This document shows, piece after piece, positions 1 to 64,000 of a stretch of DNA of 64,000 bases. Each line of letters begins with the position of its first letter. Within the stretch, counting starts at the first letter, position 1. The notes beneath the pieces are model-generated. The model saw only the letters and a program-made list of their open reading frames with translations. It made no database searches and was not told the origin of the DNA. Location of the stretch: assembly GCF_023150065.1 (NCBI RefSeq), contig NZ_JAKLLN010000005.1, forward strand, positions 62,001 through 126,000, read 5' to 3'. The position numbers and the translations under genes are program-made. This DNA comes from Zoogloea sp. (GTDB taxonomy: Bacteria > Pseudomonadota > Gammaproteobacteria > Burkholderiales > Rhodocyclaceae).

Positions 1-1014
1 TTTGCCGCGGCCTTCAGCGTGTGGATCACCCGCTCCATCACCCGGCCCATCGCCGACTCCGTGGAGGCGGCCAATCGCTTGGCGGAAGGCGATCTGAGCG
101 TCCACATCGAGGTGGATTCCAAGGACGAGATGGGGCAGCTCAAGGCAGCCATGAAGGGCATGGTGGACAAGCTCGCCCACATCATCGGGGAGGTGCGCAG
201 CTCGGCCGACACCCTGTCGGCGGCGGCGGAGCAGGTCTCGGCCACGGCCCAGTCCCTCAGCCAGGGTTCGTCGGAGCAGGCGGCCTCCGTCGAGGAGATT
301 TCTGCCACCGTCGAGCAGGCATCGGCCAGCGTCAGCCAGAACACCGAGAACGCCAGGGTCACCGATGGCATGGCCAGCAAGGCGGCGGACGAGGCTCAGG
401 ATGGGGGGCGTGCGGTGAAGGATACCGTGAGTGCCATGCAGGCCATCGCCGACAAGATCGGCATCATCGATGACATTGCCTATCAGACCAATCTGCTGGC
501 CTTGAACGCCGCCATCGAGGCGGCCCGGGCTGGCGAGCACGGGAAGGGCTTTGCCGTGGTGGCGGCCGAGGTGCGCAAGCTGGCCGAGCGCAGCCAGGTG
601 GCGGCCCAGGAAATCGGTGGCCTCGCCAGCTCCAGTGTGAAGCAGGCCGAGAAGGCAGGCAGCCTGCTCGATGACATGGTGCCCGTCATCCGCAAGACGT
701 CCGAGCTGGTACAGGAGATCGCGTCAGCCTCGGCGGAGCAGTCCGGTGGCATCGCCCAGATCAACAGCGCCATGAATCAGCTCAACCAGGTGACCCAGCA
801 GAGCGCGTCGGCATCGGAGGAACTGGCGGCCACGTCCGAAGAAATGGGTGGGCAGGCCGAGCAGCTGCAGCAGCTGATGAACTTCTTCCGCCTTGGTGCG
901 GGTGAAGGAAGCCGGGCACCCGCCGCGGCCGCCGTGCGTCCCCGTGCGCAGCATAGGGGGCGTCAGGCGAAGCTGCAGCCTGTCGAGTCCGAGCTCGATT
1001 TCGTGCGTTTCTGA
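1..1014 (+). CDS. Methyl-accepting chemotaxis protein, C-terminal part (5' end outside window)
   Basis: The reading frame is open from base 1, so the gene starts upstream. The first residues ([17 protein letters not shown]) look like the end of a membrane helix running into a HAMP domain, followed by a long helical signalling domain. The conserved hairpin tip is clear around bases 475-600 ([19 protein letters not shown], then [16 protein letters not shown]), the site that binds CheW and CheA. The sensory domain is missing, so the ligand cannot be guessed. The C-terminus ends ELDFVRF, which is not a convincing CheR-binding pentapeptide. The gene is followed 10 bases later by cheW and is probably co-transcribed with it. 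Confidence 0.95.
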
Positions 1015-1024
1015 GGAGATCGGG

Positions 1025-1573
1025 ATGGAGCATGTGTCCCACCTGCCGGCTGCGAGCGCCTCATCCGCGGGCAAGGCGGCCGGTCCGTGTCAGTACCTGA
1101 CCTTCTCGCTGGAAGGGCAGATCTTCGGCATCGGCATCCTGCATGTGAAGGAGATCATCGAGTATGGCAGCCTGACCGAGATCCCCATGATGCCGCCGTC
1201 GATCCGTGGTGTGATCAACCTGCGCGGTGCTGTCGTGCCGGTCATCGACCTGGCCGCCCGCTTCGGCGGTGAGCCTACCGGCGTGGGGCGCCGGACCTGC
1301 ATCATCATCATCGAGCAGCCCGAAGAAGACGGCTGCCGCGACATGGGCGTGGTGGTGGATGCGGTCAATGAGGTGATCGATATTCCCCTGTCCGACATGA
1401 CACCACCCCCGGGCTTCGGTGCCCGGGTGCGTACCGACTTCATCGACGGGATGGGGCGGGTCGGGGGACGTTTCATCATCATCCTCAATGTGCCCCGGGT
1501 GCTGTCCGTCGAGGAGATGGCCCTGCTGGATGGGCTCGGCCAGGGGGCTTTGCCCGAGGGAGGTCGCTCGTGA
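1025..1573 (+). CDS. cheW: CheW-type chemotaxis coupling protein
   Basis: This 182-residue protein is a single CheW domain after a short variable N-terminus of about 20 residues. Typical CheW features are the opening strand QYLTFSLEGQIFGIGI, then VKEIIEY, the segment IRGVINLRGAVVPVIDLAARFG and the late VVVDAVNEVIDI. CheW links chemoreceptors to the CheA kinase in the polar array. The ATG at 1025 follows a GAGGAGAT ribosome site. The stop codon overlaps the GTG of the STAS gene, which indicates translational coupling. No cheA is visible here, so this is a satellite receptor/CheW/STAS unit rather than a complete chemotaxis operon. Confidence 0.93.
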   Translation: MEHVSHLPAASASSAGKAAGPCQYLTFSLEGQIFGIGILHVKEIIEYGSLTEIPMMPPSIRGVINLRGAVVPVIDLAARFGGEPTGVGRRTCIIIIEQPEEDGCRDMGVVVDAVNEVIDIPLSDMTPPPGFGARVRTDFIDGMGRVGGRFIIILNVPRVLSVEEMALLDGLGQGALPEGGRS

Positions 1574-1902
1574 GCGATGCCGCACCTTCCGGTGCCGATG
1601 GCGTCGAGGTGCAGCGTGTCGGCCATGTCTGTCTGATCCGCCCCCGCGGTCGTTTCGACTACAACCTGTACGGCGCCTTCCATGCGGCCGCTCAGCGTGC
1701 GCACGCCATGGACGGGGTGTCCGAATTTCAGGTGGATCTGGACGATGTTGTCTATCTGGACAGCAGCGCCCTCGGCATGCTGCTCAAGTTCCAGGCGGAT
1801 ATTCGGCCGACAGGTGGCAGCTTGACGCTCCTCCATGCCAAGGGGGTTGTCCGCGAAATTCTCGATATCGCCAATATCCAGGCGATCATCGCCTTGCGCT
1901 GA
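1570..1902 (+). CDS. STAS-domain anti-sigma factor antagonist (HsbA/SpoIIAA-like)
   Basis: This 110-residue protein is a lone STAS domain. The segment LDDVVYLDSSALGMLLKFQ contains the D-S-S-A-L-G motif whose serine is phosphorylated in SpoIIAA, RsbV and HsbA. Such proteins shuttle between partners according to phosphorylation state. The GTG start at 1570 overlaps the cheW stop by four bases. Two genes downstream lies a protein with both a SpoIIE-type phosphatase and an RsbW-like kinase domain, the expected enzymes for this serine. The pairing is inferred from gene order and domain logic and resembles HsbA/HsbR of Pseudomonas aeruginosa. Confidence 0.88.
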   Translation: MSDAAPSGADGVEVQRVGHVCLIRPRGRFDYNLYGAFHAAAQRAHAMDGVSEFQVDLDDVVYLDSSALGMLLKFQADIRPTGGSLTLLHAKGVVREILDIANIQAIIALR

Positions 1903-1943
1903 GGGGCCCTGAGGATGCTCGAATGCCGCCTGGAGCGCTGGTG

Positions 1944-3669
<1,726 letters not shown>

Positions 3670-3680
<11 letters not shown>

Positions 3681-5331
3681 TCTTGCGCTCCCCCTGCCGG
3701 TATTAACCGTATTGATCGTGGACGATGACCGGACCACCCGGCTCGTGGTGTCGGCCCTGGTGCGCGCCGCGGGACATCTTCCCCTGGAAGCGGACAGCGG
3801 CGAGGTGGCCCTGGGGCTCTTCGCCGGGGCACATGTTGACGTGGTGTTGATGGATGTGGTCATGCCCGGGATGGGCGGCTATTCGGCGGCTGCCCGGATC
3901 AAGGCGCTGGCCGGCGAGCGTTGGTTGCCACTGGTCTTTCTGTCGGGGCTCGGGGAGCGGGAGAGTCGGGCCCAGTGGATTGACGTGGGCGACGACTACC
4001 TCAGCAAGCCGGTGGACGCCCAGATCCTGACGGCGCGCCTGAGTTCCTTCCGGATGGCGATTGCCCAGGACAGGCATTCCAGGCGGGTGGCCGACGAGAT
4101 GCTGCGCGAACAGCGCCTGGCCCGCCATCTCATGGAGCAGCTCGGCCTGCGCCGCAGTGCAGACGCCTTCCCCTGCATCGAGGTCCATTCGGAGGCAGCC
4201 TCCGTCAGTTCCGGGGATGCCATGGTGATCGAGGAGGAGGGTGAGCGGCTTCATCTCTTCGTGGCCGATGCCATGGGGCATGGGCTCGCGGCGGCCGTCA
4301 GCCTGTTGCCGGCGATCAGCATCTTTCGGGCGATGGCACAGAAGGGTTTCGGTCCTGATCTCATCGCTGCCGAGATCAACCTCAAGTTGCGGGAGATGCT
4401 GCCCCGCGAGCGCTTCATTTCCGGCGCGCTGATCCAGGTGGACCGACACCGAAATATGCTCTGGATATGTAACTGTGGCTTGCCTGCGCCCGTGCTGGTC
4501 GGGCCCGATGGACGTGTGTCGGCGCGCTTTCCGTCGCAGCTCCCTCCCCTTGGCGTACTCGAAGGCGAGCGCTTCGAGCGCGATGCCTACAGTCATCCCT
4601 GGGTGGCCGGTGAGCAGCTGGTGCTGTGGACCGACGGGTTCACCGAGGCTTTCGGGACAGATCAACTGGATGGCTTGCTGGCGGAGCACCTGAGGCCCGA
4701 CGCGGCGCCGGGCGCTGTTCATCGGCTCTGGGACGCCCGCCTGACGTGCCCTACCGGCGATGATGCCTCTCTGGTGGTCATGCGCCTGAAGGCCGCGACC
4801 ACGATGCCGGCGCCTGAGGCGGCGCTGGAAGCTGGCATGGACGCCCGCGGTGAAGTGCTGGGCCGGGTTGTCCTTCTGCCCCGCCAGTTGCGTGCCAGCC
4901 CGGGTGCCGGGCAGGTTCTGGCCATGTTCGCCGCCCTGGGGCTTGATGCCCTCGAGGGCGATCCACGGGCGGCGGTGGTGCTCTCCGAGCTGCTCTCCAA
5001 CGCGATCGAGCATGGTGTGCTGGGTCTTGAGTCAAGCTTGAAGGCTCGAGGTGCGGAGGGCTTTGACGCGTACTACCGCCTGCGTGCCGAGCGTCTGGCG
5101 CGGCTGGAGGCCGGGTGGGTGGAGATCGAGATCCGGGCGGCTTCCGAGCCGGACTTCATCGAGATCGATGTTAAGGATTGTGGCGCGGGTTTTGATCCCG
5201 GGAGAACCCCGCGCGACCCCGGCCAGGACGGCGCAGGACGAGGCTTGCTCCTGCTGCGCGGGCTGTGCGAGCGGGTTGAGCAGCGGGAGGGCGGTCGGCG
5301 CACCGTCGTTGTTCTGAGGCTGACGTCATAA
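3670..5331 (+). CDS. Response regulator with SpoIIE-type phosphatase and RsbW-like kinase domains (HsbR-like)
   Basis: The protein has 553 residues in three modules. The N-terminal receiver has an intact acidic cluster (VLIVDDDRTTR), acceptor aspartate (VVLMDVVMPGM) and lysine (YLSKPVD). The middle is a PP2C/SpoIIE serine phosphatase with SSGDAMV, VADAMGHGLAAAVSLLP, LWTDGFTEA and a late DDASLVVM. The C-terminus is a GHKL ATPase of the RsbW type with SELLSNAIEHGVL, KDCGAGFD and GRGLLLL. This is the architecture of HsbR, which phosphorylates or dephosphorylates a STAS partner depending on receiver phosphorylation. The likely partner is the STAS protein at 1570, and the likely upstream kinase is the hybrid kinase immediately before it. 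The ATG follows GGAGG and overlaps the previous gene. Confidence 0.9.
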
Positions 5332-5480
5332 AACCCTGTCCGGAAAGAGCTTTTGGCCGGCGGCATTAAGCCTGAGGCTGAAAATGTAGTTTTTCCCCTA
5401 CAGCTTGTAGTGGTATTTTCCGGGGCTTCTGTCCATTTCAACACTGCTCCGATCAATCGAAGTCATCAGGAATCCTGTAC

Positions 5481-8400
5481 ATGCAGGTCGCACCGCTGAA
5501 CCCTTTTTTCTCGACGCTGAGAACGTGGACCCTGAGTTGGGGATGCGGTCTGGTGGCGATCCTGCTGCTCGCCCCGGCCTCCTTCTCCTTCGGTCATGGC
5601 TGGGTTGCCCTCCACACGGTGCTCGAGATCCTGGCGGTGACGGTATCGGCGATGCTTTTCATGGTCGGGCGCAATGCCCTGGTGATCAGCGGCTCCCAGG
5701 CGGGCTCCCACGTGGGCGGGCTGTTCCTGCTGGTGGCAATGCTCGATGTTGCCCACCTTCTGTCCTTCCCCGGCATGCCCGATTGGCTCACCCCCAATCA
5801 GGATGCAAAGTCCATTGCCTTCTGGCTTGCCGGCCGGCTGGTGATGGCTGCGGGGTTGTTGATCAGTGTTTCCCTCGATTGGTCGAAGCACGGCAGCGCC
5901 CGCATGCAGCGTGGAATGCTGGTGGCAGTGCTGGTTTCCGCCATTGTGCTCATTCCGGGTGTGGCTTGGCTGGCAGATGCCTACCCCAGGCTGTTCTGGG
6001 GTGGTGGGCTGACACGTCTGAAGATCGTGCTGGAGTGCGTGGTCATCGCCATCCTCGGCCTGGCCTTGCTGCAGGAAAGGCGGCGGGGTGCTTTGCCTGC
6101 GCCCTATTCCCGCAGGGGGATGACCGCGGCACTGCTGACCCTGATTGCCAGCGAGTGCTGTTTCGTTGCCTACACCCGACACAACGACGTGTTCATCCTG
6201 ATGGGACACCTCTACAAGGTGCTGGGCTATTTCCTGCTGTACCGGACGCTGATTGGCGGAATGATCCGCGAGCCGCACCGCCGTCTCCTTGCCGCCGAGC
6301 AGATCGCGGCGCGCAAGGGCGAGGAGATGGAGGCCATCTTCATGTCGTCGCCCGATGGGGTGATCCTGGTCAGCGAAGATGGTGTGATCCTGCGGGTGAA
6401 TCCCCAGTTCAGCAATCTGACCGGCTATCAGGAGGTGAGCGTTCAGGGTTTGCCCATCGAAGTGTTGCTGCCGGAACGTTACCGGGGGGCTCACCATGGA
6501 AAGCGCATGGGCTACATGGCGATGCCCCGGTCCCGGAGCATGGCCGGCGGCCAGGAGCTGTACGCACGTCGTCGTGACGGCAGCGAGTTTCCGGTGGATA
6601 TTGCGCTCAGTCCGGTGATGCTGGATGAGCGTCGGTGTGTCATCGCCACCATGCGTGATGTCAGTGAGCGGATCCAGATGCACCGTCAGTTGCGGGAGAG
6701 CGAACTGCGGGTACGCAGCTTCCTCGACAACTCGGCTGACTGGGTGTGGGAGATGGATCCGGCGGGCGCCTTGACCTATTCCAGCCATCGGGTCATGGAT
6801 CTGCTTGGCTACCGGCCCGATGAGGTGTTGGGGCGGAGCCTGTTTTCCTTCATGACCGAGGCCGATGCCAGCCAGCTCAGTTCGCTGGTCCGGGAAGTGG
6901 TGGTCCGCCGGGAGCCCTTGCTGCATCTGGACCATACCAACCGCAGCCGCTCCGGCGAGTTGCGCATGATGGAGACCAACGCCGCGCCCTACTTCGAGCA
7001 GGACGGGCGATTCATGGGCTATCGCGGGATCTCCCGGGATGTGAGCCACCAGCGGGCCCTGCAGAAGGCCCTGGAGAAGAGCGAGCGGATCTTCCGCCAT
7101 GCCTTCGATGATTTCCCCACCGGAATGGCCTTTGTCGACTGCGGCGGGCAGGTGCTGAGGGTGAACACCTTCCTCGGTGAACTGCTTGGTTACGCACCCG
7201 GGGAGCTCGAGCAAGTGGCCCTGAGCAGCCTGTTTCCCGCCGATCAGCGTCTGAGTGTGGCACGGGACATCCTGGCTTTGTGCGAGGGCCGCCTGTCCCG
7301 CTACTCTGAAGAGATCAAGATGCTGCGCAAGGACGGGCAGCAATGTTGGGTCCGGGTTGCGGCAGCGTTGGTCGACGCGGCTGACGGTACGCTGGGCCCC
7401 CTGTTGCTGATGATCAGCGACATCTCGGTGGAGAAGGAGGCCACCAGCCACAACGCGCGCTTGCTGGCCATCATCGAACGGATGGGCGATGCCGTTGCCG
7501 TGGCCGACCGGGAAGGGCGGAATCTCTACCTCAATCCCTATGGCCGGACCATGCTGGGAATCGGCCTGAACGAGGATATTTCAAGCGAGTCCCTGGAGGA
7601 TCACCACCCCAAGTCCGTCGCCCAGTTCATCCGCAACCGCGCCCTGATGCAGGCGGAGAAGCATGGTGTGTGGGAGGGCGAAACGGTCTGGCGCAGTCGT
7701 AGTGGCGAGGAGATCTCCACCTGGCAGGTGATCATGACCCACAAGGACGCCAATGGCGTCTTTGAGTACTGGACGTCCGTCGCCCGGGATATCCGCGAAC
7801 GCAAGATGATGGAGGATCGCCTGTCTTTCCAGGCGACCCACGATGCCCTGACCGGCATGCCCAATCGCCTGTTGATGCGCGACCGGCTGCAGCAGGCGAT
7901 CGCTGGAGCCAAGCGTGAGCGCAGGTTGATGGCAGTGGTCTTTCTGGACCTGGACAACTTCAAGCGCATCAATGACACCCTCGGCCATGCCCATGGCGAC
8001 CAGGTCCTGCTGGAGGTGGCCAGCCGCCTGCGGGAGGTGCTGCGTAACAGCGACACGCTGGCGCGGCAGGGGGGCGACGAGTTCATCGCCTTGTTGCCCG
8101 GCCTCAGCACTGTGAACGACGTGGTCAGCATTGTCGAAAAGATGGTTGTGGCCCTGGGCAGAGTGATTGTCGTTGAGAGCCGGGAGATCTACGTCACTGC
8201 AAGCCTTGGGGTGAGTGTCTACCCCTTCGATCACGACAATGGTGATGAGCTGCTGCGCAAGGCTGACGTGGCCATGTATCGGGCGAAGGAGCAGGGTCGC
8301 AATGGCTACCAGTTCTACACCGCCGACATGGACGAGCGCTTCAACATGGATCTGCAGATGGAGGTGGATCTGCGCCATGGCATCAGCAGCGACGAACTCT

Positions 8401-9155
8401 TCCTGCAGTACCAACCCAAGGTGTCGCTGCTCTCCGGCCAGGTCACGGGCTTCGAGGCCCTGGTGCATTGGCGGCATCCGCAGCGGGGGGTTGTGTCGCC
8501 GGGTGAGTTCATCCCGATTGCCGAGCGCAGCATGCTGATCGCCCATCTGGGTGAGTGGGTGATCCGCGAAGCGTGCAGGCAAATCCGCGTGTGGCGTGAT
8601 TCCGGTGAGGTGGCCCTGCCAGTGGCGGTGAATGTGTCGGCCCAGCAGTTCGAGTACATGGACGTGGCTCGCCTGGTCCGTGCGGCAATGGCGGATACCG
8701 ATCTCGAAGGCGAGCTGCTGGAGCTCGAGATCACCGAGGGCGTGCTGATGCGGGACCCCCTGGCGACGGCACGTGCCCTGAACCAGATCAAGGGTCTGGG
8801 CGTGAATATCGCGGTGGACGACTTCGGTACCGGTTATTCGTCGCTGGGCTACCTGAAGCAGTTTCCGGTGGACGTGCTGAAGATCGATCGCTCCTTTGTG
8901 GATGAGGTGTCGACCAACCAGGACGATGCGGCCATCGTCCGGGCGATTGTCTCGATGGCCCACAACCTGAATATCCAGGTCGTCGCCGAGGGCGTGGAGA
9001 CCGCGGAGCAGCTTGCTTTCCTGCAGGAGTGCGGATGCGACTTCGTGCAGGGGTATTTCTTCAGCCGACCGGTGGCACCGGCGGAGGCGGTGGCGTTTGC
9101 GGCGCGGGTCATGGGAGGACGTTCTGTGCCCGGCGGCGGAGGACTGCAGGCATGA
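5481..9155 (+). CDS. Membrane-bound multi-PAS diguanylate cyclase/phosphodiesterase (MASE3-PASx4-GGDEF-EAL)
   Basis: The protein has 1224 residues. About 250 N-terminal residues form several hydrophobic helices of the MASE3 type, ending in the family-like stretch MGHLYKVLGYFLLYR. Four PAS domains follow (roughly 285-400, 405-525, 535-650 and 660-775). GGDEF is intact at residues 864-868 and is preceded by RNSD five residues upstream, a proper inhibitory I-site. EAL is at 992-994, with the downstream NVSAQQF, EITEG, DDFGTGYSSL and AEGVET motifs of active phosphodiesterases. Sequence alone therefore predicts both c-di-GMP synthesis and breakdown. It starts 149 bases after the HsbR-like gene and overlaps the next gene in ATGA. 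In Pseudomonas the comparable switch also controls a diguanylate cyclase. Confidence 0.93.
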   Translation: MQVAPLNPFFSTLRTWTLSWGCGLVAILLLAPASFSFGHGWVALHTVLEILAVTVSAMLFMVGRNALVISGSQAGSHVGGLFLLVAMLDVAHLLSFPGMPDWLTPNQDAKSIAFWLAGRLVMAAGLLISVSLDWSKHGSARMQRGMLVAVLVSAIVLIPGVAWLADAYPRLFWGGGLTRLKIVLECVVIAILGLALLQERRRGALPAPYSRRGMTAALLTLIASECCFVAYTRHNDVFILMGHLYKVLGYFLLYRTLIGGMIREPHRRLLAAEQIAARKGEEMEAIFMSSPDGVILVSEDGVILRVNPQFSNLTGYQEVSVQGLPIEVLLPERYRGAHHGKRMGYMAMPRSRSMAGGQELYARRRDGSEFPVDIALSPVMLDERRCVIATMRDVSERIQMHRQLRESELRVRSFLDNSADWVWEMDPAGALTYSSHRVMDLLGYRPDEVLGRSLFSFMTEADASQLSSLVREVVVRREPLLHLDHTNRSRSGELRMMETNAAPYFEQDGRFMGYRGISRDVSHQRALQKALEKSERIFRHAFDDFPTGMAFVDCGGQVLRVNTFLGELLGYAPGELEQVALSSLFPADQRLSVARDILALCEGRLSRYSEEIKMLRKDGQQCWVRVAAALVDAADGTLGPLLLMISDISVEKEATSHNARLLAIIERMGDAVAVADREGRNLYLNPYGRTMLGIGLNEDISSESLEDHHPKSVAQFIRNRALMQAEKHGVWEGETVWRSRSGEEISTWQVIMTHKDANGVFEYWTSVARDIRERKMMEDRLSFQATHDALTGMPNRLLMRDRLQQAIAGAKRERRLMAVVFLDLDNFKRINDTLGHAHGDQVLLEVASRLREVLRNSDTLARQGGDEFIALLPGLSTVNDVVSIVEKMVVALGRVIVVESREIYVTASLGVSVYPFDHDNGDELLRKADVAMYRAKEQGRNGYQFYTADMDERFNMDLQMEVDLRHGISSDELFLQYQPKVSLLSGQVTGFEALVHWRHPQRGVVSPGEFIPIAERSMLIAHLGEWVIREACRQIRVWRDSGEVALPVAVNVSAQQFEYMDVARLVRAAMADTDLEGELLELEITEGVLMRDPLATARALNQIKGLGVNIAVDDFGTGYSSLGYLKQFPVDVLKIDRSFVDEVSTNQDDAAIVRAIVSMAHNLNIQVVAEGVETAEQLAFLQECGCDFVQGYFFSRPVAPAEAVAFAARVMGGRSVPGGGGLQA

Positions 9156-12100
9156 GTGGCATTCGCCTCCTGGACAGGCTGGCGGGCCTGCACCGGTTTG
9201 TCGCAGGTCTTCTCATCCTCTTCGGGGGGCTGGCTGCCATTCTTCCGCTGGAGCAGATGCTTCCAGGGGGGTATCTGACGGGGCCCCATGCGGGGGGCGG
9301 GTTGATGCTGGCGGGGATTGCGGTGATTGCCGCTGCCTCGGCTCAGCGGTCGCGGCAACGTCTTGCCCTTGTTCTCGCGACCCTGCTGGTGCTTGATGGC
9401 TGCGCAGGCCTTTTGACCGTCCACGGCTGGATGACGCTTCCGGAATGGCCGGGCCGCATGAGTCTGGCTTCTTCCCTGGCTCTCGTGGCGGCGGGTGTCG
9501 CTGTCGCCGGGCTCGTCCTGGCCTGGTCACTGCTGGCCCAGCTGGCCACTCTGGGGGTCCTGGCGATTGCACTGATGACCATCCTCAGCCTGCTGCTGGG
9601 TGATTGCGCCGTCGGTCTGAGCCTGTCGGACGGTCGCGTGCAACCGGTCTCCACCTCGCTGGCGCTGGTCATGCTGGCGCTGGCGCTGGCGGGGGTCGGA
9701 ATGCACAGGGGGGATTGGTGTGCCTTCTATCGTGATCGGGATGATCGTCGCCTGACCATGATCGGGGTGGTGATCGTCCTGTTGTCATCCCTGTTCGTCG
9801 GTGTGGCGGGGGTGAGCCTGACGGCCAGGGCCATGCTCGAGGCCTATGATGAAGCCCTGCTGGCGCGGGTGGTGGATCGCGCTTCGCGAATCAATCAAGG
9901 ATTGGAGTTGGCGCGCGTCGATCTCGGCATGACGCTCGACCGTCTCGTCGCCGGGGAGGCTGCGGACGATGGTGCGGCCTTGTTGTCCCGCTATCGGAGC
10001 GTCGGTGGTGTGAGGCCGCCCGCGGCCTTGATCGCCGAGCGTGAAGGGGGGGGAAAGTGGAGCTACGGTATCCCGCTGAGCGAAGGCTTGCGCCTGCCCC
10101 TGGAGTGGGAGGGCGTCAGCCTGATCTGGGAGGCATCACCCAAGCTGATGCTGACTCGTCCGGTGCGCTACCGCGACGGCCGCCTGGGACGCGTATCGGC
10201 AGTTGTCGAACTGGGTGGTGCGGATACCGGTCTGTTTGGCCTGGTTTCATTCGGACGAACGGGCGAGGTCGTCTATTGCGCTCGTATCAACGATCGTTCC
10301 CAGTGCTTGCCCAGCCGCTTTGCTGCGGCGGCCTTCGTCGCCCCGGTGGAGATTCGGCGTACGTCCATACCCATGACGCGGGCCCTGAATGGCGAGAATG
10401 GCGTGATCATTGCGCCGGATTACCGGGGCGTGCAGGTGAAGGCGGCCCACATGTCCATCGGACGAAGCCTCGGTATCGTCGAAAAGGTGGACTTGAACGA
10501 GCTCATGGAGCCCACCCTGAGCTGGTTGTGGACAGCCGTGTGGCTGATTGGCGGAATGACTGCACTGGGGGGCTGGGCGCTTTACCGCACGGCGTTTCCC
10601 CTGGCCGGGGCCCTGCGGCGGCAGCGGCGCAAGTATGAGGCGATCCTCGACCACGCACCTTCCGCATTGCTGACGGTGTCGGCCGATGGCCGGGTTGAGC
10701 TGCTCAACACCCAGGCCGAAGCCCTGTTCTGCCTGTCTGCACGGTCGGATCACGTGAGCGGGCTGAGCAGTCTTGTCGACGATGCGTCGGTGGCGGCCTT
10801 CCTGCGCGAATGCACGGCGGGGAGTGAGCGCCAGGTACGTTGCCTGGCCCGGCGGGGGGATGCCCCCCCGTTGCAGGTCGATGTGCGCCTGATATGTGTC
10901 GACATCGACGGGCAGCGCCAGGTGATTGCAGCGCTTGATGACTGTAGTGAGCGCGCACGCCGTGACCATGAACTGGCCTGCTGGGAGCAGGTTTTCATGA
11001 ATGCGGCCTGGGGGATTGCGGTAGGAGATGCAGAGGGCGTTCTGCTCAAGGATGTGAATCCGGCCTTTGCCCGCATGCATGGGTATGAGCGGGAGGCATT
11101 GATTGACCGCTCCATCGTCGACATGTTCGCGCCGTCAGAGCGGCAGGGCCTGACTGCCCACATTGCGCGGGCCCACGAAGTGGGTCAGTACCGCTTTGAA
11201 TCCATGCATCTGCGCAAGGATGGCTCGGTCTTCCCCGTTCTGGTCGATGTGACCGTGATTTACCGGCCAGATGGTCAAGTCAGTGTGCGTTTTGTCAATG
11301 TTCAGGATATCTCGCACCAGAAGGAGATCGAGGGCTTGCTACGGGAGAGCGAGGAGGTGCGAAGCCTGCTCCTGGATATCCAGCGCGACATGGTATGCCG
11401 TTGGCAGCCTGACACTACGCTGATCTATGCCAACCGCGCATGTGCCGAGATGTTCGGAGAGAGTCAGGAAGGCATGGTGGGAAAACGCTGGGGCGAGCTG
11501 ATGTGCCGGCAGATCGATGGGCCGGATGCCTTGCATGAGTTTCAGGCCACGCTCGCGGAGCTTGCCGCCCATCCACGCCGGATAGATTTGACCTTACCCA
11601 TACGACATCCCAAGGAAGGGCGTCTGTGGGTGGAGTGGAGCCTGTTGCCGGTATACCGGGAGGGGCGCCTGCTCGAGGGGGTTCAAGTGTCCGGGATCGA
11701 CGTCACGAACCGCAAGCTTGCGGAAGCGGCGCTGATGGAAAGCGAGAGCTCGTTCCGGGTCCTCTTCGATTCCCTGTTCCATTACACGGCCCTGCTGGAC
11801 CGGGAGGGACGGTTTGTGGCCCTCAATCACCGAAGTGCCGAATTCCTCGGCGTGATGCCGGCACAGGTGATCGGGGTGCCAATCTGGGAGGTGGGGGCCG
11901 CCGCCCAGGTGGACGGCACGCCGGGCATTCTGTCCAGGGGCGTGGCGCGCGCTGCGGCAGGGGAGAGCGTACGCTTTGAGGTACAGGCGATGGATCGCAA
12001 GGGGGAAAGAGTCGTTCATGAATTTTCCATGCGACCGATTCCCGCTGAGGATGGTCAGATCAAGCATCTGCTCATGGAAGCCCACGACATCACGGAGTAC

Positions 12101-13150
12101 CGCCGCCAGCAACGCCGTATCGAGGAGCGGGATGCCCGCTTCCAGGGCATGGCCGAAAGCATGCCCGGAATTGCCTTTGAATTTCAGCGCGAGCCCGGGG
12201 GGCGCATCCGCATGCTCTACGTGAATCGCAGCGTGCGGCTGTTGTGTGGAATGGACGCCGACGAACTCGAGTCGGGTTTTCACTCCATCCTCGATTGCCT
12301 GCACCCGGATGACCAGGAAGCCTTCATGGCGGCCGTGGCGCAAAGCGAGGCGACGCTCGGCGAACTGGAGTGGATCGGGCGCCTGTGTGGTGAACGGGAC
12401 AGCTGGGTGAGCTTGCGGGCGATTCCCCGGCGCATCAATGGGCAAGTGGTGTGGACCGGTGTCGGCGTGGATATCACCGGAATGAAGGAAAAGGAACTGG
12501 AGATAGAGAACTCCCGTACGGCCCTGCGGGAGTTGGCGACCCACTCCGAAATGGTGCGGGAAGACGAACGTCGGCGAATGGCCCGTGAGGTGCATGATGA
12601 GCTGGGCCAGAATCTCACCGCACTGCGCATGGGGTTGGCGGTGCTGGGTGAGCGGGCCGGTGATCCGCGGCTTGTGGACGAATCATGCCGACTCAAGGGG
12701 CTCGTTGACCAGTCCATCCGAGTGGTCAGAGGCATCGCGACCACGCTGCGGCCGGCCGCCATGGACCTCGGGATTGCGGCCGCCCTGCGCTGGCTTTCCG
12801 GTGAGTTTGAAGTGAATGTCGGTCTGCCCTGTCTGGTCGATGTGGATGCCGGTTTGGTCATACCCGACGATGACCGCGCCACCGGTCTCTTCCGGATTGT
12901 TCAGGAGTCGCTGACGAACATTGCCCGCCATGCCTCGGCAACCCATGTGTGGATCCGCTTGCGCCGGATCAGCCGGCATCTGGTCCTGGAGGTGGGGGAC
13001 GACGGCTGTGGATTCGACGCCTCACAGAACAGCGGTGGTTTTGGCCTGCTCGGCATGCGTGAGCGCACGCTCAGCCTGGGCGGCGAGATGACGGTCCACA
13101 GCAAGCCCGGCGAGGGCACGGTGGTGTCGGTACATATTCCCTTTAATTGA
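9152..13150 (+). CDS. Membrane PAS sensor histidine kinase, NarX/DegS (HisKA_3) type
   Basis: This 1332-residue kinase starts at an ATG overlapping the previous stop codon. The N-terminus has about seven hydrophobic helices, then an extracytoplasmic stretch of about 240 residues, one further helix (LWTAVWLIGGMTALGGWALY) and several PAS domains. The HisKA_3 motif EVHDELGQNLTALRMGL puts the phosphorylated histidine near residue 1147. The ATPase domain shows VQESLTNIARHA, DDGCGFD and GGFGLLGMRERT. It overlaps the adjacent LuxR-type regulator gene region by position and surely signals to it. The stimulus is not evident. The unusually large sensory part suggests several inputs. Confidence 0.9.
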   Translation: MSGIRLLDRLAGLHRFVAGLLILFGGLAAILPLEQMLPGGYLTGPHAGGGLMLAGIAVIAAASAQRSRQRLALVLATLLVLDGCAGLLTVHGWMTLPEWPGRMSLASSLALVAAGVAVAGLVLAWSLLAQLATLGVLAIALMTILSLLLGDCAVGLSLSDGRVQPVSTSLALVMLALALAGVGMHRGDWCAFYRDRDDRRLTMIGVVIVLLSSLFVGVAGVSLTARAMLEAYDEALLARVVDRASRINQGLELARVDLGMTLDRLVAGEAADDGAALLSRYRSVGGVRPPAALIAEREGGGKWSYGIPLSEGLRLPLEWEGVSLIWEASPKLMLTRPVRYRDGRLGRVSAVVELGGADTGLFGLVSFGRTGEVVYCARINDRSQCLPSRFAAAAFVAPVEIRRTSIPMTRALNGENGVIIAPDYRGVQVKAAHMSIGRSLGIVEKVDLNELMEPTLSWLWTAVWLIGGMTALGGWALYRTAFPLAGALRRQRRKYEAILDHAPSALLTVSADGRVELLNTQAEALFCLSARSDHVSGLSSLVDDASVAAFLRECTAGSERQVRCLARRGDAPPLQVDVRLICVDIDGQRQVIAALDDCSERARRDHELACWEQVFMNAAWGIAVGDAEGVLLKDVNPAFARMHGYEREALIDRSIVDMFAPSERQGLTAHIARAHEVGQYRFESMHLRKDGSVFPVLVDVTVIYRPDGQVSVRFVNVQDISHQKEIEGLLRESEEVRSLLLDIQRDMVCRWQPDTTLIYANRACAEMFGESQEGMVGKRWGELMCRQIDGPDALHEFQATLAELAAHPRRIDLTLPIRHPKEGRLWVEWSLLPVYREGRLLEGVQVSGIDVTNRKLAEAALMESESSFRVLFDSLFHYTALLDREGRFVALNHRSAEFLGVMPAQVIGVPIWEVGAAAQVDGTPGILSRGVARAAAGESVRFEVQAMDRKGERVVHEFSMRPIPAEDGQIKHLLMEAHDITEYRRQQRRIEERDARFQGMAESMPGIAFEFQREPGGRIRMLYVNRSVRLLCGMDADELESGFHSILDCLHPDDQEAFMAAVAQSEATLGELEWIGRLCGERDSWVSLRAIPRRINGQVVWTGVGVDITGMKEKELEIENSRTALRELATHSEMVREDERRRMAREVHDELGQNLTALRMGLAVLGERAGDPRLVDESCRLKGLVDQSIRVVRGIATTLRPAAMDLGIAAALRWLSGEFEVNVGLPCLVDVDAGLVIPDDDRATGLFRIVQESLTNIARHASATHVWIRLRRISRHLVLEVGDDGCGFDASQNSGGFGLLGMRERTLSLGGEMTVHSKPGEGTVVSVHIPFN

Positions 13151-13158
13151 GGCTCTTC

Positions 13159-13809
13159 GTGCGAATCAGGATTTTGATGGCTGACGATCACTTTGTCGTC
13201 CGCCAGGGAATGCGCCAGATCATCGGTCTCTTTCCCGACATGGACGTGGTCGGTGAGGCCGCCGACGGTACAGAGCTGCTGAACGCCCTGGTCGACCGGG
13301 AGGTGGATCTGATCCTCCTCGACATGACCATGCCGGGTCTCAGTGGGGTCGACCTGATCGAGCGGATCGGCGTGCACCATCCCGGTCTCCCGATCCTGGT
13401 GTTGAGCATGCACAAGGAGGCTCAGATCGCTATTGGGGCGCTGAGGGCGGGAGCCAATGGTTATGTGACGAAGGACAGCGAACCCTCCACCCTGGCCGAA
13501 GCCATTCGCCGCGTGGCATCCGGCAAACGCTACGTGATGCCCGAGCTGGCAGAGGAGATGGTGTTCACGTCCCTGAACGAGCAGGCCACGCGCTTGAGCA
13601 TCCTGTCGCCCCGGGAGCGGGAGGTGCTGGAGATGATCGTTTCCGGCGACTCGATGGTGCAGATTGCCGACAAGCTTCACCTCAGCGCCAAGACGGTGTC
13701 CACCCACAAGACCCGGCTGATGCAGAAACTCAACATACAGAACAACGCCGAGCTGATTCTTGTGGCTACGTCCGAGGGGATCCGGCCGCGTGCGCCTGTG
13801 CCTGACTGA
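13159..13809 (+). CDS. NarL/LuxR-family response regulator
   Basis: The protein has 216 residues: a receiver with MADDHFVVRQGM, acceptor LILLDMTMPGLSG and lysine in GYVTKDSEP, then a LuxR-type helix-turn-helix (LSPREREVLEMIVSGDSM, TVSTHKTRLMQKL). It is the evident partner of the HisKA_3 kinase just upstream. I chose the GTG at 13159, six bases after GAGG; a TTG at 13147 overlapping the kinase stop and an ATG at 13177 are alternatives. The gene is convergent with the hybrid kinase on the other strand. Its targets are unknown. Confidence 0.92.
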   Translation: MRIRILMADDHFVVRQGMRQIIGLFPDMDVVGEAADGTELLNALVDREVDLILLDMTMPGLSGVDLIERIGVHHPGLPILVLSMHKEAQIAIGALRAGANGYVTKDSEPSTLAEAIRRVASGKRYVMPELAEEMVFTSLNEQATRLSILSPREREVLEMIVSGDSMVQIADKLHLSAKTVSTHKTRLMQKLNIQNNAELILVATSEGIRPRAPVPD

Positions 13810-13825
13810 GCCCGATTGTCTTCTC

Positions 13826-13845
13826 GTGCGCGGGAGCTCGCGCAC
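13826..13845. terminator. Hairpin between convergent genes
   Basis: A perfect 7-bp stem (GTGCGCG / CGCGCAC) with a six-base loop fills the gap between the LuxR-type regulator and the converging hybrid kinase. There is no T run on either side, so a role in termination is only suggested by its position. Confidence 0.4.
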
Positions 13846-16800
13846 CTAGCCTGAGGGAGGTGCCAGCGCGGCCTGGAGCCGGGCGAGGATGTCCGTCAGG
13901 CAGCCCTCCACGGCGGTGGTGCGAAGTTCGAGGGTCTCGGCATCCGCACCGTCGATGATGGCTGCTTCCAGGGCTGCCGCGCTCTGGCGGAGTGCCACCA
14001 TGCCAAGGGTGGCGCTGGCGCCCTTGAGGGAGTGCACCACCAGTCGCGCCGAGACGCTGTCACCCGCGGCGAGATGGGCCCGAAAGCTGATCATCGTATC
14101 TGCGCGGGTATGCACGAACTGCTTGAGCAAGCGCACATACAGGGAGGTGCGTCCCCCGAGGTTGGTCAGGGCGAAGTGTGTGTCCAGCTCCGGGTGGGGG
14201 GGCAGTCGGGCAATGAGTGCCCCGTCTGAATCCGGTGCGAGTCCCGCGGGCAGTCCCTTCAGCGGCTGCTGCGCGACACCACCAGGCGCTGAGGGTGGCG
14301 GTGGCGGCAGCCATTTGAGCAGCGCGGTGTAGAGGGTGGCCGGGTCCACCGGCTTGGTGATGAAGTCCACCATGCCTGCAGCCAGGCAGCGTGCCCGGTC
14401 TTCGGAGAAGGCGTTGGCGGTCATGGCGATGACCGGCAGCTTGCGCTGCTCGGCGTGCTCGCGGATCAGCCGGGTGGCTTCGATGCCATCCAGCCGGGGC
14501 ATCTGCATGTCCATCAACACCAGGTCGTAGCGGGCGCCGCGTACCTTGTCCAGCGCGTCGAGGCCATCCACCGCGGTGTCGGCCCGCAGGCCCACGGCGT
14601 CGAGGAGGTGCACCGCCACTTCCCGGTTGATGCTGTCGTCGTCCACCACCAGCAGGCGCACGCTGTTGCCTCGGGCGCGCAGCCGGGCTGCGGCTTCGTC
14701 CACCTCGGGCAGGCCGGTGGGGGTGATGGTGCCCTCGACGCCCGTCACGAACACCGCCGTGAACCAGAAGGTGCTGCCCTTGCCGGCTTCGCTGTCCACG
14801 CCGGCCTCGCCGCCCATCAGCCGGGCCAGGCGGCGGGTGATGGCCAGGCCCAGCCCGGTGCCACCGAAACGCCGGGTGGTGGACACGTCGGCCTGCACGA
14901 AACTTTCGAACAGGCTGGCCTGGGCCTCCTTGCTCAGACCGATGCCCGTGTCGCTGACTTCAAAGCGCACAGTCAGCCGGCCCTCCTGCCTGTCGACGAT
15001 GCGGGCGCGGAGGCGAACGGCGCCGGAGGGGGTGAATTTGACCGCGTTGCTGGCCAGGTTGAGAAGGGCCTGACGCACCCGGGTGACGTCACCCCGCACC
15101 CACAGGGGCTCCTCCTCGCAGGATGCCTCCACCTGCAAGGCCTTGGTCCGGGCCGACTCGGCGATCATGGAGCGGACCTGGTCGAGCACGGCCGCCACCG
15201 GGAAATTGACGGTTTCCAGTTCGAGGCGCCCGGACTCGATCTTCGACAGGTCGAGGATGTCGTTGATGATGGTCAGCAGGTGCCGGGCCGAGGCGTCGAT
15301 CTTGTGCAGGTAGTCGGCATCCCCCGGGTCGCGCCGGAGGCTGTTCTGCATCAGGTGGCACAGCCCCAGGATGGCGTTCATGGGGGTGCGGATTTCGTGG
15401 CTCATGTTGGCCAGGAAGGCGCTCTTGGCCCGGCTGGCCGCATCGGCCTGGGCCTTGGCCCGGACGAGCTCTTCAGTGCGTGAGGCGACCAGTTCTTCCA
15501 GGTGCTCACGGTGCTGGTCCAGCTCCCGGGCGAGGCGCTTTTTCTCGGTGATGTCTTCCTTGACGGCCACGTAGTGGGTCACCTGGCCGTCGGTGTCGAA
15601 AACAGGGCTGATCACGGCGAACTCGATGAACTCGCTGCCATCCTTGCGGAGGTTGGAGAATTCCCCCTTCCAGATGTGGCCGGCCTCAAGGCTTGCCCAC
15701 AGTTCGGCGTAGAGGGGCGACGGAGTCTGGCCGGATTTCAGGATGCGCGGGTTCTGCCCCTGGACTTCTTCCCGGCTGTAGCCGGTGGAGCGCAGGAAGG
15801 CGTCATTCACATACTCGATCTCGCCGGACAGATTGGTGATGACGATGCTCTCGGGGCTTTGTTCGATGGCCATGGAGAGCTTGCGCAGCTCCGCCTCGGC
15901 CTGCACCCGCTCGGTGATGTCGTGGACGATGGAATAGAGCAGCTGACGTTCGCCAATGTCGATGGGGCCGCTGAAGCACTCCACATGACGGATCGAGCCG
16001 TCCGCCCGGCGGTGGTCGAACAGGAAGTGGTCCCGCTGGATGCTGCGGGCCCGCAGCATCACATCGTGGATCTGCTCGTGGCTGAGGGTGTTGATCTGGG
16101 TGATCTTCATGGCCCGCAGCTCGTCCTGCGTCCAGCCGTAGTAGTGGGCAGCGGCCTGGTTGGCGTCGATGATGGCTCCGTCCGCCGGGTCGATGATGAG
16201 CATCACCGAGCTGCTGTTCTCGAAGAAGCTCCGGTAGCGGTTCTCGCTCCGGGCAATGGCGTGCATCCGGGATTCCAGGTCGTGGTTGAGGCTGGCCAGC
16301 GCCAGCCGGTCGGCGTCCTCCTGGGCGGCACGACGCCGGAGCTCTGCCACCATGGTGTTGAATCCCCCATTCACCCGGGCCAGCTCGGGGGGCAGCCCGT
16401 CGGTGGGGAGGCGTAGATCCAGCTCGCCACAGCTCACCTTCAGGGACGCATCGGTGAGGCGGACGATCCAGTTCTCCACCAGGTGATGGAGAACGTAGCG
16501 GGCGAGGAGCAGGGACGCCAGTGCGGTACAGGCCAGCAGGCCAATCCGCCACCACAGGCCCTCGTTGATCTCCTGCAGCACCTGTCCGATGGGCGCGCCC
16601 ACGCTGACGAAAAGTGCACCGCCCGCCAGTTCCACCGGTGCCAGGATGAAGAGCCGCTCCACGTCATCGAGGCCATGCATCACGATGCGTCGCTCCCCGG
16701 CCTCAAGGGCTGCGATCAGCCGGCTGCGGTCGTCGGGATTGAGGCTTGTGCCGCGCCAGCGCTCCGGTTCGGGATAGCGCGAGATGATCTCCCCTTTGGC

Positions 16801-17406
16801 CGAGAACAGCACGGAGGCCCATCCCTCCGGCAGGATGTAGCTGGCGGTCAGGCGGTCGAACCAGGTGATGTCGGTGGCTGCGAACACGGCCGCCCGGAAC
16901 CGTCCATCGGCGTCCGTGACGGGATAGCCAAAAGTGATCCCGGGCTTGCCGGTGATCTTGCCGGTGAGGAACTGCCCGGCATTGAGGTCGGTGCTCGTCC
17001 TGGCGGCGCGAAACCAGTTCCGTTCACTGACGTTGACGGGGGCGGTGAGGGGCAGGGAGCTGCAGAAGACCGACCCCTCCGCCGTGGCGGCTCCGATGAT
17101 GGTGATGTCGCTCACTGACCGGAGCAGGCGCTCGGCCAGCCCGTTGCAGGCCTCGGGGTCCAGGTCCTTCAGGTCGTTGGCATGGGCCATGGTGGACAGC
17201 AGCTGTTTCACCTGGCGGCGGGCGGCGGCCTCCTCGATGCGCGCGCTGCGCACCATGGTCAGGGCCCGCTGTTCGATGTCGGCGACAGCTTTCTCCCGCT
17301 CCACGCGGTAGTCGTGAACGACCAGCACGGCCAGGGGGGCCAGGGTCAGCAGCAGGATCAGCCACAAGCGATGGCTGAGAGAGGGGTTGCGGAGCACGGA
17401 GTCCAC
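13846..17406 (-). CDS. Hybrid sensor histidine kinase (Cache-HAMP-PAS-PAS-HisKA-HATPase-REC-Hpt)
   Basis: This 1186-residue kinase has an N-terminal membrane helix ([17 protein letters not shown]), a periplasmic Cache-like sensor of about 250 residues, a second helix and a HAMP domain. Two PAS domains follow, then HisKA with [12 protein letters not shown], an ATPase domain ([25 protein letters not shown]), a receiver ([32 protein letters not shown]) and a C-terminal Hpt domain ([13 protein letters not shown]). A complete His-Asp-His relay is thus built into one chain, and a separate final response regulator is expected. The start is a GTG at 17406 with no strong ribosome site. An Hpt output fits a phosphorelay feeding the HsbR-like receiver nearby, but that link is inference. 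Confidence 0.92.
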
Positions 17407-17521
17407 CCGGTCAGGGGCCGATTAGCTGATGGATATCAGCGGATTATGCGCCACTGCCTGTCACCCGCGGCATCCGTGTAAACCGCGGTGGCCGCCTCCA
17501 CCGTTCCGCGTCTGTCCGCTT

Positions 17522-17537
17522 TGTCGCAAGCCCGACA
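17522..17537 (+). promoter_or_regulatory. NifA upstream activator site 1 for nifB
   Basis: The sequence is TGT-N10-ACA, the consensus NifA enhancer. It lies 95 bases upstream of the -24 element of the nifB promoter and 41 bases, close to four helical turns, from the second site. Confidence 0.75.
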
Positions 17538-17562
17538 TGCCCCCCGGGGCCGGCCGCCGATT

Positions 17563-17578
17563 GTCTCGACCGCGACAT
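17563..17578 (+). promoter_or_regulatory. NifA upstream activator site 2 for nifB
   Basis: This is a second exact TGT-N10-ACA, 54 bases upstream of the -24 element. Paired NifA sites ahead of a sigma-54 promoter are usual for nif operons. Confidence 0.75.
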
Positions 17579-17632
17579 TCGAGAATTTCCACGAAACCAG
17601 GCAAGTTAATGATCTGAAACAGGAATTTTGTC

Positions 17633-17648
17633 TGGCATGGATCTGGCT
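17633..17648 (+). promoter_or_regulatory. Sigma-54 promoter of the nifB operon
   Basis: TGGCAT-N5-TGGCT keeps the essential GG at -24 and GC at -12 with the correct spacing; it differs from consensus (TGGCAC-N5-TTGCW) at two bases. Transcription would start near 17660, giving a leader of about 47 bases before nifB. The 300-base gap 17407-17706 otherwise holds only the two NifA sites. Confidence 0.72.
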
Positions 17649-17706
17649 ATCTGTCTCTCAAACGAGACCTATACGTCCCCCCGAACAGAGACAAGGAGCC
17701 GCCCCC

Positions 17707-19278
17707 ATGCAAAGCGCCTATATCAGCCTTGGTGACCTGAAAGCCAATCGCAACGCACTGGCCGAGCCCGTCGCCAGTGAATCCGCCGGGGGCTGTTCCA
17801 GCTCCGGTGGTGCCGGCAAGTCCAGCTGTGGTTCGTCGGGTGGCCCCGACGACATGCCCAGCGAGATCTGGGACAAGGTCAAGAACCACCCCTGCTACTC
17901 CGAGGAGGCCCACCACCACTTTGCCCGCATGCACGTGGCGGTGGCGCCGGCCTGCAACATCCAGTGCAACTACTGCAATCGCAAGTACGACTGCAGCAAC
18001 GAGAGCCGCCCCGGCGTGGTCAGCCAGAAGCTGACGCCCGACCAGGCGGTGAAGAAGGTGCTGGCGGTGGCCAGCGAGATCCCGCAGATGACAGTGCTCG
18101 GCATCGCTGGCCCCGGCGACGCCCTGGCCAATCCGAAGAAGACCTTCGACACCATGCGCCAGCTCACCGAGAAGGCGCCGGACATCAAGCTGTGCCTGTC
18201 CACCAACGGCCTGGCCCTGCCGGAGATGGTGGACGAGATCTGCAAGCACAACATCGACCACGTCACCATCACCATCAACATGGTGGACCCGGAGATCGGC
18301 GCCAAGATCTATCCGTGGATCTTCTGGAACCACCAGCGGGTCACCGGCGTCGAGGCCGCGCGCATCCTGCACGAGCAGCAGATGAAGGGCCTGGAGATGC
18401 TCACCGCCCGCGGCGTGCTCACCAAGATCAACTCGGTGCTGATCCCGGGCATCAACGACGAGCACCTGATCGAAGTGAACCGCGAGGTCAAGAAGCGCGG
18501 CGCCTTCCTGCACAACATCATGCCGCTGATCAGCGAGGCCGAGCACGGCACCCACTTCGGCCTCACCGGCCAGCGCGGCCCCAGCGCCCAGGAGCTGAAG
18601 GCCGTGCAGGACGCCTGCATGGGCGGCGCCAACCTGATGCGCCACTGCCGCCAGTGCCGCGCCGACGCGGTGGGCCTGCTGGGCGAAGACCGCAGCGAGG
18701 AGTTCACCCTCGACAAGATCGAGGAGATGGACATCGTCTATGACATCGACAAGCGCCGCGCCTACCAGGAGAAGGTCGAGGCCGAGCGCCAGGCCCAGCA
18801 CCAGGCCAAGGTGGACGCCCTGGCCGATGCGCTGGACGCCAGCCTGATCGCCGGCCAGGAAGACCTCAAGGTGCTGGTGGCCGTGGCCACCGAAGGCCAG
18901 GGCCGGGTCAATCAGCACTTCGGCCACGCCACCGAATTCCAGATCTTCGAAGTGAGCCGCAAGGAGGCCCTGTTCGTCGGCCACCGCCGCGTCGATCTGT
19001 ACTGCCAGGGCGGTTACGGCGAGGACGAGCAGCTGCCCTCCATCGTCAATGCCATCAACGACTGCCACGCCGTGCTGGTCTCCAAGATCGGCGCCTGCCC
19101 CCGCGATGAGCTGAAGGCCGCCGGCATCGAGCCGGTCGAGGAGTACGCCCACGAGTTCATCGAGAAGGCCGCCCTGACCTGGTTTGCCGACTACTGCACC
19201 CGGGTGGCCAGCGGCGCCATTGCCCACCAGGAGCGCGGCGACGCCCGCATCCGCCAGGGCGCCGTGATGGCGGCCTGA
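17707..19278 (+). CDS. nifB: NifB, nitrogenase FeMo-cofactor biosynthesis radical SAM enzyme
   Basis: NifB has 523 residues and fuses two 4Fe-4S clusters with a carbide carbon to form NifB-co, the precursor of FeMo-cofactor. The radical-SAM motif is CNIQCNYC (about residues 82-89), followed by further cysteines in KYDCSN. After residue 380 comes a NifX/NafY-like cofactor-binding domain ([21 protein letters not shown]), so this is the long fused form typical of proteobacteria. The ATG at 17707 is preceded by AAGGAG. The serine-, glycine- and cysteine-rich N-terminus ([10 protein letters not shown]) is also usual. It is first in an operon led by a sigma-54 promoter with two NifA sites. Confidence 0.98.
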
Positions 19279-19320
19279 CTACCCGACCCGTTCCATACCC
19301 ACTACCGCTAGGAGACCATC

Positions 19321-19515
19321 ATGGCCCTCAAGATCATCGGTTCCACCTGCTCCGGTTGCTCCGCCTGCGACCCGGAATGCCCCAACGACGCCATCCGTGA
19401 AAAGAGCGGCGTCTTCATCATCGACCCGGCCAAGTGCACCGAGTGCGAAGGCCACTACGACACGCCCCAGTGCGTGGCGGTGTGCCCGGTCGATGGCTGC
19501 ATCGTGAAGGCCTGA
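19321..19515 (+). CDS. fdxN: 2[4Fe-4S] ferredoxin, FdxN type
   Basis: This 64-residue ferredoxin has CSGCSACDPECP and a second motif CTECEGHYDTPQCVAVCP, with the longer spacing between the second and third cysteines found in nif-linked ferredoxins. It follows nifB by 42 bases and has a ribosome site in TAGGAGACC. FdxN-type ferredoxins are thought to supply electrons to NifB or nitrogenase reductase. It is very likely part of the nifB operon. Confidence 0.95.
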   Translation: MALKIIGSTCSGCSACDPECPNDAIREKSGVFIIDPAKCTECEGHYDTPQCVAVCPVDGCIVKA

Positions 19516-19517
19516 TC

Positions 19518-19901
19518 ATGCTGCCCAATGTGATTGTGAATCCGGCCGCCGAAAAGTTCATGCGCCGCATGGTGCGTTTTGCGGGCCAGGGCGAGGGCGC
19601 CGGCTTTCGCCTTACGGTAAGTGCGGGCGGCTGCTCGGGCTACAGCTCCGAGTTCACCGTCGAGGGCGCGCCCCTGGCCGGTGACGAGGTGCTGGCGGTC
19701 GGCGATCTCAAGCTCTTCCTGCCGGCCGAATCGCGGCTGATGCTGGATGGCGTGACCATCGACTTTTCCGACACCCCCACCGCCAGCGGTCTGACCTTCT
19801 TCAACCCCAACGCCGGTGCCTGTGGCTGCTCCTCCAGCAGCACCAGCGCGCCGCCGCCGGGGGTGGTGAAGGTAGACATCGGCTCCATCCGGCGCAGCTG
19901 A
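19518..19901 (+). CDS. IscA/HesB-family iron-sulfur assembly protein of the nif cluster
   Basis: The 127-residue protein has an A-type scaffold domain with the three expected cysteines, one in SAGGCSGYSSEF and two near the C-terminus in GACGCSSSS. A-type proteins bind Fe or Fe-S clusters and pass them to targets; the nif-linked form is often called IscA-nif or HesB. It starts two bases after the fdxN stop codon, so the two are probably translationally coupled. The tail after the CGCS motif (about 25 residues) is longer than in housekeeping IscA. Confidence 0.92.
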   Translation: MLPNVIVNPAAEKFMRRMVRFAGQGEGAGFRLTVSAGGCSGYSSEFTVEGAPLAGDEVLAVGDLKLFLPAESRLMLDGVTIDFSDTPTASGLTFFNPNAGACGCSSSSTSAPPPGVVKVDIGSIRRS

Positions 19902-19914
19902 GGCGGGAGTGAGC

Positions 19915-20478
19915 ATGTCGACCAGCGGATCGCCCGGTGTCACCCCCGGCTTCGAGGACGCCGTCCTCGGGGCCGGGCTGACGCCTGCTGTGGAGGCGCT
20001 GATCGACAAGGCCGGCCGCGCCGGCATCGGCGACGAGGGTGCGCTGGAGATGCTGCGGCGGGCCCGTGCCCTGGCACCCGCACACCCCGCGCCGCTGATC
20101 GCCCACTACCGTTTTCATTTCTACGCCAACCGCCTGCCCGAAGCCCGGGCCGTGGCGCTGGAGGCCATCGCCCTGGCGGCCGCCCAGCTCGGCCTGCCGG
20201 CTGACTGGCGCCAGGTGCAACCCCTGGTGGAGTGGGGCCCCGGCCGCCTGGCCGAACTGCGCGCCCACGCAGTGGCTCCACGCTTCTATCTGTTTGCCCT
20301 GAAGGGCTACGCCTACCTCAGCCTGCGCCTCGGCGAGGCGGAGGAGGGCGCCGCCGTGCTGGCCCTGCTCGAACAGCTCGACCCCACCGACAGCCTCGGC
20401 CACCGGGTGCTGGGGGCGGTGCTGGCCCGGGCCGGGCGCGACGTGGACTACGACGAACCCCTGGAGGCCGCGCCATGA
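19915..20478 (+). CDS. nif-associated helical-repeat (TPR-like) protein
   Basis: This 187-residue protein is predicted all-helical, with TPR-like segments (ALEMLRRARALAPAHPAPLIAHYRFHFYANRLPEARAVALEAIALA and, later, FALKGYAYLSLRLGEAEEGAAVLALLEQLDP). It contains no cysteine. I do not recognise a named family. Its place between the IscA-like gene and the LRV gene, with an ATGA-type overlap to the latter, suggests a protein-protein adaptor in Fe-S delivery or nitrogenase assembly. I preferred the ATG at 19915, six bases after GGGAG, over the GTG at 19909. Confidence 0.75.
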   Translation: MSTSGSPGVTPGFEDAVLGAGLTPAVEALIDKAGRAGIGDEGALEMLRRARALAPAHPAPLIAHYRFHFYANRLPEARAVALEAIALAAAQLGLPADWRQVQPLVEWGPGRLAELRAHAVAPRFYLFALKGYAYLSLRLGEAEEGAAVLALLEQLDPTDSLGHRVLGAVLARAGRDVDYDEPLEAAP

Positions 20479-21275
20479 ACACGGCCACCCGGGATGGCGC
20501 CGCCAGCTGGACTCCGAACGAGCCGCCCAGCGTGGACTGGCTCGGCCGCAATCTGGACTGTGGCCGCTGCGTCAATCAGGGCTTGCTGGCCGGCGGCAAG
20601 TGTCAGCCGGCTTTCTCCTGCGTCTTCGATCGCTACGCCAAGCGCATCGACCGTTTCTTCCGCTGGAATCCGGGGCTGGCCAACGACTACCTGGAGTACC
20701 CGTATTTCGAGGTGCGCGCCGTGGCCTCCCGCTCGGCCGACGTGTTCCGCCTGGTCGGGCTGATGCACGACCCGGACGAGACGGTGCGCCTGCACGTGGC
20801 CTTGCGCCTGCCCCAGCGATTGCTGGCCGAGCTGCGCAAGGACCCCGACCGGGAGGTGCGCATCCGGGTCGCCCATCGCCTCGACGCCAACATGCTGGTG
20901 GAGATGGCCGACGACCCGGACTACTTCGTGCGCAAGCTGGTGGCTCAGCGCCTGCCGCTGCCGCTCCTGCCGCGCATGGTGGCCGACCCCGACCAGGAGG
21001 TGCGCCTGGCCGTGGCGGCGCGCCTGCAGGTGCCGGCCCTGCTGGCCCTGCGCAATGACCCGGAGGTGGCTGTGCGGCGGGCGGTGGTGCATCGCCTGCC
21101 GGTCGGCCTGCTGCCCGAAATGGCCGGCGACCCGGCCTGGGAGGTGCGCTGGGAAGTGGCTCAGTACGCCGACCCGGCCCTGGCCCGGCGCCTGCTGCTC
21201 GACGCCGAGGCCGAAGTCCGCGACGCGGCCCGTGCCCGTCTCAACACCCTTGAACCGGAGGCCCGCCATGGGTGA
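20475..21275 (+). CDS. LRV-repeat protein with N-terminal 4Fe-4S domain
   Basis: The 266-residue protein opens with a cysteine cluster (LDCGRCVNQGLLAGGKCQPAFSC) matching the LRV_FeS domain. It continues as at least seven 24-residue leucine-rich-variant repeats of the form D-P-D-x-x-V-R-x-x-V-A-x-R-L. The structurally solved founding member is the Azotobacter vinelandii LRV protein, encoded beside nif genes; its function is still unknown. The ATG overlaps the previous stop by four bases, and the 3' end overlaps nifZ by eight. A role in nitrogenase cluster assembly is inferred from context only. Confidence 0.9.
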   Translation: MNTATRDGAASWTPNEPPSVDWLGRNLDCGRCVNQGLLAGGKCQPAFSCVFDRYAKRIDRFFRWNPGLANDYLEYPYFEVRAVASRSADVFRLVGLMHDPDETVRLHVALRLPQRLLAELRKDPDREVRIRVAHRLDANMLVEMADDPDYFVRKLVAQRLPLPLLPRMVADPDQEVRLAVAARLQVPALLALRNDPEVAVRRAVVHRLPVGLLPEMAGDPAWEVRWEVAQYADPALARRLLLDAEAEVRDAARARLNTLEPEARHG

Positions 21276-21609
21276 CATCTCCCGCGACAGCGACGTCATC
21301 GAGCTTGAAGGCCCCCCCCAGTTCGACTTCGGCGAACGGGTGGTGAGCCGCTACAAGGTGCGCAACGACGGCACCTACCCCGGCAAGGATGTGGGTGAGG
21401 TGCTGGTGAACAAGGGGGACGTGGGCTACGTCACCTCGGTGGGCACCTTCCTGCAGCAGTTCTACATCTACGCCGTCGAGTTCGTCTCCACCGGCCACAA
21501 GGTCGGCATGCGCGCCCGTGAAATCGTGTCCCTCGACAAGTTGCCGCCCCATGTCGCCGAAGCCCTCGGCGGCGACAAGGTGGCGCAGCTCGCCCACATC
21601 AAGGAGTAA
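21268..21609 (+). CDS. nifZ: NifZ, nitrogenase P-cluster maturation protein
   Basis: This 113-residue protein carries the NifZ domain: PPQFDFGERVVSRYKVRNDGTYPGKDVGEVLVNKGDVGYV, then FLQQFYIYAVEF and VGMRAREI. NifZ works with NifH in forming the second P-cluster of NifDK in Azotobacter. The ATG at 21268 follows GGAGGCCCGCC and overlaps the LRV gene. A second, shorter NifZ-family gene follows directly. Confidence 0.93.
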   Translation: MGDISRDSDVIELEGPPQFDFGERVVSRYKVRNDGTYPGKDVGEVLVNKGDVGYVTSVGTFLQQFYIYAVEFVSTGHKVGMRAREIVSLDKLPPHVAEALGGDKVAQLAHIKE

Positions 21610-21613
21610 GGCC

Positions 21614-21868
21614 ATGCTCGAACCGCGCGAACCGAAATACCAGTGGGGCCAGCAGGTCACCGCCACCGCCGACCTGTTCAATGACGGTAGCCACCCGGAG
21701 GTGCCCGAGGACGAGCTCATCGTTGCGGCCGGCACCGCCGGCGAGGTGGTGCAGATCGGCCACCATGAGGAGGCCAACATCCCCGTCTATATCGTTGAGT
21801 TCGGCGCTGCCGAAGGCCGCTCCGGCCGCGTGGTGGGCTGCCTCGAAGAGGAGCTGGCGGCGGCCTGA
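21614..21868 (+). CDS. Second, short NifZ-family protein
   Basis: This 84-residue protein matches the NifZ core (KYQWGQQVTATADLFNDGSHPEVPEDELIVAAGTAGEVVQIG, then IPVYIVEFG and RVVGCLEEEL) but lacks the flanking parts of full NifZ. It starts four bases after the nifZ stop. Tandem NifZ-fold proteins suggest duplication and sub-functionalisation. Family membership is reasonably sure; a separate job is not known. Confidence 0.8.
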   Translation: MLEPREPKYQWGQQVTATADLFNDGSHPEVPEDELIVAAGTAGEVVQIGHHEEANIPVYIVEFGAAEGRSGRVVGCLEEELAAA

Positions 21869-21894
21869 GCGTCGCCCGCCGCGGAGGCCGCCCG

Positions 21895-22230
21895 ATGATC
21901 CGCCAAGCCAGCGTCACCGGGCCCGGCGAACTCGTCCGCCGGCGCATCCTGCGCGAGCTTGAGGGGCGCAGCCGCTACCGCTACGTGCAGCCGGAGGTGG
22001 CCTGGTGCGACGACGGCTGGCTGATCCGCAGCCCGTGCTGCTCCCGCAACGTGGACCCCGATGGTGGCGTGATCGACATCGCCCGCCTGGAACACCCCGA
22101 GCCCGACGTGTGGCGCCTGTATGCCCGTGACCACGCGGTGGGGCGCTGGATCTGGCAGGCCAGCGCGGCGCGCATCGAGGAGCTGCTGGCGCTGGTGGTG
22201 GAGGACGCACACCGGGTTTTCTGGCCATGA
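21895..22230 (+). CDS. Small conserved nif-cluster protein (possibly DUF3024-like)
   Basis: The 111-residue protein contains RSRYRYVQPEVAWCDDGWLIRSPCCSRNVDPDGGVIDIARL, with a CC pair in SPCCSRN, and ends in VEDAHRVFWP. It has no membrane segment. It resembles small DUF3024-type proteins noted in nif clusters of Azoarcus relatives, from memory and unverified. It is the last gene before a repeat-containing gap that separates it from nifS. Function unknown. Confidence 0.65.
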   Translation: MIRQASVTGPGELVRRRILRELEGRSRYRYVQPEVAWCDDGWLIRSPCCSRNVDPDGGVIDIARLEHPEPDVWRLYARDHAVGRWIWQASAARIEELLALVVEDAHRVFWP

Positions 22231-22299
22231 GGAGGGGGCGATGAAGCGGGTTTTGCTTGGTTGCGCTAGCGCGATGGGGGATTTCCCGATTGTCGCGTT

Positions 22300-22468
22300 A
22301 CGTTGGCCGGGTCTCGCCCCGGCGGGCACCGTGCCTTTACTGATATCGGATGCGGTGGCGGGAGGGCACCCCCGCAGGGGGCGCGACAGCGGGGCACGCT
22401 TCTTTGCCTTCTTTCTTGTCGTGCAACAAGAAAGAAGGTCGCCCGCCGGGGCGAGACCCGGCCAACGT
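22300..22468. repeat. Nested palindromic repeat element (REP/MITE-like)
   Basis: A 28-bp perfect inverted repeat (22300-22327 against 22441-22468) encloses 113 bases. Inside is a second perfect inverted repeat with 13-bp arms (22407-22419 and 22426-22438, centred on CTTTCTTGT/ACAAGAAAG) and a CCCC-GCA-GGGG hairpin near 22369-22381. No transposase is present. From memory, similar TTTCTTG..CAAGAAAG plus GCCCGCCGGGGCGA elements are scattered in betaproteobacterial genomes. It fills most of the 309-base gap before nifS, where I see no promoter. Confidence 0.8.
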
Positions 22469-22539
22469 CACGCCAAACATCGGGGTGCTCCTCTGAAACG
22501 GCAGTCCATCGGCGCCATCAGCCCACAGGACAACCTCTC

Positions 22540-23679
22540 ATGATCTACCTCGACAACAACGCCACCACCCGCCCGCTGCCCGCTGTCGTGGCCGCCATGC
22601 ACGAGGCGCTGACCCAGAGCTGGGGCAATCCCTCGTCGAAGCATGGGGCGGGCGAGCAGGCGCGCAGCCGGGTCACCGAGGCCCGCGCCGCCGTGGCCAG
22701 CCTGCTCAGGGCCCAGCCGGCGGAGCTGGTGTTCACCGCCAGCGCCACCGAGGCCAACGCCATGGCCCTGCACGCGGCCCTGGCCGTGCCCGGGGTGCCG
22801 CGCCGGGTGGTGCTGTCGGCGGTGGAGCATTCCGGGCTTGTGCATGTGGCCAAGGCGCTGGCCGGGCAGGGCGTGGAGGTTCAACGCCTGCCGGTGGATG
22901 AGCGCGGTGTGGTCCTCACCGAAGCCCTGCCGGCCCTGCTGGAGGGTGGGGCGGCCCTGGTGTCGGTGATGGCGGCCAACAACGAGACCGGAGTGATCCA
23001 GCCGGTGGCCGAGGTGCTGCGTCTCGCGAGCGCGGCGGGCGCCCCGGTGCATGTGGATGCCACCCAGGCGGCGGGGCGCATCCCCATTGATTTCACGGAC
23101 CTGGGCGCGCGCTTTCTCAGCGCCTCGGCCCACAAGCTGCACGGGCCCAAGGGCGCGGGCGTGCTGGCGGTGAAGAAGGGCGCGCCCTTCGAATCCCTGC
23201 TCCCCGGCTACCAGGAGCGCAAGCGCCGGGGCGGCACCGAGAACGTGCCGGGCATCGTCGGCTTTGGTGTGGCGGCCCGCCATGCGGAAGCTGCCCTCGC
23301 CGACGCCTCGCGCCTGGCTGCCCTGCGCGACGCCCTCGAGGCGGGCCTGGGCGAAGCCTTGCCGGGTGTGCGGGTGTTCGGTGCCGGTGCGCCACGCCTG
23401 CCCAACACCGCCTGCGTGGCCTTCGGGCTGCTCGACGCGGATGTCGTGCTGCAGCGCCTGGCGCGTGCCGGCATCTGCGCATCCAGCGGCTCGGCCTGCA
23501 GCTCGGGGGGCACCGAGCCCTCTCCGGTGCTGCTGGCCATGGGCGTGGAGGTGGCCGCCGCGCGTGCGGCCGTGCGCTTCTCCCTGTCCGCCGACACCAC
23601 CCCGGCCGAGATCGCCCGCGTCATCGAAACCCTGCAGGCCGCCCTGACACCGCTGCTGGCTGAAGCCGCCAGTGCATGA
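22540..23679 (+). CDS. nifS: NifS, cysteine desulfurase
   Basis: This 379-residue PLP enzyme releases sulfur from cysteine for nitrogenase Fe-S clusters. It shows the N-terminal MIYLDNNATTRPLP, the PLP-histidine region VEHSG, the Schiff-base lysine in SASAHKLHGPKG and the catalytic cysteine in SSGSACSSG. The stop is followed by nifT after 49 bases. No nifU scaffold lies beside it, unlike the standard nifUS pair; it must be elsewhere, or the IscA-like protein may serve. The ribosome site is weak (CACAGGACAACC). Confidence 0.95.
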   Translation: MIYLDNNATTRPLPAVVAAMHEALTQSWGNPSSKHGAGEQARSRVTEARAAVASLLRAQPAELVFTASATEANAMALHAALAVPGVPRRVVLSAVEHSGLVHVAKALAGQGVEVQRLPVDERGVVLTEALPALLEGGAALVSVMAANNETGVIQPVAEVLRLASAAGAPVHVDATQAAGRIPIDFTDLGARFLSASAHKLHGPKGAGVLAVKKGAPFESLLPGYQERKRRGGTENVPGIVGFGVAARHAEAALADASRLAALRDALEAGLGEALPGVRVFGAGAPRLPNTACVAFGLLDADVVLQRLARAGICASSGSACSSGGTEPSPVLLAMGVEVAAARAAVRFSLSADTTPAEIARVIETLQAALTPLLAEAASA

Positions 23680-23728
23680 CCCCATGACCCGTACCTGAAC
23701 CCCATTACTCAACTTCCGGAGCCCCACC

Positions 23729-23938
23729 ATGAAAGTCATGCTGCGCAACACCCCCCAGGGCCTGTCGGCCTACGTGCCCAAGAAGGATCTGGAAGAGCCC
23801 GTCGTCGCCCAGGAAAACCCTGCCCTGTGGGGCGGCACCATCACCCTGGCCAATGGCTGGATCCTGGCCCTGCCCGAGATGGCCGCCGAAACCCGCCTGC
23901 CCATCACGGTCGAGGCGCGCAAGGTCGGAGGTGAATGA
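23729..23938 (+). CDS. nifT: NifT/FixU family protein
   Basis: This 69-residue protein matches NifT (MKVMLRNTPQGLSAYVPKKDLEEPVV, then LWGGTITLANGWILALPEM). NifT is widespread in nif clusters, usually next to nifK or nifZ, but has no established function. Here it lies between nifS and a small protein, overlapping the latter in TGATG. Confidence 0.92.
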   Translation: MKVMLRNTPQGLSAYVPKKDLEEPVVAQENPALWGGTITLANGWILALPEMAAETRLPITVEARKVGGE

Positions 23939-24201
23939 TGGCCCTCACCCCCGACGATCTCACCACCCTGGCCAGCCTCGGCAACACCGCGCCCGACGTC
24001 GCCGCCCTGGCGGCGGAGGCCCGCACCCGCTGGCGCGGCATGCGTGTCACGGTGGTGGATGCCCTTGATGTGCGGGGGGAAACCCCGGCCCTCGAAACCG
24101 CATCCGCCAATGTCTTCCTCATGGGCTGCGACGGTCATTGCTGGTCGATGACCGCCGACCCCGCCGCCGCTGCCGGCCTCGTGCTGGCGGCCAGGAGCTG
24201 A
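23938..24201 (+). CDS. Small nif-associated protein of unknown function
   Basis: This 87-residue protein has LTPDDLTTLASLGNTAPDVAALAAEARTRWRGMRVTVVDALDVRGETPAL and ends with MGCDGHCWSMTADPAAAAGLVLA. The C-D-G-H-C motif could bind metal. I recall a small family of this kind (perhaps DUF6129) linked to nif genes but cannot confirm it. The ATG at 23938 lies six bases after GGAGG; an ATG at 23935 is three bases nearer. It is coupled to nifT and to the DegT-like gene that follows two bases later. Confidence 0.7.
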   Translation: MALTPDDLTTLASLGNTAPDVAALAAEARTRWRGMRVTVVDALDVRGETPALETASANVFLMGCDGHCWSMTADPAAAAGLVLAARS

Positions 24202-24203
24202 TC

Positions 24204-25400
24204 ATGGATGCCGCCGTCACCCCCGTGGATGTGGACCACGACGAGGACTGGATCCTGCTGACCGACCCGGACGTCAGCGGCCGCGAACTGGAGCGGGTGA
24301 TCCGGGCCCTGCGCAGCTCCCGCTTGTCCGCCGGCCCCCTGGTGGAGGAGTTCGAGGCCGAATTTGCCGCCCACCATGGCCGCGCCTACGGGGTGGCCAC
24401 CGGCAGCGGCACCATAGGCATGTGGCTGGCCCTGCGGGCCCTGGGCATCGGCCCGGGGGACGAGGTGGTGGCCTGCAGCTATGGCTGGCACCAGACCGCC
24501 CACGCCATCCTGCTCGCCGGGGCGACCCCCAACTTTGCCGAGATCGACTACTGGTCGGGCTGCATCTCCCCGTCGGCCGCTGCCGAGCGCATCGGGCCAA
24601 AGACCAGGGCCATCATCGGCAACAACTGCAACGGCCATCCGGCGGCCTGGAAGGCCCTGCGCCAGCTGGCCGAGTCCCGCGGGGTGGCGCTGCTGGAGGA
24701 CTCCACCGAGGCCATCGGCTCGCGCTACCTGGGCAAGCCGGTGGGCAGCTTTGGCGACCTGTCGGTGTTCGATTTCTCCCAGCCCGGCGCCCTGTGCTGT
24801 GGCGAGGGCGGCATGGTACTCACCGATGATCCCCACCTGGCCACCGAGCTGCGCTACCTGCGGGCCCACCGCCTGTCCGATCGCACCTCCGTGTCCATCG
24901 GCAGCCGCGTGCCCCTGCAGGGTGGCATGAGCGATCTCACCGCCGCCCTGGGCCTGGCCCAGCTCGAGCGCATCGACGAGATCCTGGCCCGCCGCAAGCA
25001 GGTCGAGGCCTACTACCGGGACGAGATGCAGAGCTTCGAGGGCATCAAGCCCCCTTACCTGGGGCCCGACGTGGATGAGGTGCACTGGATGCTCTACGTG
25101 GTGCACCTGGGCGCCCGCTTCAGCGCCAGCTCCCGCGCCCAGATCGTCGATGACCTGGAGGCCGACCTCATCGAGGCCGCCCCCTTCAGCGCCCTCATGC
25201 ACCAGCAGTTCGCCTACCAGGCTTTGGGTGAGGCCTACAACTGCAAGCGCGGCTGCCTGAAGAACACCGAACGCATTGGCGACCGCTCCCTGGCGCTGCC
25301 CTTCTACGGGCAACTGGGCCCCGACGAGGTCCGCTTCCTGGTCAAGACGCTCAAGGACGCCTGCACCAACGTGGGCGCCGGCGCCGCGATCTATCTGTAA
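24204..25400 (+). CDS. DegT/DnrJ/EryC1-fold protein lacking the PLP lysine
   Basis: This 398-residue protein has the whole fold of sugar aminotransferases: RLSAGPLVEEFEAEFAAHHG, VATGSGTIGMWLALRALGIGPGDEVV, the PLP-phosphate and aspartate region VALLEDSTEAIGSRY, and the GEGGMVLTDD signature. The lysine that forms the Schiff base with PLP, normally six residues before the G/A-E-G-G motif, is replaced: here the stretch reads FDFSQPGALCCGEGG, with glycine. It cannot be a conventional transaminase. It sits in a tight row with nifT and a SIR2-like gene, so a nif-related role is likely but unknown. Confidence 0.85.
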   Translation: MDAAVTPVDVDHDEDWILLTDPDVSGRELERVIRALRSSRLSAGPLVEEFEAEFAAHHGRAYGVATGSGTIGMWLALRALGIGPGDEVVACSYGWHQTAHAILLAGATPNFAEIDYWSGCISPSAAAERIGPKTRAIIGNNCNGHPAAWKALRQLAESRGVALLEDSTEAIGSRYLGKPVGSFGDLSVFDFSQPGALCCGEGGMVLTDDPHLATELRYLRAHRLSDRTSVSIGSRVPLQGGMSDLTAALGLAQLERIDEILARRKQVEAYYRDEMQSFEGIKPPYLGPDVDEVHWMLYVVHLGARFSASSRAQIVDDLEADLIEAAPFSALMHQQFAYQALGEAYNCKRGCLKNTERIGDRSLALPFYGQLGPDEVRFLVKTLKDACTNVGAGAAIYL

Positions 25401-25417
25401 GACACTCGAGGTTCCCC

Positions 25418-26296
25418 ATGACAACAACGCTAGTTGCCCCCGACACCGCCCCCTCCCAGATCCTGCCTGACGGGCTCCCCGCCAGCCTGGTCGAAGCCCT
25501 GGCCGCCGGCAGCGTCGTGCCCTATCTGGGCCCCCGTGTGCTGGCCCTGGCCGCCGACTATGCTGTGCCGGCCACCCCGGAAGCCCTGGTGGCCCTGCTC
25601 ACCGCGAAGAGCTCCGTCCCCCACAAGATCCGCGGCCGGCTGACCCAGTCGGCCCAGTACATCGAGAACTTCAAGCACCGCAAGACCCTGGTCGGCCTGA
25701 TGAACGAGGCCTTCGCCGCCGCACCCAGACCGTCGCCCCTGCACGAAAGCCTGGCCGGCTTCGGTTTTCCGCTGATCGTCGATGCCTGGTATGACGACGC
25801 CACGGCCGCCGCCCTGGCGGCCTACGCCCCCACCGGGAGCTGGGGCCAGGTCCAGGGCCTGGCCCAGTCGGAGCACTTCGACACCTGGACCGGCTGGTAC
25901 GACGCCGCCGGCGCGGCGGTGCCCGACTGCAACCCGGACTGGAAGACCATCCTCTACAAGCCCATCGGTGCCCATGGCCCGGCCGGCAACTACCTGGTGT
26001 CGGATACCGACTACGTGGAAGTGCTCACCGAGATCGACATCCAGACCCCCATCCCGGTGGAGGTGCAGCGCCTGCGCACGGGCCGCAACTTCCTGTTCGT
26101 CGGCTGTCGTTTCAACGACCAGCTGCCCCGTGCCTTCGCCCGCCAGATCATGAAGCGCTCGTCCGATCGCCACTGGGCCGTGCTCCCCGACGAGCCGACC
26201 CGCATGGAGGCGCGCTTCCTGGCCGAGCAGGGCATCGAGCGCATCCCCCTGGCGCTGGAGGCCTTCGTTCCCGCCCTGCTGGCCCGCCTGGGCTGA
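25418..26296 (+). CDS. SIR2-like (NAD-binding Rossmann) nif-associated protein
   Basis: This 292-residue protein begins its domain with LVEALAAGSVVPYLGPRVLAL, resembling the nucleotide-binding loop of SIR2_2 proteins, and continues with TQSAQYIENFKHRKTL, FPLIVDAWYDD, LYKPIGAHGPAGNYLVSDTDYVEVL and FLFVGCRFND. No zinc-binding cysteine pairs of true sirtuins are seen. Similar proteins are annotated as SIR2 family in other nif clusters, from memory. It follows the DegT-like gene by 17 bases. An NAD-dependent task linked to nitrogenase control is possible, since NAD-dependent ADP-ribosylation is also encoded in this window. Confidence 0.65.
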   Translation: MTTTLVAPDTAPSQILPDGLPASLVEALAAGSVVPYLGPRVLALAADYAVPATPEALVALLTAKSSVPHKIRGRLTQSAQYIENFKHRKTLVGLMNEAFAAAPRPSPLHESLAGFGFPLIVDAWYDDATAAALAAYAPTGSWGQVQGLAQSEHFDTWTGWYDAAGAAVPDCNPDWKTILYKPIGAHGPAGNYLVSDTDYVEVLTEIDIQTPIPVEVQRLRTGRNFLFVGCRFNDQLPRAFARQIMKRSSDRHWAVLPDEPTRMEARFLAEQGIERIPLALEAFVPALLARLG

Positions 26297-26339
26297 GGGC
26301 CACCTCCGTTTTTTCATCCGCAAGCAAGAAGGAAGTTTC

Positions 26340-26636
26340 ATGGCTCAGCTCACCATCCAGCCCTCCGGCAAGGCCGTCGACGTCATCGCCGGCACTACGC
26401 TCCTCAGCGCCATCCTGGCCTCCGGCGAGAGCATCCCCCACAAGTGTGACGGCAAGGCCCAGTGCGGCAGCTGCCACATCTTCATCCAGGAAGGCCGCAA
26501 GACCCTGCCGCGCATCCAGAAGCTCGAGAACGAAAAGCTCGACACCCTGGTGGGCGTCAGCAGCAAGTCACGCCTGGCCTGCCAGACCCTGATGGGCGAA
26601 GAGCCGGTCACCATCGAACTGCTCAGCTTCGTCTGA
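26340..26636 (+). CDS. 2Fe-2S ferredoxin of the nif accessory operon
   Basis: The 98-residue ferredoxin has the plant-type motif CDGKAQCGSCHIF and a final cysteine in SRLACQTLMG. It resembles the short 2Fe-2S ferredoxins found in nif clusters. It has AAGAAGGAAG ahead of the ATG and is the last gene of the row starting at nifB or nifS. It probably supplies or accepts electrons in cofactor assembly; the exact partner is unknown. Confidence 0.9.
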   Translation: MAQLTIQPSGKAVDVIAGTTLLSAILASGESIPHKCDGKAQCGSCHIFIQEGRKTLPRIQKLENEKLDTLVGVSSKSRLACQTLMGEEPVTIELLSFV

Positions 26637-26703
26637 GCCCGCCCGGGGCGGTCGGCGCCTCAAGGCTTGTCCCGACCGCCCGATCCGGCGGACACTCTCG
26701 CCC

Positions 26704-28509
26704 ATGAGGTGTTCGCTGCGATCGTTTCCCGTCCTGTTGCTGTTGTTGCTGTGCCCGCTCCTGGTCCCGGCCGCCGAAACCTCCCGCCAGGTCCGTATCG
26801 GTGTCCTGGCCTGGCAGGGGCTCGAGGAAGCGGAGGTGCGCTGGTCCACGCTGATGAATCAGCTGGCCGACCAGTTGCCCGGGCGGGCGCTGGTACTGCG
26901 CCATTTCGATCTGGCCGGTGTGGCTGCGGCGCTGAAGGCCGGAGAGCTGGATTTCGTCGTCACCAACCCCGGGCACTACGTCTTCCTCGAGGCGGAAAGC
27001 GGTATCAGCCGGATCGCCACCCTGGTGGCCGACAACGCGTCCGACCCCGCACATGTGGTGGGGTCGGCGGTGGTGGTGCTGGCCGACCGGCAGGACATCC
27101 AGGCCCTCGCCGACCTGGAAGGGCGCAGCCTCGCTGCCGTATCGCCGGATGCCTTCGGCGGCTACCAGGTGGCCTGGGGCGAGCTGCGCCGGCAGGGGCT
27201 GGACCCGGAGCAGGGCAGGCCCAAGCCTGTCTTCACCGGCTTTCCCATGTCCCGGGTCGTCGAGGCGGTGCTCAACGGCGATGCCGATGCGGGCGTCCTG
27301 CGGGTCTGCCTGCTGGAGCGCCTGGAGCGGGACGGCGCCCTGCGGCCGGGGCAGCTCCGGGTGCTGTCGCCCCGCCCCGGGGCCTCTCCGTGTCAGGCGT
27401 CGGCGCCCCTCTATCCGGGCTGGGCCTTTGCGGCGGCCCCCGACACGCCGCCGGCCCTGTCGCGGGATGTGCTGGTCGCCCTGCTGGCCCTTACGCCCGA
27501 TGCGGCCGGCCAGTCCTGGAGCGTGCCGGCCGACTATCACCCGGTTCATGAGCTCCTGCGCGCCCTGCAGATCGGCCCCTATGCCTTCCTGCGGGAGACC
27601 GCCTGGCCGTCCCTGTGGGAGCGCTACTGGCCCTGGGTGTGCGGGCTGGTCCTTGCCCTGCTCGCCGGGGGGGCCTACACGCTGCATGTGGAGCATCTGG
27701 TCCAGCGCCGGACGCGGGAGCTGACCCAGGCCATGGCGGCGCGGCAGCGCCTCGAGGTGCAGGTGCGGGAGGGGCAGCAGCAGATGGATCATCTGTCCCG
27801 CCTGTCGGTGCTGGGGGAGCTGTCGGGCACGCTGGCCCACGAGCTCAATCAGCCCCTGGCCACCATCGGCAACTACGCCCGCAGCCTGCTGCGCCGGCAG
27901 GACAGCGGGAGCCTGGCCCCCGCGGCCCTGCGTCAGGCCGCCGAGGAGATTGCCAGCGAATCCGAGCGTGCCGCCGGCATCCTGGGGGGCATCCGCGCCC
28001 TGGCCCGCAAGCGCAACCGGGTCCGTGAGGCCCATGACCCGGCGGTACTGGTGGGGGACGCGGGGCGTCTTTTCGCCGGCATGCTGCCCGGTGTCCCCGA
28101 GCTCCAGGTGTGTGGCCGGTGCGATGACCTCCGTGTGTGGGTCGACCCCCTGCAGATCCAGCAGGTGCTGCTCAACCTGTTCAAAAATGCCTGGGACGCA
28201 CAGCAGGCCGCCGCTTGCGGGGCTCCCATCCAGGTCGAGCTGGAGCGTGCCGGCGACCGCTGCATTGTGGCTGTGCGCGATCACGGCCCGGGGCTGGCAC
28301 CCGAGATGCAGGGCCGCCTGTTCGAGGCCTTCTTCACCACCAAGCCCGATGGCCTGGGCCTGGGGCTGTCCATCTGCAAGACCATTGTCGAAGCCCATGG
28401 GGGCGACCTCTCGGCCTCGGCCCCGGCGTCGGGGAAGGGGCTGGTCGTCCGTTTCAGTCTGCCCCTGGCCGACGCGGGCAACAGCGTGGTACGAGAACCC
28501 ATCCGATGA
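26704..28509 (+). CDS. TtrS-like sensor histidine kinase with periplasmic PhnD-type domain
   Basis: This 601-residue kinase has a signal peptide (VLLLLLLCPLLVPAAE) and a periplasmic binding-protein domain of the PhnD type (RIGVLAWQGLEEAEVRWSTLMNQL, then GELDFVVTNPGHYVFLE). One membrane helix near residue 310 (WPWVCGLVLALLAGGAYTL) and a coiled coil follow. HisKA has GTLAHELNQPLATIGNYARS and the ATPase domain NLFKNAWDAQ, DHGPGL and GLGLGLSICKTIV. The layout is that of TtrS, the tetrathionate sensor. Next to it are its regulator and thiosulfate dehydrogenase-like cytochromes, so sensing of tetrathionate, thiosulfate or a related anion is likely. Confidence 0.85.
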   Translation: MRCSLRSFPVLLLLLLCPLLVPAAETSRQVRIGVLAWQGLEEAEVRWSTLMNQLADQLPGRALVLRHFDLAGVAAALKAGELDFVVTNPGHYVFLEAESGISRIATLVADNASDPAHVVGSAVVVLADRQDIQALADLEGRSLAAVSPDAFGGYQVAWGELRRQGLDPEQGRPKPVFTGFPMSRVVEAVLNGDADAGVLRVCLLERLERDGALRPGQLRVLSPRPGASPCQASAPLYPGWAFAAAPDTPPALSRDVLVALLALTPDAAGQSWSVPADYHPVHELLRALQIGPYAFLRETAWPSLWERYWPWVCGLVLALLAGGAYTLHVEHLVQRRTRELTQAMAARQRLEVQVREGQQQMDHLSRLSVLGELSGTLAHELNQPLATIGNYARSLLRRQDSGSLAPAALRQAAEEIASESERAAGILGGIRALARKRNRVREAHDPAVLVGDAGRLFAGMLPGVPELQVCGRCDDLRVWVDPLQIQQVLLNLFKNAWDAQQAAACGAPIQVELERAGDRCIVAVRDHGPGLAPEMQGRLFEAFFTTKPDGLGLGLSICKTIVEAHGGDLSASAPASGKGLVVRFSLPLADAGNSVVREPIR

Positions 28510-29141
28510 TCGAGAGCACCGATCTTCCCCTCATCCACGTGGTGGACGACGAAGCCCCGTTCCGCCGTTCCCTGTTGTTCCTGCTGGAATCCGTGGGCTG
28601 GCAGGCCGTGGGGCATGACTCGGGGGAGGCATTTCTCCAGGCCGCGCCGGCCCTTCCGCCGGGCGGCGGCTGCATCGTGCTGGATATCCGCATGCCGCGG
28701 GTGAGCGGCCTGGAACTGCAGCGGCGCCTGCTCGCTGCAGGCTCGCTGTTTCCGGTGATCTTCATGACCGGGCATGGCGACGTGGAGCTCGCTGTTCAGG
28801 CCATGAAGGATGGGGCGCTGGATTTTCTGCAGAAGCCCTTCAAGGACCAACTGTTTCTGGACGCCGTCGAACGGGCCGTGCAGGTGAGCCGCGAGCGCCA
28901 CGCGGCCCAGCGGCGCCAGGGCGAGGCCGCGGACATCCTGGCCCGCCTGTCGGCGCGGGAACGGGAGGTGGCGCGCCTGCTGGCGCTGGGGCTGGCCAAC
29001 AAGGAGGTGGCGCGTCTCCTGGGGATCAGCGACAACACGGTGCATGTACATCGCCAGCGCGTCATGGAAAAGAGCGGTACCGGCAGCGCCGCCGATCTGG
29101 CCCGCCTGATTCTCCGGGCCGATCCCCGGGGGCTGGACTAG
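28506..29141 (+). CDS. TtrR/FixJ-family response regulator
   Basis: The 211-residue regulator has a receiver (LIHVVDDEAPFRRSL, acceptor CIVLDIRMPRVSG, lysine FLQKPFKD) and a LuxR-type DNA-binding domain (LSAREREVARLLALGLANKEVARLL, NTVHVHRQRVMEK). Its ATG overlaps the sensor stop codon in ATGA. The obvious target is the cytochrome operon starting 95 bases downstream. Confidence 0.9.
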   Translation: MIESTDLPLIHVVDDEAPFRRSLLFLLESVGWQAVGHDSGEAFLQAAPALPPGGGCIVLDIRMPRVSGLELQRRLLAAGSLFPVIFMTGHGDVELAVQAMKDGALDFLQKPFKDQLFLDAVERAVQVSRERHAAQRRQGEAADILARLSAREREVARLLALGLANKEVARLLGISDNTVHVHRQRVMEKSGTGSAADLARLILRADPRGLD

Positions 29142-29236
29142 CCGGTTTCGGTTATTGCGTTAACCCGATGTCCGGATAGGCGTCGGGAAGGGGGCTCCCT
29201 AGACTTGCCGGCAAGACAAGCGGCAGGGAGAAACTC

Positions 29237-31288
29237 ATGCGCAGCAGTACCTCAGGCCGGCCAGGGGGCCGGTTCTTCGCGGGCCTCGTCCTCAAGGGCG
29301 CGGCCATTCTGGCGTTCACCGCCGGCTCCGCTCTGGCCGCAGACGCTTCGGTGATCGAGCGGGGGCGCTACCTGGCCCGGGCCGGTGACTGCGTGGCCTG
29401 CCATACCGCCGAGAAGGGCGTTTCGATGGCGGGTGGTCGGGCCCTCGAAACCCCCTTCGGCAAGCTCTATTCCACCAACATCACGCCCGACCGGGAGACC
29501 GGCATCGGCAAATACAGCCTGGCGCAGTTCGACCGGGCGATGCGCAAGGGTGTGGCGGCGGACGGCCACAACCTGTATCCCGCCATGCCCTATCCGTCCT
29601 ATGCAAGGATGACGTCGGAGGACATGAAGGCCCTCTACGCCTACCTGATGGAGGGGTTGCCCCCGGTGAAGCAGGCCAACCGGCCCTCCGACATGCATTG
29701 GCCGTTCAGCATGCGCTGGGGCCTGTCCCTGTGGAACTGGGCCTTCCTGGACGCCACGCCCTACAAGGCCGACGCGACGAAGGATGCGGTGTGGAACCGG
29801 GGCGCCTACCTGGTCCAGGGGCTGGGGCACTGCGGTGCCTGCCACACGCCACGGGGTCTGGCCTTCCAGGAGAAGGCGATGAGCGAGACCGGCCCGAAGG
29901 GGCGCCACTTCCTGTCCGGTGAGACGGTCGAGCACTGGCGGGCGCTGAGTCTGCGCGGCCTATGGACGGCGGACGATACGGTCCAGTTCCTGAAGACCGG
30001 CCAGAACCGCTTTGCCGCCGCGTCGGGCAATATGGCCGAGGTGATCATGCACAGCACCCAGCACCTGAAGGACGATGATCTGGTGGCCATGGCCACCTAC
30101 CTCAAGTCCCTGCCGCCGGGCGAGAACGAACTGCCGGCCCCCGGCGTGCCACGCAAGGTGGTGGCCGGTGGCCTGCCCGAGCAGCTCTACAGCAGCCGCG
30201 GCGGCCTGGGGTACGTGCAGTTCTGCGTGGATTGCCACCGTCAGGACGGCAGCGGGGTGCCCAAGGTGTTTCCGCCCCTGGCCGGCAACCCCACCGTTGC
30301 AGCCAAGGACCCCTCCACCCTGGTCCACATCGTGCTGACCGGCGGTCAGACGGTGCCCACGGCCGCCCATCCGCGGGTCTTCGCCATGCCCGGCTTTGCC
30401 CGCCTCAAGGACAGCGAGCTGGCCGAGATCCTGAGTTTTGTCCGCGCCAGCTGGGGGAGCGGAACCGCCGTGAGCACGGCCCAGGTGCGCAAGATGCGGG
30501 CCGCGCTGGACCCCAAGGTGGACACCAGTACTTTCGAAACCCCCCGTCTGGCCGACATGCTGGGCAGCCCCAATGCCCGGCAACTGGTGCGTGGCATGCG
30601 CCTGCACCTGGAAACCCGCGATCTGCTGCCCCAGCACGTGGGCAATGCCCTCAACTGCACCAGCTGTCACCTCAACGCCGGCACGGTGGCCGACGGATCG
30701 CCCTTTGTCGGGGTGTCGGCCTTCTTCCCCAGCTATGCACCGCGGGCGGGGCGTGTGATCAATCTCGAAGACCGCATCAATGGCTGCTTCCGGCGCTCGA
30801 TGAATGGCAAGCCGCTGCCGCCGGAGTCGGCCGACATGAAGGCCATGGTGGCGTACTTCGACTGGATGAAGCGGGAGACCAAGCCTGAGGACAAGGTGCC
30901 CGGCCGGGGCGTGGGCAAGGTCGACCGTACGCTCCAGCCCAACGCCGACAACGGCAAGAAGATCTATGCCGACCAGTGCGCCGTGTGCCACGGCAATGAC
31001 GGGGAAGGCCTGCGCCAGGCTGATGGGCGCTACATCTACCCGCCCTTGTGGGGGGATGCCTCCTTCAACATCGGTGCCGGCATGGCCCGCACCTACACCG
31101 CGGCGGCCTTCGTGAAGCGCAACATGCCCATCGGCTTCCACGGCAAGTTCCCCCTCGGGCAGGGTGGGCTCGGTGACCAGGACGCGCTGGATGTGGCCGA
31201 GTATTTCAGCCACCAGCCGCGCCCCGATTTCCCCGACAAGGTGAAGGACTGGCCGAAAGACAAGAAGCCCGGCGATGCCCGCTACTGA
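29237..31288 (+). CDS. Five-heme cytochrome c fusion: AdhB-like three-heme part plus TsdA-like two-heme part
   Basis: The 683-residue protein has a signal peptide and five CXXCH heme sites at about residues 52, 199, 330, 474 and 581. Residues 35-440 resemble the triheme cytochrome subunit of membrane alcohol/gluconate dehydrogenases (RGRYLARAGDCVACH, STNITPDRETGIG). Residues 450-680 resemble diheme thiosulfate dehydrogenase TsdA (GNALNCTSCHLNAG, INGCFRRSMNG). The cysteine near residue 517 in INGC sits where TsdA has its unusual heme-ligating cysteine. Electrons from thiosulfate oxidation, or to tetrathionate, could thus flow through the fused triheme module. The gene lies just after the TtrSR-like pair. 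Confidence 0.87.
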   Translation: MRSSTSGRPGGRFFAGLVLKGAAILAFTAGSALAADASVIERGRYLARAGDCVACHTAEKGVSMAGGRALETPFGKLYSTNITPDRETGIGKYSLAQFDRAMRKGVAADGHNLYPAMPYPSYARMTSEDMKALYAYLMEGLPPVKQANRPSDMHWPFSMRWGLSLWNWAFLDATPYKADATKDAVWNRGAYLVQGLGHCGACHTPRGLAFQEKAMSETGPKGRHFLSGETVEHWRALSLRGLWTADDTVQFLKTGQNRFAAASGNMAEVIMHSTQHLKDDDLVAMATYLKSLPPGENELPAPGVPRKVVAGGLPEQLYSSRGGLGYVQFCVDCHRQDGSGVPKVFPPLAGNPTVAAKDPSTLVHIVLTGGQTVPTAAHPRVFAMPGFARLKDSELAEILSFVRASWGSGTAVSTAQVRKMRAALDPKVDTSTFETPRLADMLGSPNARQLVRGMRLHLETRDLLPQHVGNALNCTSCHLNAGTVADGSPFVGVSAFFPSYAPRAGRVINLEDRINGCFRRSMNGKPLPPESADMKAMVAYFDWMKRETKPEDKVPGRGVGKVDRTLQPNADNGKKIYADQCAVCHGNDGEGLRQADGRYIYPPLWGDASFNIGAGMARTYTAAAFVKRNMPIGFHGKFPLGQGGLGDQDALDVAEYFSHQPRPDFPDKVKDWPKDKKPGDARY

Positions 31289-31339
31289 CCCCGCCCGCGC
31301 AACCCACGCAACAGCGCTCACCCGACCAAGGAGCCGTGC

Positions 31340-32077
31340 ATGACCCCCACTGTCCTGAGACCCCTGGCCTTCGGCCTGGCCTCATCCCTGCTGATGTTGG
31401 CGCAGGCAGCCGCTGGAGCCGATGGCGAGGCCATCATCCAGAAAGGTGGCGCCAACCCGGCGGCCATGCCCTGCATGAGCTGCCATGGCGCCGACGGCAA
31501 AGGCATGGCAGCCGGCGGCTTTCCCCGCCTGGCTGGGCTGCCCGAGGCCTACCTGGCCAAGCAGCTCGCCGACTTCAGGGCCGGGCGGCGTGAAAGCCCC
31601 CTGATGCAGCCCATCGCCCAGGCTCTGACCGAGGCCGAGACCGCCGCTGTGGCCGGAAGCTACGCGGCCCTGCCCAAGGTGAACGTGAAGGCCAGCGCGC
31701 TGGAGCGACCCAGGGAGGGCACCGGCGCCTGGCTGGCCCTGCGCGGCGCCTGGGACCGCAACATCCCCGAATGCACCCTGTGCCACGGCCCCTCCGGCGT
31801 GGGGGTGGGGGACGCCTTTCCGCCCCTGGCCGGCCAGTCGGCGGAGTACATCGAAGCCCAGCTGCGCGCCTGGCGCGGCACGCCGGCCCAGCCGGGCAAC
31901 CGGAAGACCAAACCGGTGGCGGCCGTCCCGCCGACCCGGCGCAACGATCCCAACGGGTTGATGCAGCACATCGCGGCCGATCTGACGGAGGCGGAGATCA
32001 AGGCCGTGGCCGCCTACTTTGCCGGGATGGGCGAGACCACCGAGTCCTTCGATGCCAGCCAGCACCGCCTGCGCTGA
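31340..32077 (+). CDS. Periplasmic diheme cytochrome c (c4 type)
   Basis: This 245-residue protein has a signal peptide (LASSLLMLAQAAAGAD) and two cytochrome c domains with CMSCH near residue 45 and CTLCH near residue 145, as in cytochrome c4. Its typical surroundings are GFPRLAGLPEAYLAKQLADFRAGRR and FPPLAGQSAEYIEAQLRAWR. It lies between two TsdA-like genes and probably carries electrons between them and the terminal oxidases. The ribosome site is AAGGAG. Confidence 0.92.
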   Translation: MTPTVLRPLAFGLASSLLMLAQAAAGADGEAIIQKGGANPAAMPCMSCHGADGKGMAAGGFPRLAGLPEAYLAKQLADFRAGRRESPLMQPIAQALTEAETAAVAGSYAALPKVNVKASALERPREGTGAWLALRGAWDRNIPECTLCHGPSGVGVGDAFPPLAGQSAEYIEAQLRAWRGTPAQPGNRKTKPVAAVPPTRRNDPNGLMQHIAADLTEAEIKAVAAYFAGMGETTESFDASQHRLR

Positions 32078-32114
32078 GCTCTGCCTCCATCCTGCGATCG
32101 ACCAAGGAACCGCC

Positions 32115-33059
32115 ATGATGATGATCACGCCGCGCTGGCTGGGTGCCGCGCTCCTGCCTTTGCTCGCCGCCCAGGCCCTGGCTGCCGAGCCCGCCCGCAA
32201 CCCCCGGCTGGATGACCAGACCCAACTGCCCAAGGCTCCCACCCGGGCGCTGGGCCAGACCTACTTCCAGCCCCCGGCGGAAGCCGACATGCCCAGCAAT
32301 GCCTATGGCGATCTGGTGCGCCGGGGCCAGGACCTGTTCATGAACACCAAGGCCCTGGCGCCGGAGTACGTGGGCAACGAGATGAACTGCGTCAATTGCC
32401 ATATCGACCGGGGGCGCAAGGCCAATTCGGCGCCCTTGTGGGCGGCCTACACCATGTACCCGGCCTATCGCAAAAAGAACAACAAGGTGAATACCTTTGT
32501 GGAGCGCATGCAGGGGTGCTTCCAGTTCAGCATGAACGGCAAGGCGCCCGCGCCCGACAGCGAGGTGCTGACCGCCCTGACCGCTTACGCCTACTGGATG
32601 TCCAGCGGTGTGCCGATCGCCAAGGCCATGCCCGGCCGGGGCTTTGACGAACCGCCGCTGCCCCGGGGGGGCTATGACATCGCCCGCGGCAGGGTGGTGT
32701 ACGACAAGCAGTGCGCCATCTGCCATGGCGCCGATGGCGAGGGCAGGAAGGTGGGGGCGACCTCGGTCTTTCCGCCCCTGTGGGGCAAGGACTCCTACAA
32801 CTGGGGCGCCGGCATGCACCGGATCAACACGGCGGCGGGCTTCATCCAGCACAACATGCCCCTGGGACGGGGCAAGACCTTGAGCGACCAGGAGGCCTGG
32901 GACGTGGCCGCCTACATCAATTCCCACGAGCGCCCCCAGGACCCGCGGCTGGTCAATGGCGATATCGACGAGACCCGCAAGCGCTATCACGCGGAAGACG
33001 GCGTGAACCTTTATGGCGTGGTGGTGGACGGGCGCAAGCTGGGGCAGGGCGTGAGGTGA
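32115..33059 (+). CDS. Diheme cytochrome c, TsdA-like thiosulfate dehydrogenase family
   Basis: The 314-residue protein has a signal peptide (LLPLLAAQALAAE) and two heme sites, CVNCH near residue 92 and CAICH near residue 200. It shares with TsdA the segment VERMQGCFQFSMNGKAP, whose cysteine matches the distal heme ligand of TsdA. TsdA enzymes couple two thiosulfates to tetrathionate or run in reverse. I chose the first of two adjacent ATGs (32115), after AAGGAA. Its 3' end overlaps by 49 bases the converging gene on the other strand. Confidence 0.85.
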   Translation: MMMITPRWLGAALLPLLAAQALAAEPARNPRLDDQTQLPKAPTRALGQTYFQPPAEADMPSNAYGDLVRRGQDLFMNTKALAPEYVGNEMNCVNCHIDRGRKANSAPLWAAYTMYPAYRKKNNKVNTFVERMQGCFQFSMNGKAPAPDSEVLTALTAYAYWMSSGVPIAKAMPGRGFDEPPLPRGGYDIARGRVVYDKQCAICHGADGEGRKVGATSVFPPLWGKDSYNWGAGMHRINTAAGFIQHNMPLGRGKTLSDQEAWDVAAYINSHERPQDPRLVNGDIDETRKRYHAEDGVNLYGVVVDGRKLGQGVR

Positions 33060-33460
33060 TCCGTTGCGGCACAGCCTTCCGTGCGCCGTCCGTCCAGTTG
33101 CGCCAGGCCGGGGCTGTCCAGCCAGGCTGCCACGGCCCTGGGCTCGAAGCCGACCAGCCTCTGCCCGCGTGCTTCCATCAGGGGGCGGCGGATGAGCAGG
33201 GGTTCGGCCAGCAGCAGGGCCAGGGCGGTGTTCCGGTCGAGCGGTTCGGGCACCACTTCGCCTGATTTGACCCGCGGGGCGGCGCGGTTGAACCACTCGG
33301 CCACCGGTAGCGGGGCGAGGAAGGCCAGCAGGCTGTCGGCGGTCCACGGCCAGGCCAGCAGGCTGCGCACTTCAAGGGTGTGTCCGGCGGATTCGAGCCA
33401 GGCTTTCTGCTTGGCGTTGCCGCCGCAGCCGGGTTTTTCGTAGAAGACGACGTGGGTCAT
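33011..33460 (-). CDS. Nitrogenase-associated ArsC/Spx-fold protein
   Basis: This 149-residue protein opens with HVVFYEKPGCGGNAKQKAWLESAGH, the hallmark of the nitrogenase-associated branch of the arsenate reductase/Spx thioredoxin fold, and continues with PEPLDRNTALALLLAEPLLIRRPLM. Only one cysteine of the usual CXXC remains. The tail after about residue 125 is variable and its coding sequence overlaps the end of the TsdA-like gene. It lies 21 bases downstream of draG, so it probably belongs to the globin-draT-draG operon. Function is not established. Confidence 0.88.
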   Translation of the reverse strand: MTHVVFYEKPGCGGNAKQKAWLESAGHTLEVRSLLAWPWTADSLLAFLAPLPVAEWFNRAAPRVKSGEVVPEPLDRNTALALLLAEPLLIRRPLMEARGQRLVGFEPRAVAAWLDSPGLAQLDGRRTEGCAATDHLTPCPSLRPSTTTP

Positions 33461-33481
33461 GGGAGGCCTCCGGGGTGGGGT

Positions 33482-34423
33482 TCAGGGCCGTGGGCGGGCG
33501 GCCAGGTTCAGCAGGGCGTCGGTCTGGGTGACGATGGCGGCGGCGATGGTCCGGTCCAGGCGATCCAGCCAGGCGCGGGGCAGGGCGCTGGCACCGCACT
33601 GGGCGCCGTGGAGCATGCCGACCAGGGCGGCGGTGGTGTCGGCATCGTCGCCCCGGTTGACGGCGCCGATCAGGGCCGCTTCGAAGCCGGCTTCGCTGAA
33701 GGTGAAGTGGAAGACCGTCTGCAGGGTGTCCACCACGTAGCCACTGGCCCGCCCGGGGTAGGGCTGGAAGCGGAACTGGGGGTGATCCACCACGAAGGCG
33801 TCGGCGAGGCGACGGCAGTCGGCCAGCTGGCCGCCCAGCAGCAGGCGGCGCAGCAGGCGGCCGCAGATCAGGGTGGCGGCGTCGGAAAGCGGGTTGTTGT
33901 GGGTGAAGCGGGCCTGGGCCAGGCTGCGGGCCTCGAAGGCGGGCTCGTCATGCAGGGTGGCCAGGACCACCGGCAGGTTGCGCATCACCGCGCCGTTGCC
34001 GGCATCGCCGTCGCCCGCCGGCCCGGCGAAGGAACCGTCGGTCATGTAGCGGCGGATGCCGCGCCGGCAGGTGTTGCCGCAATCGACCGGCTTGCTGCGC
34101 AGCCAGGCCACGTAGGCTTCGGCCACCGCCTTCATGCACCAGCCGTCGGCGTCGAGGATGGCCTTGCCCAGGGCCAGGCACATGGTGGTGTCGTCGGTGA
34201 CCTGGCCGGGGGCCAGCTTGAGCCAGCCGCCGCCGCTCATGTGGCGGTGCACGCCGTACTGGGCGGCAATCTCCCGGGGGGTCATGAACTCGGTGGTGGC
34301 GCCCAGGGCGTCGCCGATGGCCAGGCCCAGGTAGGCGCCGAGGGCCTTGTCGCGCAGGCTGCCGGGGCGCAGGCCGGTGGGCAGGAGGGGCGGCTGGGTG
34401 CGCAGGAGGAGGGCGTCAAGCAT
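33482..34423 (-). CDS. draG: DraG, ADP-ribosyl-[dinitrogen reductase] glycohydrolase
   Basis: The 313-residue enzyme removes ADP-ribose from the arginine of NifH and reactivates nitrogenase when fixed nitrogen runs out. The family motifs are GAYLGLAIGDALGATTEFM, the metal-site GQVTDDTTM, GNGAVMRNLPV and the late NRGDDADTTAALVGML binding the two metal ions. Its start overlaps the draT stop by eight bases, so the two are coupled. In relatives its activity is controlled by membrane sequestration through AmtB and a PII protein; amtB is about 11 kb away here. Confidence 0.95.
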   Translation of the reverse strand: MLDALLLRTQPPLLPTGLRPGSLRDKALGAYLGLAIGDALGATTEFMTPREIAAQYGVHRHMSGGGWLKLAPGQVTDDTTMCLALGKAILDADGWCMKAVAEAYVAWLRSKPVDCGNTCRRGIRRYMTDGSFAGPAGDGDAGNGAVMRNLPVVLATLHDEPAFEARSLAQARFTHNNPLSDAATLICGRLLRRLLLGGQLADCRRLADAFVVDHPQFRFQPYPGRASGYVVDTLQTVFHFTFSEAGFEAALIGAVNRGDDADTTAALVGMLHGAQCGASALPRAWLDRLDRTIAAAIVTQTDALLNLAARPRP

Positions 34424-35285
34424 AGCGGGCCACCACTTCGTATTCGCCGCCGATCACCAGCACCTCGCCTTCACCGGCCAGGGGGGCGCCCGGCAGCAGG
34501 CCGGGGAAGAACAGGATCTTGACCACCGGCACACGGGCTTCGAGGATCCAGTCGCCGAACTCGTCGGCCCGCTCGCGGGAGGTGGAGAAGGACACCACGT
34601 TGTTGAGCCGCAGGATGCAGGCCCGGTCGCGCCGGTCGCCGGCCACCACCCGCTGTTCGGTGAAGTCATTGATGCCCCGCCACAGGGTCACGTAGTCCCG
34701 GGCGGGCAGCCCGAAGCGCTGGATGGCCCACTGGCAGTATTCGAAGAGCAGGTCGAGCTGCTGGTGGATGCAGTTGTTGTGGAAGCGGCTGCTGCCCTTT
34801 TCCTCGATGTAGGCGATCCATGCCGGTGAGGGAAAGCGGCCCAGGGGCGCCTTGTGAAAGGTCGGCACCAGCCCGAAGCGGCTCTCGGCCCAGCCCTTGA
34901 GCACGGCGCCGGCGGCGGAGTTGGAATCCAGCCCCCAGCCTTGCAGCAGCTTCAGGTAGCTGGAGCGGTGGCGGGCGCGGGGTGTGCTGCGGGTGCCGGG
35001 TTCGGGCGGGGCGATGCCGAAGACGATCTCCATGAAATGCCGGAAAACGGCCGACGCCGCGGCCAGGTCGCCAGCCGTTTCGAGGAGCCGGAACAGGCCG
35101 CGGTGGGTTTCCTGAACGCCGGCGATGGCGAGTGGCTGGGGATGGGCGTTGAAGGCGGTGGCGCCGAGCAGGCCGACCGGCAGCCCGACCAGGTTGGTCG
35201 TGTACCAGCGGCCGGGCTCGGTGCCCCGTCCGTCTCCGGCCCAGTCCTCGGCCACCGCCCCGCGGCGGGGCGACGGCTCGTTCAT
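34416..35285 (-). CDS. draT: DraT, NAD-dinitrogen-reductase ADP-ribosyltransferase
   Basis: This 289-residue enzyme transfers ADP-ribose from NAD to the conserved arginine of NifH, shutting nitrogenase off after ammonium or darkness/energy signals. Recognisable parts are TNLVGLPVGLLGATAFN, FHKAPLGRFPSPAWIAYIEEKGSSRFHNNCIHQQLDLLFEYCQWA and YVTLWRGINDF, and VVSFSTSRERADEFGDWILEA. It is preceded by a gene of unknown function with a 15-base gap and followed by draG with an overlap. Confidence 0.95.
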   Translation of the reverse strand: MNEPSPRRGAVAEDWAGDGRGTEPGRWYTTNLVGLPVGLLGATAFNAHPQPLAIAGVQETHRGLFRLLETAGDLAAASAVFRHFMEIVFGIAPPEPGTRSTPRARHRSSYLKLLQGWGLDSNSAAGAVLKGWAESRFGLVPTFHKAPLGRFPSPAWIAYIEEKGSSRFHNNCIHQQLDLLFEYCQWAIQRFGLPARDYVTLWRGINDFTEQRVVAGDRRDRACILRLNNVVSFSTSRERADEFGDWILEARVPVVKILFFPGLLPGAPLAGEGEVLVIGGEYEVVARYA

Positions 35286-35300
35286 GGGATGCGGAAGGGC

Positions 35301-35888
35301 TCAGACCGGGCGGTTGGCGCCCAGGTCGCGGATCGGGCCCATGATCTTCAGGCCCTCTTCGTAGCTCAGCGGGGTGTAGGTGGCGGAGAACTTGGTGGCG
35401 CCGTTGGCCACCGCGTCGAGCTTGCCGGCGGTGTCGAACTTCTTCAGGTCGTTCTTCTCGAGGTACAGGAGTTCGAGGGTCTCGTTGTACACGGTGGCCT
35501 CGTCGATGGGCAGCACGCAGTAGCTGATCTCGCCGAGCTTGACGGTGTACTTCTTGGACAGGTCGATGTTGTCGCAGAAGACGATGTACTTGCCGGTGGG
35601 CACGAAGTAGGGGCCGAGGACTTCATGCACCAGGGCCAGGTATTCGAAGGACAGCAGGAAGCTGCTGAAGAAGGGGATGGTCTTGCCATCGTCACAGACC
35701 ATCATGACCTGGTCGGTGACGATTTCGGGCGGGCGCTTTTCGTCGGCGAACTGCTCGGCAAACTTCAGTGCGACGTCGCCGCGGAAGCCGTAGCGGCCGG
35801 CCTTCTTGGTTTCGCCCTTGAAGACCGGGTTGAGCAGGCGGCCCTTTTCGTCCAGGTCGAGGATGGCATTAGCGAGGGTGGTGGTCAT
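35301..35888 (-). CDS. Conserved protein of unknown function between globin and draT
   Basis: The 195-residue soluble protein shows MTTTLANAILDLDEKGRL, DQVMMVCDDGKTIPFFSSFLLSFEYLALVHEVLGPYFVPTGKYIVFCDNIDLSKKY and LPIDEATVYNETLELLYLEKNDLKKFD. No signal peptide, membrane segment or known motif is visible. The start at 35888 follows AAGGAAG. Its 5' end overlaps the truncated hemoglobin gene by 20 bases, and draT follows after 15 bases, so it is surely in the same operon. A link to nitrogenase switch-off is inferred from position; I do not recognise the family. Confidence 0.8.
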   Translation of the reverse strand: MTTTLANAILDLDEKGRLLNPVFKGETKKAGRYGFRGDVALKFAEQFADEKRPPEIVTDQVMMVCDDGKTIPFFSSFLLSFEYLALVHEVLGPYFVPTGKYIVFCDNIDLSKKYTVKLGEISYCVLPIDEATVYNETLELLYLEKNDLKKFDTAGKLDAVANGATKFSATYTPLSYEEGLKIMGPIRDLGANRPV

Positions 35889-36447
35889 GACTGCTTCCTT
35901 TGTCATTGCGGATGAAATCGGCGGTCTTGGCGAACGCACGGGTGAGTTGATGCTTGAGTTCCGGGTCGGCGACCACGTCGTCGAGGGCCTGTGTCATGCA
36001 GCGCATCCAGGCATCGCGCTCGGCCTGGCCGATGGCGAAGGGGAGGTGCTTGCGGCGCAGGCGCGGGTGGCCGCGTTCGGCGGAGTAAACCTGGGGCCCG
36101 CCCGTCCATTCGGTGAGGTAGCGCACCAGCACCTCCCTGACCGGGGCCAGGTTGGGGCCGTGCATGGCGCGGATGGTGGCGGCCTCGGGGAGGCTGTCCA
36201 TCAGGGCATAAAAGCGTTCGACCAGCTGTTCGATCACCGCCACTCCGCCCAGGCGGGTGAAGTGGGGGTTGGTGCCGGCGGGCTCGGAGGCCACCGACGG
36301 GGCGGGCGGCGCGGCCGGGCCCGTTGATGCCGCCGGCGTGGGTTCGCCATAGACGGGTACGGCCCAGCCATCGCGCCGGAGATAGCCCACCACGACCCGG
36401 GCAGGGCAGGCGGGCTGGGCGTCGGCGGGAGTGTCCGGCTTGCTCAT
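35869..36447 (-). CDS. Group II truncated hemoglobin with N-terminal extension
   Basis: This 192-residue protein carries a 2/2 globin from about residue 60: HFTRLGGVAVIEQLVERFYALMDSLPEA, then LTEWTGGPQVYSAERGHPRLRRKHLPFAIGQAERDAWMRCM, with the proximal histidine in the LRRKHLPF segment. Such globins bind O2 or NO. The first 60 residues include an alanine/proline-rich linker and RVVVGYLRRDGW, an addition not found in minimal trHbs. It is the first gene of the draTG operon and has its own sigma-54-like promoter facing away from nifH, suggesting a role in protecting nitrogenase from O2 or NO. Confidence 0.88.
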   Translation of the reverse strand: MSKPDTPADAQPACPARVVVGYLRRDGWAVPVYGEPTPAASTGPAAPPAPSVASEPAGTNPHFTRLGGVAVIEQLVERFYALMDSLPEAATIRAMHGPNLAPVREVLVRYLTEWTGGPQVYSAERGHPRLRRKHLPFAIGQAERDAWMRCMTQALDDVVADPELKHQLTRAFAKTADFIRNDKGSSHDHHPR

Positions 36448-36507
36448 GGTGATGACTCCAGGTGGGCGGCGACCCGGTTCATCCGGGCCTGAGGTTCGCC
36501 TTGTCTA

Positions 36508-36523
36508 GGCAATTGTTGTGCCG
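36508..36523 (-). promoter_or_regulatory. Sigma-54-like promoter for the globin-draT-draG operon
   Basis: On the minus strand the sequence is CGGCAC-N5-TTGCC, with the GG and GC pairs correctly spaced; it differs from consensus at the first and last bases. The predicted start near 36497 is about 50 bases ahead of the hemoglobin ATG. The two NifA-type sites at 36627-36671 lie 104-148 bases upstream of it. Confidence 0.6.
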
Positions 36524-36626
36524 CCTCTCCGCCAGCGTCTTTTGTCTTGAATAAATCCTTTCTTTTTCAATGGCTTGTGGGGTTTTGTCGGATTTGTCCG
36601 GGCGGCCTCCGAGGGCGCCGCGCATC

Positions 36627-36642
36627 TGTGCCCTTCCTGACA
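36627..36642. promoter_or_regulatory. NifA upstream activator site between nifH and draTG operons (1)
   Basis: TGT-N10-ACA, exact consensus and palindromic, so it can serve either direction. It is 110 bases from the nifH -24 element. Confidence 0.75.
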
Positions 36643-36655
36643 GCGCTGGGCCCTT

Positions 36656-36671
36656 TGTCGTATTCCACACA
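36656..36671. promoter_or_regulatory. NifA upstream activator site between nifH and draTG operons (2)
   Basis: A second exact TGT-N10-ACA, 29 bases from the first and 81 bases upstream of the nifH -24 element. The remaining parts of the 478-base gap show no gene. Confidence 0.75.
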
Positions 36672-36751
36672 CAGCGCCCAATCGCCTTCCGGAAGCGCTC
36701 TGGAATGAAAAGTTTTAATTAATTCAATGGCTTGAAGAATTTTTTCGCGGT

Positions 36752-36767
36752 TGGCACGGCGATTGCT
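36752..36767 (+). promoter_or_regulatory. Sigma-54 promoter of nifHDK
   Basis: TGGCAC-N5-TTGCT is a perfect -24/-12 consensus. Transcription should start near 36779, giving a leader of about 147 bases before nifH. Confidence 0.92.
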
Positions 36768-36889
36768 GAATGCTCGTCGCACCGATAAAGGCTCGCCGAA
36801 GCGTGTGAATACGAAGAGCAAGACGGACACGAGAGGCTGCATTCCGGTTGCAAGGTAGATGGGTCCCAACACCCGGAATTCGTCAGTGA

Positions 36890-37807
<918 letters not shown>

Positions 37808-37810
37808 CGC

Positions 37811-37920
37811 GTCGAGAGTCGAGGGTCGAGAGTCGGGGCAGTGCGCGCCGGCTCTCCTCCGGTGCCCCCGGGCACCGGCCGGCACGACCTGTTCTCGACT
37901 CTCCGCTCTCCACTCTCGAC
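37811..37920 (+). ncRNA. Nested stem-loops in the nifH-nifD intergenic RNA
   Basis: An outer, imperfect inverted repeat (37811-37834 against 37897-37920, built from repeated GTCGAGAGTC units) encloses a perfect hairpin with 9-bp arms, CCGGTGCCC and GGGCACCGG (37859-37878), separated by two bases. There is no T run, so it is not a simple terminator. In other diazotrophs such structures stabilise nifH mRNA or lower readthrough, which helps make NifH more abundant than NifDK. Confidence 0.65.
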
Positions 37921-37949
37921 CACTCCATTTGATGACAGGAGCAATGAAA

Positions 37950-39398
37950 ATGAGCCTGACCGTTGATGAAAACAAGGCACTTATCGAAGAAGTGCTGAAG
38001 GCCTACCCGGAAAAGACTGCCAAGAAGCGCGCCAAGCACCTGGGCACCTTCGAGGATGGCAAGCCGGATTGCGGCGTGAAGTCCAACATCAAGTCCCTGC
38101 CGGGCGTGATGACCATCCGTGGCTGTGCCTACGCCGGTTCCAAGGGCGTGGTGTGGGGCCCGATCAAGGACATGATCCACATCTCCCACGGCCCCGTCGG
38201 CTGCGGCCAGTATTCCTGGGCCTCGCGTCGCAACTACTACATCGGTGAGACCGGCATCGACACCTTCGGGACGATGCAATTCACCTCCGACTTCCAGGAG
38301 AAGGACATCGTCTTCGGCGGCGACAAGAAGCTGGAGAAGATCATCGACGAGATCGAGGTCCTGTTCCCCCTGAACAAGGGCATCACCGTCCAGTCCGAGT
38401 GCCCGATCGGCCTGATCGGCGACGACATCGAAGCGGTGTCGAAGAAGAAGGCCAAGGAATACGTCGGCAAGACCATCGTTCCGGTGCGTTGCGAAGGTTT
38501 CCGCGGGGTCAGCCAGTCCCTCGGCCACCACATCGCCAACGACGCGGTGCGCGACTGGGTCTTCGACAAGGTCGATCCGAACAAGAACGCCTTCGAGTCC
38601 ACCCCCTACGATGTGGCCATCATCGGTGACTACAACATCGGCGGCGATGCCTGGTCGAGCCGCATCCTGCTCGAGGAGATGGGCCTGCGCGTGATCGCCC
38701 AGTGGTCGGGCGACGGCACCATCGCCGAGCTGGAGAACACCCCCAAGGCCAAGCTCAACGTGCTGCACTGCTACCGCTCGATGAACTACATCAGCCGGCA
38801 CATGGAAGAGAAGTACGGGATCCCCTGGGTCGAGTACAACTTCTTCGGCCCGACGATGATCGAGAAGAGCCTGCGCGAGATCGCCAGCCACTTCGACGAC
38901 ACCATCAAGGCCAACACCGAGAAGGTCATCGCCAAGTACCGCGGCATGGTCGATGAGGTGATCGCCAAGTACAAGTCACGCCTGCAGGGCAAGAAGGTGA
39001 TGCTCTTCGTCGGTGGCCTGCGCCCCCGCCACGTGATCGGCGCCTACGAGGATCTGGGCATGGAAGTGGTCGGCACCGGCTACGAATTCGGCCACAACGA
39101 CGACTACCAGCGCACCACCCACTACGTGAAGGACGGCACGCTGATCTACGACGACGTCACTGGCTACGAGTTCGAGAAGTTCGTCGAGAAGGTCCAGCCC
39201 GACCTGGTGGGTTCCGGCATCAAGGAAAAGTACGTCTTCCAGAAGATGGGCGTGCCCTTCCGCCAGATGCACAGCTGGGACTACTCCGGCCCGTACCACG
39301 GCTACGACGGCTTCGCCATCTTTGCCCGTGACATGGACATGGCCATCAATTCGCCGGTCTGGGGCCTTGCCAAGGCTCCGTGGAAGAAGGCTGCCTGA
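37950..39398 (+). CDS. nifD: NifD, nitrogenase MoFe protein alpha chain
   Basis: The 482-residue alpha chain carries FeMo-cofactor and part of the P-cluster. P-cluster cysteines are seen in [13 protein letters not shown] and [11 protein letters not shown]. The cofactor cysteine is in [13 protein letters not shown] and the cofactor histidine in [16 protein letters not shown]. It is the molybdenum type, lacking features of VnfD/AnfD. Of two in-frame ATGs (37944 and 37950) the latter is eight bases from AGGAG and is preferred. nifK follows after 66 bases. Confidence 0.99.
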
Positions 39399-39464
39399 AC
39401 CCTCTTCCGGGCGGGGCACAGGCCCCGCCACCCCGCCCTGATTACTGATTCTAGGAGTGCTGTC

Positions 39465-41024
39465 ATGCCCCAAAATGTTGATAAGGTCCTCGACCACGAA
39501 AACCTGTTCCGCGAGCCGGAATACAAGGCCATGTTCGACAACAAGCGGAGCCAGTTCGAGTTTCGCGTGCCTGCCGAAGAACTGGCCAAGCAGATCGAAT
39601 ACGCCAAGACCTGGGAATACCGCGAGAAGAACTTTGCCCGCGAAGCCCTGACGGTCAACCCCGCCAAGGCCTGCCAGCCCCTGGGCGCCGTGTTCGCCGC
39701 CGTCGGCTTCGAGAAGACCCTGCCCTTCGTGCATGGCTCCCAGGGTTGCGTGGCCTACTACCGTTCGCACTTCTCCCGGCACTTCAAGGAACCGACCTCC
39801 TGCGTCAGCTCCTCGATGACTGAGGATGCGGCGGTGTTTGGCGGCCTCAACAACATGATCGACGGCCTGGCCAACACCTACAACCTGTACAAGCCCGAGA
39901 TGATCGCCGTGTCCACCACCTGCATGGCCGAGGTGATCGGTGACGACCTGGACGCCTTCATCAAGACGTCCAAGCAGAAGGGTTCCATCCCCGCCGAGTT
40001 CGATGTGCCCTTTGCCCACACCCCGGCTTTCGTCGGCAGCCACATCACCGGCTACGACAACGCCCTGCAGGGCATCATCAAGTACTTCTGGGACGGCAAG
40101 GCCGGCCAGGGCACGGCCCTGACCCGCATCCCCAACGAGTCGATCAACTTCATCGGCGGCTTCGACGGCTTCGTCTGCGGCAACCTGCCGGAGATCCGCC
40201 GCATGCTCGACCTGATGGGCGTCGAGCACACCATCCTGTGCGACCCCTCCGATGTGTGGAACACCCCCACCGACGGCGAGTTCCGCATGTACGACGGTGG
40301 CACCACCAAGGCCCAGGTTGAAGCCGCGATCAACGCCAAGGCCACCATCAGCTTCCAGGGCTACTCCACCGAGAAGACCATGAAGCTGATCAAGGAGCAT
40401 GGCCACGAAACCGCCAGCTTCCATCACCCGATGGGCGTGACCGGCACCGATGCCTTCCTGATGAAGGTCTCGGAGCTGACCGGCAAGCCGATCCCGAAGG
40501 AGCTGGAGCTCGAGCGCGGCCGCCTGGTCGATGCCATCGCCGACAGCCAGGCCCACCTGCACGGCAAGAAGTTCGCCCTCTACGGCGACCCCGACCTCAT
40601 GCTGGGCATGACCGCCTTCCTGCTGGAGCTCGGTGCCGAGCCGGTGCATGTGCTCTCCACCAACGGCGACAAGGAGTGGGCCGACAAGGTCCAGGCCCTG
40701 CTCGATGCCAGCCCCTTCGGCAAGAACTGCAAGGCCTACCCCAAGGCCGACCTGTGGCACATGCGTTCCCTGCTCTTCACGGAGAAGGTGGATTTCCTGA
40801 TCGGCAACACCTACGGCAAGTACCTGGAGCGCGACTGCGGCACCCCGCTGATCCGCCTGGGCTTCCCGATCTTCGATCGCCACCACTACCACCGCTTCCC
40901 CATCTGGGGTTATCAGGGCGGCCTGCGTGTCCTGACCATGCTGCTCGACGAGTACTTCGAGGCCCTCGACGCCAACACCAACGGCATCGGAACCACCGAC
41001 TACTCCTACGACATCATCCGCTGA
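39465..41024 (+). CDS. nifK: NifK, nitrogenase MoFe protein beta chain
   Basis: The 519-residue beta chain completes the MoFe protein. P-cluster ligands lie in [52 protein letters not shown]. Its length and N-terminal extension ([19 protein letters not shown]) match the long NifK of proteobacteria. The ribosome site is TAGGAG. It ends 12 bases before a strong terminator, so nifHDK forms a closed three-gene operon. Confidence 0.99.
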
Positions 41025-41036
41025 GCACCGCGGAAG

Positions 41037-41062
41037 GGGAGGCCTGCGGGCCTCCCTTTTTT
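41037..41062 (+). terminator. Rho-independent terminator of nifHDK
   Basis: A perfect 8-bp stem GGGAGGCC/GGCCTCCC with a TGCG loop is followed by six T residues. Confidence 0.92.
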
Positions 41063-41086
41063 ACTTTCGACAAAGGCAAAGCCATC

Positions 41087-41434
41087 ATGGCCAACATCAC
41101 TTTCAGCTCGCCCAAGATGAAGAAGGACGTCACGGTTTACGCGACGGCCGGCGACACCCAAACCCTGCTGCTGCTCGCCCAGAACAACAAGATCCCCGTC
41201 GAATTCGAATGTGAAAACGGCGAATGCGGCTCCTGTTGCGTCGAGGTGCAGATCCTCTCCAACAAGACCCCCATGGGCGTCGCCCTGACCGAAAAGGAAA
41301 AGGTGGCCCTGCGCCTGGCCGGCAAGATCACCAAGGAGCAGATCGCCGACGCCGAAGAGAAGGACCTGCCGCCCCCGTACCGGCTGGCCTGCCAGTTCAT
41401 CGCCCGTAACGAGGACGTGCTGGTCAAGTTCTGA
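41087..41434 (+). CDS. 2Fe-2S ferredoxin resembling Shethna FeSII protective protein
   Basis: This 115-residue ferredoxin has TFSSPKMKKDVTVYATAG, the cluster motif CENGECGSCC and a late cysteine in PPPYRLACQFIARNEDVLVKF. These match the pattern of Azotobacter FeSII (Shethna protein II), which binds nitrogenase on oxidation and shields it from O2, including the inserted ALTEKEKVALRLAGKITKEQI loop. It lies directly after the nifHDK terminator, so it is expressed by readthrough or an unseen promoter. An ordinary electron-transfer role cannot be excluded. Confidence 0.85.
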   Translation: MANITFSSPKMKKDVTVYATAGDTQTLLLLAQNNKIPVEFECENGECGSCCVEVQILSNKTPMGVALTEKEKVALRLAGKITKEQIADAEEKDLPPPYRLACQFIARNEDVLVKF

Positions 41435-41497
41435 CCCGTCCCCACCCGCCCCGCCGGCCGGGGCGGAATCACATCCATCGCCTGTCGGGAGCGCCCC

Positions 41498-41731
41498 ATG
41501 CCGATCTACGATTTCCACTGCCTGTCCTGCGACCGGATCTTTGAACGCATCACCCGCGCCGACGCGCTGCCGGACTGCCCGCACTGCGGCGCCGCGCAGG
41601 TCGAGAAGCTGGTGTCCATGCCCGCCGCCCCGGGCAAGTCCGCCGCCATCATCGCCAGCGGGCGGCGCCAGGCGGCCAGGGAAGGGCTCTTCAGCAACTA
41701 CAGCAAGGCCGACAAGGCCAGGGCCAAGTAA
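41498..41731 (+). CDS. FmdB-family zinc-ribbon protein
   Basis: The 77-residue protein begins MPIYDFHCLSCDRIFE and has a second pair in CPHCG, the CxxC...CxxC zinc ribbon of FmdB-like proteins. The basic tail (SNYSKADKARAK) is common in the family. Similar genes occur next to nif genes in relatives. Function unclear; often guessed to be regulatory. Confidence 0.88.
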   Translation: MPIYDFHCLSCDRIFERITRADALPDCPHCGAAQVEKLVSMPAAPGKSAAIIASGRRQAAREGLFSNYSKADKARAK

Positions 41732-41748
41732 AAAAGATTTCCCCCGCG

Positions 41749-41776
41749 GGAATAAACCCGCCCCGGCCTCCGTATA
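41749..41776 (+). promoter_or_regulatory. ECF-sigma-like promoter for the lipoprotein/sigma operon
   Basis: GGAATA, a 16-base spacer and CGTATA resemble promoters read by ECF sigma factors (GGAAT-N16-CGT). The start would be near 41784, 29 bases before the lipoprotein ATG. An ECF sigma gene is in the same operon, so autoregulation is likely. Confidence 0.6.
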
Positions 41777-41812
41777 CCTTCGTGCAAGCCCAACACGCCA
41801 ACGGAGGCCATC

Positions 41813-42199
41813 ATGAACATCAAGAACGCTGCACTGCCCCTGATCCTGACCACCCTGCTGAGCGCCTGTGCGGGCTACGGCACCACGGCCGCCGCGCCGG
41901 CGCAGGTGGCGGACGGGGTGCTGACCGACGCCAGGGGCATGACCCTCTACGTCTTCGACAAGGACGCCGCCGGCAGTGGCAAGAGCGTCTGCAACGGCCC
42001 TTGCGCCACCAACTGGCCACCCCTGATGGTTGTTGAGGGCGAGGCCGGCGGCGCCGACTACAGCGTCGTTACCCGTGACGACGGCGGCAAGCAGTGGGCC
42101 TTCAAGGGCAAACCCCTGTACCGCTGGCTGAAGGACCAGAAGCCGGGCGACCGCACCGGCGACGGCTTCAACTCGGTGTGGCACGTCGCCAAGCCCTGA
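41813..42199 (+). CDS. Secreted-repeat lipoprotein (COG4315-like)
   Basis: The 128-residue protein has a lipoprotein signal peptide ending LSAC and two copies of the secreted-repeat pattern (GVLTDARGMTLYVFDKD...CNGPCATNWPPL and KQWAFKGKPLYRWLKDQKPGD). Proteins of this type are frequent next to ECF sigma factors and are thought to act at the cell envelope. The first 20 residues form the signal. Confidence 0.88.
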   Translation: MNIKNAALPLILTTLLSACAGYGTTAAAPAQVADGVLTDARGMTLYVFDKDAAGSGKSVCNGPCATNWPPLMVVEGEAGGADYSVVTRDDGGKQWAFKGKPLYRWLKDQKPGDRTGDGFNSVWHVAKP

Positions 42200-42229
42200 G
42201 CCGGTCCGCAGGGCTGCATACTCTCTGCC

Positions 42230-42730
42230 ATGGACAGCGCCGCCATCCTCGCCGAACTGCCGCGCCTGCGCCGCTACGCGCGGGCGCTGGTGGGCGACCG
42301 GATGGCCGCCGACGATCTGGTCCAGGATACCCTCGAGCGCGCCTGGTCGCGGCTGGACCGCTGGCGGCCCGGCAGTGACCTGCGGACCTGGCTGTTCGCC
42401 ATCATGCACAACCTGCGCATCGACCAGCTGCGGCGGCAGGCCGTGGAGTGCGTCCCCATCGACGAGGATGCCCACCTGCTGCCGGTGCGCGCATCGCAGA
42501 GCGACCGCATCGAACTGGACAACCTGGCCGCGGCCCTGGCCCGCGTGCCCGAGGAGCAGCGTGCCGTGCTGCTGCTGATCTCCCTCGAGGAGATGAGCTA
42601 TGCCGAGGTGGCGGCAGCCCTCGGGATTCCGCTCGGTACGGTGATGTCCCGCCTCTGCCGTGGTCGTGAGCACCTGCGCCAGATCCTCGCCGGAGACCCG
42701 GCCTCTCCCCGTTTGAAAGTCGTGCGATGA
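42230..42730 (+). CDS. ECF RNA polymerase sigma factor
   Basis: This 166-residue factor has region 2 (LRRYARALVGDRMAADDLVQDTLERAWSRLDRW, RTWLFAIMHNLRIDQLRRQ) and region 4 (ALARVPEEQRAVLLLISLEEMSYAEVAAALGIPLGTVMSRLCRGREHL). Its end overlaps the anti-sigma gene in ATGA. It very likely recognises the promoter seen at 41749-41776. Confidence 0.95.
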   Translation: MDSAAILAELPRLRRYARALVGDRMAADDLVQDTLERAWSRLDRWRPGSDLRTWLFAIMHNLRIDQLRRQAVECVPIDEDAHLLPVRASQSDRIELDNLAAALARVPEEQRAVLLLISLEEMSYAEVAAALGIPLGTVMSRLCRGREHLRQILAGDPASPRLKVVR

Positions 42731-43512
42731 CCACCGCCACCGTCACCGATTCCGAACTGAATGCCTTTCTGGATGGCGAGCTCGCGCCGGCCCGGTGCGC
42801 CGAGGTGGAGCGTTGGCTCGCCGGCCACCCGGAGGCCGTCGCGCGCCTGGAGCACGCCAGGGCCCAGCGTGATGCCTTGCACCGCCTGTTCGACCCGGTG
42901 CTGGACGAGCCCGTGCCGGAAGCCCTGCAGCAGGCCGCCCAGGCGCCGGTACGCCGCGCAGGGCGGCAGCGTGTGCCCTGGCAGCAGATCGCTGCAGGGG
43001 TGCTGGTGACGTGCGTGGGCGCGGCCGGTGGCTGGTTCGCCCGCGATCGCCAGGCCGCCACGCCCGTCGCGGCCCTCAGCGTGCCGCTGCCACGCCAGGC
43101 AGCGGTGGCGCACGCGGTGTTCAGCCCCGATGTGAAGCGCCCGGTGGAGATCCGTGCCGAGCAGGAGGAACAGCTGGTCACCTGGTTGTCCAGGCGCCTC
43201 GGCACGCCGCTGCACCCGCCGCGCCTGGGGGCCCTCGGCTTGGAGCTGATCGGTGGCCGGCTGCTGCCGGGCAACAGCGGTCCGGTGGCCCAGTTCATGT
43301 ATCACGATGCTGCCGGTCAGCGCCTGACCCTCTACATCAGCACCGAGAACACCGGCAAGCGCGACACCGCCTTCCGTTTCGCGCAGGAGGGGCCAGTGAA
43401 TGTCTTCTACTGGATCGACGGCGAGCTCGGCTATGCCCTGTCGGCCGGCATGCCCAAGGATGAACTGGCGCGGGTGGCCGCTGCGGTTTACGCGCAGCTG
43501 GAGCGGCGTTGA
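42727..43512 (+). CDS. Membrane anti-sigma factor
   Basis: The 261-residue protein starts with an anti-sigma helical domain (TDSELNAFLDGELAPARCAEVERWLAGHPE), has one membrane helix near residues 88-108 (IAAGVLVTCVGAAGGWFA) and a periplasmic domain with LGLELIGGRLLPGN and MYHDAAGQRLTLYIS. It lacks the HxxxCxxC of zinc-binding ZAS domains. It overlaps and presumably binds the ECF sigma factor until an envelope signal is received. Confidence 0.9.
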   Translation: MTTATVTDSELNAFLDGELAPARCAEVERWLAGHPEAVARLEHARAQRDALHRLFDPVLDEPVPEALQQAAQAPVRRAGRQRVPWQQIAAGVLVTCVGAAGGWFARDRQAATPVAALSVPLPRQAAVAHAVFSPDVKRPVEIRAEQEEQLVTWLSRRLGTPLHPPRLGALGLELIGGRLLPGNSGPVAQFMYHDAAGQRLTLYISTENTGKRDTAFRFAQEGPVNVFYWIDGELGYALSAGMPKDELARVAAAVYAQLERR

Positions 43513-43657
43513 GCGTCCCCTGCAGGGCACGCTTCATCCCGGGGGGCAAGCATGTCCTCCTTCTGGTTGCCGGGTATTTCCTTAGGCGCTTGCCCTGTAG
43601 GCGGGATGTGAATGCCTGTGTGGTTCATTCATGTGGAAAGACCCACCCTGACGGAGC

Positions 43658-45754
43658 TCAATCCCACATCGACCGCATCTTTGCAGCCAGATCCACCGCC
43701 GCCTGGCGGGTCTCGTCCCGGGCAGGGGTCTGGGTTTCGGCCACAGGCCAGCTGATCTGCTCGAAGTGCGTGAGCAGGCGGTTGGGGATGAAGCGGCTGC
43801 GGCTGGCATACACATGCCGATCGCCGGTGCCGGACTGGCCGGATACATAAAAGCGCTGCGGGATGTAGAGGTCCAGGTGATCCTTGGCCCGGGTCATGGC
43901 CACGTAGAGCAGGCGCATCTCTTCCTCGATCTCCCGCTCGCTGCCGGTGGCCAGGTCGGAGGGCAGGCAGCCGTCTACGGTGTTGAGCAGGCTCACGGCG
44001 GGCCATTCCCGTCCCTTTGCCGAGTGGATGGTGGACAGGATCAGGTAGTCGTCGTCGAGGAGCGGCTTGCCGGCCTCGTTGCTGGTGGCGTCGGGCGGGT
44101 CGAGGGTCAGCTCGGTGAGGAAGCGCTCCCGGCTGGGGTAGGTGAGGGCGATCAGGGTGAGCTGCTGGATGTCGCCCTGGCGCACGGCGTGATCTTCGTA
44201 GAGCCCTTCCATGCGTGTTTCGTACCAGGCGGCGAGACGCTCCAGGGGCGCAGGCCAGCTTTCCGAGCTGCCCAGATCGCCCACCAGGGAGGCGAACTCC
44301 AGCCACCCTGGCCGGGCGCCCTCCGGCACGGGCTGCTCGGGCAGCAGCGCGCAGCCCGGCGGAGCGGCCTGGATGTTGTCGAGGATGCGCCCGGCGATCT
44401 TTGGTCCGACCCCGGGCAGCAGCTGGATGGCACGAAAGCCCGACACCCGGTCGCGGGGGTTCTGGGCCCAGCGCAGCACGGCCAGCAGGTCTTTGATGTG
44501 GGCGGCCTCAAGAAACTTGAGCCCGCCGAACTTCACGAAGGGGATGTGGCGCCGGGTCAGCTCGATCTCGAGGCGGGCGCTGTGGTGCGCGGCGCGGAAC
44601 AGCACGACCTGCTGGGTGAGCTTGATGCCTTCCTCGCGCCGGGCCAGGGTCTGCTCGACCACGCAGGCGGCCTGATCGGTCTCGTCGCGCACGGTGATGA
44701 GCCGGGGGCGGGCGGCGGACACCCGGTCGGTCCATAGGTCCTTCGCGTAGCGCTCCCGGGCCTGGCCGATCACGCCATTGGCGGCGGCGAGGATGGGTTG
44801 GCTGGAGCGGTAGTTGCGGTCGAGCGTGAGCTGGCGGGCCGGCGGGTCGAACAGGCCGGGGAAGTCCAGGATGTTGCGGATGTCCGCGCCGCGGAAGCTG
44901 TAGATGCTCTGGGCGTCGTCACCCACCACGGTGAGGCCTTGGCCGTCGGGCTTCATGGCCCGCAGGATGGCCGCCTGCAGGCGGTTGGTGTCCTGATATT
45001 CATCCACCAGCACATGGGTGAAGCGCCCGCCCACCTCCCGGGCCAGGCCGGGCTCGGCCACCATCTGGGCCCAGTAGAGCAGCAGGTCGTCGTAGTCGAG
45101 CACCTGCTGGGCCTGCTTGGCCTGCACGTAGGCGCGGAACAGGGCCTTGAGGTCGCCTTCCCAGCCCGCACACCAGGGAAAGCTGCCCAGCAGTACCTCG
45201 CCCAGAGGAGCCCGGGTGTTGACCGCCGCCGAGTAGATGGCCAGGCAGGTGCCCTTGAGGGGGAAGCGCTTGCCCTTGGCGGACAGGCCCAGCTCGTGGC
45301 GGACCAGGTTCATCAGGTCGGCGGAGTCTTCCCGGTCGTGGATGGTGAAGGCCGGGTCGAGGCCGATGCGCCCGGCGAACTCACGGAGCAGGCGTGCGCC
45401 CACGCTGTGAAAGGTACCGGCCCAGGCAAAGCCCCCGGCCGCCAGGCGCCCATGGGCAGGTGACACCCGGGCGGCGACGCGCTGGACCCGGCGAACCATT
45501 TCGTCGGCGGCCCGGCGGGAGAAGGTGAGAAGCAGGATGCGCCCGGGGTCGGCGCCGCCGGCAAGCAGATGGGCGACCCGGTGGGCCAGGGTGTTGGTCT
45601 TGCCCGAGCCCGCGCCGGCAATCACCAGCAGGGGGCCGCCGGGCTCCCGGGCATCGGCCCCATGAAGGGCCGCTGCCCGCTGGGCATCATTGAGTTTGTC
45701 GAGGTAACTGGGGCAGGCGGGCAGGGCCGCCGGGGGGCTGGGCAACGGGTGCAT
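43658..45754 (-). CDS. UvrD/Rep-family ATP-dependent DNA helicase
   Basis: This 698-residue superfamily-1 helicase unwinds DNA 3' to 5'. It has Walker A GAGSGKTNTLAHRVA, Walker B DEYQDTNRLQ, GDDAQSIYSFRGA, LDRNYRSSQPIL and STIHSAKGREW. The start follows AAGGAGCG. Its 5' end faces the amtB 3' end. It could be a second UvrD, Rep or a repair-specific paralogue; the sequence does not tell. Confidence 0.92.
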   Translation of the reverse strand: MHPLPSPPAALPACPSYLDKLNDAQRAAALHGADAREPGGPLLVIAGAGSGKTNTLAHRVAHLLAGGADPGRILLLTFSRRAADEMVRRVQRVAARVSPAHGRLAAGGFAWAGTFHSVGARLLREFAGRIGLDPAFTIHDREDSADLMNLVRHELGLSAKGKRFPLKGTCLAIYSAAVNTRAPLGEVLLGSFPWCAGWEGDLKALFRAYVQAKQAQQVLDYDDLLLYWAQMVAEPGLAREVGGRFTHVLVDEYQDTNRLQAAILRAMKPDGQGLTVVGDDAQSIYSFRGADIRNILDFPGLFDPPARQLTLDRNYRSSQPILAAANGVIGQARERYAKDLWTDRVSAARPRLITVRDETDQAACVVEQTLARREEGIKLTQQVVLFRAAHHSARLEIELTRRHIPFVKFGGLKFLEAAHIKDLLAVLRWAQNPRDRVSGFRAIQLLPGVGPKIAGRILDNIQAAPPGCALLPEQPVPEGARPGWLEFASLVGDLGSSESWPAPLERLAAWYETRMEGLYEDHAVRQGDIQQLTLIALTYPSRERFLTELTLDPPDATSNEAGKPLLDDDYLILSTIHSAKGREWPAVSLLNTVDGCLPSDLATGSEREIEEEMRLLYVAMTRAKDHLDLYIPQRFYVSGQSGTGDRHVYASRSRFIPNRLLTHFEQISWPVAETQTPARDETRQAAVDLAAKMRSMWD

Positions 45755-45831
45755 GAACGCTCCTTTGCTGTCATTTTATACAGCCAAGGAGCGCAGGTAA
45801 ATCCACGGGGGCATGCGCCCCACGCCGGTGC

Positions 45832-47034
45832 TTACCAGTGGGTTTCCCGGTCCGGCGTCGAGGTGATCTTGTGGATGGTCAGGTCGGCGCCTTCGAACTC
45901 CTCTTCCGCGTCGAGGCGGATGCCAACGGTGGCGCGCAGCACGCCATACACCGCATAGCCCCCGGCCAGGGCGATGAGGATGCCGCCCAGCGTACCGATG
46001 AACTGGGACGCCAGGCTGACCCCGCCCATGCCGCCCAAGGCCTTGGCGCCGAAGATGCCCGCAGCGATGCCACCCCAGGCGCCGCACAGGCCATGCAAGG
46101 GCCAAACGCCCAGCACGTCGTCGATCTTCCAGCGGTTCTGGGTGAGGGTGAACAGCTGCACGAACAGGCCGCCGGCCACCAGGCCGGTGACCAGCGCGCC
46201 GATGGGGTGCATCAGGTCGGAGCCGGCACACACGGCCACCAGGCCGGCGAGGGGGCCGTTGTGGATGAAGCCCGGGTCGTTCTTGCCCAGCACCATCGCC
46301 GCCATGGTGCCGCCGACCATGGCCATCAGGGAGTTCAGGGCCACCAGACCGCTGACCTTGTCCAGGGTCTGGGCCGACATCACGTTGAAGCCGAACCAGC
46401 CCACGGTGAGGATCCAGGCCCCCAGGGCCAGGAAGGGGATGTTGGAGGGCGGGTGGGCCGACACGTTGCCGTCCTTGGTGTAGCGGCCGCGCCGGGCGCC
46501 CAGCAGCAGCACGGCGGGCAGGGCGATCCACCCACCCACGGCATGAACCACCACCGAACCGGCGAAGTCATGGAACTTGGCACCGAACGCGGTTTCCAGC
46601 ATCGGCTGGATGCCCAGGTTGTCGTTCCAGGCGATGCCCTCGAAGAAGGGGTAAACAAAGCCCACCAATAGAAAAGTGGCGATGCTCTGGGGGTGGAAGC
46701 GCGCCCGCTCGGCGATGCCGCCGGAGATGATGGCCGGGATGGCCGCGGCGAAGGTGAGCAGGAAGAAGAACTTCACCATCTCGTAGCCGCTCTTCTGGGA
46801 CAGCACCTCGGCGCTGGCGAAGAAGTGGGCACCGTAGGCCACGGTGTAGCCGATGAAGAAGTAGGCGAGGGCGGAGACGCCGAAATCCGTCAGGATCTTG
46901 ACCAGGGCATTGACCTGGTTCTTCTTGCGGACGGTGCCGAGTTCGAGAAAGGCAAAGCCGGCGTGCATGGCCAGCACCATGATGGCGCCCAGCAAGACGA
47001 AGAGGACATTGCTGGCGTGACTTGTTTGCTCCAT
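45832..47034 (-). CDS. amtB: AmtB, ammonium transporter
   Basis: The 400-residue membrane channel has about 11 helices. The pore histidines are in VVVHAVGGW and WPLHGLCGAWG, and the Amt signature runs through GFNVMSAQTLDKVSGLVALNSLMAMVGG. The C-terminal cytoplasmic tail (GIRLDAEEEFEGADLTIH) is the usual PII-binding tail. No glnK lies beside it here. A sigma-54 promoter sits just upstream. In relatives AmtB with GlnK controls the membrane recruitment of DraG. Confidence 0.96.
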   Translation of the reverse strand: MEQTSHASNVLFVLLGAIMVLAMHAGFAFLELGTVRKKNQVNALVKILTDFGVSALAYFFIGYTVAYGAHFFASAEVLSQKSGYEMVKFFFLLTFAAAIPAIISGGIAERARFHPQSIATFLLVGFVYPFFEGIAWNDNLGIQPMLETAFGAKFHDFAGSVVVHAVGGWIALPAVLLLGARRGRYTKDGNVSAHPPSNIPFLALGAWILTVGWFGFNVMSAQTLDKVSGLVALNSLMAMVGGTMAAMVLGKNDPGFIHNGPLAGLVAVCAGSDLMHPIGALVTGLVAGGLFVQLFTLTQNRWKIDDVLGVWPLHGLCGAWGGIAAGIFGAKALGGMGGVSLASQFIGTLGGILIALAGGYAVYGVLRATVGIRLDAEEEFEGADLTIHKITSTPDRETHW

Positions 47035-47064
47035 TTTGGGCTCCAGAAACGAAGCGAAGCACCA

Positions 47065-47080
47065 AGCAGGTGCCGTGCCA
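47065..47080 (-). promoter_or_regulatory. Sigma-54 promoter of amtB
   Basis: On the minus strand TGGCAC-N5-CTGCT gives a perfect -24 element and a one-mismatch -12 element with correct spacing. The start would be near 47054, leaving a 20-base leader with the ribosome site GGAG. Confidence 0.7.
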
Positions 47081-47141
47081 GCGGGCTGTTTGGAAATATC
47101 TAATCAAAACAGTGCGCTATATCTGTCTGGCGTCAATGTGT

Positions 47142-47158
47142 TGCACTTGTTTTGTGCG
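47142..47158 (-). promoter_or_regulatory. NtrC-like enhancer site for amtB
   Basis: TGCAC-N7-GTGCG matches nine of ten bases of the NtrC half-sites and lies 62 bases upstream of the -24 element. It fits nitrogen-limitation control. A weaker relative with wrong spacing lies at 47172-47190. Confidence 0.55.
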
Positions 47159-47380
47159 TAATGGCAAATGATGCACCATTTCGGGGTGTGGTGGCCGACC
47201 GGGTCGTGGCGCAAGCGTCTAGCACCAGCCCCCCGGGAGCATGACTGCCGCATTTCGACATGCGGGGTGACGTAGAGCGTCACTTTCAACTGAGGGATGA
47301 CGAAAGGGTGTGCCGACGGGATGGGGCGATGGGTTTGTATCTATTTGAAAGTAAATTTGTTTTCAATTTTTCTCAAAATC

Positions 47381-47396
47381 TGGCACGGTGGTTGCC
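47381..47396 (+). promoter_or_regulatory. Sigma-54 promoter of the pilin gene
   Basis: TGGCAC-N5-TTGCC is near-perfect. Transcription would start near 47408, 71 bases before pilA. Type IV pilin genes are typically sigma-54/PilR dependent. The 444-base gap 47035-47478 holds this and the amtB control region but no gene. Confidence 0.85.
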
Positions 47397-47478
47397 TTGG
47401 CTAAGTCATCGGAAGCGGAAACGCTGTTTCGAAATGCACCAAAACCCAAGTCAGTCTTTCTCACCAGGAGATGTCATC

Positions 47479-47907
47479 ATGAAGAAACAGATGCAAGCTG
47501 GTTTTACCCTGATCGAACTGATGATCGTGGTTGCGATCATTGGTATCCTCGCCGCCGTGGCCGTGCCTCAATATCAGGACTATGTTGCCCGCTCCAAGTG
47601 GAGTGCTGCACTGGCTGAGGTGTCGGCTGGCAAGGATTTGATTGAAGCCCAACTGGCGAACGATTCGACGCTGACTTCCGCGCAGGTGCTGGATGCCGAT
47701 GGCCTAACTTCCCCGACGGGTAACTGCACCTTGACTACAACGATTAATGCTAATGCCACTGGCGATTATGTTTGCAACATTGTTGGTGGCCCGTCCCCGG
47801 TGAGTGGTTTGGCAATCACTTGGACTAGGAGCGCTGCCGGCACTTGGAGCTGCGGTACGGCCGTTAAGAACAAGTACGCTAGCACCAGCTGCCCGGGCGT
47901 GCCGTAA
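47479..47907 (+). CDS. pilA: Type IV pilin, PilA family
   Basis: The 142-residue prepilin has a short basic leader cut after G in [31 protein letters not shown], the classic class IVa processing site and assembly helix. The C-terminal disulfide loop is [20 protein letters not shown], with an inner pair of cysteines (GNCTL, DYVCNI). The start follows AGGAG. It is the main subunit of type IV pili for adhesion and twitching. Its codon use is noticeably less GC-biased than its neighbours, common for surface pilins. Confidence 0.95.
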
Positions 47908-47953
47908 TTTGAGAGCTAACCTGACTTAGTTAGTTAGGCTGCTTCGGTACCAA

Positions 47954-47991
47954 GAGGCCTCGCGGAGCGATCCGTGGGGCCTCAGGCTTTT
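47954..47991 (+). terminator. Terminator after pilA
   Basis: A 13-bp stem (with two G-T pairs) and a GCGA tetraloop spans 47954-47983, followed by AGGCTTTT. Confidence 0.75.
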
Positions 47992-48036
47992 CGGTAGGCT
48001 CTGCCTTCCATCAAAGACCGCTTGCCCGGCCTGCCC

Positions 48037-48657
48037 ATGCGCCCTCCCTCCTTCATCTCATCCCCAAATTGCGATGACCGTCCTGCTGGGGCATTGCCGG
48101 ATCTCATCGTCATCCACGCTATTAGCCTGCCCCCCGACCGCTTCGGCGGAGCAGGTGTCGAGCAGCTGTTCACCAATCGCCTCGATCCAGCCGAGCATCC
48201 CTATTACGCGCAGATCCACGCGCTGCGGGTGTCGGCGCATTACTTCATCCGGCGCACTGGCGAGACCCTGTGCTTTGTGCCGCCCGAACTGCGTGCCTGG
48301 CACGCGGGGGTGTCGTCCTGGCGGGGGCGTGAGCGCTGCAATGATTTTTCCATCGGTATCGAGCTTGAGGGCTGTGACACCCTGCCGTTTGAACCGATCC
48401 AGTATGAGGCCCTGGCCGGGTTGCTCGCAGACTTGTGTGCGCGCTTTCCAGTGACAGGCATCACCGGGCATTCGGACATCGCCCCGGGGCGCAAGACCGA
48501 TCCCGGACCCTGGTTTTCCTGGGGGCGTCTGAGTGCGCTGCTGGTCGCTGCCGGCCATGCTGAAGTGGCACGGCTGGTGACGCCGGAAGACGCCGCCAAG
48601 CTCGGCGACGATGCGCTGTTGCGCTGGCCTTTTCCAGTCACCGCGCGCCCTGGCTAG
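48037..48657 (+). CDS. ampD: AmpD, 1,6-anhydro-N-acetylmuramyl-L-alanine amidase
   Basis: This 206-residue cytoplasmic zinc amidase recycles muropeptides. It shows LIVIHAISLPPDRFGG with the first zinc histidine, VSAHYFIRRTGETLCFVPPELRAWHAGVSSWRGRERCNDFSIGIELEG and the second-half ITGHSDIAPGRKTDPGPWF. I chose the ATG at 48037 over the TTG at 48022. It starts 45 bases after the pilA terminator. Confidence 0.93.
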   Translation: MRPPSFISSPNCDDRPAGALPDLIVIHAISLPPDRFGGAGVEQLFTNRLDPAEHPYYAQIHALRVSAHYFIRRTGETLCFVPPELRAWHAGVSSWRGRERCNDFSIGIELEGCDTLPFEPIQYEALAGLLADLCARFPVTGITGHSDIAPGRKTDPGPWFSWGRLSALLVAAGHAEVARLVTPEDAAKLGDDALLRWPFPVTARPG

Positions 48658-49150
48658 GGGCAACAGAGGGGTTTTGGAAAGCCGCCCCGGGCCTGGTTTT
48701 GCAGCGCGAGGGGCGTGGAGGACAACACGCTGCGCGGCTTTCAGGGGATGCCATTGGAATCCAATTGAAAGGGCTTGTGGACCCCCTGGTTTGACAAAAT
48801 CGAGTCGAATCAATAGAATGCGTTCTGTGTGCAATGCAGCACGCGTAAATTTTGTTACATGTCCGTGTCGACACCGCCGCATGACCAGACTTCTTCCCTC
48901 TGGTTACTGACCGTCCCAAGGTCTGGGTTCGACACATTTTTTGGCACGCTGTCTGGTTGCGTCAGCGTGTTTGGATCAACCCCTGGCGACCTGGTTTCCG
49001 AATGCCGTCGGCTGTTTTGATTGCCGACGCGTTGAACCTGCCCCTGCTGTCCTGAGGTGTCAGGCGATACAAGCGAGCTGTCTGCATCCTTCCTGGAGGT
49101 TGCGGGCTTTCGTGTGCGTTCGTGGGCCGTGGCCACAGAAAGGAGAGCCC
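48658..49150 (+). other. Long gap with a strong sigma-70 promoter and an unexplained leader
   Basis: This 493-base stretch contains no convincing gene. A strong sigma-70 promoter lies at 48791-48819, about 330 bases ahead of the transglycosylase start. The transcribed leader includes a 7-bp stem-loop (CGTCGGC/GCCGACG, around 49008-49031) but no terminator. It could be a long 5' UTR with regulatory structure or contain a small RNA. Confidence 0.5.
48791..48819 (+). promoter_or_regulatory. Sigma-70 promoter ahead of the lytic transglycosylase
   Basis: TTGACA, a 17-base spacer and TAGAAT are close to the ideal sigma-70 pattern and stand out in high-GC DNA. The start should be near 48826. Confidence 0.75.
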
Positions 49151-49852
49151 ATGTTCGCAACTCGTATCACGAAGTACGCACGTCACGCGGCTTCATTCAT
49201 GCTTCACTTCGCCCACGGCGGTCTTCTCGTCGCTGGTTTGATCGTTACCCTTTTTGTCGCGTCCCGTATCGCGAATCATGGTGTTCAGGGGCTTTCCCTG
49301 GGCAGTTTTACCGAGGAAGCACCGGTTGCTGCGCTGGTTGAGGATGTGGAGCCCGAAGTGCTCCAGGTGTCCGAAGGTGCAGCCGCAAAGCTCAGCCCCG
49401 ACCTGCAGCGGGTCAAGGTTTATATCGCCAAGCGTTACCAGGTCTCTGCAGTCGCCCTCGAGCCGCTGCTGGCCTCTGCCCAGCAGACCGGGCGCAGTGT
49501 AGGCGTCGATCCGCTCCTGCTGGTGGCCGTGATGGCCATTGAGTCGCGCTTCAATCCCTTCGCCGAGAGCCCCATGGGCGCCCAGGGCCTGATGCAGGTC
49601 ATTCCGAAGTGGCACCCGGACAAGGTGGACGTGAAGTCCGACCGGGCTGCCCTGTTCGATCCGCAGACCAACATCCGCGTTGGTGCCCTGGTGCTCAAGG
49701 AGTACATCCAGACCACGGGTTCCGTCGAGCGGGCCTTGCAGCAGTACAACGGTTCCAGTGACCCTGCCACGCCCTACGCGAACAAGGTCATGGCTGTGAA
49801 GGCTGCGCTGGCCCAGGCGGCCCGCAGCGGTAGCCGGTTCGTTGGCGCCTGA
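49151..49852 (+). CDS. Lytic transglycosylase (SLT domain), membrane anchored
   Basis: The 233-residue protein has an N-terminal membrane helix (GGLLVAGLIVTLFVASRI) and a C-terminal goose-type lysozyme domain: VGVDPLLLVAVMAIESRFNPFAESPMGAQGLMQVIPKW, with the catalytic glutamate in AIES, and LQQYNGSSDPATPYANKVM. It cleaves peptidoglycan with anhydro-muramyl products, the substrate class recycled through AmpD encoded upstream. The ATG follows AGGAGAGCCC. Confidence 0.92.
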   Translation: MFATRITKYARHAASFMLHFAHGGLLVAGLIVTLFVASRIANHGVQGLSLGSFTEEAPVAALVEDVEPEVLQVSEGAAAKLSPDLQRVKVYIAKRYQVSAVALEPLLASAQQTGRSVGVDPLLLVAVMAIESRFNPFAESPMGAQGLMQVIPKWHPDKVDVKSDRAALFDPQTNIRVGALVLKEYIQTTGSVERALQQYNGSSDPATPYANKVMAVKAALAQAARSGSRFVGA

Positions 49853-49879
49853 CACGCGCAACGTTCCGGGGGAAGAGAG

Positions 49880-49906
49880 AAACCCGCCTTCGTGGCGGGT
49901 TTTTTT
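49880..49906 (+). terminator. Rho-independent terminator after the transglycosylase
   Basis: A 9-bp stem AAACCCGCC/GGCGGGTTT with loop TTCGT runs into a T tract. Confidence 0.92.
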
Positions 49907-49917
49907 ACGTCTGTCGG

Positions 49918-51081
49918 TCAGAGCCTGCAGAGCACCCGGCCGATGCGGTCGGCGGCCTCCCGCAGGCGGGCCTCGTCGGTGGTGTAGGCGATGCGCAGGT
50001 GGCGCTCGGGGGCGTTGTCGCCGAAGTCCAGGCCCGGCGTGGTGGCTACGCCGGCTTCCTCGATGAGTCGATGGGCCAGGGTTTCGCTGCTGTCGGCGAG
50101 CCTGGAGATGTCGGCGTAGAGATAGAAGGCGCCCTGGGGCTCGGTGGCGAACTGGAAGCCGATCTGGCGCAGGGCGGGCAGCAGGGCGTTGCGGCGGTCG
50201 GCAAAGGCGTGACGGCGTTCTTCCAGGATGTCCAGGGTGCCGGGAGCAAACGCCGCCAGCGCGGCGTGCTGGGCGGGGGTGGAGGGGGAGATGAAGAAGT
50301 GCTGGGCGAGCTTCTCGATGTCCCGCACGTAGGCCTCCGGGACAACCATCCAGCCCAGACGCCAGCCGGTCATGCCGAAATATTTGGAGAAGCTGTTCAC
50401 CACAAACACGTCGTCGAGCCGTGAGAGGGCCGTGCAGGCATCGACGCCGTAGTTGAGGCCCTGGTAGATCTCGTCTACGAGCAGCACACCGCCCCGGGCG
50501 CGCACGCTGTGGTGGAGGGCGACGATCTCGTCGAGGCTGAGCAGGGTGCCGGTGGGGTTGGCGGGGGAGGCCACCATCAGGCCCCGGGTGCGGGGCGTCC
50601 AGGCGGCTTCCAGCTGGGCCGGAGTGGGCTGGAAGCGGGTGCCGGCATCCACCGGCAAGGCCACCGGCTTTCCCTCGAAGCTGCGTACCAGATGCCGGTT
50701 GGAGGGGTAGCCCGGGTCGGGCAGCAGCCATTCGTCGCCAGGGTTGGTGAGGACCCCCAGGGCGAGCATCAGGGCGCCGGATGCGCCGGGGGTGATGATG
50801 ATGCGTTCCGGGGCCACCTGGGCACCGAAGCGGTCGGCGTAGAAGCGCGACAGGGCTTCCCGCAGGGCGGTGAGCCCCAGGGCGGGGGTGTAGTGCACGT
50901 GCCCGCCGGCGAGGAAGCGCTGGCCGGCCTCGACGATGGGGGCGGGGCTGGGGAAGTCGGGCTCGCCGACTTCCAGGTGGATGATGTCCCGACCCGCTGC
51001 GGCAAGCTCGTGGGCGCGCTTGAGGATCTCCATCACGTGGAAGGGCTGGATGTCGGCCATGCGGTGGGCGATGCGGGTCAT
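49918..51081 (-). CDS. Class I/II PLP aminotransferase
   Basis: The 387-residue enzyme belongs to the aspartate aminotransferase fold. The PLP lysine is in VNSFSKYFGMTGWRLGW, with SPANPTGTLLS, DEIYQGLNYG and the C-terminal arginine in HLRIAYTTDEARLREA. The substrate is not defined; such enzymes act on aspartate, aromatic amino acids or others. I chose the ATG at 51081, eight bases after GAGG; an upstream TTG at 51102 is possible. A terminator separates it from pckG upstream. Confidence 0.9.
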   Translation of the reverse strand: MTRIAHRMADIQPFHVMEILKRAHELAAAGRDIIHLEVGEPDFPSPAPIVEAGQRFLAGGHVHYTPALGLTALREALSRFYADRFGAQVAPERIIITPGASGALMLALGVLTNPGDEWLLPDPGYPSNRHLVRSFEGKPVALPVDAGTRFQPTPAQLEAAWTPRTRGLMVASPANPTGTLLSLDEIVALHHSVRARGGVLLVDEIYQGLNYGVDACTALSRLDDVFVVNSFSKYFGMTGWRLGWMVVPEAYVRDIEKLAQHFFISPSTPAQHAALAAFAPGTLDILEERRHAFADRRNALLPALRQIGFQFATEPQGAFYLYADISRLADSSETLAHRLIEEAGVATTPGLDFGDNAPERHLRIAYTTDEARLREAADRIGRVLCRL

Positions 51082-51107
51082 GGGTGGGGCCTCGTCAGTC
51101 AAAAAAC

Positions 51108-51135
51108 AAAAAGCGCCGATCGCTCGGCGCTTTTT
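51108..51135 (-). terminator. Rho-independent terminator after pckG
   Basis: A perfect 12-bp inverted repeat AAAAAGCGCCGA/TCGGCGCTTTTT with loop TCGC lies 34 bases beyond the pckG stop and gives T runs on both strands. Confidence 0.92.
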
Positions 51136-51168
51136 GCGGTTCCGGAGCAGCCGGTGGCTGCCGCGAAA

Positions 51169-53025
51169 TTACACCGTCAGGGACAGCTCGAACAGTTCGC
51201 GCTTGAGCATGAACTGCTTGGGCAGGCGGTCCTGGAGCTTGTCGAACCACTCCTTGTGGCCGGCCAACTCGGTCTTCCAGGCTTCGGCGTCGATCTTGAT
51301 GAGTTTGTCGAACTCTTCCTTGGTCACGTCGGAGCCGGTCCAGTCGATGTCTTCGTACTGGGGCATCCAGCCGAGGGCGTTCTCGGTGGCATGGACACGG
51401 CCGCGGACGCGATCGACAACCCACTTCAGGACGCGCATGTTCTCGCCGAAGCCGGGCCACATGAACTCGCCCTTCTCGTTCATGCGGAACCAGTTGACGC
51501 AGAAGATGCCGGGGGCCTGATCAACGGTGTGACCCATCTTCAGCCAGTGGTTGAAGTAGTCACCCATGTGGTAGCCGCAGAAGGGCAGCATGGCGAAGGG
51601 GTCGCGACGGACCACGCCCTGGGCGCCGAAGGCGGCAGCGGTGGTCTCGGAGCCGAGGGTGGCCGCCATGTAGACGCCGTAGTTCCAGTTGAAGGCCTGG
51701 TACACCAGCGGCACGGTGGTGGCGCGACGGCCGCCGAAGATGAAGGCGGAGATGGGCACGCCGGCGGGGTCTTCCCACTTGGGGTCGATGGACGGGCACT
51801 GGCTGGCCGGGGCGGTGAAGCGGGAGTTCGGGTGGGCGGCCTTGCGACCGGTTTCCTTGGCGATCTCCGGGGTCCAGTCCTTGCCTTGCCAGTCGATCAG
51901 GTGAGCCGGAGCTTCCTTGGTCATGCCTTCCCACCACACGTCACCGTCGTCGGTCAGGGCGACGTTGGTGAAGATGATGTTTTCCTTGAGGGTGGCCAGG
52001 GCGTTGTAGTTGGTCTTCTCGGAGGTGCCGGGGGCAACACCGAAGAAACCGGCTTCCGGGTTGATGGCGTAGAAGCGGGTGGTGCCGTCGGCTTCCTTGC
52101 GCGGCTTGATCCAGGCGATGTCGTCGCCGACGGTGGAGATCTTCCAGCCATCGAAGGACTTCGGCGGGATCAGCATGGCGAAGTTGGTCTTGCCGCAGGC
52201 GGACGGGAAGGCGGCGGCGACGTAGGTCTTTTCGCCGGTGGGGCTTTCCACGCCGAGGATCAGCATGTGCTCGGCCAGCCAGCCTTCGTCGCGGGCCATG
52301 TTGGAGGCGATGCGCAGGGCGAAGCACTTCTTGCCGAGCAGGGCGTTGCCGCCGTAGCCGGAGCCGTAGGACCAGATCTCGCGGGTCTCGGGGTAGTGAA
52401 CGATGTACTTGGTGGTCGGGTTGCAGGGCCAGGCGGAGTCCTTCTCGCCATGGCCGAGGGGGGCGCCCACGGTGTGCACGCAGGGCACGAACTCGCCATC
52501 GGTGCCGAGCACGTCATACACGGCCTTGCCCATGCGGGTCATGGTGCGCATGTTGGTGACCACGTAGGGGCTGTCGGAGATCTCGACGCCGATGTGGGCG
52601 ATGGGAGAGCCGAGGGGGCCCATGGAGAACGGGATCACGTACAGGGTGCGACCGTGCATGCAGCCCTTGAACAGTTCGTTCAGGGTCTTGCGCATCTTGG
52701 CCGGGTCTTCCCAGTTGTTGGTCGGGCCGGCGTCGTCCTTGTTGGCCGAGCAGATGTAGGTGCGGTCTTCGACGCGCGCCACATCGGAGGGGTCGGAACA
52801 GGCGAGGTAGGAGTTCTTGCGCTTTTCCGGGTTCAGCTTGATCAGCATCCCGGCTTCGACCATTTCAGCGCACAGGCGGTCGTATTCTTCTTGCGAGCCA
52901 TCACACCAGACAACACGATCGGGTTCGCACAGGGCGGCGATCTCGCCGACCCACTGCTTCAGTTTCTGGTTCTTGACGTAGGCGGGCGCGGCAGCAATGG
53001 CGGCTTCGGCAATGCTTTGAGACAT
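51169..53025 (-). CDS. pckG: PckG, GTP-dependent phosphoenolpyruvate carboxykinase
   Basis: This 618-residue enzyme converts oxaloacetate and GTP to phosphoenolpyruvate in gluconeogenesis. It has the kinase loop [15 protein letters not shown] (P-loop with the family cysteine), [23 protein letters not shown] and [14 protein letters not shown]. It is the GTP type, unlike the ATP enzyme of enterobacteria. The start at 53025 follows GGAGAATC. A sigma-70-like promoter (GTGACT-N18-CATAAT) is possible on the minus strand around 53180. It is divergent from malic enzyme. Confidence 0.97.
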
Positions 53026-53309
53026 CTGACGATTCTCCAGGACGTTACGGATGCGTTGTTTCATGTTGCCGGCTTGGGAGTCCTGCCGGCTGGGCAATCG
53101 CGTCTTTGGGCCACCAGGGCGCGGCGCGTATTATTGGAGTCAATCGGGGCAAACCCCGAAAGAGCTAGCCTGTAATTATGCCACGGCTCGGACCTCGGAG
53201 TCACCCGACCGTCAAGGCCGGATGCTGTGGATGTCACGAATTGTCGTAAATGCCGTTTGGCCCGATGATGGCCACACACGTACACAACCTAACGGAGAGG
53301 GACAACACG

Positions 53310-55577
<2,268 letters not shown>

Positions 55578-55616
55578 GCGTCACACCCTCAGCCCTTTCA
55601 TCCCGCTGCCGTTAAA

Positions 55617-55638
55617 CTCCGTGAAACACTTCACGGAG
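55617..55638 (+). promoter_or_regulatory. Hairpin covering the patatin ribosome site
   Basis: A perfect 9-bp stem CTCCGTGAA/TTCACGGAG with loop ACAC includes the GGAG of the ribosome site eight bases before the ATG at 55646. Folding would hide the start region, so translation may be limited or regulated. Confidence 0.55.
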
Positions 55639-55645
55639 GGGCGGG

Positions 55646-56785
55646 ATGGATGAGGGCAGGGCGGCGCTGGTTCTGACGGGCGGTGGGGCGCGGGCGGCTT
55701 ATCAGGTCGGTGTCCTCATTGCCATCCGGGATGTCTGGGGCAAGCGCCCCGGCAATCCCTTTCCCATCCTGTGCGGTACTTCGGCGGGGGCCGTCAATGC
55801 GGTGGCCCTGGCGGTGTTCTCTGCCAACTTCGACGAGGCCGTGCGCAAGCTGGCCTACATCTGGCGCAATTTCCGGGTCGATCACGTCTATCGCGCCGAT
55901 ACTCTGGCGATTGCCGAGTCGGTGATGCGCTGGGGGTCGGCCATCTTCCTGGGCTGGCTGATCCATCAGTCGCCCCGCGCCCTGCTCGACAACTCTCCCC
56001 TGCGTGCCCTGCTGGAGGCCCAGCTCGACTTCGGCGCCATCGATCAGGCCATCTCGGCGGGCCATCTGCAGGCCATTTCGATTACCGCCTCGGGCTATAC
56101 CTCGGGTGAGAGCCTGGCCTTCTTCCAGGGCAGTGAAGACCTGCAACCCTGGCGGCGGGCCCAGCGCATCGGTGTGCGCACCCAGCTGAAGGTCGAGCAT
56201 CTGCTGGCCTCTAGCGCCATTCCCTTCGTGTTTCCGGCGGTGCGGATCAACCGCGAGTATTTCGGCGACGGCTCCATGCGCCAGCTCGCCCCCATCAGCC
56301 CGGCCATCCATCTCGGGGCTGACCGCATCCTGGTGATCGCGGGGGGGCGCCGGTCGGAAGAGGCACGCCAGCGCACCGACGCTTATCCCTCACCGGCCCA
56401 GGTGGCCGGTCACGCGTTATCGAGCATCTTTCTCGATGGTCTGGCGATGGATCTGGAGCGGCTGGAGCGGATCAATGCCACGGTGGGGGCGTTGACGCCC
56501 GAGCAGCGACTCGCCAGCGGCATTCCCCTGAAGCCGATCGAGACGCTGGTGATTGCGCCTTCCCAGCGACTCGACTATCTTGCGACCCGCCATCGCGCGG
56601 CGTTGCCGCGGGCCCTGAGGCTCGTCCTGCGCGGCGTTGGTGCAACGCGCAAGAACGGATCAGTACTGCTCTCCTATCTGCTTTTCGAACGGGCTTACAC
56701 CCGCTCGTTGATGGAGTTGGGGTATCGGGATGCCATGAGCCGCCGAGCCGAGCTTGCCCGCTTTCTGCGTGTGGAGGGCACCTGA
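55646..56785 (+). CDS. Patatin-like phospholipase
   Basis: This 379-residue protein has the oxyanion loop TGGGARAAYQVGV, the nucleophile motif CGTSAGAVNA and, later, the catalytic aspartate in FGDGSMRQLAPISPAIHLGA. These form the Ser-Asp dyad of patatin lipases. The last 120 residues are a basic helical tail. No signal peptide is seen, so it is likely cytoplasmic or membrane-associated. Lipid substrate unknown. Confidence 0.92.
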   Translation: MDEGRAALVLTGGGARAAYQVGVLIAIRDVWGKRPGNPFPILCGTSAGAVNAVALAVFSANFDEAVRKLAYIWRNFRVDHVYRADTLAIAESVMRWGSAIFLGWLIHQSPRALLDNSPLRALLEAQLDFGAIDQAISAGHLQAISITASGYTSGESLAFFQGSEDLQPWRRAQRIGVRTQLKVEHLLASSAIPFVFPAVRINREYFGDGSMRQLAPISPAIHLGADRILVIAGGRRSEEARQRTDAYPSPAQVAGHALSSIFLDGLAMDLERLERINATVGALTPEQRLASGIPLKPIETLVIAPSQRLDYLATRHRAALPRALRLVLRGVGATRKNGSVLLSYLLFERAYTRSLMELGYRDAMSRRAELARFLRVEGT

Positions 56786-56840
56786 GCGCCGGGCCCCCGG
56801 GCGTAGTGGCATCAAAGATGTAAAGGTCGCAAAAAAATCA

Positions 56841-56868
56841 TTCACAAAAAACTTCAGATATTTAAAAT
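56841..56868 (+). promoter_or_regulatory. Sigma-70-like promoter for the penicillin-binding endopeptidase
   Basis: TTCACA, a 16-base spacer and TAAAAT lie in an unusually AT-rich stretch. The leader would be about 175 bases and contains short stem-loops (near 56893-56912 and 57010-57026). The start codon at 57051 has no clear ribosome site. Confidence 0.5.
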
Positions 56869-57050
56869 AACCCATTATTTTGAATAGAAGTCTGCCGTTA
56901 AGAACAGGCAGGCTTTGAACACACATCAGGGATGTCCGGTTTCCGCTCGATCCTGAATCGAGACGATGCAGCCGGCGCGGAACCGTAGCCCTGAAGAATT
57001 TGCAATTTCGGAAGCCTCCCGCTTCCGGCTCACGATCCAGTTTTGAAACC

Positions 57051-58151
57051 ATGAAAATCCGTAATACCGTACTGGCCGTATTGAGCGTTTTTGCCCTGGC
57101 TTCCGTGGCCGCGGGCAGTGCCCATGCTGCTGCGCAGCGTGGCGCTGCCAAGAAGGCTCCCGTCGCCAAGGTCGCCACCAAGAAGGTTTCCGCCGCCAAG
57201 GCCGAGAAATCCACGCGGGTGGCCAAGGTTGCGCCTGAGAAGGTGGACAGGCAGGCCAAGTCCCGGGACGGTGGCCGACTGGCTGCCGTCAAGGGTCGTC
57301 AGCACCTGGCCGCGGCAGCCGTGGCGTCCCGTGCCGTGCCGGCGGTGAGTGCCGAGGTGGATAACGACGGCAATCCGCTGCTCCACTCCGCCGCCTTCAT
57401 GATTGCCGATCAGGCCACCGGCAACGTGATCCTCGAGAAGAACTCCGACGCCGTGCTGCCCATCGCCTCCATCACCAAGCTGATGACGGCCATGGTGGTG
57501 CTGGACGCCCGCCTGGGTCTTGGGGATCTCATCACCATTGCCCACGAAGACGTGGACACCCTGCGTGGCAGCAGCTCCCACGTGCCCGTTGGTACCGAGC
57601 TGGCGCGGGAGGACATGCTGCGCCTGGCCCTGATGTCGTCCGAGAACCGGGCTTCGGCCGCGCTGGCTCGCACCTATCCGGGCGGTACCCATGCCTTCAT
57701 CCAGGCCATGAACCGCAAGGCGGCATCCTTGGGGCTGCGGGATACGCGCTTCTCCGACAGCACCGGCCTCAATTCGGCCAATGTGTCGAGCGCCCGCGAT
57801 CTGGTCAAGATGGTCTCCGCTGCCTCCCGTTACCCGCTGATCCGCGAGTTTTCGACCACCGCCAACTACGTGGTCTACCTCAACGGTCGTCCGCGTCAGT
57901 TCAACAACACCAATGCGCTGGTCAGCAGTCCCGACTGGCAGATCGGTGTTTCGAAGACCGGCTTCATCAACGAGTCGGGCAAGTGCCTGGTGATGCAGGC
58001 CTGGCTGCTCAACAAACCGATGATCATCGTGCTGCTCGATTCCTTGGGGCGCTTCACTCGGGTGGCGGATGCCCAGCGGGTCAAGCGCTGGCTGGAGAGC
58101 GCCGCGGCCCAGCAGAAGCTGGCGGCGCAGGTGCGCGGTCCGGCGACCTGA
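57051..58151 (+). CDS. D-alanyl-D-alanine endopeptidase/carboxypeptidase (S11, PBP7-like)
   Basis: The 366-residue periplasmic protein has a signal peptide (VLSVFALASVAAGSAHA), then a lysine/alanine-rich linker of about 80 residues (AAKKAPVAKVATKKVSAAK) and an S11 peptidase domain. The three motifs are SITK (nucleophile serine), SSEN and SKTG. It trims or cleaves peptidoglycan cross-links. The basic linker might bind the cell wall or outer membrane. It resembles PbpG more than DacA because it lacks the C-terminal domain and anchor. Confidence 0.9.
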   Translation: MKIRNTVLAVLSVFALASVAAGSAHAAAQRGAAKKAPVAKVATKKVSAAKAEKSTRVAKVAPEKVDRQAKSRDGGRLAAVKGRQHLAAAAVASRAVPAVSAEVDNDGNPLLHSAAFMIADQATGNVILEKNSDAVLPIASITKLMTAMVVLDARLGLGDLITIAHEDVDTLRGSSSHVPVGTELAREDMLRLALMSSENRASAALARTYPGGTHAFIQAMNRKAASLGLRDTRFSDSTGLNSANVSSARDLVKMVSAASRYPLIREFSTTANYVVYLNGRPRQFNNTNALVSSPDWQIGVSKTGFINESGKCLVMQAWLLNKPMIIVLLDSLGRFTRVADAQRVKRWLESAAAQQKLAAQVRGPAT

Positions 58152-58181
58152 GCCCTGTATCCCTGATTCCTGTCTAACCCC

Positions 58182-58226
58182 ACAATGAATGAAGGGCGCC
58201 GCTGGCGCCCTTCATTCATTGTTTTC
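58182..58226 (+). terminator. Long perfect hairpin terminator
   Basis: A perfect 19-bp inverted repeat (58182-58200 against 58204-58222) with a three-base loop GCT is followed by TTT. It lies between the endopeptidase gene and the converging IclR gene. Confidence 0.85.
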
Positions 58227-58248
58227 GGCGTGCCGTGCCCCGGTGGGC

Positions 58249-59082
58249 TCAGCGTCCTGGCGGAGGCTGATAGCCGAGGGCATTGGAGATCTCGTCGGCG
58301 GTCTGCCGGATGAGCGGTGCCCAGTCAGGGTCGAAGCGCTCGGCGGGTGTCGACAGGGACAGACCTGCCACCAGTTCGCCACTGTCGTCACGGATGCCCG
58401 CGGCAATGCAGCGGACACCGTTTTCCACTTCGTCCAGATCGTAGGCCACGCCATGGCGGCGCACCTTGTCGAGCTCTTTTTCAAGGGCCGACAGGGTGGT
58501 GATGGAGGTGGGCGTGGTGCCTGGTAGGCTGGTGCGGCGGGCGTATTCCTTGACTTTCTGGGGGCCGTCCTCGACCAGGAAGAGTTTGCCGGTGGCGGTG
58601 GTGTGCAGGGGGGCCCGGGCGCCGACGATGTGGACCACGCGCACGGAGGAGCGACCGCTGGAGGTGCGCTCCACATACACGATCTCGTCTCCGGCACGGA
58701 TACCGAGATTCACGCTCTCGCCCGTGGTGGCGTGCAGCTTGAGCATCGCCGCCATGGCCGTCTCCCGCAGGGAAATCCGCGATTTGACCAGGCTGCCAAG
58801 TTCGAGGAGGCGGATGCCAAGGCGATACACGCCGGCGTCACTGCGTTCGACAAAGCCGCTGCCGGTCATGGCGCCCAGGATACGGTGGGCCGTGGACGGG
58901 TGCAGCCCGGTTTCCGCCGCGAGCTGCTTGAGCGGAACAGGGTCGGGGTGCCGGGCCAGGACGTCGAGCAGCGTCATCATGCGCTCAATGACCTGGATCG
59001 GATTCTTCGCGGGTTCTTGCGTGGACAACGGATTTTCTGCCAGTGAATCAGGGATGGCGGATGTTAGCGCAGGTCTGCTCAT
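58249..59082 (-). CDS. IclR-family transcriptional regulator
   Basis: The 277-residue regulator has the winged helix (VPLKQLAAETGLHPSTAHRILGAMTGSGFVER) and the effector-binding domain (GESVNLGIRAGDEIVYVERT, TATGKLFLVED, GEVAYDLDEVENGVRCIAAGIRD-like segment). IclR proteins control catabolic genes in response to small organic molecules. I chose the ATG at 59082; an upstream one at 59112 is possible. Targets may be the neighbouring transport genes; this is not shown. Confidence 0.93.
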   Translation of the reverse strand: MSRPALTSAIPDSLAENPLSTQEPAKNPIQVIERMMTLLDVLARHPDPVPLKQLAAETGLHPSTAHRILGAMTGSGFVERSDAGVYRLGIRLLELGSLVKSRISLRETAMAAMLKLHATTGESVNLGIRAGDEIVYVERTSSGRSSVRVVHIVGARAPLHTTATGKLFLVEDGPQKVKEYARRTSLPGTTPTSITTLSALEKELDKVRRHGVAYDLDEVENGVRCIAAGIRDDSGELVAGLSLSTPAERFDPDWAPLIRQTADEISNALGYQPPPGR

Positions 59083-59133
59083 TTCGCCTAGTGAAATGCC
59101 GCGCCGCCGCAAAAGGCGTGTGATGGAGTCGAC

Positions 59134-60075
59134 TCAAGCAACCAGACCGTGACCTGCCATGCGCACCAGGATGCCCACGCCCGCCCCCAGGGCGGCGGGC
59201 TTCCAGACGTCGGCGACACGTCTACCAGCGGAGATCAGCACCGCCACACCGGGAATGTCCAGGGGATGGATCAGCAGCCCTGCAGCTACGCCGTTGAGGG
59301 TGGCGGCACTGGCTGTGCCGGCGCGGATCATCTCGTCCATGATGCCCATCATCGCCGTGCCCCCGGCAAGGTATTTGGTGAGCGTGGGCAGGATCAGGCC
59401 GGGGTCGGCGCCGATGCCCAGCAGCAGGGGAGAGAGCAGTGTGGTCAGGGCGTCCAGGGCGCCCAGGCGGCGCAGGGCCAGCACCACGGTGAGGGACAGG
59501 ACCAGCATCGGAATGGCGCCGACGGCGATCTTGAAGGCCTCTGCGCCGGCCCGGTTGATTACGTCGAGCACGCCCTTGGCGTTATCGGCCACCGGATGAT
59601 GAAGGGTTTCATCCACCGGGCGTTCTGCCACCGAGAGGCTGCGGCCGAAGCCATAGTAGGTAGCTGCCGCTGCCGCCAGCCCCCCGACCAGTGACCAGCC
59701 GAGCACGACACCGAAATGCAGGCCCATGGCGGCCATGGGCATGGACACATTGGCCTGGGCCATGGCCATCACCATGGCCAGCGTGGCGGCCAGGTGCCGG
59801 CTGGAGGCACCCCGCTGGTCCATCATCGCCAGGGTGGCCACCGGGGCGGCGAAGCTGACGAAGTTGATCTGCAGGGCGGCAAACACGCCCAGGCCGGTGA
59901 GGCCCAGCGGGCGCAGGCTGGGGGCCAGGCGGGCGACCACCCAGTCGAGCACCCCCCGGGCTTCGAGCAGGCGCATCAGTGACAGCATCACCACCATGAC
60001 CGGCAGCAGGACAAAGAAGGACAGTTCGACCGCAGAGCGGCCAGCACGCAGGATGACGTCGATCAGCAGATCCAT
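59134..60075 (-). CDS. Nucleoside-recognition (gate) domain membrane protein
   Basis: This 313-residue protein has about eight hydrophobic helices in two similar halves (FFVLLPVMVVMLSLMRLLEARG... and IAVGAIPMLVLSLTVVLALRRLGALDALTTLLSPLL). The second half fits the Gate/nucleoside-recognition domain also found in spore maturation proteins and nucleoside carriers. Substrate unknown. It precedes IclR with a 51-base gap in the same direction. Confidence 0.82.
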   Translation of the reverse strand: MDLLIDVILRAGRSAVELSFFVLLPVMVVMLSLMRLLEARGVLDWVVARLAPSLRPLGLTGLGVFAALQINFVSFAAPVATLAMMDQRGASSRHLAATLAMVMAMAQANVSMPMAAMGLHFGVVLGWSLVGGLAAAAATYYGFGRSLSVAERPVDETLHHPVADNAKGVLDVINRAGAEAFKIAVGAIPMLVLSLTVVLALRRLGALDALTTLLSPLLLGIGADPGLILPTLTKYLAGGTAMMGIMDEMIRAGTASAATLNGVAAGLLIHPLDIPGVAVLISAGRRVADVWKPAALGAGVGILVRMAGHGLVA

Positions 60076-60180
60076 GGTTGCAGTGCAGCAAAAGGCAGAC
60101 GGCCCTGATTATCGGGGCCGGAGCGGACTGCTACAAGCTGGGGGAACCCTGGTTGACCTCACGTCACTGCGTAAAGCGCA

Positions 60181-60915
60181 CTACCGGATGATGGCGGCCA
60201 TCAAGGGCAGCAGCCACGGTAGTGTGATGGCGGTGAACAGGCCATTCAACCCCATGGCGAGGGCGGCGAAGGCGCCGGTCTGCTCGCTGAGCTGAAATGC
60301 CCGGGCCGTACCGATGCCGTGGGACGCCAGGCCGAGGGCAAAGCCGACGCTGGCCTCATCCTTCACGCCGACCCGCTTGAGGATGCCGTCGGCAAAGATC
60401 GCCCCGAAGATGCCGGTGAGGATGACGAAGACCGCTGTCAGGGAGGCCAGGCCGCCGAGACGTTCGGCGATACCCATGGCGATGGGGGTGGTGACCGATT
60501 TGGGGGCGAGGGACGCGACGGTGGGGGCGCTGGCACCGAGCAGGGAGCCGATGGCATAGGCGGACAGGCCGGCAGTCAGCGAGCCGATCATCAGGGCGAT
60601 CACCAGGGGGCCGGCCATGCTGACCAGTCTTTTCAGCTGGCTGTGCAGCGGGATGGCAAGGGCCACGGTGGTGGGGCCGAGCAGAAAATGGACGAACTGG
60701 GCGCCGTCGAAGTAGCGCTGGTAGGGTGTGCCGGTGAGCAGCAGCAGCGCTACGAGGATGCTCACCGAGATCAGCACCGGATTGGCGGCCGGATGCCCGC
60801 CTGCCCGGCGGTGCAGGGCGATGGCCAGGATATAGACGGCGAGGGTGAGGGTGAGCCACAGCAGGGGCTGGGCAGAGAGATAGACCCAGATCTCGGTCAT
60901 GGCGTCGCCGTTCAT
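60181..60915 (-). CDS. lrgB: LrgB/CidB-family membrane protein
   Basis: The 244-residue protein has about seven helices and the LrgB signature LAPKSVTTPIAMGIAERLGG, then LGLASHGIGTARAFQLSEQTGAFAALAMGLNG. With LrgA it forms a pair linked to holin-like control of murein hydrolases or to export of small acids such as glycolate/pyruvate (as in plant PLGG1 and bacterial LrgAB). The start at 60915 has GGGAG upstream and overlaps lrgA by four bases. Confidence 0.93.
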   Translation of the reverse strand: MNGDAMTEIWVYLSAQPLLWLTLTLAVYILAIALHRRAGGHPAANPVLISVSILVALLLLTGTPYQRYFDGAQFVHFLLGPTTVALAIPLHSQLKRLVSMAGPLVIALMIGSLTAGLSAYAIGSLLGASAPTVASLAPKSVTTPIAMGIAERLGGLASLTAVFVILTGIFGAIFADGILKRVGVKDEASVGFALGLASHGIGTARAFQLSEQTGAFAALAMGLNGLFTAITLPWLLPLMAAIIR

Positions 60916-61265
60916 CGGGGGCTCCCGGAGCGGTGACGGGTCAGAAAGTGCAGGCTCAGCCCGGTGGCGAGCAGGCCGAGCAGGGTACTGGCGACCAGGG
61001 CTACGGCGATGGGCCAGGCCTCGTCGGCGAGCCGTCCGGCGTGGAGCATCACGCCGGTGCCTGCGGGTACGAACATCAGGGACAGGTGTTGCAGCAGGGT
61101 GCCGGAGGTGCCGCGCAAGGCGTCGTCGGGGCCGCCCCGCAGCACCAGCCAGACGAGCAGCAGAGCCATGCCGATGACCGGGCCCGGAACGGGCAGGTGA
61201 AGGGCGACGCGCAGGGTTTCGCCGGCGAGCTGGAAGGCGAGGAGCAGGGCGATGGCTTGGATCAT
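60912..61265 (-). CDS. lrgA: LrgA/CidA-family membrane protein
   Basis: This 117-residue protein has four helices with ALLLAFQLAGETLRVALHLPVPGPVIGMALL and HLSLMFVPAGTGVM, the CidA/LrgA pattern. It is the partner of the overlapping lrgB gene. Confidence 0.93.
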   Translation of the reverse strand: MIQAIALLLAFQLAGETLRVALHLPVPGPVIGMALLLVWLVLRGGPDDALRGTSGTLLQHLSLMFVPAGTGVMLHAGRLADEAWPIAVALVASTLLGLLATGLSLHFLTRHRSGSPR

Positions 61266-61355
61266 GAAAAGGGCTTTCCGAGGCGCAGTAAGCCGTCATC
61301 CTCGCAAAAAATGTCCAGCTTGTCCCGGGGCGGGCGCTGGGCAGGGGGTTAACGC

Positions 61356-61385
61356 AAAAGGGGCCGTGCCATGCACGACCCCTTT
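61356..61385 (-). terminator. Terminator after the first TRAP receptor gene
   Basis: The stem AAAGGGG-x-CGTGC / GCACG-x-CCCCTTT with a CAT loop gives TTTT at its end on the minus strand, 20 bases beyond the stop codon. Confidence 0.75.
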
Positions 61386-61405
61386 GGACAGGCTGTGGAA
61401 GCGGC

Positions 61406-62509
61406 TTACTTCTTGGCCTTGGCGCTCGCGCTGCGGGCCGCCTGCATGAAGTTGTCGTAGCGGTTTTCGGCTACGGAGAACCACTGCAGTTGCTCGTCGC
61501 GGAATTTCTTCCAGGCTTCGTAGATCTTCTTGAACTTGGGGTTGGCGGCGGCGGTTTCCTCGTAGAGATCATGGGCGGCCTTGTAGGCGGCAGCCATGAC
61601 CTCATTGGGGAAGGGGCGCAGCTGGGTGCCGGAGCCAACCAGTTGCTTCAGGGCGGTCGGGTTCTTGGCGTCGTAGCGGGCCTGCATTTCGGCGTGGGCG
61701 TACAGGCAGGCGTCTTCCAGGATGGTCTGGTATTCCTTGGGCAGGGAGGCCCACTGCTTGGCGTTCACGTAGAGGGAGATCTGCGGGCCGCCTTCCCAGA
61801 AACCCGGGTAGTAGTAGTACTTGGCCACCTTGTTGAAGCCGAGCTTCAGGTCGTCGTAGGGGCCGATCCATTCGGCGGCATCGATGGTGCCTTTCTCGAG
61901 GGCGGGGTAGATGTCGCCGCCCGGGATCTGCTGGGGCACCACGCCGAGCTTGGCCAGCACCTGGCCGGCAAAGCCGCCGCAGCGGAACTTGAGACCCTTC
62001 AGATCTTCGACGGACTTGATCTCCTTGCGGAACCAGCCGCCCATCTGGGCACCGGTGTTGCCACAGGGGATGTTGTGGATGTTGTAGTCCTTGAAGAACT
62101 CCCGGAACAGCTCGAGGCCGCCGCCTTCCATCATCCAGGCGGTCTGCTGGCGGCTGTTGAGGCCGAAGGGCACTGCGGTGTCGAAGGCGAACGTGGGGTC
62201 TTTGCCGATGAAGTAGTAGGAGCAGGTGTGGCCGACTTCGACGGTGCCATCCTTGACAGCATCCATTACGCCCGGGCCCGGGACGATTTCACCCGCCGCG
62301 AAGACCTGGATCTGGAACTTGCCACCAGTGGCGGCGGCTACACGCTTGGCCATCACATCGGCGCCGCCGTAGATGGTGTCGAGGGATTTCGGGAAGCTGG
62401 AGGCCAGGCGCCACTTGATGGTGGGCAGTTCGGCAGCGAGGGCAGGAGCTGCCACTGCACCGGCGGCTACGCCGACACCGGCCTTCTTGATGAATGAACG
62501 TCGTTCCAC
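61406..62509 (-). CDS. TRAP transporter solute-binding protein (DctP family), copy 1
   Basis: The 367-residue periplasmic receptor has a twin-arginine-like leader (MERRSFIKKAGVGVAAGAVAAPALAAE) and a DctP domain (WRLASSFPKSLDTIYGGADVMAKRV, KFRCGGFAGQVLAKLGVVPQQIPGGDIYPALEKGTIDAAEWIGP). The arginine in KFRCGG is the usual carboxylate-binding residue. It is closest to the 2-oxo-acid (TakP-like) branch. No dctQ/dctM genes are in the window. It is a tandem paralogue of the next gene. Confidence 0.93.
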   Translation of the reverse strand: MERRSFIKKAGVGVAAGAVAAPALAAELPTIKWRLASSFPKSLDTIYGGADVMAKRVAAATGGKFQIQVFAAGEIVPGPGVMDAVKDGTVEVGHTCSYYFIGKDPTFAFDTAVPFGLNSRQQTAWMMEGGGLELFREFFKDYNIHNIPCGNTGAQMGGWFRKEIKSVEDLKGLKFRCGGFAGQVLAKLGVVPQQIPGGDIYPALEKGTIDAAEWIGPYDDLKLGFNKVAKYYYYPGFWEGGPQISLYVNAKQWASLPKEYQTILEDACLYAHAEMQARYDAKNPTALKQLVGSGTQLRPFPNEVMAAAYKAAHDLYEETAAANPKFKKIYEAWKKFRDEQLQWFSVAENRYDNFMQAARSASAKAKK

Positions 62510-62686
62510 TTTGTCTCCTCTGGGAATCTCTACGAAAGGTGGGCTGATTATTCATGACCCCCCAGACCCCGCACAGTCTGGAAAACCCTATGCTGCCTTG
62601 CGCAAATTCGCCGCGTGTCCGACAGCCGGGCTGAACGTGGCGAGGGCGGCCTGAGCCGCCCCCCGAACGCCTTGATGGCGTGGGCC

Positions 62687-63784
62687 TTACTTGCGGCCCT
62701 TGCCGGTGCGGGCCGCCTGCATGAAGTTGTCGAAGCGATTCTCGGCCACTGCGAACCACTGCAGCTGGTCGTCGCGGAATTTCTTCCAGGGCTCGTAGAT
62801 CTTCTTGAACCTGGGGTTCTTGGCCGCGGTTTCCTCGTAGAGCTCCGTGGCGATCTTGTAGCCGGCGGCCATCATCTCGTGGGGGAAGGGGCGCAACTGG
62901 GTGCCGGAGCCGATCAGCTGCTTGAGGGCTGTCGGGTTCTTGACGTCGTAGGCCGCCTGCATCTCGGCGTGGGCATAGGCACAGGCGTCTTCCAGGATGG
63001 TCTGGTATTCCTTGGGCAGGGAGGCCCAGTGCTTGGCATTCACGTAGATCGACAGCTGGGGGCCACCTTCCCACCAGCCCGGGTAGTAATAGTATTTGGC
63101 GACCCGGTTGAACCCGAGCTTATGGTCATCGTAAGGGCCGATCCATTCGGTGGCGTCGATGGTGCCCTTCTCCAGAGCCGGATAGATGTCGGCGGGGGGG
63201 ATCTGCTGGGGCACCACGCCCATGCGGGCCAGCACCTGCCCGGCAAAGCCGCCAACCCTGAACTTGAGACCCTTGAGGTCGTCGAGGTTCTTGATCTCCT
63301 TGCGGAACCAGCCGCCCATCTGGGTGCCGGTGTTGCCGCAGGGGATGTTGACGATGTTGTAGTCCTTGAAAAACTCGCGCATCAGCTCCAGGCCGCCGCC
63401 GTCGAACATCCAGGCGGTCTGCTGACGGCTGTTGAGGCCGAAGGGCAGGGCGGTGTCGAAGGCCAGGGCCGGGTCCTTGCCGATGTACCAATACGAGGCG
63501 GCATGCCCCATCTCGACGGTGCCGTCCTTGACCGCATCCAGGACGCCAGGGGTGGGCACGATCTCGCCAGCGGCAAACAGGCCGATCTGGAACTTGCCGC
63601 CGGTGGCCGCGGCGACGCGGCGGGCGACGGTCTCGGTGGCGCCATAGATGGCATCCAGGGTCTTCGGAAAGCCCGAGGCCAGGCGCCACTTGATGGTGGG
63701 CAGATCAGCCGCAAGGGCCGGGGCGGCCACGGCGCCGGCAGCGACGCCGGCCGTGGCTTGTTTCAGGAAACTACGCCGTTCCAT
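62687..63784 (-). CDS. TRAP transporter solute-binding protein (DctP family), copy 2
   Basis: The 365-residue protein is nearly collinear with copy 1, including the RRSFLKQ leader, WRLASGFPKTLDAIYGATETVARRV, KFRVGGFAGQVLARMGVVPQQIPPADIYPALEKGTIDATEWIGPYDD and the C-terminal KKFRDDQLQWFAVAENRFDNFMQAAR. Where copy 1 has KFRCGG, this one has KFRVGG. The two genes are 177 bases apart. It lies upstream of copy 1 in transcription and likely arose with it by duplication. Confidence 0.93.
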   Translation of the reverse strand: MERRSFLKQATAGVAAGAVAAPALAADLPTIKWRLASGFPKTLDAIYGATETVARRVAAATGGKFQIGLFAAGEIVPTPGVLDAVKDGTVEMGHAASYWYIGKDPALAFDTALPFGLNSRQQTAWMFDGGGLELMREFFKDYNIVNIPCGNTGTQMGGWFRKEIKNLDDLKGLKFRVGGFAGQVLARMGVVPQQIPPADIYPALEKGTIDATEWIGPYDDHKLGFNRVAKYYYYPGWWEGGPQLSIYVNAKHWASLPKEYQTILEDACAYAHAEMQAAYDVKNPTALKQLIGSGTQLRPFPHEMMAAGYKIATELYEETAAKNPRFKKIYEPWKKFRDDQLQWFAVAENRFDNFMQAARTGKGRK

Positions 63785-63846
63785 GATGTGTCCTCTTCTA
63801 TGTCGTTATGGACGAAAACCTGAATTCCTGATGCAGCCGGGGCGGA

Positions 63847-64000
63847 TCAGGCGCCGGCCACGGTCATGCGATCGACGAGGATGGAGCCGCAGTGCTTGGA
63901 GCCACGCACCAGCACATCGGAGCCGATCTCCTGGATGCCCATCAGCATGTCCTTGAGGTTGCCGGCAATGGTGATCTCATGCACCGGGTACTGGATCTTG
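63847..64000 (-). CDS. pmbA: PmbA/TldE metalloprotease subunit, C-terminal end (rest outside window)
   Basis: Only the last 50 residues are inside the window, read on the minus strand: a YPVHEITIAGNLKDMLMGI segment, then GSDVLVRGSKHCGSILVDRMTVAGA and stop. This is the well-conserved C-terminus of PmbA (TldE), partner of TldD in peptide and microcin processing. Identification rests on this short piece. Confidence 0.85.
   Translation of the reverse strand, partial: KIQYPVHEITIAGNLKDMLMGIQEIGSDVLVRGSKHCGSILVDRMTVAGA

Follow-up and report, generated by a model that had tools for sequence, protein, structure and literature searches.

A well-conserved lysine-less "aminotransferase" in the nif operons of some diazotrophic proteobacteria probably does another job for nitrogenase

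Introduction

What does a protein with the fold of an aminotransferase do in a nif operon if it lacks the lysine that forms the Schiff base with PLP? This question is raised by a gene at 24204-25400 on the plus strand of the window, by which we mean the whole 64,000-nucleotide stretch of Zoogloea sp. DNA analyzed here. The initial annotation held that its product of 398 amino acids keeps the DegT fold, the PLP aspartate and the GEGG stretch, that glycine stands where the lysine is expected, and that its place in a tight row with nifT and a SIR2-like gene suggests a new function in the maturation or regulation of nitrogenase. The histidine-type 3-dehydrases of the DegT family, ColD and E1, also lack the lysine and have a histidine in its position.

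Results

The gene starts with ATG, and an AGGAG sequence lies six bases upstream. Residues 26-383 of the 398 matched PF01041 (DegT/DnrJ/EryC1/StrS) at 288.2 bits against a cut-off of 19.8, which places the protein in this family; ten NCBIfam families matched as well, each below its own cut-off. Judged from these matches, the gene encodes a full-length DegT-fold protein, and it has the GEGG stretch common to DegT enzymes. In a phmmer alignment, FDFSQPGALCCGEGG of this protein pairs without a gap with FSFFGNKIITTGEGG of the perosamine synthetase 3bn1, so that the lysine of 3bn1 falls on Gly195, encoded by GGC at 24786-24788 on the plus strand. The fold and the glycine in the lysine position were thus as first annotated.

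Relatives were collected from genomes and plasmid records. A scan of the genomes of the species used patterns made from the window protein alone and gave 58 loci at 60-97% identity, that is, close relatives only. The profile searches of genomes kept the best few candidates per genome under a strict E-value, and their counts may miss diverged members. Among 398 genomes of the phylum there were seven matches; six were lysine-less and nif-linked and one (L073) was an ordinary protein with the lysine. The class, with 369 genomes, gave ten matches, eight of them lysine-less and nif-linked and two (L084 and L085) with the lysine and without nif matches. A second class of the same phylum, represented by 190 genomes, contributed four more: L088 and L089, which have the lysine, and two nif-linked proteins without it. 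As the samples overlap, genomes with the lysine-less protein number 13 in all, the window's own being counted where drawn. Plasmid records added four relatives, two from Paraburkholderia, one from Methylococcus (Gammaproteobacteria) and a broken copy from Bradyrhizobium (Alphaproteobacteria). The counts below refer to 73 aligned nif-linked rows, from which duplicates (L005, L068 and L086), short distant matches (L006-L008), a copy cut at its start (L064) and another DegT protein with the lysine and a stop in the match (L088) had been removed; the broken copy (L076) contributed only a gap to the alignment and was excluded as well.

Position 195 is serine in 42 of the 73 rows, glycine in 16, leucine in nine, alanine in four, and cysteine and glutamine in one each, while the fragments L064 and L076 have glycine and leucine, respectively. 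With these two fragments included, neither lysine nor histidine occurs there in any of the 75 nif-linked members. The Schiff-base lysine of an active DegT aminotransferase is therefore missing from all of them, including the protein studied here, and the histidine of the ColD/E1 dehydrases is found in 0/73 rows. Since glycine is also present in the ten Zoogloea loci of the species scan and lysine is absent from 75 of 75 nif-linked relatives, a sequencing error at this codon is unlikely. The absence of the lysine is a trait of the whole nif-linked clade.

The initial annotation asked if nif-linked members all lack the lysine, and no nif-linked homologue that retains it was found among the 75. 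It also asked if they keep the pair of cysteines, here at 198-199, and just 28 of the 73 rows have it. The glycine between two cysteines had been taken for a meaningful feature, and we rejected this idea since glycine (16/73) and the cysteine pair (28/73) are each in the minority and serine is commoner at position 195. Within the clade the variability of this position is at the 70th percentile and that of position 241 at the 90th. We likewise rejected the idea that a nearby lysine has taken over, because none of the 73 rows has a lysine within residues 186-203. The only nearly invariant lysines of the clade are K282 (73/73) and K384 (72/73); the K282 position is lysine in 0/8 comparison proteins and is peculiar to the nif-linked clade. 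The genome of the window has another DegT protein, L001 (G000:C240:78447-79586), with histidine at the lysine position, which we take to be the arrangement of the ColD/E1-type dehydrases.

The remaining pocket positions were read against Spr1654, a DegT enzyme of solved structure. In the text available from that study, Lys199 forms the aldimine, Ser194 and Thr59 contact the phosphate, which is the main anchor of PMP, Asp170 contacts the ring nitrogen and His173 contacts O3' (PMC5936713). By alignment and spacing, Lys199, Ser194, Thr59, Asp170 and His173 correspond to positions 195, 190, 70, 166 and 169 here. The equivalent of the ring-nitrogen aspartate, Asp166 (GAC, 24699-24701, plus strand), is kept in 73/73 rows and is aspartate in the eight comparison DegT proteins too, as the initial annotation would have it. 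Glu169 is present in 72/73 rows and Thr70 in 61/73. The serine that contacts the phosphate is replaced in all 73 rows by Asp190 (GAT, 24771-24773, plus strand), whereas the eight comparison proteins have serine (six) or alanine (two) at this position. Similarly, Asn141 (AAC, 24624-24626, plus strand) is asparagine in 73/73 rows and histidine or aspartate in the eight comparison proteins. Position 239 is asparagine in 7/8 comparison proteins and glutamine in 59 of the nif-linked rows, with other residues in the rest; position 241 is arginine or lysine in 7/8 comparison proteins and in the nif clade glycine (39), serine (10), asparagine (8) or others. The asparagine and arginine of relatives at these two positions presumably have a role in cofactor binding.

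Fifteen positions are invariant in the clade with a residue absent from all eight comparison proteins. Three of them (E343, N346 and L398) were dropped since few rows fill their columns, leaving twelve in well-filled columns: R60, Y116, W117, N141, D190, E279, K282, R305, F306, N389, I396 and Y397, of which the C-terminal ones lie where the comparison proteins align poorly or end. The nif-linked clade also has a conserved C-terminal tail that is extra relative to DegT aminotransferases. Old anchor positions vary and other residues are newly fixed, so the pocket appears to have changed.

A maximum-likelihood tree was calculated, with the active-site columns kept, from 35 nif-linked DegT proteins and eight others. 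In it the nif group formed one side of a 100/100 branch; the comparison proteins were long-branched and their mutual order is unsafe. The simplest reading would be a single loss of the lysine at the base of the nif group. We propose a nif-linked, lysine-less DegT clade that is marked by its separation from other DegT proteins, by D190 and N141, by the lack of Lys195 and by location in a nif cluster, and the protein studied here shows all of these marks.

Pairwise dN/dS between the gene and six Zoogloea loci was 0.163, 0.117, 0.114, 0.165, 0.033 and 0.050; against three other genera the values were higher, at 0.311, 0.433 and 0.403. Within Zoogloea, nifB ranged from 0.05 to 0.32 and the SIR2-like gene from 0.07 to 0.38. 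The DegT-like gene is under purifying selection within Zoogloea. Two damaged copies were also seen. At 7814-8951 of L076, a plasmid of Bradyrhizobium sp. BWA-3-5, the DegT-like match is in two pieces within a nif cluster and has no listed gene, in a record whose gene table omits pseudogenes. At 2948-3052 on the minus strand of L092 (G593), the last ~35 DegT-like residues remain, flanked by the 88-aa and SIR2-like genes, a natural deletion that spared the C-terminal tail. From the broken copy and the remnant it follows that the gene can be lost.

The DegT-like gene is part of a row of genes on the plus strand that begins with nifB at 17708-19278 (TIGR01290, 676 bits; ATG read by eye). It is followed by an IscA-like iron-sulfur assembly gene at 19434-19901, named after the annotated genes that are syntenic with it in L074 and L075, and by genes for an LRV protein with an FeS4 cluster domain at 20475-21275 (PF01816, PF05484), a NifZ-domain protein at 21614-21868 (PF04319), a DUF3024 protein at 21895-22230 (PF11225) and a NifS-like cysteine desulfurase at 22540-23679, which scored below the TIGR03402 cut-off. 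After nifT (23729-23938; TIGR02934, 104.8 bits) comes an 88-aa gene at 23935-24201 that has no Pfam match itself; the genes found in its place in relatives match DUF6129, in one case above and in another below the cut-off. The DegT-like gene begins two bases past the end of this gene, and 17 bases separate its stop from the start of the SIR2-like gene at 25418-26296 (PF13289), behind which a 2Fe-2S ferredoxin is encoded at 26340-26636 (PF00111). The row is as tight as the initial annotation described it. Genes of the NifH and nitrogenase component 1 types are at 36926-41024. The operon is directly followed by a gene for a histidine kinase whose sensor domain is of the phosphonate-binding type (26704-28509) and then by one for a cytochrome c with several domains, among them one of the SoxA/TsdA type (29237-31288).

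The same neighbours recur in the close loci, counted only where a locus was long enough to tell. The SIR2-like gene and nifT were each present in 56/56, the NifZ gene in 52/52, the DUF3024 gene in 53/53, the 88-aa gene upstream in 55/56, the NifS-like gene upstream in 53/54 and the ferredoxin gene downstream in 50/52; for nifB, the IscA-like gene and the LRV_FeS gene the counts were 43/44, 49/50 and 48/51. No nifT was seen beside L069 and L071 within roughly 1.5 kb around each. We considered that the protein might be a dead partner of the NifS-like desulfurase. This idea was weakened by the absence of the NifS-like gene in L046, by L080 and L081, where DUF3024 adjoins nifT without a NifS-like gene, and by the lack of a NifS-like match in roughly 1.5 kb around L069-L071.

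Upstream of nifB, at 17522-17577 on the plus strand, there are two TGT-N10-ACA sites, which we take to be the consensus of NifA-type sites, and a sigma54-type site with two mismatches is at 17633. Just upstream of nifH (36627-36767) a sigma54-type site without mismatches is at 36752, together with two sites of the NifA type. Since the counts of both types of site over the whole window are no higher than expected by chance, the sites at most suggest NifA control.

The distribution of the protein was compared with that of nifB. In the class sample nifB is present in 32/369 genomes, and the lysine-less protein occurs in 8/32 nifB-positive genomes and in 0/337 others; in the second class it occurs in 2/8 and 0/182, respectively. 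The lysine-less protein is confined to nifB-positive genomes in these two samples, which bears out the tie to nif clusters assumed in the initial annotation. About three quarters of the nifB-positive genomes (24/32 and 6/8) are without the DegT-like gene, indicating that nitrogenase can do without the protein. A PF01041 protein of some kind is present in 29 of these 30 genomes, many of which are fragmented, and none was seen in a nif operon among them. Of the PF01041 proteins that share a contig with nifB, the closest to it is in G666, 8.3 kb away on the other strand and beyond genes that by eye resemble those of an ABC transporter; this protein has 27% identity and the lysine.

Every one of the 13 genomes that carry the lysine-less protein gave a SIR2-like match with E below 1e-65. 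Among the 30 nifB-positive genomes that do not carry it, five gave such a match, 17 only a weak one (E 1e-14 to 1e-23) and eight none. The range of the DegT-like gene is thus nested within that of the SIR2-like gene. The SIR2-like gene itself is more widespread, matching 73 plasmid records, 55 of them from Rhizobium, and weaker relatives at 25-29% identity share a contig with nifB in several genomes.

Discussion

We propose that the gene encodes a PLP-independent DegT-fold protein, a pseudo-aminotransferase, that is dedicated to nitrogenase, a reading to which we give a probability of roughly 0.6. From the residues at its active site, we infer that the protein would form no aldimine and catalyze no transamination, and it very probably does not bind PLP. 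Selection and the clade-specific fixed residues indicate that it still works. Most of its neighbours with known domains, namely NifB, the IscA-like protein, LRV_FeS, NifZ, the NifS-like protein and the ferredoxin, concern metalloclusters, and for this reason a partner in the assembly or regulation of nitrogenase is the most economical role.

The main rival explanation gives the rebuilt pocket an enzymatic or ligand-binding role. The protein would be a new enzyme that operates without a Schiff base, or a sensor of some small molecule, for instance a nucleotide or sugar nucleotide, and its SIR2-like neighbour might take part. The working residues would be D166, E169, D190, N141, N143 and H145, which are found in 69 to 73 of the 73 rows, a degree of conservation that a scaffold alone would not require, and the presence of the SIR2-like gene in all 13 genomes examined that have the lysine-less protein points the same way. 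Against our main proposal, the conserved pocket residues suit a new enzyme or sensor no less than a scaffold. The spatial arrangement of these residues is assumed from homologues, and we regard this rival as possible but tentative. About as tentative is a composite in which a sugar aminotransferase stripped of its PLP would use its pocket (D166, E169, D190, N141 and the new tail), along with the SIR2-like protein, to sense or handle a ligand that controls metallocluster assembly.

Explanations that keep the cofactor fare worse. The retention of D166 for the ring nitrogen and of E169 near O3' could mean that PMP or PLP is still used and held non-covalently, as in ColD and E1. This is improbable, since no row has histidine at position 195, the phosphate-contacting serine is aspartate throughout, Thr70 is retained in only 61/73 rows, positions 239 and 241 have changed, and the phosphate is the main anchor of PMP in the part of the Spr1654 report available (PMC5936713). 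A protein that remains a PLP enzyme because another lysine has taken over the Schiff base is more improbable yet: K282 and K384 are conserved and the former is clade-specific, but residues 186-203 are free of lysine in all rows, K282 is far downstream in sequence and the remaining cofactor anchors have changed too. We give the least credence to a functionless relic on its way out, for although the Bradyrhizobium plasmid copy is broken and G593 retains a C-terminal remnant, dN/dS is 0.03-0.17 within Zoogloea, residues are invariant across the 73 rows, and the place beside nifT and the SIR2-like gene is kept in 56/56 close loci.

If the protein is a PLP-independent factor for nitrogenase, the dimeric fold of the DegT family is probably kept, and the rebuilt pocket and the conserved C-terminal tail would bind a partner or ligand. 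It may then help in the assembly (maturation) or the regulation of nitrogenase or of its iron-sulfur clusters, and might act with the SIR2-like and the 88-aa (DUF6129-like) proteins.

The nif-linked clade shares its fold family and length, the ring-nitrogen aspartate, the SGT loop and the GEGG stretch with the DegT sugar aminotransferases, such as GDP-perosamine synthase (3bn1), ArnB (1mdo/4oca) and Spr1654. In contrast to them, it lacks the Schiff-base lysine, has aspartate for the phosphate serine, has replaced the asparagine and arginine of GxNxR and carries the extra C-terminal tail. With ColD and E1 it shares a DegT fold without the lysine and differs in never having histidine at position 195 (0/73) and in its changed cofactor anchors.

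A DegT protein has been listed under nitrogen fixation before. The portion of PMC3899966 available lists BRADO5411 of Bradyrhizobium ORS278 under nitrogen fixation as a putative DegT aminotransferase, near genes for a 2Fe-2S ferredoxin, NifZ, LRV FeS4 and a SufA-like protein, which are neighbours as here; nothing on its lysine or function was found in that portion. Judged by these neighbours and not by its sequence, BRADO5411 probably belongs to the nif-linked lysine-less family. A SIR2-like gene, ZMO1821, is likewise inside the nif cluster of Zymomonas mobilis, whose 31 genes listed in the available part of PMC8594446 name no DegT protein. Trypanosomatids offer an example of an inactive enzyme that is retained as a working partner, namely a catalytically dead paralogue of deoxyhypusine synthase (PMC3663545, text available in part). 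This is an analogy only: that protein is unrelated, and it acts by activating its own active paralogue, a mode of action for which we saw no evidence in the DegT-like protein. In the open-access literature we did not find a lysine-less DegT protein described in nif clusters. What was known is the DegT fold family and the listing of one putative member under nitrogen fixation; what appears to be new is a lysine-less, nif-linked variant of that fold.

Public records label three of the plasmid relatives as aminotransferases, a label that their residues contradict. If the composite reading, with a pocket that senses or handles a ligand, is true, roughly one in four nifB-positive genomes of the two samples (8/32 and 2/8) would have an unrecognized nitrogenase module. 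The DegT-like gene marks an uncharacterized part of the nif operon, near nifT and the 88-aa, SIR2-like and DUF3024 genes, whose roles are unclear, and a dead enzyme under selection in nif clusters would offer a handle on the role of that part. It also bears on the definition of complete gene sets for the transfer of nitrogenase. We conclude that some diazotrophic proteobacteria keep in their nif operons a well-conserved lysine-less "aminotransferase" that probably does another job for nitrogenase.
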